Assembly: GCA_024683155.1 (NCBI GenBank)
Contig: JAIKYN010000217.1
Coordinates: 1 to 37,111 of the forward strand
Direction: 5' to 3'
DNA length: 37,111 nucleotides
From: Lachnospiraceae bacterium
GTDB lineage: Bacteria > Bacillota > Clostridia > Lachnospirales > Lachnospiraceae
The notes under the pieces were generated by a model. It did no database searches, was not told the DNA's origin, and saw only the letters and a program-made list of their open reading frames with translations. This document shows positions 1 to 37,111 of the stretch, piece by piece. How positions within the stretch are numbered: position 1 is the stretch's first letter; each line of letters begins with the position of its first letter. The translations under genes and the position numbers were made by a program.

Positions 1-762
1 AATCATTTTACATGGTTTGATGCAGCTTCCTATAAGGGAGTGGACCTGTTCCCCATGTACGACAAGTATATTGATGCGCATTTTGAAGAGGGTATCAGCC
101 TGGACAACGAGAACTGGATGAATTCATCCTTTGCTTGCGCCCATCGTGTAAAGTTTGATCTCTTCAAGAAATACGGATGGATCGCAGCAGCAGGAGATCG
201 TCATCTGGCAGAGTTTATGCCCGGTGATACGTATCTGAATGACCCTGAAACCGTAAAAAGCTGGAAATTCGGTTTGACCAGTGTGCAATGGCGTAAGGAC
301 GATCTGCAGAAGAGACTGGATCGCAGCAAAAAGCTGGCAGCCATGGAAGAAGAAATCGAATTAGAGCCCACCGGAGAAGAGGGAATCCTTCTGATCAAGG
401 CGCTCTGCGGACTCACCAGAGTCGTAAGTAATGTAAACATTCCCAATACTGCAAAGCAGATCACCAACTTACCGGATACGGCTGTGGTAGAAACCAATGC
501 AGTATTTGAAAAGGATCACATTCATCCCATCGTAGCAGGAGCATTATCTGATGAGGTATATGATCTGGTAATCCCGCATGTACGTATTCATGAGCTGACC
601 ATGGATGCAGCCATGAACTGCGATGAAGAAAAAGCAGTACAAGCCTTCCTTATGGATCCTAACGTGAAATCAAAAAATCCCTCGGAAACAGAGGTCAGAG
701 CTTTGGTTCACGATATGATCGCAAACACCCTGACCTATCTGCCTGAGGGTTGGAAAAAATAG
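1..762 (+). CDS. C-terminal part of a family 4 glycoside hydrolase (alpha-galacturonidase/alpha-galactosidase-like), truncated at the window edge
   Basis: Frame 1 is open from base 1 (NHFTWFDAASYKGVDLFPMYDKY...); NHFTW and the C-terminal helical region resemble GH4. The tracked GTG start at 40 is probably internal. Confidence 0.75.
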   Translation, partial: NHFTWFDAASYKGVDLFPMYDKYIDAHFEEGISLDNENWMNSSFACAHRVKFDLFKKYGWIAAAGDRHLAEFMPGDTYLNDPETVKSWKFGLTSVQWRKDDLQKRLDRSKKLAAMEEEIELEPTGEEGILLIKALCGLTRVVSNVNIPNTAKQITNLPDTAVVETNAVFEKDHIHPIVAGALSDEVYDLVIPHVRIHELTMDAAMNCDEEKAVQAFLMDPNVKSKNPSETEVRALVHDMIANTLTYLPEGWKK

Positions 763-780
763 GGAGATTGAGAAAATGGC

Positions 781-1419
781 TTAGTCTTTCAGTTTATCGG
801 CGATGCGTCCTTCGGCCTTACCATACAGCATGTAATGGGTATAGTAAGAAGGATTGTCATTGCCGTAAACTTTTACAAGATCCGGATAATTTTCTTTGTA
901 AACAGAGAGGTTAAATTCGCTGTTACCACTGCGGCCTTCCTGCATCCCGTTATTAAGGAAATGCTGAAACAGTGCTTCGGCATCGCTGCCCACGGCAGTC
1001 TGCAGATCCGGATTGTTATTGTAATATTCCGTTGCGTCAAAGACGACACTAAAGTCGGAGGCGCAATAGGAAAGGTTGGCTAAGGTTTTATACAGATAGC
1101 CTGAAACCAGACCATCCTCATAGAGCCTGCGGATCACATCCAGCGACACATTTACATCGGTCATCTCGTAAAGATGCTTGATGTTCCCTTCGCTGAGAGT
1201 TCCGTACTGGCAGGAAAGCTTTAACTGGCGATAGACACCGTTTGTGTCTGTCGCCTTTTTTAATGCGGGAAGGATCAGATCTTCCCAGTTGCTTTTCTGC
1301 GTATATTCGGAATCATAAGCGGCAGCAGCTTCTGCTTTCATAACAGGCATCAGACTTCCGGCCAGCATAAGACAGGTAAGAAATGCAGTTCCGGTTCGAA
1401 TAACAATTTTCTTTTTCAT
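781..1419 (-). CDS. Secreted protein with signal peptide and two C-terminal ~39-aa 'Y..N.PDL...G.D....H....G..EGR' repeats
   Basis: MKKKIVIRTGTAFLTCLMLAGSLMPVMKAEAAAA signal peptide; start reassigned from 1455 to 1419. Repeats FDATEYYNNNPDLQTAVGSDAEALFQHFLNNGMQEGR and FNLSVYKENYPDLVKVYGNDNPSYYTHYMLYGKAEGR. Confidence 0.7.
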   Translation of the reverse strand: MKKKIVIRTGTAFLTCLMLAGSLMPVMKAEAAAAYDSEYTQKSNWEDLILPALKKATDTNGVYRQLKLSCQYGTLSEGNIKHLYEMTDVNVSLDVIRRLYEDGLVSGYLYKTLANLSYCASDFSVVFDATEYYNNNPDLQTAVGSDAEALFQHFLNNGMQEGRSGNSEFNLSVYKENYPDLVKVYGNDNPSYYTHYMLYGKAEGRIADKLKD

Positions 1420-1435
1420 AAGTTCGCTCCTTACA

Positions 1436-2632
1436 TTAGTCTGCACGAAGTGCATCGATAGGGTTCAAACGGCTGGCCCGTCTGGCGGGAGCCCAACCAA
1501 ATATAACGCCGACTACCAGGGAGAAAGTAAGACCCAACAGGATGGCGCCGGGAGAAATTCCAAAAGCGGTATCCATAATGGCAGCAGCTACATAGGCGAT
1601 CAACAGACCTACCAGAACGCCGAGGATTCCTCCGATGACGGAAAGAACAATGGATTCCAGTAAAAACTGCATCTGAATACGGGAGGGTTCTGCACCCAGA
1701 GCCTTACGAAGACCGATCTCTTTGGTCCGTTCGGTGACGGAAACCAGCATCATATTCATGATACCGATACCGCCGACCAGTAAGGCGATGGAAGCAATAC
1801 CGGCCAGCATGGTGCTGAGCATACCCAGGATAGTATCCAGAGACTGCATCAGGGTTTCCATATTCAAAATGGAATAGCTGTTATCGGCATCGTTATACAC
1901 ATTGTCCAGAGCCAGGGACAGATTATCCACAACTTCGGAAGAAGTGTAACCCTCGGCCACATATACTTCCAAACTGGAAACATTGGCGTTGCCGGTCATA
2001 CGCAAAGCATTTTTATAGGGAACGATCACGGTGCCGTCATCCCCGCTGCCGGAAAAGGCCGCCATCAGGGAAGTATCGTCATCCCGGATTCCCACAATGG
2101 TGTATTCGTATCCATCCAGTAAAATGGTATTGCCTAAAACGGCATGCCCTTTCATAACGCTTTTCATAAAGGTCTGATCCACAATGCAAACGTGGGCCTG
2201 ATTCTCAATATCGGAAGCATTCAGGGCCCGTCCGGATTTAATGATATTGTTATGGATAAAATAGATATCCGATTTACCGTCAACGGTTACTTTATCGAAG
2301 GCTTCGCTACCAAAAACAGCGGTACTGGTCAGGGAAGCGGTAGGGGAAATTCCTCCCACACCCTTTACTTTTTCCAGTTCGGCCAGATCGTTTTCCGTTA
2401 ATCCCTGTTTCATGCTGGTTCCGTAGGCGTTCACGGTAAGAGTACCTGCACCCAGATCCGAGAACTCGGAAACAACGGAATCGGAAAAGCCCTGTACGAT
2501 AGTGATCAGTGCGATAACGGCGGCTACACCGATGACAATTCCCAGCATGGTCAGGAAGGACCGCATTTTATTATTGACGATATTCTGAAGGGACATCTTA
2601 AAACTCTGGCGAATAATTGCTATACTACGCAT
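1436..2632 (-). CDS. MacB/FtsX-family ABC transporter permease
   Basis: N-terminal MacB periplasmic core-like region (NIVNNKMRSFLTMLGIVIGVAAVIAL) and C-terminal FtsX domain (VTERTKEIGLRKALGA). Confidence 0.9.
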   Translation of the reverse strand: MRSIAIIRQSFKMSLQNIVNNKMRSFLTMLGIVIGVAAVIALITIVQGFSDSVVSEFSDLGAGTLTVNAYGTSMKQGLTENDLAELEKVKGVGGISPTASLTSTAVFGSEAFDKVTVDGKSDIYFIHNNIIKSGRALNASDIENQAHVCIVDQTFMKSVMKGHAVLGNTILLDGYEYTIVGIRDDDTSLMAAFSGSGDDGTVIVPYKNALRMTGNANVSSLEVYVAEGYTSSEVVDNLSLALDNVYNDADNSYSILNMETLMQSLDTILGMLSTMLAGIASIALLVGGIGIMNMMLVSVTERTKEIGLRKALGAEPSRIQMQFLLESIVLSVIGGILGVLVGLLIAYVAAAIMDTAFGISPGAILLGLTFSLVVGVIFGWAPARRASRLNPIDALRAD

Positions 2633-3329
2633 CTTCTAAGGCTCCTTCACTGATATTTCCGTCCAGGATCCGCACAATGCGGCTGGCATGGGATGCAATC
2701 TTGGAATCGTGGGTGATCATGATAATGGTCCGGCCTTCATTATTCAGTTCGTGGAACAGATCCATTACCTGTGCCCCGGTTTTCTGATCCAAAGCACCGG
2801 TAGGCTCATCTGCCAGCAAAATCGTAGGATTCATGGCCAGCGCTCTTGCAATAGCGACACGTTGCTGCTGACCACCGGACAACTGATTGGGAAGGTAATC
2901 CATACGGTCTGCCAGCTGTACCTTGGTAAGCATGTCCCGGGCCCGCTGTCTTCGTTCCCGTTCCGGCATATTAGCATAGAGCAAAGGAAGCTCTACATTA
3001 TCGAAAGCGCTTTGACGCTGCAATAACTGGAAGGACTGGAAAATAAAGCCAATCTCTTTATTGCGGATCTGGGCCAGAGAAGCTTCGGACTGATGGGCAA
3101 TGGTCTTGCCGGAAAGTTCGTATTCTCCGGAAGTAGGAACATCCAGGCAGCCGATGATGTTCATCAGCGTGGATTTACCGGAACCGGAGGGACCGAGAAC
3201 GGCCAGAAATTCACCCCGTTCCACTTCCAGGTCGATCCCTTTCAAAACATGGGAAACTTCCGCCCCCATGACATAATCTTTGGTAATCCCCTTCATGCGG
3301 AGGATTACGTCTTTTTTATTTTCAGACAT
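2625..3329 (-). CDS. MacB/LolD-type ABC transporter ATP-binding protein
   Basis: Walker A GPSGSGKST, signature LSGGQQQRVAIARAL, Walker B ILLADEPTGALD; overlaps the permease gene. Confidence 0.95.
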   Translation of the reverse strand: MSENKKDVILRMKGITKDYVMGAEVSHVLKGIDLEVERGEFLAVLGPSGSGKSTLMNIIGCLDVPTSGEYELSGKTIAHQSEASLAQIRNKEIGFIFQSFQLLQRQSAFDNVELPLLYANMPERERRQRARDMLTKVQLADRMDYLPNQLSGGQQQRVAIARALAMNPTILLADEPTGALDQKTGAQVMDLFHELNNEGRTIIMITHDSKIASHASRIVRILDGNISEGALEDA

Positions 3330-3352
3330 GTTTTTCCTCTCACTTCAGAGAA

Positions 3353-4810
3353 TCAATCGATGGTGAAGGTAATTCCTCCGAAGGAAGGCGTGTAATAGAT
3401 TACATCCCCCTCGGACAGACCTTCAGTGATCTGAGTATAACTGCCGTCGGAAACACCCAGAGAAATGGTATGCTGTTCCATGGTCTTCCCGTCGCTTCCC
3501 ATCATATTTACATACGCAGTGCCGTCTTCCGCGGTCTGGATGGCTTCGGAAGGAATGGCAATAACCTGTTTCAGATCGTTGATCATTAATTTGACTTCCA
3601 CGCTCATACCGCTACGGGCATCTTCATCCGCATCAAACTGGATCTCGGATTCAAAATAAGAAACACCGCTGCTGATCTTGGCAGTCTTGGATATATGGGT
3701 GATCTCGCCTTCATAGGACTTATCCAGTGCGGAAACGATGATCTCAACAGGAGATCCCTCGGAAGCGCCAAGAATATCGTATTCATTGATATTGATATTC
3801 ACCTGCAGCTTATCAAAGTTGGTAATGACTGCTAAAGCGGTGGCACCGGTAACGGAGTCTCCTTCTTTTACATTGACTGCGGTCACAACACCATCAAGAG
3901 GTGCGGTAATGATACAGTCCTCCAGCTGTCTTTTTAAATCTGCCAGTTGCAGATCGCTTAAGGTTGTGTCAGTCCCAAGCTGAGCAGACTCTAACTGATA
4001 CGCATAGGTCTGAAGCTGTTCGGACGTGGAACGAACAACGGCATTATAGCTGTCTACGGCAGACAAGTAGGAATTTTGTGCTGTGATCAGAGAGTCGTAC
4101 AGTTTGGTCAGTGTATTCTCTTCGTTCTGCTTGGCTGCTTCATAGCTTTGCAGAGCAGTGTTGTAAGAGATCATGGCAGAATCCACGGAAGATTGGGAAC
4201 CAATTCCTTTGTCCAGACTATCCTGCGCGGATTTAACCGCATTGTAAGCAGAGGAAACAGAGGACTGTGCATTTAAAATGGCAGAACTAAGGCCCTGATT
4301 ATTCAAAGCAACTTCATTGTCGTAGCTTTGCTGGGCACTTAATAAAGCACTGTAAGCGCTGTCCATGGAACTCTGAGCCTGCAAAACGGAGGCATTTAAG
4401 CCTTCATCCAGATTTTTCTTGTAGTTACTGTAATTAGTCTGTGCCTGTCTGAGAGCAAGATCCGCACTTTTGGAAGCAGAAGCCATGGAGGCCTCTTTTT
4501 CGCGAATGGATTCTTCCAGAGAGTCGGAATCCAGAAGGAATAAAACATCTCCTGCTTTAACGGAATCTCCTTCTTCAACATTGACCTGGGAAATTTTCAG
4601 TCCGGTGAGATCCGGATAGATATTTTTTTCATCCACCGGAGCAATGGTTCCGGTAAATGTGTGATAGGTAGTAATGTCTCTGCTGCCTACGGTAGCGGAA
4701 GTCATGCCGAATGCTCCGCCTTCAGAGGCTCCCCTGCGCAAAAAGAAGAACAGGATAAGAAGAATCAGGACAACTACCAGAACGATAATAAGCTTTTTGT
4801 GTTTTTTCAT
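3353..4810 (-). CDS. MacA/HlyD-family membrane fusion (adaptor) protein
   Basis: N-terminal TM, biotinyl-lipoyl-like half motifs (VEEGDSVKAGDVLFLLDSD; GVVTAVNVKEGDSV), long coiled coil between them; upstream of ATPase and permease genes. Confidence 0.9.
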   Translation of the reverse strand: MKKHKKLIIVLVVVLILLILFFFLRRGASEGGAFGMTSATVGSRDITTYHTFTGTIAPVDEKNIYPDLTGLKISQVNVEEGDSVKAGDVLFLLDSDSLEESIREKEASMASASKSADLALRQAQTNYSNYKKNLDEGLNASVLQAQSSMDSAYSALLSAQQSYDNEVALNNQGLSSAILNAQSSVSSAYNAVKSAQDSLDKGIGSQSSVDSAMISYNTALQSYEAAKQNEENTLTKLYDSLITAQNSYLSAVDSYNAVVRSTSEQLQTYAYQLESAQLGTDTTLSDLQLADLKRQLEDCIITAPLDGVVTAVNVKEGDSVTGATALAVITNFDKLQVNININEYDILGASEGSPVEIIVSALDKSYEGEITHISKTAKISSGVSYFESEIQFDADEDARSGMSVEVKLMINDLKQVIAIPSEAIQTAEDGTAYVNMMGSDGKTMEQHTISLGVSDGSYTQITEGLSEGDVIYYTPSFGGITFTID

Positions 4811-4832
4811 AAAAAACCCCTCCTAAATTTGC

Positions 4833-4861
4833 ATTATAAGAAGGGCTCTTACAAAACACAA
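4833..4861 (-). promoter_or_regulatory. Sigma-A-like promoter of the macA-like operon
   Basis: On the minus strand TTGTGT-17 nt-TATAAT, followed by AGGAGGGG before the ATG at 4810. Confidence 0.55.
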
Positions 4862-4913
4862 TTAAGAAGGGGTGTAATTTTTCTAAATAAAGCATAAACT
4901 CAAAAGCTAAAGA

Positions 4914-5879
4914 TCACTGCTTGGTGGTAATGTGATTATGCTTCCGATATTCTCTGGGAGACATACCGTTGGTTCGTTTGAAACTGTCTTTGAAGTAATT
5001 ACTGCTGTTAAAGCCACAGGCAGTAGCGATAGCCGTAATGGAATTATCGGTGATCACCAGCATCTGGGCAGCCTGGCGCATACGCACACTATTGAGATAT
5101 TCTTTAAAGGTAATACCTACCTCTTTTCGGAATTTACGGGAAAGATAAGTAGGACTTAAATTAATGGAAGCCGCAGTGCTTTCCAGCGTGATCGGCATGG
5201 CAAAATTCATGTTGATATACTGGATCGCAGAAGAAATATCGGAAGAATAAGACTTCTGTTCCTGTGCCGGTTCATAACTCATGATGCCGTGGCGTTGAAT
5301 GGTCAGACATAATTCTGTAAATAAAGTGGTCAGAAAAAGATCGGAATAGTGATCGTTGGAAGCACTTTCTTCTTCCAGGCGCTGCATCAGGGTATCCACC
5401 TTGGGATAGACTTCCCGCTGGAATACGATCTTGCGGGATTGATGTAACTTGGAGGCCATTTCCGGAAATGACTGCTCAAAATAGGAAGGAAGACTGGAGA
5501 GCATACAATAAATGATGATACGCTCACAAGGTGCACTTCCGCGGTAAACCGTACTGTGGGAATCTCCGGGTGAAACAATGAACAGATCGCCGGCTTCCAG
5601 AGGATAGGCGCAACCGTTTACATTATAGGTACAGGTTCCGCTGCGAAGATAGAAGATCTCGCAGTAGGAATGATAATGCTCGTAAGACATTGCAAAAGGA
5701 GGAATGCGGACCTGCCGCTCTACGTAAATGGCCGAGTGTTCCGAAGAAGGAACCTGCATGCTGGTGATATGTGCATTCTCTTCTTCTTTCATGGAATAAG
5801 CACGGTCTGTGGCATCCGGTGTATTAAAGATGCGCTGGTTTGCATTTAATGAACTGATGATCTGTATAGACTGATCCAT
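4914..5879 (-). CDS. AraC family transcriptional regulator with N-terminal cupin domain
   Basis: Cupin-like EHYHSYCEIFYLRSGTCTYNVNG; C-terminal double HTH (LSPTYLSRKFRKEVGITFKEYLNSVRMRQAAQML...FNSSNYFKDSFKRTNGMSPREYR). Start set to MDQSIQ (5879) rather than 5939. Confidence 0.85.
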   Translation of the reverse strand: MDQSIQIISSLNANQRIFNTPDATDRAYSMKEEENAHITSMQVPSSEHSAIYVERQVRIPPFAMSYEHYHSYCEIFYLRSGTCTYNVNGCAYPLEAGDLFIVSPGDSHSTVYRGSAPCERIIIYCMLSSLPSYFEQSFPEMASKLHQSRKIVFQREVYPKVDTLMQRLEEESASNDHYSDLFLTTLFTELCLTIQRHGIMSYEPAQEQKSYSSDISSAIQYINMNFAMPITLESTAASINLSPTYLSRKFRKEVGITFKEYLNSVRMRQAAQMLVITDNSITAIATACGFNSSNYFKDSFKRTNGMSPREYRKHNHITTKQ

Positions 5880-6174
5880 AAGGTACCCCCGTTTCATAAA
5901 TTTCGAACTGACCCCAATCGATGACTGACAATCAACCATCTGCTTTCAATATTACATAGAATTTGTGTGCAAATATACTCGGTTTTTGCTAATTATACCC
6001 CAAAAATACATATTTTTTGACGGAAATATGGTTCAAAAATCTGTATTATAATGGAAAAGAACATATTTTATTAGTATCGCTGTGCCCGTGCACTTCCTAA
6101 AATGTAGTTATAATCGTCAGCGCGCAAAACAGACGATCACAAATGGTTACAATCACAAAAGGAGAAGGTAGACT

Positions 6175-7575
6175 ATGAAAAAGAAAATGTTAGCCCTTGC
6201 GTTGTCACTGGCTATGGTAGCCAGCCTGACAGCTTGCGGATCTGCAGAAGCACCTGCAGAGACAACCGCACCCGCTGAAACGGTTGCAGCAACCGAAGCA
6301 GCAGTAGCAGAAACACCCGCTGCAGAAACAGTAGCTGAAACAGCTGCAGCAGAAGAAGACATCACACTGACCATGGCTTGGTGGGGATCCCAGACAAGAC
6401 ATGACAGAACCATCGAAGTAATTGAGATGTACGAAAAAGAACATCCCAATGTACACATTGAATATGAATATTATTCCTTTGATGATTATTTTACAAAGTT
6501 AAAGACTCTGGTAGCTTCCGATCAGGTTTGGGATGTATTCCAGCTTGGCGGCAACTTCCCTATGTACATGGATAAGATCTATTTCCTGAACGAGTTCATT
6601 GAGTCCGGTATTGTTGACACAACCAACATTTCCGAGGCAAACCTGAAGATCACCCAGGATACAGAAGGCAATCAGATCGGTCTTTCCAATGGTCTGAACA
6701 CCTACGGTATCGCTTATGATCCTGCAATGTTCGAAGAAGCAGGTGCAACACTGCCGAACGAAAACTGGACATGGGACGATTATTATGAAGCAGCAGAGAA
6801 GATCCACGATGAACTGGGCATTTACGGTTCTTCCGCATTTGGAACATCTGATTTCATTGCAGGTTGCTCTACTTATGTTTCCGAGCATGGCGCAGTTGGT
6901 GAGTATTCATTCTTCAACATCGATCTGACCGGCATGGGCTTTGATGATGCACAGATGTTAACACCTTACATCCAGATGAGAGCAGACATGATCAACAGCG
7001 GTTCTTATCCTGATGCAGGTGCAGAAGCTGAGATCACCGATATCGAGAATGACTTCCTGGTAACCGGTGAAGCAGCTATGACATGGGTAGCAGCAAACCA
7101 GTTCCCTACAATCTATGATGATTGCCAGGCAGATGGAAGAACTCTTGCACTGGCTCCCCTTCCCAAGGTAACCGCAGATGGCCATGCAGGTGGTGTTATC
7201 CAGTCTTCTCAGATGCTTTGTGTATCTCAGGACAGCCAGCATAAGGAAGCTGCAGCAGCATTTATCAGCTGGTTCCAGAACAGCGTTGATTGCAACAATG
7301 TTCTTCAGGGCGAAAGAGGTATTCCTGTAAACTCTGAAGTAAGAGCTGCTCTTTCCGCAAACGCTACACCCGGCCAGCAGGTTATGTATGACTATGTAGA
7401 TATGGTCAGCGGTTTTGAAGTACCTGAGAAGTACAATGTACTTAGTCCTGACGGACAGGATCAGGTAGTTGATAATTATCGTAATTATGTTCAGCAGGTA
7501 GCATTTGGCGAGATCTCAGCGGAAGAAGCTGCAGATAAGACCTATGCAGATGCTCTTGCTATCTTTAATAAGTAA
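6175..7575 (+). CDS. Carbohydrate ABC transporter substrate-binding lipoprotein (family 1)
   Basis: Lipobox ...VASLTACGS; Ala/Glu/Thr-rich linker; family-1 SBP fold motifs; followed by two permease genes. Confidence 0.92.
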   Translation: MKKKMLALALSLAMVASLTACGSAEAPAETTAPAETVAATEAAVAETPAAETVAETAAAEEDITLTMAWWGSQTRHDRTIEVIEMYEKEHPNVHIEYEYYSFDDYFTKLKTLVASDQVWDVFQLGGNFPMYMDKIYFLNEFIESGIVDTTNISEANLKITQDTEGNQIGLSNGLNTYGIAYDPAMFEEAGATLPNENWTWDDYYEAAEKIHDELGIYGSSAFGTSDFIAGCSTYVSEHGAVGEYSFFNIDLTGMGFDDAQMLTPYIQMRADMINSGSYPDAGAEAEITDIENDFLVTGEAAMTWVAANQFPTIYDDCQADGRTLALAPLPKVTADGHAGGVIQSSQMLCVSQDSQHKEAAAAFISWFQNSVDCNNVLQGERGIPVNSEVRAALSANATPGQQVMYDYVDMVSGFEVPEKYNVLSPDGQDQVVDNYRNYVQQVAFGEISAEEAADKTYADALAIFNK

Positions 7576-7612
7576 TCCGAAAACGAAGAATTAGATTTAG
7601 GGGTAGAACTTT

Positions 7613-8536
7613 ATGGAACAAAAGAAATCAGTCCGTACCGGAAAGTGGCTGTATAAGTTCATAAATAATGAGAACACGGTGGGTCATGTATTTGCGTTCC
7701 CGTTCATCTTCGGCTTCATATGCTTTTCCATGATCCCGATGCTGACCAGTTTTCGCTATGCGTTCACCGATTATTCCCTGGGGACGAAGACAGCTGAATT
7801 TGCGGGGCTGAAGAATTTTATCATGCTTTTACAGGATGAAGTGTTCCTGAAATCCCTGAAAGTTACGCTACGCTACGTTCTTATTTCGGTACCGATGAAA
7901 TTAATCTTTGCTCTTCTGGTGGCATTTTTGCTCACCAGAAAGAGCAAGATGGTTACTTTATACCGGTCTCTGTATTATATTCCCTCATTGGTTGGTGGCT
8001 CTGTGGCTGTGGCATTGGTTTGGAAACAGCTTTTCGCAAGAAAAGGTCTGATCAACATGATCCTGAAGGCACAGGGACTGGGTACCGTGAACTGGTTTGG
8101 TGATCAGAAGCTGGCATTGCTTCCTCTCATTCTGATGAGTGTATGGCAATTCGGTTCATCCATGATCATTTTTGCTGCCGGATTAAAGGAAATTCCGGTA
8201 ACATACTATGAAGCGGCCCAGATCGACGGAGCAAACGGTTTTCAGAGATTCTTTAAGATCACGTTGCCCTGCCTGTCACCGATCGTTCTGTATAACCTTG
8301 TCATGCAGACAATTTCTGCCTTCATGGCATTTACACAGGCATTTATCATTACAGAAGGCGGACCTAATAATTCCACCATGCTGTATGCACTTTATGTTTA
8401 TAACCAGGCGTTTAAATACAACAATATGGGCTACGCATGTGCAATGAGCTGGTTCATGCTGCTTGTGATGGGCGCCATTACGTTAATTATTTTCAAGACA
8501 TCCAAATTCTGGGTGTTCAATGAATCGGATCAGTAG
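7613..8536 (+). CDS. Carbohydrate ABC transporter permease (MalF-like)
   Basis: Multiple TM segments; EAA loop EIPVTYYEAAQIDGANGFQRFFKITLP. Confidence 0.92.
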   Translation: MEQKKSVRTGKWLYKFINNENTVGHVFAFPFIFGFICFSMIPMLTSFRYAFTDYSLGTKTAEFAGLKNFIMLLQDEVFLKSLKVTLRYVLISVPMKLIFALLVAFLLTRKSKMVTLYRSLYYIPSLVGGSVAVALVWKQLFARKGLINMILKAQGLGTVNWFGDQKLALLPLILMSVWQFGSSMIIFAAGLKEIPVTYYEAAQIDGANGFQRFFKITLPCLSPIVLYNLVMQTISAFMAFTQAFIITEGGPNNSTMLYALYVYNQAFKYNNMGYACAMSWFMLLVMGAITLIIFKTSKFWVFNESDQ

Positions 8537-8544
8537 GAGGCAAC

Positions 8545-9387
8545 ATGTCAGAAAAAAGAGTGATCAGAAAGGTAATCTATCACATTTTTGTACTGGCCTT
8601 CGGCTTTGTGATGATTTACCCGGTTTTATGGATGATCAGCGGTTCTTTTAAAGATAACAGCGAGATCTTAAGAGGTACCCTGGCGCTGATTCCGGAGACA
8701 CTGAAATCAAGCAATTACTCTACAGGATGGAAAGGATTTGGCGGAACAACCTTCGCAACCTTTTTCAGAAATTCCTTCATCATTACGATTATTGCGACCT
8801 TCGGAACGGTGATCAGTTCTCTTCTGGTATCCTATGCTTTGTCCCGTATTAATTTCCGGGGACGTAAGTTCTGGTTTACCTGTATGATCGCAACTATGAT
8901 GCTGCCGGGTCAGGTTATCATGATCCCGCAGTACCTGATTTACTACAGACTGGGCCTTGTGCCCGGTTATGTACCGCTGATATTACCTTATTTTTGCGGT
9001 CAAGCATTTTTTATCTACCAGATGATGCAGTTCATGAAAGGTATACCCAAGGAACTGGATGAGGCAGCTACGATTGATGGATGCAGTCGTTACAGCATCT
9101 TCACACACATTATTATTCCCCTCATGAAGCCATCCATCGTCACGACGGTCATTATACAGTTCTACTGGAAATGGGACGATTATATGGGACCCCTGCTTTA
9201 TTTAAGCAGACCGCAGTCCTACACCGTATCCATAGCGATCAAGCTCTTTGCGGATGCAAGCTCCATAACTGATTATGGCGCAATGTTCGCGATGTCTACT
9301 TTATCGCTTATACCTGTATTCTTGATCTTCCTCTTCTTCAACCGCTATTTGGTGGACGGTATTCGCAGTACCGGTATTAAAGGCTAA
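8545..9387 (+). CDS. Carbohydrate ABC transporter permease (MalG-like)
   Basis: EAA loop GIPKELDEAATIDGCSRYSIFTHIIIPLMKP; C-terminal NRYLVDGIRSTGIKG. Confidence 0.93.
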   Translation: MSEKRVIRKVIYHIFVLAFGFVMIYPVLWMISGSFKDNSEILRGTLALIPETLKSSNYSTGWKGFGGTTFATFFRNSFIITIIATFGTVISSLLVSYALSRINFRGRKFWFTCMIATMMLPGQVIMIPQYLIYYRLGLVPGYVPLILPYFCGQAFFIYQMMQFMKGIPKELDEAATIDGCSRYSIFTHIIIPLMKPSIVTTVIIQFYWKWDDYMGPLLYLSRPQSYTVSIAIKLFADASSITDYGAMFAMSTLSLIPVFLIFLFFNRYLVDGIRSTGIKG

Positions 9388-9400
9388 AAAATGTTTGAAA

Positions 9401-9442
9401 AAGCTCCGGGAACCAACCCTCTAGGTTCCCGGAGCTTTATTT
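9401..9442. terminator. Bidirectional intrinsic terminator between convergent genes
   Basis: AAGCTCCGGGAACC-aaccctcta-GGTTCCCGGAGCTT followed by TATTTTT; A-rich on the other side. Confidence 0.88.
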
Positions 9443-9491
9443 TTGCTATTTTATAAGAAAGAATGTAACGACCCTCTGTAGTTTGGCTGCA

Positions 9492-10679
9492 TCAGATGGT
9501 CTCACCGTTGCGATACTTGGTCAGCAGACGGTTGATGCGATCGGATGGATTGAGCAGATCGCTGATGGAGCAATCGTGATTTAAGGTATCAATGATGTAA
9601 GCAATGTATTTGCTCATATCACAGCTGATGTACCATTCACGGGAAAGAAGTTCCGGTGTCTGATATACCAGGTTGGTAGTCAGTACACGGTCAATAAGAC
9701 CGGCTTCAAAGGCTTTATCAAAACGTTCCAGACCGTTGGTGAATAGTCCGAAGGTGGTGCATACAAAGATCTTACGAGCCTTGCGATCCTTCAATCCGGC
9801 TGCGACTTCCAACATGGAGTCACCGGAGGAGATCATGTCATCAACGATGATCATGTCCTTGCCTTCCACATCGGAGCCTAAGAACTCATGAGCAACGATG
9901 GGGTTACGGCCGTCCACGATGCGGGTATAATCTCTTCTCTTATAGAACATACCCATATCAACACCGATCACATTGGCCATATAAATAGCACGTCCCATAC
10001 CGCCTTCATCAGGGCTGATGACCATCATGTGGTCTGCATCCAGCTGAAGATCCTTAACGTTGCGAAGCAGGCCCTTTAAGAACTGGTAGGTAGGCTGAAC
10101 GGTTTCAAATCCGCTGAGGGGAATCGCGTTCTGTACACGAGGATCATGGGCATCAAAGGTAATGATATTATCTACGCCCATATTGGTCAGTTCCTGAAGA
10201 GCCAGAGCGCAGTCTAAAGATTCACGATTGGAACGCTTGTGTTGTCTTCCTTCATATAAGAAAGGCATGATCACAGAGATCTTTCTTGCTTTGCCTTCCA
10301 CAGCTGCGATGATACGCTTCAGATCCTGATAGTGATCATCGGGAGACATGTGGTTGATATTGCCGCTGACGGTGTAAGTCAGGGAATAATTGGTGATATC
10401 TACGAGAATGTAGAGATCCATACCACGAATGGATTCCTGGATCAAACCTTTGCCTTCACCGGAACCGAAACGGGGGGTGGAAGCCTTCAGGATGTAGGTA
10501 TCTCGCATGTAACCTTGAAATGCCAGAGAATCCTTGTGTTCGTTTTCGCGCTCGTCACGCCATTTTACCAGGTAGAAATCTACCTTGTCGCCCAGGTTCT
10601 TGCAACTGGAGAGGGGAATGATCCCCAGAGGACCGACAGGAATGGTGGACAGGTCGCGCTTGTCAGTAATTGCAGCCAT
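9492..10679 (-). CDS. prs: Ribose-phosphate pyrophosphokinase (long, divergent form, 395 aa)
   Basis: PRPP loop-like DMIIVDDMISSGDSM; VIMPFLYEGRQHKR; FDAHDPRVQNAIP; VISPDEGGMGRA. Confidence 0.88.
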   Translation of the reverse strand: MAAITDKRDLSTIPVGPLGIIPLSSCKNLGDKVDFYLVKWRDERENEHKDSLAFQGYMRDTYILKASTPRFGSGEGKGLIQESIRGMDLYILVDITNYSLTYTVSGNINHMSPDDHYQDLKRIIAAVEGKARKISVIMPFLYEGRQHKRSNRESLDCALALQELTNMGVDNIITFDAHDPRVQNAIPLSGFETVQPTYQFLKGLLRNVKDLQLDADHMMVISPDEGGMGRAIYMANVIGVDMGMFYKRRDYTRIVDGRNPIVAHEFLGSDVEGKDMIIVDDMISSGDSMLEVAAGLKDRKARKIFVCTTFGLFTNGLERFDKAFEAGLIDRVLTTNLVYQTPELLSREWYISCDMSKYIAYIIDTLNHDCSISDLLNPSDRINRLLTKYRNGETI

Positions 10680-10698
10680 TTTTTACCTCTTTCTTTGT

Positions 10699-11661
10699 TT
10701 ACATTTCTGCTTTTTTCATAATACGGATATCCGCACCGCTTAAGAGCATTAATTGAAAGGAACTGGATATCCGGGAAAAAACACGGTCGGTATATCGATC
10801 TCTGATCTCCGATAATGAGAGATTGGTAGAGATGATCGTGGATTTCTTACGCAGATGGCGCTCGGTCAGAAAAGAGAAAAATTGGGTCGTAACAAAGCTG
10901 TTCACCAGCTCAGTGCCTAAATCATCCACGATGACCAAATCACAATTATATAAGTCTTCCAGGAAACTGTAAAGATTTTCTTTGCTTTTTGTATCAAAGG
11001 TATTTTTAGCCAGTTGATTAAAGAGCTCGGAGGAGCTGAAATAGATCACGGACTTGCCGGCTTCCAGTAATTCTTTGGCGATACAGCCGGAAAGAAAACT
11101 TTTGCCGACACCAACGTTTCCGTAAAAGAGAAGATTCTGGTATTCCTCATCGAACCTGGCAATAAACTGCCGACTGTTTTCTACCGCCTTTTTAAACCGG
11201 TCCAGATCGGCCCCCTTATAATAGGAATAAGAAAGATTTTCAAAATTTTGTTCATCCAAAAGCATCTGGATATTGGATTGAGCATATAACATGGAGATCA
11301 TCTTATGACGAAGACAATGACACTTTTCGTTGCCGATAAAGCCTGTGTCCTGACAATCGGGACACTCATAAGGCGGATCCAGATAGTCGGCAGGATAGCC
11401 GGCGCCTTCCAGGAGATGTTGTTTCATATCCTTGATGTCTGCAATCTGCGCATGGAGCTCTTCCATAGCGGAAGAATCTCCGTCCAGCATACGACGGGTA
11501 TAGGAAGGACCTAAGGAAGCCAGTGTGTCTTCCAGCTCTTTATAGCCGTCTACTTTCGCATAGACTTCTTTGGTGCGATCTGCAATAAGGCGGGTACGTG
11601 CCAGACGCTTTAATTCATATTCATGGATCAGTTCATCAAATTGACGGTTTGTAAGTGCCAT
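10699..11661 (-). CDS. DnaC/DnaI-like helicase loader AAA+ ATPase
   Basis: Zn-binding CPDCQDTGFIGNEKCHC; Walker A GNVGVGKSFLS; Walker B DLVIVDDLGTE. Confidence 0.9.
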   Translation of the reverse strand: MALTNRQFDELIHEYELKRLARTRLIADRTKEVYAKVDGYKELEDTLASLGPSYTRRMLDGDSSAMEELHAQIADIKDMKQHLLEGAGYPADYLDPPYECPDCQDTGFIGNEKCHCLRHKMISMLYAQSNIQMLLDEQNFENLSYSYYKGADLDRFKKAVENSRQFIARFDEEYQNLLFYGNVGVGKSFLSGCIAKELLEAGKSVIYFSSSELFNQLAKNTFDTKSKENLYSFLEDLYNCDLVIVDDLGTELVNSFVTTQFFSFLTERHLRKKSTIISTNLSLSEIRDRYTDRVFSRISSSFQLMLLSGADIRIMKKAEM

Positions 11662-11691
11662 ATCAAAACCTTTCGGGTAAATGTAGCCGTA

Positions 11692-12846
11692 TCAGTTGGA
11701 TAATAACTGTTTCTCCAGTGCATCGAAGTCATAATCTCTTTGTTCAAACTGGCGGAAAGGATCATTGCTTTGTTTCGGAGCGGGCTTGGAAGGAACTTTG
11801 GCTGCCCGAAGTTTGTGCTCTTCATCCTGCTTCTGAATCTGTGCCATGGTGCGGATCCCATCACTGTACCAGTGGGACAGGATGCCGTCGGTATAAGAGA
11901 AACGATGCTTGTCGGTAGCCATAACGGCACGGTTGCAAGCCTCCAGGATCAGTTCCTTGCTGAAGCCGAAGTCTCCGATCCAGCGCTTGATAAAGGCAAC
12001 CTCCTGCTCGGTAGGATCAGAACTCTTGCCCAGAGCTTTCATTACGGTATAAATGGTCTTATCGTATTTCTTGGCATAGGATGCAGCCTGCCGGGCAGTG
12101 GTAATGTTCTGGGAAACCCAGTTCAGGGCCACCTTTTCCATATAACGGAAATCAAACTTGCCGCGGTCAATGCAGTACTGAACCAGATAATCAATGAGAT
12201 CATCACTCATGCCCAGTTCATCGCTCATAAAGTAAATGCTGCGCAGTTCATTGGAGGACAGCGGATGAGGAATATACTGCTGTACGACAAAGATCAGCTG
12301 CTGCGCTTTTTCGGTTTTCTTGAAGGATGCCAGTTTATCCGCGGAACAATCTGCACTGGAACGATTTCGGTTACTGTCCATGACCACTACATTTTCCGAA
12401 GGAGCAGAAACCGTCTTAGGTTGTTCTGTCACCTTGGAAACCGGGGCATCAGCAGCTTTTACCGGAGCATCCGGAGCTATCACCGATACATCGGCAGCTT
12501 TGACATTCTTGCCGGAAACAGTGGAATTATCCCTGAGAGGAGCAGCAGAACCGATGCAGGAGGACAGATGCATGCCTGTCAGCTCTTTATTCGCATCGTA
12601 TTCCAAAGAAAGAAGGCCGCACTTCTCCCAGTATTTCAGGGAACGAAGGACGTCCTTTTCGGTATGATTAAAGAAATCCGCCATATCCGAGATGCTGGTG
12701 GAACGACCGCCTCCCAGAACGCGCAGAAGGTATAAATATACCTTGATCTGTGCATCATTGGCATCTTTCATATATTCGTCAATAAAGAGATTGGAGACCA
12801 GTGTAAATCCTTCACATGATGCTCCTGTAACACGTAACTCTCCCAT
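11692..12846 (-). CDS. DnaD domain-containing replication initiation protein (winged helix plus two DnaD-like modules)
   Basis: N-terminal winged-helix-like region; two helical modules (ELGMSDDLIDYLVQYCIDRGKFDFRYMEKVALNW and WIGDFGFSKELILEACNRAVMATDKHRFSYTDGILSHWYSDGI); adjacent to the dnaC-like gene. Confidence 0.85.
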   Translation of the reverse strand: MGELRVTGASCEGFTLVSNLFIDEYMKDANDAQIKVYLYLLRVLGGGRSTSISDMADFFNHTEKDVLRSLKYWEKCGLLSLEYDANKELTGMHLSSCIGSAAPLRDNSTVSGKNVKAADVSVIAPDAPVKAADAPVSKVTEQPKTVSAPSENVVVMDSNRNRSSADCSADKLASFKKTEKAQQLIFVVQQYIPHPLSSNELRSIYFMSDELGMSDDLIDYLVQYCIDRGKFDFRYMEKVALNWVSQNITTARQAASYAKKYDKTIYTVMKALGKSSDPTEQEVAFIKRWIGDFGFSKELILEACNRAVMATDKHRFSYTDGILSHWYSDGIRTMAQIQKQDEEHKLRAAKVPSKPAPKQSNDPFRQFEQRDYDFDALEKQLLSN

Positions 12847-12939
12847 AGACCCCTCACTTCATTTTCTATATGATAAGCCTCCGAAGAACCCTACCCCAAA
12901 CATCCCCCAATGCTTAGAGAACTTGTGGAAGCAGAACAA

Positions 12940-12967
12940 AGTATAACATGGGGGCCCTGGGTTGCAA
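12940..12967 (-). promoter_or_regulatory. Candidate promoter of the dnaD-dnaC-prs operon
   Basis: Minus strand TTGCAA-16 nt-TATACT with extended -10 (TGTTATACT). Confidence 0.55.
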
Positions 12968-13033
12968 AGGGTAAAAATGCCAAAAAATCACGCAGAATCA
13001 AGGGTTTAGGACTTCAGGACCAATTGTGTAAAA

Positions 13034-13249
13034 TGTGGATAAAACAGGATCCGCGATAGTAAAAAACGAAAATTTGTATGAAAAACACAAACAATTTTGC
13101 GGATACCGGTTTTCCACAAAATGGGCAAAAAATATCCACAGCAGGGGTGACCGCCGGTCGCCGGAAACTGTGGATATTGTGGATGACTTAACGAGAGAGG
13201 AGGTTTTCACCGATTTTGTGGACGTCTCCTGCCCCCATAGTTATCAACA
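13034..13249. promoter_or_regulatory. Cluster of DnaA-box-like 9-mers
   Basis: 13034-13042 TGTGGATAA (perfect, minus); 13110-13118 TTTTCCACA; 13132-13140 ATATCCACA; 13169-13177 TGTGGATAT; 13178-13186 TGTGGATGA; 13241-13249 TTATCAACA. All are within one mismatch of TTATCCACA. Confidence 0.6.
13127..13178 (-). terminator. Putative intrinsic terminator of murC
   Basis: Perfect 11-bp arms AATATCCACAG/CTGTGGATATT with an inner GC-rich stem (GTGACC..GGTCGC), followed by TTTTTT on the minus strand, just after the murC stop. Confidence 0.65.
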
Positions 13250-14567
13250 GGTCATTTTTTGTACAATTTTTTTCAAGAAAATTTTCGATGGAAGCAAAGT
13301 CGGGGAAGTAATCACAGGTCTTGCCCAGAGCCCGGATCTCCTGCTGCAGTGTCTTTGAACTGATCCCCAGATCATCGGTTTCTCTTGCAGCATAAATGTC
13401 AGCCAGCACCACATGATCCGCCAGGGACAAAGCACTGGCAAAGTCTTTCATAAAGGATTTGGTCCGGCTGTAGGTGTGAGGCTGAAATACGCACCACAAT
13501 TTGTTGTGAGGACAATTTTGGGCTGCCGTTAATGTGGCTCTGATCTCCGTGGGATGATGTGCATAATCATCAATAACGGTAACACCGTTAAATTCACCCT
13601 TCGTTTCAAAACGCCGTTCGGTTCCGCCAAAGGAAGCAAAGGCAGAAAGCATGGCATCATCGGAAAGCTGCAATAAGCGTCCGCAGGCGATGGCAGCCAG
13701 TGCATTGTATACGTTATGTTCTCCCGGAACAGCTAATGTCACCTTCAGACGGTAACCATCCGGTCCGCAGGCGGTAAAGGAAGGATGTGCAAAGTCATCA
13801 TAGGTAATGGCTTCGGGATAATAGTCGAATGCCTGATCCGGGCCGTAGGTTAATACCTTACAGGGCAGGTCGGCAGTCAGTTCCTTATAATCGGGAATCT
13901 GTCCGTTGATGATCAGAGCTCCGTCTGCCGGCAGGATCTGTGCAAACCTATGGAAGGAATTACGGATGTCGTGGATATCCTTGAAAAAATCCAGATGGTC
14001 TTCTTCCACATTGAGGATCAGGGAAATCTTCGGGAAGAAGTGAAGGAAACTATTGGTATATTCACAGGCTTCCAAAACAAAATAACGATCGGATCCCACC
14101 CGATAGTTACTTCCGATGGACTTAAGCATTCCTCCGATGGAAAGGGTGGGGTCTGCGTCGGAAGCCAAAAGCATCTCGGAGATCATGGAAGTAGTGGTGG
14201 TCTTTCCATGGGTTCCGCTGATGGCGATGGGAAGATCATAGAATTTCATCATCTGCCCCAGAAGCTCTGCACGGGTCATATGGTTCAGGCCCATTTCCAG
14301 CATACGGACATATTCCGGGTTATCCGGCCGGATCGCTGCGGTATAAACCACCAGATCGATATCCGGCGTGAGGTTTTCCGCTTTCTGACCATAGTATACT
14401 TTGATCCCTTTGCTTTCCAGAATATGGGTAAGGTCACTTTCTTTCATATCGGAGCCGGAGATCTTAAATCCGCGGGATAACAATATCTCAGCAAGGCCGC
14501 TCATGCTGATGCCGCCAATGCCCATAAAATATACATGGATCGGGTGATCGTAATCAATCTGATACAT
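13188..14567 (-). CDS. murC: UDP-N-acetylmuramate--L-alanine ligase
   Basis: IHVYFMGIGGISMSGLAEILLSRG; AISGTHGKTTTTSMISEML; VIDDYAHHPTEIRATL; FQPHTYSRTK. Confidence 0.97.
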   Translation of the reverse strand: MYQIDYDHPIHVYFMGIGGISMSGLAEILLSRGFKISGSDMKESDLTHILESKGIKVYYGQKAENLTPDIDLVVYTAAIRPDNPEYVRMLEMGLNHMTRAELLGQMMKFYDLPIAISGTHGKTTTTSMISEMLLASDADPTLSIGGMLKSIGSNYRVGSDRYFVLEACEYTNSFLHFFPKISLILNVEEDHLDFFKDIHDIRNSFHRFAQILPADGALIINGQIPDYKELTADLPCKVLTYGPDQAFDYYPEAITYDDFAHPSFTACGPDGYRLKVTLAVPGEHNVYNALAAIACGRLLQLSDDAMLSAFASFGGTERRFETKGEFNGVTVIDDYAHHPTEIRATLTAAQNCPHNKLWCVFQPHTYSRTKSFMKDFASALSLADHVVLADIYAARETDDLGISSKTLQQEIRALGKTCDYFPDFASIENFLEKNCTKNDLLITMGAGDVHKIGENLLSR

Positions 14568-14612
14568 AGTGTGCCTCTTCTAATATGTAGTGTTTCGCCT
14601 TTGCGTTTACTC

Positions 14613-14641
14613 ATTATAATCTTTTTTCGGCAAAAGTCCAA
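14613..14641 (-). promoter_or_regulatory. Candidate murC promoter
   Basis: Minus strand TTGGAC-17 nt-TATAAT. Confidence 0.5.
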
Positions 14642-14739
14642 ATAGTACCGGGGGACCGGCAGTAGTTGTGAAACTTTTTAAATAGTTGTTTGAAAGAATG
14701 TGGATAATTACCAAATTTTTGAAAAAGAGTAGGAAATTA

Positions 14740-14768
14740 TTGTAAAAGATTCACATAAATATTATACT
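14740..14768 (+). promoter_or_regulatory. Candidate glgC promoter
   Basis: TTGTAA-17 nt-TATACT about 50 bp upstream of the glgC ATG. Confidence 0.6.
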
Positions 14769-14818
14769 TAAAATAGTTACCAATTAAGCAAAAATATAGG
14801 ACAACTGAGGTGTAAGAC

Positions 14819-16093
14819 ATGGTAAAAAAGGAAATGATAGCGATGCTACTGGCCGGAGGTCAGGGAAGCCGTCTGGGCGTCCTTACTTCGAAAGTTGCTA
14901 AGCCTGCGGTTGCGTTTGGCGGCAAATATCGTATCATCGATTTTCCCCTGAGTAACTGCATTAATTCCGGCGTGGATACGGTGGGCGTATTGACACAGTA
15001 TCAGCCCCTGCGGTTGAACTCCCATATAGGGATCGGTATTCCCTGGGATCTGGATCGTAACATTGGCGGTGTAACGGTTCTTCCTCCTTATGAGAAGAGC
15101 GAGAATTCCGAGTGGTATACCGGAACAGCCAATGCGATTTATCAGAACCTGGATTATATGGAAAGCTATAATCCGGATTATGTTCTGATCCTGTCCGGTG
15201 ATCACATCTATAAGATGGATTATGAGGTGATGCTGGACTTCCATAAGGCCAACAAATCCGAGGTAACCATTGCGGTTATGCCGGTTCCCATGGAAGAAGC
15301 AAAGCGTTTCGGTATCATGATCACAGACGAAGATCGTCGGATCATCGATTTTGAGGAGAAGCCGGCAAATCCCAGAAGTAATCTGGCATCTATGGGTATC
15401 TATATATTTAATTGGAAGACCTTGAAAGAGGCTCTTATTTCCAATGCAAATCAATCCGGACTGGATTTCGGAAAACATATCATTCCTTATTGTCATAAGA
15501 TGGATAAACCCATGTATGCTTATGAGTTCAACGGTTACTGGAAAGATGTGGGAACGTTGACTTCTTACTGGCAGGCTAATATGGAGCTCATCGATATCGT
15601 TCCGGAATTCAATCTTTATGAGGAATACTGGAAGATCTACACCAAATCCCAGGCGCTTCCGCCGCAGTATCTGTCATCGGATTCCCAGATCGAGCGATCG
15701 ATCCTGGGTGAAGGAACGGATATCTTCGGACGGGTTTACAGCTCTGTGATCGGTTGTGACGTAGTCATCGGAGAGAATTCCGAGATCCATGATTCCATTA
15801 TCATGAATGGTGCACGGATCGGAAAGAACTGCGTTTTAAATAAAGCCATCGTGGCAGAATATGCAGTGATCGGTGACAATGTGGTACTGGGAGACGGCGA
15901 AGAGAAGGAGAATGAAACAGATCCTCATATCTATACCGGCGGACTGGTCACCATTGGCGAGAAGAGTCTCATCCCCGGCAATGTAAGGATCGGGAAGAAC
16001 TGCTGTGTATCCGGTGATACGGTAGCAGGCGATTATCCCGACAACCGGCTGGAAAGCGGAAAAACATTGATTAAGGAGAGTGAGGGAATATGA
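14819..16093 (+). CDS. glgC: Glucose-1-phosphate adenylyltransferase
   Basis: [73 protein letters not shown]. Confidence 0.97.
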
Positions 16094-17208
16094 GAGCAAT
16101 CGGAATCATCCTGGCAGGCGGAAATAATCATAGAATGCGAGAACTCTCTCAGAAACGTGCCATCGGCGCCATGCCTATAGCAGGGAGCTACCGTAGCATC
16201 GATTTCGCCTTAAGTAATATGAGTAATTCTCATGTGCAGAAAGTAGCGGTATTTACACAGTACAATGCCGGAAGTCTGAACAAACATCTTACTTCTTCCA
16301 AGTGGTGGGATTTCGGACGTAAACAGGGCGGGCTGTTCGTTTTTACCCCTACCGTTACGGCAGAGAACAGTTTCTGGTATCGCGGGACAGCGGATGCCCT
16401 TTACCAGAATCTTCCTTTCCTGAAGGAAAGCCATGAACCTTATGTGATCATCACCTCGGCGGATTGTGTTTATAAGATGGATTACGCCAAGGTGCTGGAA
16501 TATCATATTGAAAAGAAAGCGGATATCACTATTGTCTGCAAGGATCTGCCTGATGCTGAGCCGGCAGAACGCTACGGAACCATTGAAATGGATGCTGACA
16601 ACCGTGTGATCAATTTCGAAGAGAAACCACTGGTCGCACACAGCAACACCATTTCCTGCGGTATCTATGTGGTACGTAGAAGACAGCTCATCGAGATGAT
16701 CGAGCGCAGCGCGGAGGAAGACCGGTACGATTTTGTACGGGATATTCTGGTGCGTTATAAAGACATCAAGAAGATCTATGGTTACAAGATGACGGATTAC
16801 TGGCGCAATATCGCGTCGGTGGAGGATTATTTCCAGACCAATATGGACTTCCTCAATACCGCTACCCGTAACTATTTCTTCAAGGAGTATCCGGATATTT
16901 ACAGTAAGGTGGATGATCTTCCGCCTGCAAAATTCAATCCGGGAGCCAAGGTACATAACAGTCTGATCTCCAGTGGTTGTATTGTAAACGGAGTGATCGA
17001 GGACTCAGTTATCTTCAAGCAGTCCTACATCGGCAATAATTGTTATATTCGTAATTCCATCATATTGAATGATGTATATATTGGGGACAATACGCACATT
17101 GAGAACTGTATTGTAGAAAGCAGAGGAACCATTCGGGCCAACTCCTATTACAAGGGGGAGGACGAGATCAAGATCGTAATTGAACGCAATGATCGGTATG
17201 TGATCTGA
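16090..17208 (+). CDS. glgD: GlgD subunit of glucose-1-phosphate adenylyltransferase
   Basis: Paralog of GlgC with diverged nucleotide-binding loop ([36 protein letters not shown]); overlaps the glgC stop. Confidence 0.93.
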
Positions 17209-17241
17209 TTCACGGCATAAGCCGGGTATAGGGGGAGCTTC

Positions 17242-17499
17242 ATGGAAATTACAGACGTACGTGTTCGGAAGATGGAAAAAGAAGGTAAGATGAAAGCCGT
17301 TGCATCCGTTACCTTTGACGATGAACTGGTGATCCACGATATCAAGGTGATCGAAGGAGAAAAGGGACTCTTCATTGCCATGCCCAGTAAGAAAGTAGTC
17401 AGCGGGGAATATCGGGATATCGCACATCCCATCAATGCCAGTATGCGTGAACGCCTGCAGGGCAAAATTCTGGACAGTTATATGAATTTAGGAGAATGA
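17242..17499 (+). CDS. spoVG: Septation protein SpoVG
   Basis: [65 protein letters not shown] is characteristic. Confidence 0.96.
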
Positions 17500-17511
17500 T
17501 CGTAACGATGC

Positions 17512-17548
17512 GGGGATATATGACAGAGATGTCATATATCCCCTTTTT
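17512..17548 (+). terminator. Intrinsic terminator after spoVG
   Basis: GGGGATATATGACA-gaga-TGTCATATATCCCC-TTTTT. Confidence 0.9.
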
Positions 17549-17624
17549 CGTGCAAATCTTTGGGAAATGAGGTATTCTTGTTGTAAAGACGAAGAAAACC
17601 AAGAAAGAAGAATACGAAATCACC

Positions 17625-18242
17625 ATGATCATTATCGCAGGCCTGGGAAATCCGGGAAGAGAGTACGAAAATACAAGGCACAATGTTGGCTTCGAAGTAG
17701 TGGATGCATTGGCAAGGAAGATCGGAGCTACGGCTTTTGGCAAAGAGGGAAAAGCACTGGTAGCCAAAGGGATCATCGCAGGAGAGAAGGTCCTGCTGGT
17801 AAAGCCGCAAACCTATATGAATCTTAGCGGAGAGGCCATTCGACCCCTTCTTGATTTCTATAAACTGGATCCGGAGGAAAGTCTGATCGTCATTTCCGAT
17901 GACATCGATCTTCCGGTGGGACATATACGGATCCGTCAGGGCGGAAGTGCCGGCGGACATAACGGACTGAAAAATATCATTCTCCATACCGGCACGGAGA
18001 AGTTCCCCCGGCTGCGTCTGGGGGTGGGACAAAAACCGGATGGTTATGATCTGGCCGATTATGTGCTGGGTCATTTTTCCGGAGAAGAGAAAACACTCAT
18101 GGAAGAAAAATTCGGGGAGGCAGCAGATGCCGTGGCACTGATGATCGAAGAAGATGTTTCCCTGGCCATGAACCGTTACAATACCAAGAAAGAGAAGAAA
18201 CCGAAGAAAACGGATGAGAATACTGACAGCACCGCTCCGTGA
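17625..18242 (+). CDS. pth: Peptidyl-tRNA hydrolase
   Basis: IIIAGLGNPGREYENTRHNVGF; KPQTYMNLSGEA; GGSAGGHNGLKNI; FPRLRLGVG. Confidence 0.97.
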   Translation: MIIIAGLGNPGREYENTRHNVGFEVVDALARKIGATAFGKEGKALVAKGIIAGEKVLLVKPQTYMNLSGEAIRPLLDFYKLDPEESLIVISDDIDLPVGHIRIRQGGSAGGHNGLKNIILHTGTEKFPRLRLGVGQKPDGYDLADYVLGHFSGEEKTLMEEKFGEAADAVALMIEEDVSLAMNRYNTKKEKKPKKTDENTDSTAP

Positions 18243-21200
18243 ACTGGGAGAATTTGAAGAAATTGAAAAGAGTATCCGACAGGAAGGGATCGTAGCCTTA
18301 ACCGGCTGCATCGACTCCCAGAAGTTTCACGTAGCCAGTACTCTGGCGGAATCCATGCGTTACAAGCTGATCATTACCTACAGTGAACAGCGTACACGGG
18401 AGATCTTTGAAGACTACAAACTTTATGACAGGAATGTCACAATGTTTCCTGCCAAAGACCTTATCTTCTTTGAGGCGGATATCCATAGTAACGAACTGAC
18501 CATTCAGCGTATGAAGGTGCTCCGTCGTCTGCTGGAAGGAAGACCCTGTACCATTGTAACTACTTTTGATACCTTGATGATGCCCATTATTCCTGTGGGA
18601 ACCATCGCAGATCATGTGCTCTCCATTGATAAGAAGACTTCCATCGATGAGACGGAGTTTGCCCGTACCCTGATCGCCATGGGCTATGAGAAGAATTATC
18701 AGGTGGAGGCGCCCGGACAGTTTTCCATCCGCGGAGGCATTATTGATGTTTTTGACCTGACGGAGGAAAACCCCTACCGGATCGAGCTTTGGGGAGATGA
18801 TATTGATTCTATCCGCAGTTTTGACCTTTTGAGCCAACGATCCATTGAATCGCTGGAATCTATTTCCATCTATCCGGCTTCCGAGATGATCCTTTCGGAG
18901 GAGCAGATGCGGGAAGGATTCGGAAGGATCCGTGAAGAAGCGGAGAAATATGAGGCTGCCCTTCGAGGGGAGTTTAAAACCGAAGAGGCCCATCGCATCA
19001 AGACTACCATAAAGGAACTGGAAGAACAGGTAGTGGAACTGCGGGCTTCGGTGAATCTGGACAGTTATCTGGGATATTTTTATCCGGATACGGACCTGTT
19101 CCTGTCTTTGTTTGATCAGAAAAAAACGGCCATTTTTATTGAAGAACCCGCCCGGGTGGAAGAACATGCAGGTGCCATCGAAGCGGAGTTTCGTGACAGT
19201 ATGAGCCATCGGCTGGAGAAGGGTTATATCCTTCCCGGCCAGACCCGTCTTCTTATGGAGAAGGAAAAGGTGGCAGCAGGGCTGCAGAAGTATCACACTG
19301 TTACGTTGTCGGCGCTGGATACAAGAAGCAGTTTTCTGAAACCCAAGGCGAAATATGACATTCCCTCGGTGGGAGTGGCCTCCTATAATCAGTCCTTTGA
19401 ACTGCTGGTGAAGGACTTGAAGCGTTACCGCAAGGAAGGATACCGCGTGCTGGTGCTTTCGGGATCGAGAACGAGAGCCAAACGTTTGGCCGGAGATTTA
19501 CTGGACCAGGAGCTGACAGCCTTCTATACGGAGGATCCGGACCGGGAACTGCAGCCGGGAGAGGTGGCTTTATTTTATGGCCGCGTTCTGAAGGGATTTG
19601 CCTATCCCATGCTGAAGTTCGTAGTGATCACGGAAAGCGATATCTTTGGCGCGGAAAAGAAAAAGAAGCGGAAAAAGAGGCAGTACGAAGGCCAGAAGAT
19701 CAATGATTTCAATGATCTTAAAGTGGGCGACTATGTGGTGCACGAGAACCACGGCCTTGGTATTTACAAAGGAATTGAAAAAGTAGAGTCCGACCATGTG
19801 GTGAAGGACTATGTGAAGATCGAATACGGCGACGGAGGCAATCTCTATATTCCTGCAACGGGACTGGATGTGATCCAGAAATATGCTTCCGCAGATGCGA
19901 AAAAGCCTAAGCTGAACAAGCTGGGAACTCAGGAATGGACCCGGACCAAGACCAAGGTGCGGGAAGCCGTGGGGGTGGTGGCACAGGACCTGGTGGAACT
20001 GTATGCCCTTCGAAATCAGGAACAGGGCTTTCGTTTCAGCCCGGATACCGTATGGCAGCGGGAGTTTGAGGAGTCGTTTCCCTTCGAGGAAACGGAAGAT
20101 CAGCTGAGTGCCATTGCAGATACCAAGAAGGATATGGAAAGCACCCGGATCATGGATCGTCTTATTTGTGGCGATGTAGGCTACGGCAAAACCGAAATTG
20201 CCATCCGTGCTGCATTTAAGGCTATTCAGGACGGCAAACAGGTGGCGTTCCTGGTACCGACCACCATTTTGGCACAGCAGCATTACAATACCTTTAATCA
20301 GCGTATGAAGGACTTCCCGGTGCGGGTGGAAATGTTATCCAGATTCCGCACAAGTGCAGAGCAGAAGCAAACCCTGGAAAGACTCAGTCAGGGCCGGGTG
20401 GATATCGTGATCGGAACCCACAGACTGCTTTCCAAGGATGTATCCTTTAAAAACCTGGGACTGCTGGTGATCGATGAGGAACAGCGTTTTGGTGTGACCC
20501 ATAAAGAAAAGATAAAGAAAATGCGGGAAAATGTGGATGTGCTTACCCTGACGGCAACGCCTATTCCCAGAACGCTGCATATGTCTCTGATCGGTATCCG
20601 TGATATGAGTGTTCTGGAGGAAGCACCCAATGAGCGAGTGCCCATTCAGACCTTTGTTTGCGAATACAACGAAGAGATGGTGCGGGAAGCCATTACCCGG
20701 GAGCTGTCCCGTGGCGGTCAGATCTATTACGTTTATAATAAAGTAAATACCATTGCCGATATGGCTGCGCAGATCCAGAAGATGGTGCCGGAAGCCAATG
20801 TAGCGTTTGCGCACGGCCAGATGAAGGAAAGTGAGCTGGAACGCATCATGGTGGACTTTATCAGCGGGGACATTGATGTTCTGGTGACCACTACCATTAT
20901 TGAGACCGGACTGGATATTTCCAACGTTAATACCATGATCATTCATGATTCCGATGCCATGGGCCTGTCTCAGCTGTATCAGCTGAGGGGGCGTGTGGGA
21001 CGAAGCAACCGGACGGCCTACGCCTTTCTGATGTACCGGAAGAACAAGATGTTAAAGGAAGTGGCGGAGAAACGTCTTACGGCGATCCGGGAATTTACGG
21101 AACTGGGAAGCGGCTTTAAGATCGCCATGCGTGATCTGGAAATCCGCGGAGCCGGTAATCTGCTGGGTAAGGAACAGCACGGGCACATGGCAGCGGTAGG

Positions 21201-21738
21201 ATACGATCTGTATTGTAAGATGCTGGATGAAGCGGTAAAGACCCTGAAAGGCATTGATATCAGCGAGGATTTTACAACCTCGGTGGATCTGGATGTGGAC
21301 GCATTCATCCCGCCTTCTTATATCGCCAATGAAATCCAGAAGCTGGATATTTATAAACGGATCGCAGACATTGAAAGCGACAGCGAGAGCGAAGATGTAA
21401 GGGAAGAACTGTTAGACCGGTTCGGAGAGATTCCTCCATCCGTAGAAAACCTGATGCGGATCTCCCGCATGCGTGGCAGAGCCCATAAGCTGTTTATCAC
21501 AGAGCTGCGGGCCAAGAACGAGGAGATTTCCGTTTTGCTGAAGCCCGATGCGGGCCTTAAGGTGGAAGGAATCCCGGAATTACTACAAAAAGAAGGCAAA
21601 AACCTTACCTTCCAGAGCAAAGGCAACCCGGCGTTTTACAGTCGTTATGAAAAAGCGGAGCTGAGAGAAAAAACAGAAGAGAACATCATGAAGGCAGTAG
21701 ATCATCTGCTGCAGAGCATGGAGGAGGCACTACTGTGA
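18214..21738 (+). CDS. mfd: Transcription-repair coupling factor
   Basis: 1174 aa; CarD-like RNAP-interaction region (VGDYVVHENHGLGIYKGIE), DRLICGDVGYGKTEIAIRAAFKA, DEEQRFGVTHKEKIK, TLTATPIPRTLHMSL; overlaps the pth 3' end. Confidence 0.97.
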   Translation: MRILTAPLRELGEFEEIEKSIRQEGIVALTGCIDSQKFHVASTLAESMRYKLIITYSEQRTREIFEDYKLYDRNVTMFPAKDLIFFEADIHSNELTIQRMKVLRRLLEGRPCTIVTTFDTLMMPIIPVGTIADHVLSIDKKTSIDETEFARTLIAMGYEKNYQVEAPGQFSIRGGIIDVFDLTEENPYRIELWGDDIDSIRSFDLLSQRSIESLESISIYPASEMILSEEQMREGFGRIREEAEKYEAALRGEFKTEEAHRIKTTIKELEEQVVELRASVNLDSYLGYFYPDTDLFLSLFDQKKTAIFIEEPARVEEHAGAIEAEFRDSMSHRLEKGYILPGQTRLLMEKEKVAAGLQKYHTVTLSALDTRSSFLKPKAKYDIPSVGVASYNQSFELLVKDLKRYRKEGYRVLVLSGSRTRAKRLAGDLLDQELTAFYTEDPDRELQPGEVALFYGRVLKGFAYPMLKFVVITESDIFGAEKKKKRKKRQYEGQKINDFNDLKVGDYVVHENHGLGIYKGIEKVESDHVVKDYVKIEYGDGGNLYIPATGLDVIQKYASADAKKPKLNKLGTQEWTRTKTKVREAVGVVAQDLVELYALRNQEQGFRFSPDTVWQREFEESFPFEETEDQLSAIADTKKDMESTRIMDRLICGDVGYGKTEIAIRAAFKAIQDGKQVAFLVPTTILAQQHYNTFNQRMKDFPVRVEMLSRFRTSAEQKQTLERLSQGRVDIVIGTHRLLSKDVSFKNLGLLVIDEEQRFGVTHKEKIKKMRENVDVLTLTATPIPRTLHMSLIGIRDMSVLEEAPNERVPIQTFVCEYNEEMVREAITRELSRGGQIYYVYNKVNTIADMAAQIQKMVPEANVAFAHGQMKESELERIMVDFISGDIDVLVTTTIIETGLDISNVNTMIIHDSDAMGLSQLYQLRGRVGRSNRTAYAFLMYRKNKMLKEVAEKRLTAIREFTELGSGFKIAMRDLEIRGAGNLLGKEQHGHMAAVGYDLYCKMLDEAVKTLKGIDISEDFTTSVDLDVDAFIPPSYIANEIQKLDIYKRIADIESDSESEDVREELLDRFGEIPPSVENLMRISRMRGRAHKLFITELRAKNEEISVLLKPDAGLKVEGIPELLQKEGKNLTFQSKGNPAFYSRYEKAELREKTEENIMKAVDHLLQSMEEALL

Positions 21739-23042
21739 CACAGGAGCAAAATACCAGAAAAAAAAGACCCGGAAGTATGACAATCCCTTTGATGAGCATG
21801 AGCATGCTGCCATTGGTCCTTATGAGTCTGGTCATTGCGGTGGTTTCTTCCTACCTGGTACGTATGGCGGTGGAGAAACAGGTAAAGAACGATCTGAAGA
21901 ATGTGGCATCTGCAGTGGAAGTGACATTGGATACCTTTTATCCCGGAGATTATGAGATGGTGACCACAGAGGGTGGCCTGGTGTTCTGCAAGGGAGAGCA
22001 GATCCTCAGCAGTCACTATGATCTGCTGGACCGATTCCGGGAAGAGACCGGGATCGAGGTAACCTTGTTTTATCAGGATGCCAGAGTACTGACGACGATC
22101 ACGGATCCGGACGGAAATCGAATGGATGGCACCGGCCTTCATACGGTGATCAAAGAACAGGCGCTGGATCGCCAGAAAGAGGTCTTTTATTCCGGCGTAG
22201 CCATCGGAGAGATGCGATTTTTTGCATATTACAGACCCTTATATAATTCCGATAACGAGTTGTTTGGCCTGATCGGCGTGGCAACCCCCACGGCTACGGT
22301 ACAGGGAGCGGTGAGCTCCGTGATCTGGCCCATTGTTATCATTGCCATTGTAGGTGCGGCCCTGGCAGCACTGATCAGCGTACTGTACAGCAAGAATCTG
22401 TTAAATGCCCTCAAGAAGATGGAACAGTTCCTTTCTCAGGTTTCCAGGGGACGACTTACGGCTACTTTGGATGAAAGCGTCTCCAAACGTAAGGACGAGA
22501 TCGGTAAAATGGGAATATCCGCAATGGAAATGGAAAAGTCTCTGCGGGATCTGATCGAAAAGGATGCGCTTACCGGCTTATATAACCGAAGGTACGGCAA
22601 TTCCAAGCTGTCGGATATGTGGAGGAAGGCATCCAGGACCGGGCAGCAGTTTGCCATTGCCATCGGTGATATCGACTTCTTTAAGAAGGTAAATGATACT
22701 TATGGTCACGAATACGGAGATCTGGTACTGAAAAAAGTATCGGAAGTTCTTCGCCGGAACATGGGCGGTAAAGGCGTTCCCATCCGTTGGGGCGGCGAGG
22801 AATTCCTGTTTATCTTTGACGGGATCGGCAAGGCCGGAGGTACGGAAGTGCTGGAAGATATACTGGACCAGATCCGGGCTCTGGATATCTATACGGAGAC
22901 CGGTGAGGTGATCAAGGTTAGCATGACCTTCGGAATCGTGGAAGGAGACAGTACCAGATCCGTAGATGAAGTGGTATCCGAAGCAGACACCCGGCTTTAT
23001 GAAGGAAAACGAGGCGGCAGAAACCGCATCATAGAAGATTAG
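21735..23042 (+). CDS. Membrane-bound sensor diguanylate cyclase (N-terminal Cache-like sensor, HAMP-like linker, GGDEF)
   Basis: Two TM segments; DALTGLYNRRYGN; active-site GGEEF (RWGGEEFLFIF). GTG start overlaps the mfd stop. Confidence 0.88.
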   Translation: MTQEQNTRKKRPGSMTIPLMSMSMLPLVLMSLVIAVVSSYLVRMAVEKQVKNDLKNVASAVEVTLDTFYPGDYEMVTTEGGLVFCKGEQILSSHYDLLDRFREETGIEVTLFYQDARVLTTITDPDGNRMDGTGLHTVIKEQALDRQKEVFYSGVAIGEMRFFAYYRPLYNSDNELFGLIGVATPTATVQGAVSSVIWPIVIIAIVGAALAALISVLYSKNLLNALKKMEQFLSQVSRGRLTATLDESVSKRKDEIGKMGISAMEMEKSLRDLIEKDALTGLYNRRYGNSKLSDMWRKASRTGQQFAIAIGDIDFFKKVNDTYGHEYGDLVLKKVSEVLRRNMGGKGVPIRWGGEEFLFIFDGIGKAGGTEVLEDILDQIRALDIYTETGEVIKVSMTFGIVEGDSTRSVDEVVSEADTRLYEGKRGGRNRIIED

Positions 23043-23053
23043 AGTCCCTTTTA

Positions 23054-23081
23054 TTGGACACAAGACCTGCTAAATTATAAC
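23054..23081 (+). promoter_or_regulatory. Candidate promoter for the 35-aa ORF
   Basis: TTGGAC-16 nt-TATAAC; predicted start near 23088. Confidence 0.4.
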
Positions 23082-23121
23082 CAGGAAATGAAAACCCGGT
23101 TTTGTTTAGGAGGTCTTTTTT
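23062..23121 (+). terminator. Terminator-like hairpin overlapping the Shine-Dalgarno of the next ORF
   Basis: AAGACCTGCTAAA (23062-23074) pairs with TTTAGGAGGTCTT (23105-23117), 12 of 13 bp, followed by a T-run to 23121. Confidence 0.65.
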
Positions 23122-23229
23122 ATGAAAGGATATAGTGTAGAAAACGGATATATGGGCTATGTAGAAGGAAGTTACCGTCTGTTCTGTGACGAGGGTGAAT
23201 ACATCGAATATATGGAAGAAGAGGCATAA
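23122..23229 (+). CDS. Small hypothetical protein, 35 aa: MKGYSVENGYMGYVEGSYRLFCDEGEYIEYMEEEA
   Basis: TAGGAGG SD 9 nt upstream of ATG; complete ORF, below the 60-aa cutoff of the supplied track; acidic C-terminus. Confidence 0.75.
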   Translation: MKGYSVENGYMGYVEGSYRLFCDEGEYIEYMEEEA

Positions 23230-23260
23230 AACCGCATGAGACGGGGCTGTTGAATCATGC

Positions 23261-23289
23261 TTGTCAATCCGTCGGATTCAAGGTATACT
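23261..23289 (+). promoter_or_regulatory. Promoter of the nucleoside-uptake lipoprotein gene
   Basis: TTGTCA-17 nt-TATACT. Confidence 0.7.
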
Positions 23290-23365
23290 AGCTGATGATA
23301 AATGTAGACAGATTTGCGGAGATGACGGTACATCTTCCGACAAGTCACATTTTATGGAGGCAAAT

Positions 23366-24460
23366 ATGAAAAAGAGAGTATTATCACTGGTTCTCGCTGC
23401 TGCTATGGTTCTTTCCTTAGTTGGTTGCGGTTCCGCCACTGAATCTGCTGACAACGCAGAGAGCGCATCTACTACCGACATCGCATTCGTTACAGATGTA
23501 GGTAACATCGATGATCAGTCTTTCAATCAGTACACATGGGCAGGTGTTCAGGAGTTCGCTTCTGCAAACGGTCTGGTAGCTAACTACTACAAGCCCTCTG
23601 AGGATTCTGATGCAGGTCGTGTAGAGCAGATGGGTAACGCTGTTAACGATGGCGCTAAGGTTATCGTAATGGCTGGTTATCTGTTCGCAGGTGCTCTGGC
23701 TGAAGCGCAGGAGAAATATCCTGATGTAGCGTTCCTTGCAATTGATGTCAGCATCGGAGACCTTGCAAATCCCGCTGCCAACACCGCTCTGATCACTTTC
23801 AAAGAGGAGCAGGCCGGTTATCTTGCAGGTTATGCAGCAGTTACCGATGGTTACAAGGAGCTTGGTTTCCTTGGTGGTATGGCTGTTCCTGCAGTTGTTC
23901 GTTACGGTTATGGTTTTGTTCAGGGTGCTGAGCAGGCTGCAAAGGATACCGGAGCTGCTGATGTTAACATCAAGTACTGGTATTCCGGAAGCTTCGTAGC
24001 AAACGATGATATCAAGGCTAAGATGGATAGCTGGTATTCCGAAGGAACCGAGATCGTATTCGCATGCGGCGGTTCTATCTGCAACTCTTGTCTTGCAGCT
24101 GCACAGGCTAACAACGGCAAGATGATCGGTGTAGACGTTGACCAGTCTTATCTGGATACCAACGTAGTTGTTACATCCGCTATGAAGGCACTTGCTAACT
24201 CTGTAAAGGTTACTCTTGCAGATGCTAAGGCAAATGACTGGAAGTTCTCTGCAACTTATGCAGGTAAGGAGACCACTCTTGGCGCAGCTGAGGATTGTGT
24301 AGGTCTTCCTATGTCCACAAGCACATTTACTACTTTCAGCCAGGAGAAGTATGATGAGCTGTTCAAGGGTCTGGCTGACGGATCTCTGGCTGTAGATAAC
24401 AGCTTTGATACCGCTGTTACTCCTGCTGTATCTACCATTTCTGTAGATTATCAGGAATAA
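23366..24460 (+). CDS. BMP-family (BmpA/PnrA/Med-like) nucleoside-binding lipoprotein
   Basis: Lipobox LSLVGCG; FVTDVGNIDDQSFNQYTWAGVQEF. The ORF start at 23261 is spurious; AGG-rich SD before the ATG at 23366. Confidence 0.93.
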   Translation: MKKRVLSLVLAAAMVLSLVGCGSATESADNAESASTTDIAFVTDVGNIDDQSFNQYTWAGVQEFASANGLVANYYKPSEDSDAGRVEQMGNAVNDGAKVIVMAGYLFAGALAEAQEKYPDVAFLAIDVSIGDLANPAANTALITFKEEQAGYLAGYAAVTDGYKELGFLGGMAVPAVVRYGYGFVQGAEQAAKDTGAADVNIKYWYSGSFVANDDIKAKMDSWYSEGTEIVFACGGSICNSCLAAAQANNGKMIGVDVDQSYLDTNVVVTSAMKALANSVKVTLADAKANDWKFSATYAGKETTLGAAEDCVGLPMSTSTFTTFSQEKYDELFKGLADGSLAVDNSFDTAVTPAVSTISVDYQE

Positions 24461-24484
24461 TTATCAAACAGAGTTCATAATGGG

Positions 24485-24514
24485 GTGCCCGGGTTATGCC
24501 CGGGCACTTTTTTT
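24485..24514 (+). terminator. Intrinsic terminator between the SBP and ATPase genes
   Basis: GTGCCCGGG-ttatg-CCCGGGCAC-TTTTTTT. Confidence 0.9.
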
Positions 24515-24638
24515 GTGCAGAGAGGTAGCCGCTGTACTGTATTTTTGCCATACGAAATGGTATACTAGAATGAGCCGGAACATGGGTAAATATGCCTGAA
24601 GATGGGACCGGTAGAATAAGGAAGGGGTGTGAGTACGG

Positions 24639-26183
24639 ATGGCGGAAGATTATGTGATCGAGATGCTTCACATAACAAAAGAATTTCCGGGTATTAAGGC
24701 AAATGACGACATTACACTGCAATTGCGGCGTGGTGAGATTCATGCGCTGTTAGGTGAGAACGGAGCCGGCAAAAGTACCCTCATGAGCGTTTTGTTTGGT
24801 CTGTATCAGGCAGAACAGGGTGTGATCAAGAAAGACGGAAAGGAAGTCCAGGTAAAGGATCCTAATGATGCCAACCGGTTAAAGATCGGTATGGTACATC
24901 AGCATTTTAAGCTGGTAGAGTGCTTTACGGTACTGGATAATATCATATTGGGTGTGGAGGATACCAAGAACGGTTTCCTTCAATACGATGCAGCCCGTAA
25001 GAAAGTTATGGAGCTTTCCGAACGCTACGGATTGCGTGTGGATCCTGATGCATATGTGTCGGATATTTCCGTAGGTATGCAGCAGAGAGTCGAGATCCTT
25101 AAGATGCTGTACCGGGATAATGAGATCCTGATCTTCGATGAACCTACTGCAGTATTGACTCCCCAGGAGATCAATGAGCTGATGGAGATCATGCGAGGCT
25201 TCAAGAAAGAAGGCAAGAGCATTCTCTTTATTACCCATAAGCTGGCAGAGATCATGGCAGTAGCTGATCGCTGTACCGTGCTTCGTAAAGGAAAATGCAT
25301 GGGCACGGTAGACATAGCGGGAACCACCAAGGAAGAGCTTTCCAAATTGATGGTTGGCCGTGATGTGCAGTTTGAGATCGAGAAGAAACCTTGTAAGCCG
25401 GGAGACAGTATTTTATCTGTAAGAGATCTGGTAGTAGCTTCCAAGGTTCATAATAATAACGCTGTAAAAGGTGTATCCTTTGATGTGAAAGCAGGAGAGA
25501 TCCTTTGCGTAGCAGGTATTGAAGGAAACGGCCAGACCGAGCTGGTATACGGTATTACCGGATTGGAGAAGATCACTTCCGGAACCGTTACATTAAAAGG
25601 TCAGGATATTACCACAGCACCCATAAGACAACGGAGTAAAGCAGGCATGAGCCATATCCCGGAGGACCGTCATAAACACGGACTGGTCCTGGATTATTCG
25701 CTGGAGGAGAATCTGGTATTGCAAAGATACTGGGAGCCGGACTTCGAAAAGCGGGGCGTGATCCGAAAAGATGCGGTTCGAAAATATGCGGAAGGACTGA
25801 TCGATCGCTTTGATATCCGATCCGGTCAGGGCCCTGTTACCGTGGCAAGATCCATGTCCGGCGGTAATCAGCAGAAAGCTATCATCGCCCGCGAGATCGA
25901 TAAACAACCGGAACTTCTGGTAGCGGTTCAGCCTACGAGAGGTCTGGACGTGGGAGCCATCGAATATATCCATAAACAGCTGATCGCGGAGAGAGACGCA
26001 GGCAAGGCCGTGTTGCTCATCTCTCTGGAACTGGATGAAGTAATGGATCTGTCAGACCGGATCCTGGTAATGTACGAAGGAGAGATCGTAGGAGAATTTA
26101 ATCCCAAAGAAACCGACGTACAGGAGCTTGGTCTTTATATGGCCGGCGCCAAAAGTAATACTAAGAAAGAAAAGGAGGCATAA
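24639..26183 (+). CDS. Nucleoside ABC transporter ATP-binding protein (tandem ATPase, NupA/YufO-like)
   Basis: Two ABC domains: GENGAGKST / ISVGMQQRVEILKML / LIFDEPTAVLTP and EGNGQTEL / MSGGNQQKAIIARE / VAVQPTRGLDVGA. Confidence 0.94.
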   Translation: MAEDYVIEMLHITKEFPGIKANDDITLQLRRGEIHALLGENGAGKSTLMSVLFGLYQAEQGVIKKDGKEVQVKDPNDANRLKIGMVHQHFKLVECFTVLDNIILGVEDTKNGFLQYDAARKKVMELSERYGLRVDPDAYVSDISVGMQQRVEILKMLYRDNEILIFDEPTAVLTPQEINELMEIMRGFKKEGKSILFITHKLAEIMAVADRCTVLRKGKCMGTVDIAGTTKEELSKLMVGRDVQFEIEKKPCKPGDSILSVRDLVVASKVHNNNAVKGVSFDVKAGEILCVAGIEGNGQTELVYGITGLEKITSGTVTLKGQDITTAPIRQRSKAGMSHIPEDRHKHGLVLDYSLEENLVLQRYWEPDFEKRGVIRKDAVRKYAEGLIDRFDIRSGQGPVTVARSMSGGNQQKAIIAREIDKQPELLVAVQPTRGLDVGAIEYIHKQLIAERDAGKAVLLISLELDEVMDLSDRILVMYEGEIVGEFNPKETDVQELGLYMAGAKSNTKKEKEA

Positions 26184-26188
26184 GAACC

Positions 26189-27295
26189 GTGAACAAGAAG
26201 AAACGTCTTGCTGAAAACGGCATGCTGATCAGCATATTAGCCTCTGTTGTATCCATTATATTCGGATTGATCTTCGGATTTGTGCTGTTATTCATTTTGA
26301 ATCCGGCGAAAGCAGGGATTGGTATCAATGCGATGCTGACCACCGGTTTTGCCAGTCTGGATCAGTTCGGTAAGGTACTGTATCAATCTGCACCTTTGAT
26401 GCTCTGCGGTCTTTCCGTAGGCTTTGCTTTTAAAACCGGGTTGTTTAACATCGGAGCATCCGGTCAATATACCATTGGTGCCTTCTGTGCATTGCTGGGG
26501 GGTATCGCATGGCAGCTTCCCTGGTGGGCCTGCCTGATCCTGGCTTGCATCGGCGGTGGCATCTGGGGTATTTTTCCCGGACTGTTTAAAGCTTTATTTA
26601 ATGTAAACGAAGTTATCACCTCCATTATGTTCAACTGGATCGGTATGTTCCTGGTGAATTTCCTCATGGCCAACATGCCCATCTTACTGGCAAGTGCCTG
26701 GGGGGCAAGTAACTCTGATCGAACCGCGGCCTTATCCGCAGCCAATCCCGGAGCTATCATTCCCAAAGGCGGCCTGGACAAGATCCTCGGCAATTCCAGC
26801 TGGATCAATATCAGTGTGTTCATTGCTCTTCTGGTAGCCTTGATCACATATTTTATTCTGAATAAGACGACTTTCGGTTATGAACTGAAGGCCTGCGGAT
26901 ATAACAAAGAAGCTTCCCGTTATGCCGGTATCAATGCAAATCGCAATGTGGTATTATCCATGATCATTGCAGGTGCTCTGTCCGGCTTAGGTGGCGGCGT
27001 ATATTATCTGGCAGGAACCGTTCAGTATGTATTGGAGAAATCCATTCTGGCCATGGGATTTAACGGTATTCCCGTTGCACTTCTGGCAAACTCCAATCCC
27101 ATCGGAACGATCTTCAGTGCATTGTTTATCAGCTACATTCAGGTAGGCGGTTCCGCGATGCAGCCGAACTTCTCTTCGGAAGCAACCGACATCATTATTG
27201 CGGTGATCATTTATCTGGCTGCATTTGCACTCCTGATGAGAGGCCTGATCATCCGGCTCCTGTCCGGCAAGAAGGATAAGGAGGTGAAGGCATGA
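26189..27295 (+). CDS. Nucleoside ABC transporter permease (BPD_transp_2 type)
   Basis: Polytopic; GLFNIGASGQYTIGAF, KACGYNKEASRYAGIN. Confidence 0.93.
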   Translation: MNKKKRLAENGMLISILASVVSIIFGLIFGFVLLFILNPAKAGIGINAMLTTGFASLDQFGKVLYQSAPLMLCGLSVGFAFKTGLFNIGASGQYTIGAFCALLGGIAWQLPWWACLILACIGGGIWGIFPGLFKALFNVNEVITSIMFNWIGMFLVNFLMANMPILLASAWGASNSDRTAALSAANPGAIIPKGGLDKILGNSSWINISVFIALLVALITYFILNKTTFGYELKACGYNKEASRYAGINANRNVVLSMIIAGALSGLGGGVYYLAGTVQYVLEKSILAMGFNGIPVALLANSNPIGTIFSALFISYIQVGGSAMQPNFSSEATDIIIAVIIYLAAFALLMRGLIIRLLSGKKDKEVKA

Positions 27296-28278
27296 ATATA
27301 TTAGCCAATATCATTTCCCTTACCATCGTATTTGCAGTGCCTTTGATGCTGGTGGCATTAGGCGGAATGTATTCCGAGCATTCCGGCGTGATCAATCTGG
27401 CACTGGAAGGTATTATGATCATTGGAGCCTTATGCTCCTGCTTTACGTTACAAAGTCTGGATCGAAGCGGTTTCGGACCGGCGCATCCTCAGCTTTCCAT
27501 GTTGATCGCAATCCTGGTAGCCGGTGTGACCGGTATGGCATTTTCCGTATTACTGGCCTTTGCGGCCATCAACCTGAAAGCGGATCAGACCATTGGCGGT
27601 ACCGCACTGAATACCTTTGCCCCTGCTTTTGCAGTAGTGGTTACCTGGGCAGTGCAGGGACAGGGCCTGACCACCATTCAGATCCCTACCTGGATCCGTA
27701 TCACCCAGGCCAATTTCGGATTGGAACCGGGAGATGGCTTCTGGGATATGCTGATCTTCAAGTATTTTTATCTGACAACGCCCATTGCTGTGATCCTCTT
27801 CTTTGCAGCATGGATCGTAATGTATAAGACCCGATTCGGCCTTCGCTTAAGAGCCTGCGGTGAACATCCTCAGGCAGCGGATTCTGTGGGAATCAATGTA
27901 TACCGCATGCGTTATGCAGGTGTGCTGATCTCCGGTTTCTTAGGCGGTGTTGGCGGTATTGCATACATCATTGCCATCGGAAGCGGATTTAGTTCCAGCG
28001 TAGGCGGTTATGGTTTCCTGGCACTGGCTGTTATGATCTTTGGTAACTGGAAACCGGTACAGATCCTGGGTTCTGCCGTATTCTTTGCACTGTTCAAAGT
28101 AATCGCGGCTTATAATTCATCCATTCCCTTCCTTCCCAAGCTGGAAGGTGTAAAGGATAAGTCTTCGTTGTATCAGATGCTTCCTTATGTGGTGACCATG
28201 ATCGTATTGATCTTCACATCCAAGTCTTCCAAGGCACCGAAGGCGGAAGGTATCCCTTATGATAAGGGCTCAAGATAA
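27292..28278 (+). CDS. Nucleoside ABC transporter permease (BPD_transp_2 type)
   Basis: GMYSEHSGVINLALEGIMIIGA; RLRACGEHPQAADSVGINVYRMRY. Confidence 0.93.
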   Translation: MNILANIISLTIVFAVPLMLVALGGMYSEHSGVINLALEGIMIIGALCSCFTLQSLDRSGFGPAHPQLSMLIAILVAGVTGMAFSVLLAFAAINLKADQTIGGTALNTFAPAFAVVVTWAVQGQGLTTIQIPTWIRITQANFGLEPGDGFWDMLIFKYFYLTTPIAVILFFAAWIVMYKTRFGLRLRACGEHPQAADSVGINVYRMRYAGVLISGFLGGVGGIAYIIAIGSGFSSSVGGYGFLALAVMIFGNWKPVQILGSAVFFALFKVIAAYNSSIPFLPKLEGVKDKSSLYQMLPYVVTMIVLIFTSKSSKAPKAEGIPYDKGSR

Positions 28279-28337
28279 CAAACAGTATTTTCTTGGTAGA
28301 GCAAATATAAACCGGCAGCATGTACAGGAGGATAAAC

Positions 28338-28556
28338 ATGGCTAAGAAAATCGCAAAGATAATTGCATTCATTCTCATCATCATCGGCATTGCCGTGCTT
28401 GCTTATTATGCAGTGCAGTATTTTAAAGCAAGAAGAGGGGACGAGGACGTAGACTGGTTCCCTGTAGAGAAGATCGAAAACAAAGTAGACCAGATCAGGA
28501 AGCAGTTGGATGTACTCCTTGACCAGGTAAAAAAAGGAGATAGTTTCACATGTTAA
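28338..28556 (+). CDS. Small single-TM protein of unknown function
   Basis: [80 protein letters not shown]; overlaps the deoC start. Confidence 0.75.
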
Positions 28557-29188
28557 ATTCAAAAATGTTTGATCACACTCTGCTGAAGGCAGAGGCAACG
28601 CAGGATCAGGTAGCACAGATCTGTAAGGAAGCACTTACCTATGATTTTGCTTCCGTATGCGTAAACTCCTGCTATACTGCATTTGTTGCACAGCAACTGA
28701 AAGGAAGTACCGTAAAGACCTGTACGGTAGTTGGTTTCCCCCTGGGTGCCATGAGCACTAAGGCGAAGGCAGCCGAGACTGCATATGCAGTTGCAGACGG
28801 TGCAGATGAGATCGATATGGTGATCAATGTAGGAGCATTGAAGGAAGGCCGTTACGATTACGTTCTGGAAGATATCAAGGCTGTTAAGGATGCTTGTGGG
28901 CAGGCACATCTGAAGGTGATCATCGAGACCTGCCTTCTCAGCGACGCAGAAAAGGTAAAAGCTTGCGAACTGTCTGTGGAAGCAGGTGCTGACTTTGTAA
29001 AGACCTCCACCGGATTTTCTACCGGCGGTGCAAAGGCAGTAGATGTGGCACTTATGAGAAAGACCGTTGGTCCTGACATCGGTGTAAAGGCATCCGGTGG
29101 GATCCGTGATACCCAGACGGCTGAGAAGATGGTAGAAGCAGGCGCAAATCGTCTGGGAACCAGTGCTACCATCGCAATCTTATCCTAA
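28550..29188 (+). CDS. deoC: Deoxyribose-phosphate aldolase
   Basis: [73 protein letters not shown]. Confidence 0.97.
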
Positions 29189-29200
29189 GGCGGACCGGTC

Positions 29201-29788
29201 ATGGCAAAATTGTATTTCAGACATGGTGCAATGGGCAGTTCCAAAACCGCCAATGCACTGATGGTAGCTTATAATTACTATGAAAGGGGCAAACATGCCC
29301 TCATGGTAAAACCACAGCTGGAAAACAGGGACGGAAAACAGGTGATCAAAAGCCGCATCGGCTTAGAGCAGGAATGTGAGTTCGTAGAGAACCTGGTAAA
29401 GATGACTGATGAAGAGATCAAAGCGTATGACTGTATCATCGTAGATGAAGCACAGTTCTGTAAGAAAGCGGAGATCGAATTCTTCCTTCACATTGTGGAC
29501 CATCTGGGAATTCCTGTGATCTGTTACGGCTTGCGTACCGATTTCCGACGGGAACCCTTCGAAGGTTCCATCTGGCTTCTTGCGTGGGCAGATGTGATCG
29601 AAGAATTGAAGACCGTCTGTTGGTGCGGACAGGGAGCCTGTTGCAATACCCGTCTGGACGCCAACGGTAAGATCATTCGTACCGGTGAACAGGTGGTCCT
29701 GGGAGGCAATGACAGCTACATTGCCCTTTGCAGAAAACATTATGAGAACGGAGATATCGGTCCCGGCTGGGTGATCCCGAAGGATTGA
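29201..29788 (+). CDS. tdk: Thymidine kinase (type II)
   Basis: FRHGAMGSSKTANAL; IIVDEAQFC; ICYGLRTDFRREPFEGS; Zn motif CWCGQGACC. Confidence 0.95.
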   Translation: MAKLYFRHGAMGSSKTANALMVAYNYYERGKHALMVKPQLENRDGKQVIKSRIGLEQECEFVENLVKMTDEEIKAYDCIIVDEAQFCKKAEIEFFLHIVDHLGIPVICYGLRTDFRREPFEGSIWLLAWADVIEELKTVCWCGQGACCNTRLDANGKIIRTGEQVVLGGNDSYIALCRKHYENGDIGPGWVIPKD

Positions 29789-29821
29789 TCCTGAAAATAT
29801 AAGGGCCGATACGGAGACAAT

Positions 29822-30496
29822 ATGGAAAACAGAGAATACAAAGTATACGAGATCAAAAAAAGCGTATTTGAAGACAACAACAAAGAAGCGGATCAGCTTC
29901 GTGCGGAATTAAAAGAGAAGAAAACCTTTCTGCTGAATCTGATGTCTTCCCCCGGAGCAGGTAAAACCACCACGCTAAAGGCTACCATTGCTGCATTGAA
30001 GGATGAAATGAATATTGCAGTCATGGAAGCTGACATTGATTCCGATGTGGATGCAGCCACTATTGCAACCACCGGAGCTAAGGTCATTCAGCTGCATACC
30101 GGCGGTATGTGTCACCTGGATGCGGGTATGACCAGACAGGGGATCGAGCAGATCGGGATCGAGGGAATCGATCTGGCAATACTGGAAAATGTGGGCAATT
30201 TAGTGTGCCCCGCAGAGTTTGATACAGGATCTTCCAAGAACGCAATGATCCTCAGTGTTCCGGAAGGCGATGACAAACCGTTGAAGTACCCACTGATGTT
30301 CTCCATCTGCGATGTACTTCTGGTGAATAAGATCGATGCCATGGATTATTTTGATTTTGACCTGAAGGCTGTGGAAGAGCGGGCAAAACGCTTGAATCCC
30401 GATATCGAGGTGATCCCTATTTCCGCGAGAAACGGAGAAGGTATAGATAAATGGGCGGACTGGCTCAGAAGATCGGTTCGCGAATGGCAATCATAA
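29822..30496 (+). CDS. hypB: HypB-like Ni-metallochaperone GTPase
   Basis: LMSSPGAGKTTTL; GGMCHLDAGM; ENVGNLVCPAEFDTG; LLVNKIDAMDYFDFD. Confidence 0.93.
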   Translation: MENREYKVYEIKKSVFEDNNKEADQLRAELKEKKTFLLNLMSSPGAGKTTTLKATIAALKDEMNIAVMEADIDSDVDAATIATTGAKVIQLHTGGMCHLDAGMTRQGIEQIGIEGIDLAILENVGNLVCPAEFDTGSSKNAMILSVPEGDDKPLKYPLMFSICDVLLVNKIDAMDYFDFDLKAVEERAKRLNPDIEVIPISARNGEGIDKWADWLRRSVREWQS

Positions 30497-30507
30497 AGGA
30501 CGTGGGG

Positions 30508-30537
30508 GCGGACCTTTTTAAGGCCCGCTTTCTTTTT
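30508..30537 (+). terminator. Probable intrinsic terminator after hypB
   Basis: GCGGACC-tttttaa-GGCCCGC (one mismatch) followed by TTTCTTTTT. Confidence 0.65.
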
Positions 30538-30554
30538 ATCTAACGGCCGGATTC

Positions 30555-30627
30555 TTGATAAAAGGAAATGGCACGATCTTAATAAAAGGAAATGGCACGA
30601 TCTTAATAAAAGAAAAATGGTACAACG
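30555..30627 (+). repeat. Three tandem copies of a 24-bp unit (third copy 25 bp, diverged)
   Basis: TTGATAAAAGGAAATGGCACGATC / TTAATAAAAGGAAATGGCACGATC / TTAATAAAAGAAAAATGGTACAACG. Confidence 0.9.
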
Positions 30628-30641
30628 TAAAGAGAGGGATT

Positions 30642-31745
30642 ATGGATACCAAACGATTAATGGAATATACCAGACGATTTTTAAAAGATTATCAGATCTA
30701 CCAGACTTACTGGAATTATGAGGATGGAGTGGTCCTTATGGGATGTAAGCAGCTGGCGGAAGCTACCGGCGAGGAATCTTTTATGGAGTATATGATCCAC
30801 TACCTGGAAACAAGAGTCACGCCGGAAGGAACCATTCCTACATTTAAAACCGAAAAATTCAACATCGACAGCATGAACTGCGGCAAGGTGTTGTTTGCGG
30901 CGCTGGATCGAACCGGCGATGAGCGCTATAAGAAAGCACTGGATTTTCATATGGAAGTACTGGCAAAGCACCCCAGATGCAAATGCGGAAGCTTCTGGCA
31001 CAAGGAAATCTATCCGAACCAGATCTGGCTGGATGGCTTATATATGGCACAGCCTTTGTATATGGAATACGAAACCCGTTTTCACAATAAAGAGAACTAT
31101 AACGATATTATCCATCAGTTTGAGAATGTTCAGAAGTATCTCTATGACCCGGAGAAGAAACTGTACTATCACGGATATGATGAAAGCAGACAGGCGCCCT
31201 GGGCCAATAAAGAAACAGGATGTTCTGCAAACTTCTGGAGCAGAGCTTACGGCTGGTGGCTGATGGCACTCATTGATACCATGGATGTGATGAGCGAACA
31301 GATCTATGAACATTATCGTACACTGGAGGACATTTTCCGCATTGCAGTAAAGGGGTTGTTACCCCATCTGGATCCCAAGGACCATATGGTCTATCAGGTG
31401 ATCGATCATCCGGAAGCGGAAGGAAATTATACAGAAACCAGCGGCAGTGCCATGGCAGCGTATGCCATCATGAAGGGCTGCAGATTAGGCGTATTGCTTC
31501 CCGAGAAGTATCTGCAGGTCGGAAGAAGCATGTTCGAAGGCATTGTAGAAAACAAGCTTCGTCCGGACGAAAACGGCATCGACAAGCTTTATGATATCTG
31601 CCATGTGGCAGGCTTAGGGCCCGGAGAAGAGAGAGACGGTTCTGTAGCATACTATCTGTCCGAGCCTAAGAGCGTGGATGAGGCCAAGGGCGTAGGACCG
31701 TTCCTTATGGCCTTTGGAGAATACCTGAAAACCAGCGAAGAATAA
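30642..31745 (+). CDS. GH105 unsaturated rhamnogalacturonyl/galacturonyl hydrolase (YteR-like)
   Basis: Barrel motifs WLDGLYMAQPLYMEYE, WSRAYGWWLMALIDT, TSGSAMAAYAIMKG. Start set to ATG 30642; the upstream 29 codons are a translation of the tandem repeat. Confidence 0.9.
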   Translation: MDTKRLMEYTRRFLKDYQIYQTYWNYEDGVVLMGCKQLAEATGEESFMEYMIHYLETRVTPEGTIPTFKTEKFNIDSMNCGKVLFAALDRTGDERYKKALDFHMEVLAKHPRCKCGSFWHKEIYPNQIWLDGLYMAQPLYMEYETRFHNKENYNDIIHQFENVQKYLYDPEKKLYYHGYDESRQAPWANKETGCSANFWSRAYGWWLMALIDTMDVMSEQIYEHYRTLEDIFRIAVKGLLPHLDPKDHMVYQVIDHPEAEGNYTETSGSAMAAYAIMKGCRLGVLLPEKYLQVGRSMFEGIVENKLRPDENGIDKLYDICHVAGLGPGEERDGSVAYYLSEPKSVDEAKGVGPFLMAFGEYLKTSEE

Positions 31746-31761
31746 AAAGAAGAGGACCCTC

Positions 31762-33306
31762 ATGAATATCAAGATATTATTGGCTACAGCCAGAAGCGTG
31801 ACTTTAGAGATTGAAGAGGGAGGTCGGTTTCATACTACCTGCCCCTATGAGATCTATATCAATGGTGAAAAAAGAGGAGAGACAGACCGTGTGATCACAA
31901 ATCTGTTTTCCTTAAAGCCGGATACGGACTATACCGTGGAGTTAAAGGGAAGCAGCGGAAACGGGACGGTTTCCTTTCAAACCAAAAAGGAATTTGTAAC
32001 CCTGAATGTAAAAGAATTCGGAGCAGCAGGAGACGGGGAAACGGACGACACAGCATCGATCCAGGCAGCCATTCTTGCCTGCCCGAGAGATAGCCGGGTG
32101 CTGATCCCTAAAGGAACCTATAAGATCGGAGCGCTGTTCTTAAAGAGCCATATTGCATTGGAATTGGCAGAAGGAGCCATATTGTCTGCCAAAACAAGAC
32201 GGGAGGATTTCCCCAGATTACCGGGATTGATCCAGAGCTATGATGAGACAGATGAATACAATCTTGCCAGCTGGGAAGGAAATCCGTTAAACAGCCATGC
32301 ATCCATTCTTACCGGACTGGAAGTGGAAGATGTGGTGGTCTACGGAAAAGGCGAGATCAACGGAAATGCTTCCCGTGATAATTGGTGGGGTATTGTAAAG
32401 AAGATGAACGGATGTTATCGTCCGCACATGCTGTTTCTGAATCATTGTAAGGATATCCGCCTTCAGGGGTTAACCTTTACCAACAGTCCTTCCTGGACCT
32501 TACATCCTTATTTTTCGGAGAATATTGATTTTTTGGGAACCCGCATCGTGAATCCTGCAGATTCGCCCAATACGGACGGGATCGATCCGGAATCTGTAAA
32601 GAACATGAACATACTGGGTATGCATTTTACTCTTGGCGATGACTGCATTGCGGTAAAATCCGGTAAGATCTACATGGGACGGAAGTTCAAGCAGCCTTCG
32701 GAAAACATTCAGATCCGCCATTGTCTGATGGAGAATGGACACGGAGCTGTAACGGTAGGATCAGAGATGGCCGGGGGAGTAAAGAACCTGCTGGTGGAAA
32801 ACTGCATTTTCAGTCATACGGACCGGGGACTTCGTATAAAGACACGAAGAGGAAGAGGAAGAGATGCTATCCTGGATGAGATCACCTTCCGCAGCATTAC
32901 CATGGACCATGTAATGACGCCTCTGGTAGTTAATTCCTTCTATTTCTGCGATCCGGACGGACATACCAGCTATGTACAGAGCAGAGAAACCTATCCGGTG
33001 GATGAGAGAACACCACAGATCAAGAATCTGACCTTCGAAGATATGGTTTGTACCAACTGCCATGTGCGGGCAGCTTATTTTGAAGGATTGCCGGAGCAGA
33101 AGATCGAGAAGATCCGGATGAAGAATATTCAGATCAGCTATGCGGAAGATGCTAAATGCGGTGTGGCGGCTATGAGTGAAGGCGTGGAGGCCTGCAGCAA
33201 ACAGGGACTCTTTGCTTCCAATATCCATGAACTGATCATGGAGAATGTGAAGATCACAGGACAGGATGGAGAAGAAGTAGAGCTTCACAATGTAGATAAC
33301 ATGTGA
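31762..33306 (+). CDS. GH28 polygalacturonase-like glycoside hydrolase
   Basis: NVKEFGAAGDGETDDTASIQAAI; NTDGIDPES; GDDCIAVKSG; GHGAVTVGSEMAGGV; RGLRIKTRRGRG. No signal peptide. Confidence 0.95.
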   Translation: MNIKILLATARSVTLEIEEGGRFHTTCPYEIYINGEKRGETDRVITNLFSLKPDTDYTVELKGSSGNGTVSFQTKKEFVTLNVKEFGAAGDGETDDTASIQAAILACPRDSRVLIPKGTYKIGALFLKSHIALELAEGAILSAKTRREDFPRLPGLIQSYDETDEYNLASWEGNPLNSHASILTGLEVEDVVVYGKGEINGNASRDNWWGIVKKMNGCYRPHMLFLNHCKDIRLQGLTFTNSPSWTLHPYFSENIDFLGTRIVNPADSPNTDGIDPESVKNMNILGMHFTLGDDCIAVKSGKIYMGRKFKQPSENIQIRHCLMENGHGAVTVGSEMAGGVKNLLVENCIFSHTDRGLRIKTRRGRGRDAILDEITFRSITMDHVMTPLVVNSFYFCDPDGHTSYVQSRETYPVDERTPQIKNLTFEDMVCTNCHVRAAYFEGLPEQKIEKIRMKNIQISYAEDAKCGVAAMSEGVEACSKQGLFASNIHELIMENVKITGQDGEEVELHNVDNM

Positions 33307-33313
33307 TTTTTAT

Positions 33314-33350
33314 AAAAAGAGGACTCTTTTCAAGAAAGAGTCCTCTTTTT
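33314..33350. terminator. Bidirectional terminator between convergent GH28 and pectinesterase genes
   Basis: AAAAAGAGGACTCTTT-tcaag-AAAGAGTCCTCTTTTT. Confidence 0.9.
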
Positions 33351-33415
33351 TGATGACAGGATCGGAAACATGTCTGCAGAAACACGGACCGGGAATAAAC
33401 AGGAGATCAGAAGGA

Positions 33416-34414
33416 TCAGGATCCTAGAATGTGATCGATGGTATACTCTGCAGCTTCTTCGTCGGTTAACTGATGAGAGAAGGAGGCACGTTTTTCCGGA
33501 TTGGCACCGGGACCGGTGGAATCGTATTCTGCAAAGAAGATGGTATCGTAGGCGGAAGTTTTACCCCAATCATGCCATCCTTCCGGACGGATATGGGCAC
33601 CCATTTCGCAGTGGAGATATACAACTTTGGCAAATTCGCGCCAGGGCCTACCTAAATAACAGCTGTTATCCGGGCAGTTTCCGGTTAACTTGCAATGATC
33701 AAAGACAAAGCCGTAAGGGCTTTCTTTGGGTGTGGATGCAGCAGTCACATAGCCATAGATCTTTTGTTCTTCCATGGAAGCTGCAGCCGGCGCATCATCG
33801 GTTTTCTGGGAAAAGATCTCACAATTTTCAAAATAAGCAGTGGCGCCGCCGAAAATAAAATCCACATCTCCACGGATGTAGCAGTCTTTATAATAATGAC
33901 GTCCTACAATACGAGGTGCGAATTCTTTGGGACCGCGGAATCCGCCGGGTTCTACTTCCTTTGGAGGAAGAGGTGCGGCAAATAACGTGTCCTGGCTGGC
34001 CAGAAGATGACAGTGATCAAATACAATATGGTCCCCGTCTACATATAATGCCAGAGCCTGTCCTGCCAGACGACCGAAGCCGGCAGCATTTTCAAAGGTT
34101 ATATTTTTCGCGGTAAAATCATGGGTATCAATAAATACCGTCTGGGTACGGAAGGTACCGCGCTTGATACCGTCCTCTAATATTTCAAAAGCACCCAGGG
34201 AACCGGTGATCTTGGTGTTCTCGGGAGAATCTCCCATTAAAGTGATATAAGGCTTATCAATGGTAATAGGCCCCTGATAGGTGCCGGGAGAAAGCCGGAT
34301 CAATACAGGCTGCTCATTATCCGATGGAACAGAGACTATGGCTTCCTGGATTGTTGCAAATTCCCGTGGAAACGGGTCTTTCTGTTCCATATAAATTAAT
34401 TCCACATTTAACAT
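33416..34414 (-). CDS. Pectinesterase (CE8)
   Basis: FATIQEAIVSVP; ITLMGDSPENTKIT; GQALALYVDGDHIVFDHCHLLASQDTLF; CYIRGDVDFIFGGATAYFENCEI; LGRPWREFAKVVYL. No signal peptide. Confidence 0.95.
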   Translation of the reverse strand: MLNVELIYMEQKDPFPREFATIQEAIVSVPSDNEQPVLIRLSPGTYQGPITIDKPYITLMGDSPENTKITGSLGAFEILEDGIKRGTFRTQTVFIDTHDFTAKNITFENAAGFGRLAGQALALYVDGDHIVFDHCHLLASQDTLFAAPLPPKEVEPGGFRGPKEFAPRIVGRHYYKDCYIRGDVDFIFGGATAYFENCEIFSQKTDDAPAAASMEEQKIYGYVTAASTPKESPYGFVFDHCKLTGNCPDNSCYLGRPWREFAKVVYLHCEMGAHIRPEGWHDWGKTSAYDTIFFAEYDSTGPGANPEKRASFSHQLTDEEAAEYTIDHILGS

Positions 34415-34491
34415 TTTGCCCTCCTTTGGTAGAATGATCGTCTGATCATTTGGTTAATTCTTCGATGGATGCGGATCATAAGGTATAGAAT

Positions 34492-36768
34492 CTATAACGT
34501 GGTAGTATTATTTTCCCGCATGGCGCTGGGAGTAATGCCAAATACTTTCTTAAATGCGCGGCGGAAGGTATTGGCGTTGTTGTAACCTACGGCCAGGTAT
34601 AATTCATTTAAACTGATGTCTGTTTCCCGGATCAAACGGGATGCTTCTTCCATTCGGATGTTCTCGAGATAATTAGAGAAGTTTTGCTGATAGGTCTCCT
34701 TAAACAAATGGGAGAAATAGCTCTCGGATATGTGGAACTCGTCACTGATCTTGGTAAGACCCAGAGAGGGATCGGAGAACTTGTCATCGATATATTTGCG
34801 GATTTCCTTGATCAGCTGGCTCTCATCGGAAGAAGACTGGTTCAATTTGCAGAGGTTGTGTGCGATCTCTTCCATAAGCTGCATGGACATCTTACGGCCA
34901 AAGAGCGCATCCACATTTTCCAGAGCATTGCTGTTAAGATCTGTGGAGTGGATCAGGCTTCGAGCCCGGAATAAGGTGTTACGGATATCCGATAACAGGT
35001 ATTCCATAAGATGATTGGGGAGCGAACGATATTCCAGATTTTCCTGTCGGATGATCTCGAACAGGGAAGTCAGCTGATCGTCTGCTCCGGAAGAAATGCA
35101 GGAAACCATACGATTCTGAAAGTCTACGGGATAATAATAGCTGCCGGAATCCTTGCGGATCATCTGGTAAGGCAGGAATATGTAGTTCTTGTTGGTGTAG
35201 TTGATGGCTTCCAAAGCCTGGTCATAAGAACGCCAGATGGTCTCCAGATAGGTTTTGGGATTGCCCAGGCCGCCGTAAAGCCAAATGGAATAGTTCTCCA
35301 GAAGATAATTATGCAGGCGAAGGACCTTGTCCTGGATCTCCATGGGGTCATCGGAGGCGGTGGGGAAGTTCAGTAAAACCGCATAAGCGCGCTCGGCGGG
35401 GGAGAACATATACAGAGGTTCTCCCAGATAAGCTTTCAGGATCTCCTGCAGTTTCTGATAATCCACCTGCTCCGGAGTAGTAAATAAAGATTCCTGTTCC
35501 GGCTCGTTAATGTATTCATTTTCATAGATCACCATGTAAAGGACGTAGTAGCGCTGGCCGCTTTCCGGAAAGCCCAGATAGGAACGTACATAGTCCAGCT
35601 CATCATTGCTCTGGATCTGGCCCAGCATTAGACGTCTGGCGTAAGCATTTTGAAGGTGGGGACGCTGCTGCTCCAATGTTTCCTGCAGGTTCTCGTTGCT
35701 CTGGGTCATATCGATCAGCTGATCGTTCAGCAGAGAAACGGGCTTCAGGTTCTGGCGGGACATAAATACACTGAGGAACAGGCCGACAAATAAGGCAACG
35801 AATACCAGCAGACCATACAGGAACTGATAGTAGCGCAGGAAACCGGAGGCTGCTTTGGTAGGAAGGAACAAGTAGTAAGTAAGCCCGTTTACCGACCCGT
35901 TGCAGTTCAATACCGTCATTTTGGTGCCGTTGATACGAGTGTTTGCAATTTTGTTATCCTTGAATATAAGGGAAGAAATTGTTTCCTGTGTAATAGAACG
36001 GCCGTTATCGTTGTAGGTAAATGCGGTTTCTCCGCTTCCATCCACTGCAACCAGAAAACCATCCTCGTAGAAGGAAATATTCTTAAACAGTTCGGAAAAC
36101 TGTGTGCGATCAATGGAGAAACAAACAGATGCTTTGGTACCTGACAAAGAATAGGTAGAAAGATCCGTTACATAATAGTACAAAACCCGGGAGGGATTCA
36201 CCTGATAATCCACGGCCGGATTAAAATGACGGAAACCGTTGGCTCCGTTCAGCATGTCGATCCAGGCATCAAACCGGTCTTCTTTCATGTGTTCTTCATT
36301 GCTGTAGAAGGTCTCGCTGGTCTTAAACTGCGAATAGGACACAATGTAATCGGTGCTGGGTAAATAAATAAAGTAGGAACGGATTGGCAGGATAAATTCA
36401 TTGGGTATAAACAAGGTAAGATTCTGCTGCGCTTCATAAGCAGCGTAGATAAAATCGGAATCATATTTTGAATAGGAAACCAGACGGTGAACGGTTTCGG
36501 TCCGAGCGATCTGACTGCATAAGGTGTCCATTAAAGAAAGAGAGGTATCCATGGCAGATACAGATTGCTCCAGAAGGGACTGGTTTTCTTCCCAGAACCG
36601 GTCGTCGACGGACGAAATACTAAAGGAGTAAAGACTGATCCCCAGAATAAACATAAGGACCAGGATCAATGAATAAGAAAGGATCAGACGACGAACGAAG
36701 GGAGCCAGTCGGCCGCTGAGGGAAGAAATAAAAGACAATTGTTTCAGTTTTGATAAAAATGTAGCCAT
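34492..36768 (-). CDS. Membrane-spanning AraC family regulator with extracytoplasmic sensor domain
   Basis: TM1 ILSYSLILVLMFILGISLYSF, ~270 aa external region, TM2 FLYGLLVFVALFVGLFLSVF, C-terminal AraC HTH (FHISESYFSHLFKETYQQNFSNYLENIRMEEASRLI...YNNANTFRRAFKKVFGITPSAMR). Start 36768 has AAGG SD; 36789 has none. Confidence 0.88.
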   Translation of the reverse strand: MATFLSKLKQLSFISSLSGRLAPFVRRLILSYSLILVLMFILGISLYSFSISSVDDRFWEENQSLLEQSVSAMDTSLSLMDTLCSQIARTETVHRLVSYSKYDSDFIYAAYEAQQNLTLFIPNEFILPIRSYFIYLPSTDYIVSYSQFKTSETFYSNEEHMKEDRFDAWIDMLNGANGFRHFNPAVDYQVNPSRVLYYYVTDLSTYSLSGTKASVCFSIDRTQFSELFKNISFYEDGFLVAVDGSGETAFTYNDNGRSITQETISSLIFKDNKIANTRINGTKMTVLNCNGSVNGLTYYLFLPTKAASGFLRYYQFLYGLLVFVALFVGLFLSVFMSRQNLKPVSLLNDQLIDMTQSNENLQETLEQQRPHLQNAYARRLMLGQIQSNDELDYVRSYLGFPESGQRYYVLYMVIYENEYINEPEQESLFTTPEQVDYQKLQEILKAYLGEPLYMFSPAERAYAVLLNFPTASDDPMEIQDKVLRLHNYLLENYSIWLYGGLGNPKTYLETIWRSYDQALEAINYTNKNYIFLPYQMIRKDSGSYYYPVDFQNRMVSCISSGADDQLTSLFEIIRQENLEYRSLPNHLMEYLLSDIRNTLFRARSLIHSTDLNSNALENVDALFGRKMSMQLMEEIAHNLCKLNQSSSDESQLIKEIRKYIDDKFSDPSLGLTKISDEFHISESYFSHLFKETYQQNFSNYLENIRMEEASRLIRETDISLNELYLAVGYNNANTFRRAFKKVFGITPSAMRENNTTTL

Positions 36769-36805
36769 AATAAACCTTAAATAACGCATGAAATTTAAAT
36801 AAAAA

Positions 36806-36819
36806 TGTAAGCGTTTCCA
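36806..36819 (+). promoter_or_regulatory. CcpA/LacI-type operator (cre-like)
   Basis: TGTAAGCGTTTCCA, 13/14 match to cre consensus TGWAANCGNTNWCA; near the predicted start of the AraC gene (-10 TATAAT at 36825-36830 minus). Confidence 0.6.
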
Positions 36820-36934
36820 CTACTATTATAACGGATTTTTTGACAAAGTAAAAGAAAATATAAGAGAAGAAGAGAGACCGAAAAAGCCCATAAAATCTGG
36901 CATGTGCAAATTTTGACCTAAAGTTTTGCACCCC

Positions 36935-36964
36935 CATTCAAAATGTGTTTCTTGTCATTCAAAA
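36935..36964 (+). promoter_or_regulatory. Two exact 9-bp direct repeats with 21-bp periodicity; candidate AraC-family operator
   Basis: CATTCAAAA at 36935-36943 and 36956-36964; the second overlaps the candidate -35. Confidence 0.5.
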
Positions 36965-36981
36965 CATGAACATGCTAACTT
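36952..36981 (+). promoter_or_regulatory. Candidate promoter of the SBP gene at 37073
   Basis: TTGTCA-18 nt-TAACTT. Confidence 0.4.
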
Positions 36982-36993
36982 GAAGGTGTCAAA

Positions 36994-37007
36994 CGTAAAC
37001 GCTTACA
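36994..37007 (-). promoter_or_regulatory. CcpA/LacI-type operator (cre-like), second copy, inverted
   Basis: Minus strand TGTAAGCGTTTACG, 13/14 match to cre consensus; shares AAAAATGTAAGCGTTT with the copy at 36806. Confidence 0.6.
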
Positions 37008-37072
37008 TTTTTAACCTTGTTTTGAAAAAATCATCTTGAACAAGGGGTAAGCAAGAACATAGGAGGGACGTT

Positions 37073-37111
37073 ATGAAGAAGAAGTTAGTTTCTATGCTTC
37101 TGGTTGCCGCT
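37073..37111 (+). CDS. Start of a secreted protein, probably an ABC transporter substrate-binding lipoprotein (truncated by window)
   Basis: GGAGGG SD, ATG, MKKKLVSMLLVAA signal-peptide start; location divergent from the AraC regulator. Confidence 0.55.
   Translation, partial: MKKKLVSMLLVAA

Follow-up and report, generated by a model that had tools for sequence, protein, structure and literature searches.

A promoter-embedded hairpin as a candidate guard of a Lachnospiraceae miniprotein gene against read-through RNA

We analysed the window, a 37,111-nt stretch that forms contig C205 in a 78% complete draft genome of Lachnospiraceae-like type, and propose, with a probability of roughly three in four, that the hairpin in front of a small-protein gene at 23122..23229 (+ strand) insulates this tightly controlled gene against read-through. 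According to this reading, which draws on sequence comparison, the gene would be transcribed from its own promoter, composed of AGTCC-N8-GGACA over the -35 region and an extended -10, with start at A23083. The activator would most likely be a WYL-domain transcription factor, and the gene would be part of a LexA-independent DNA-damage/defence response, with an inducing signal presumably of that kind. A 13-nt stretch over the promoter spacer and the -10 is complementary to the SD region; RNA entering from mfd and the diguanylate cyclase gene would carry this stretch, fold and load no ribosomes, and with the U-tract behind its stem it may also terminate. RNA started locally would begin 3′ of the stretch, leaving the SD open, and the protein would be made. 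The 35-aa product is presumably costly or harmful if produced at the wrong time.

Such a chromosomal read-through-silencing device would be maintained by selection in many genera, chiefly at sites where the gene is exposed by its neighbours, and the pattern of hairpin and exposure would serve as a natural experiment indicating that ordinary bacterial genomes have to cope with transcriptional read-through as a selective problem. Further leads are a testable promoter class and regulator for the response of major gut bacteria to DNA damage, and a new family of miniproteins under tight guard in gut-type Lachnospiraceae.

Structure and conservation of the hairpin

The small gene lies downstream of mfd (18214-21738), which runs into the region upstream of the cyclase gene, and of a co-directional sCache_3-GGDEF diguanylate cyclase gene (21735..23042, + strand), both assigned from open reading frames and Pfam; a Bmp/PnrA-like lipoprotein and ABC operon is present 3′ of it. 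The promoter palindrome begins at the base right after the cyclase stop codon, and a sequence scan of the + strand between 23042 and 23122 found no terminator-like site. The 5′ arm of the hairpin, AAGACCTGCTAAA (23062..23074, + strand), overlaps the promoter spacer and the -10 and would be present only in upstream-derived RNA; it forms Watson-Crick pairs with the 3′ arm, TTTAGGAGGTCTT (23105..23117, + strand), at all of the 13 positions but one, G69-G110. The 3′ arm contains the SD (TAGGAGG, 23107-23113), and a six-T tract (23116..23121, + strand) stands directly before the start codon at 23122. In all of these features, that is the coordinates and 12/13 pairing of the stem, the T residues running right up to the ATG and the SD inside the 3′ arm, the original prediction was correct.

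RNA folding was carried out on the segment 23060-23124, which gave -21.6 kcal/mol as compared with -9.9 ± 2.6 kcal/mol for dinucleotide shuffles (z -4.6; none of 200 shuffles was as stable), whereas RNA beginning at 23082 or 23088 showed no unusual structure (z 0.2 and 0.04, respectively). The predicted cost of opening the SD was 13.9 kcal/mol in the long RNA and 2.7 kcal/mol in RNA from 23083. The stem is followed by six U, as in an intrinsic terminator, and the tract may add intrinsic termination of read-through RNA. No Rfam match above the gathering score was obtained, and a known riboswitch or RNA family was rejected on this ground.

Comparison of homologous loci indicated that the hairpin is kept as structure and not as sequence. 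When the 5′ arm of each locus was paired with its own SD, this pairing beat 95% of the cross-species pairings in 58% of 67 deduplicated loci, as against 12% and 7% for upstream and coding controls, and the mean pairing energy was -16.2 kcal/mol with the own SD vs -9.6 kcal/mol with mismatched ones; in an independent set of 15 loci, own-arm pairing beat 95% in 10. In an alignment of 14 same-register loci, which was put together manually from both arms in one register after the folds had been seen and therefore leans towards structure, 93% of the cells were paired and 7 of 14 base pairs carried double-sided changes, a result reached by none of 500 shuffles; sliding the partner by one column reduced the pairing from 93% to about 50%. 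Covariation upstream of homologous small ORFs, which the original prediction had named as a check, was thus observed. Outside these 14 loci, the arms differ completely in sequence and pair in other registers.

In 47 of 49 hairpin loci the median SD-pairing nucleotide precedes the predicted +1 (in 19 of them also the -10), and only read-through RNA is therefore predicted to be able to form the hairpin. Over 67 loci, opening the SD cost on average 6.7 kcal/mol when the RNA was long and 1.6 kcal/mol when it began at +1; from long to short RNA the cost dropped by more than 2 kcal/mol in 41 loci and rose by more than 2 kcal/mol in none. The core idea of the original prediction, an SD hidden in read-through RNA and a 5′ arm absent from local RNA, thus gains comparative support from pairing maintained under changed sequence, from the position of the SD partner and from the way in which the hairpin tracks exposure.

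Exposure to read-through and competing explanations

If the hairpin is a guard against read-through, it is expected where read-through threatens. Using automatic gene calls on draft genomes, we scored 82 deduplicated loci for exposure, a locus counting as exposed when a co-directional gene abutted it without a terminator. Exposure was found in 35 of 48 hairpin loci and in 3 of 25 loci without hairpin (35:13 vs 3:22, OR 20, p=1e-6), and with one locus per synteny cluster the ratio was 16:7 vs 2:16 (p=3e-4), these Fisher p-values being optimistic as the sequences are related and phylogenetic correction is incomplete. The association was stable across a grid of thresholds. The upstream gene was co-directional in 45:3 of the loci with hairpin vs 15:10 of those without, its stop codon lay at a median distance of 14 nt vs 74 nt, and a separate terminator stood in between in 4 of 45 vs 8 of 15 cases. 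The upstream neighbours themselves vary (mfd, phoU, tyrS, aspartokinase, EAL, MarR), and unexposed loci often have an opposite-strand neighbour or a separate terminator instead. The hairpin is missing in about one third of the homologous loci, which is mostly, not wholly, explained by lack of exposure; L081 is exposed to read-through yet has no hairpin, and 13 of 48 hairpin loci were scored as not exposed by the automatic gene calls.

A plain intrinsic terminator or 3′-end stabiliser of the mfd-diguanylate cyclase operon, with SD hiding as an incidental effect, would account for the stem and T residues of the window, for the occurrence of hairpins mainly behind co-directional neighbours without another terminator, and for the U-tract found in 22 of 48 hairpin loci. 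However, the 26 hairpin loci without U-tract showed the same exposure association (18 of 26 exposed vs 3 of 25, p=4e-5), by which SD hiding can be told apart from plain termination; moreover, the paired element is the SD itself, and a terminator with no other role would be free to lie at any intergenic position, with no need to overlap both promoter and SD. We thus regard this explanation as unlikely. Since about half of the hairpins have no U-tract, SD hiding rather than termination would be the common function, and where the original prediction had offered "termination and/or hidden SD", sequestration is the part common to all hairpin loci and termination appears to be secondary.

It is less probable again that the hairpin belongs to the normal mRNA, made from a farther-upstream promoter, and works as a regulated SD switch (a thermometer, or a protein or sRNA target). 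Strong SD sequestration in the long RNA would suit such a switch, and an upstream promoter is conceivable, but the signature of -10 and YR initiator is embedded in the structure with invariant spacing and recurs before unrelated genes mostly without hairpins. The arms vary freely in sequence and register and contain no conserved ligand-like element, no Rfam match was obtained, and in L022 and L026 a separate terminator abuts the promoter motif, leaving little room for another promoter there. Action of the inverted repeat as DNA, either as a dimeric-repressor operator or as an invertible promoter segment, is very improbable; although the repeat overlaps the -10, its arms are 30 nt apart, wholly different between species and tolerant of G-U pairs, their pairing is register-specific, and whether a hairpin is present varies with the orientation of the upstream gene, which should not matter to a DNA operator.

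The promoter and its candidate regulon

Alignment of homologous upstream regions revealed a conserved promoter, AGTCC-N8-GGACA-N7-TGN-TANNNT, with invariant spacing, which in the window occupies 23043-23076 (AGTCC 23043-23047, GGACA 23056-23060, TGC 23068-23070, TAAATT 23071-23076). Its palindrome (23043..23060, + strand), a putative site for an activator of the WYL-domain type, is centred over the -35 region, and its distance from the -10 is the same in most homologous upstreams, with 10 nt between GGACA and the -10; no -35 consensus was found at the expected place. A motif score of at least 10.3 was reached by 64% of 128 homologous upstreams; among the controls it was reached by 1% of the shuffled sequences, 5.5% of the reverse complements and 3% of the regions lying farther upstream. 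The extended -10 of the window, TGC-TAAATT (23068..23076, + strand), is intact in the sister species (L002), and across 83 aligned homologous promoters TG was present in 63-72%, TA in 88-100% and the final T in 100%, figures for which the scoring partly selects the -10 (TANNNT) that it then displays.

Seven nucleotides past the -10, at a position not selected by the motif search, A was present in 72 of the 83 homologs, and among 107 non-homologous promoters of this type the start position was a purine in 89% and the preceding base a pyrimidine in 76%. Because this YR initiator stands at the same position in homologs and unrelated promoters, transcription is predicted to start at A23083 (+ strand), which is preceded by C and lies inside the hairpin loop, downstream of the 5′ arm. 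The loop geometry claimed earlier therefore still holds with corrected elements: the start had been placed at 23088 instead of 23083, and the promoter had been read as TTGGAC-16-TATAAC, whose letters are present and which does mark the right spot, but its hexamers were mis-assigned and it went unreported in a generic sigma-70 scan. A generic sigma-70 promoter was rejected, as L002 reads TGGGAC...TAAAAC, so that TATAAC is lost in the sister species; TTGGAC was likewise rejected as a -35, since GGACA makes up one arm of the palindrome, which keeps a fixed distance from another -10.

An exact-pattern search of public genomes found the promoter in more than 100 stretches, nearly all from Lachnospiraceae and Oscillospiraceae. 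It precedes recA (L148, L155, L159), addB (L172, L125), hsdM/hsdR (hsdM in L110, L114, L190, L206, L247), M78 peptidases, Cas3-like HD proteins and WYL-domain regulators (L111, L141, L151, L154, L177). A related pattern, applied to 150 family genomes, matched about 68 times vs about 22 times for the reversed control. All of 25 genomes carrying the miniprotein had an ortholog of the WYL factor of the window genome, as did 12 of 25 genomes lacking it, and in 22 of 129 loci a WYL factor was situated no more than about 750 nt away from the miniprotein gene; no promoter motif was found before the window genome's own WYL gene. Since the promoter precedes recA, addB, hsdM and WYL genes, the WYL factor co-occurs with or adjoins the miniprotein gene and the promoter geometry is DriD-like, these sequence associations suggest a candidate LexA-independent DNA-damage/defence regulon of WYL type in Clostridia, an assignment based on gene association and on geometry common with DriD promoters, from which the half-site sequence differs. 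Two identical weaker motif matches, GACCCACATTTTGGACATAAAAAATGATAGAAT, were obtained when the own genome was probed by pattern (G000:C70:151-183 and G000:C169:4162-4194); the pair is perhaps a repeated element.

The hairpin was rejected as a general trait of this promoter class, being found with only 11% of the other genes vs 5% expected, several of them tiny genes. As the class is mostly without hairpins and its exceptions include several more genes for tiny proteins, this suggests that the guard may be reserved for products not to be made by accident. A second family of 37-44 aa (MExELRYVRGHVEVYDAxGxFxFSADTExEAxxEL) was found under the same promoter in Oscillospiraceae-type genomes (L142, L162, L180, L201, L208, L214, L223, L228, L242) and, in a wider sample, in 7 of 392 genomes; L162, L208 and L214 also pair the promoter region with the downstream leader. 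Homology of this family to the miniprotein was unsupported by profile comparison. A broader proposal, which we hold only tentatively and with somewhat more doubt than belief, is that Lachnospirales and Oscillospirales share an undescribed WYL-controlled, LexA-independent damage/defence regulon (recA, addB, hsdM, WYL factor, several tiny-protein families) whose tiny effectors repeatedly evolved promoter-embedded anti-SD hairpins and are translatable only from their own promoter, read-through silencing being a general rule for dangerous small chromosomal genes.

Some further observations were made on the promoter class. Other short ORFs with the same promoter, some membrane-like (L185, L186, L233), show strong pairing of promoter region and leader. 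In L109, L111 and L119 a terminator-like hairpin with a T-run comes right after the promoter motif, its 5′ arm starting a few nt from the -10; local RNA would lose part of this stem, a possible transcriptional version of the same insulation. The promoter pattern was also found in 89 IMG/VR viral-contig stretches (L255-L334 among them), which may represent genes of prophages that have been coupled to the damage response of the host.

Known systems and the miniprotein family

Read-through RNA of the IS10 transposase gene folds back and hides its own ribosome-binding site, a protection from outside transcription. The same hiding is predicted here, but no transposon is involved and the complementary element overlaps the gene's own promoter, not a terminal repeat. 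IS10-type insertion-sequence protection was rejected, as the 35-aa miniprotein has no transposase relatives and the flanks are mfd/GGDEF on one side and the Bmp lipoprotein/ABC operon on the other. IS10 also uses antisense RNA (PMC4265352).

In T4, the genes e (lysozyme), soc, 49 and I-TevI have a long RNA folded over the SD and a short, open late RNA, with a measured translation block of about 100-fold for gene e (PMC3014915, PMC2988022). The present locus resembles gene e in that the SD of upstream-derived RNA lies in a helix, as judged from predicted fold, opening cost and covariation, and in that a promoter within the structure would yield a short RNA without the 5′ part, as judged from the position of the pairing partner (47 of 49 loci). 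In T4 the gene is downstream of others on a long polycistronic RNA, and the genome layout predicts the same here. The promoter is, however, of bacterial chromosomal stress type here and a phage late promoter in T4; the arrangement here is conserved over many genera with compensatory change, and its block is inferred where that of T4 was measured. The system would work like the T4 set without being a member of it, as a bacterial, stress-type, family-wide variant. As far as we could find, a family-wide read-through-silencing hairpin on a bacterial chromosome has no earlier description, the known cases being those of T4 phage and transposons.

DriD of Caulobacter and PafBC of mycobacteria are WYL-domain DNA-damage activators whose targets include DNA-repair genes and, for DriD, also the small protein didA; in DriD promoters a pseudo-palindrome covers a poor -35 and stands a fixed number of bases away from the -10, with ssDNA as the signal, and PafBC acts through a -26 element (PMC12340889, PMC11804915, PMC4211646). 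The promoters analysed here share with them the activator site at fixed distance from the -10, the lack of a usable -35, the repair-gene targets and, with DriD, a small protein. In contrast, the half-sites are GTCC..GGAC here and ATACGAC-N7-GTCGTAT in the DriD consensus given there, the WYL regulator here is putative, and the parts of these sources available to us describe no read-through hairpin for DriD/PafBC promoters.

The 35-codon gene at 23122, which encodes MKGYSVENGYMGYVEGSYRLFCDEGEYIEYMEEEA, is a real gene, because homologs were found in about 90 of 396 sampled family genomes, nearly all with E<1e-12 and with a clear gap to the remainder. Matches were obtained in 49 of 392 genomes of the order, and the genome search found nearly none beyond it. 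The family profile is MKGYxVxxGYMGYVxGxYMLFASExDYxEY, and AlphaFold2 gave a confident beta-beta-beta-alpha model (mean pLDDT 94). No relatives were found in Pfam, NCBIfam, PHROGs or PDB, Foldseek gave no significant structural match of the model in PDB, and the attempt to assign a function by sequence or fold was accordingly given up. A phage or plasmid origin was also rejected, with 2 partial matches in metagenomic phage records and 0 in plasmids. The gene is single-copy in its own genome. Two duplications, each about 14 kb apart within one genome, were observed elsewhere (L065/L085 in G193, L068/L075 in G364), and these pairs have a diverged promoter without a good AGTCC/GGACA match.
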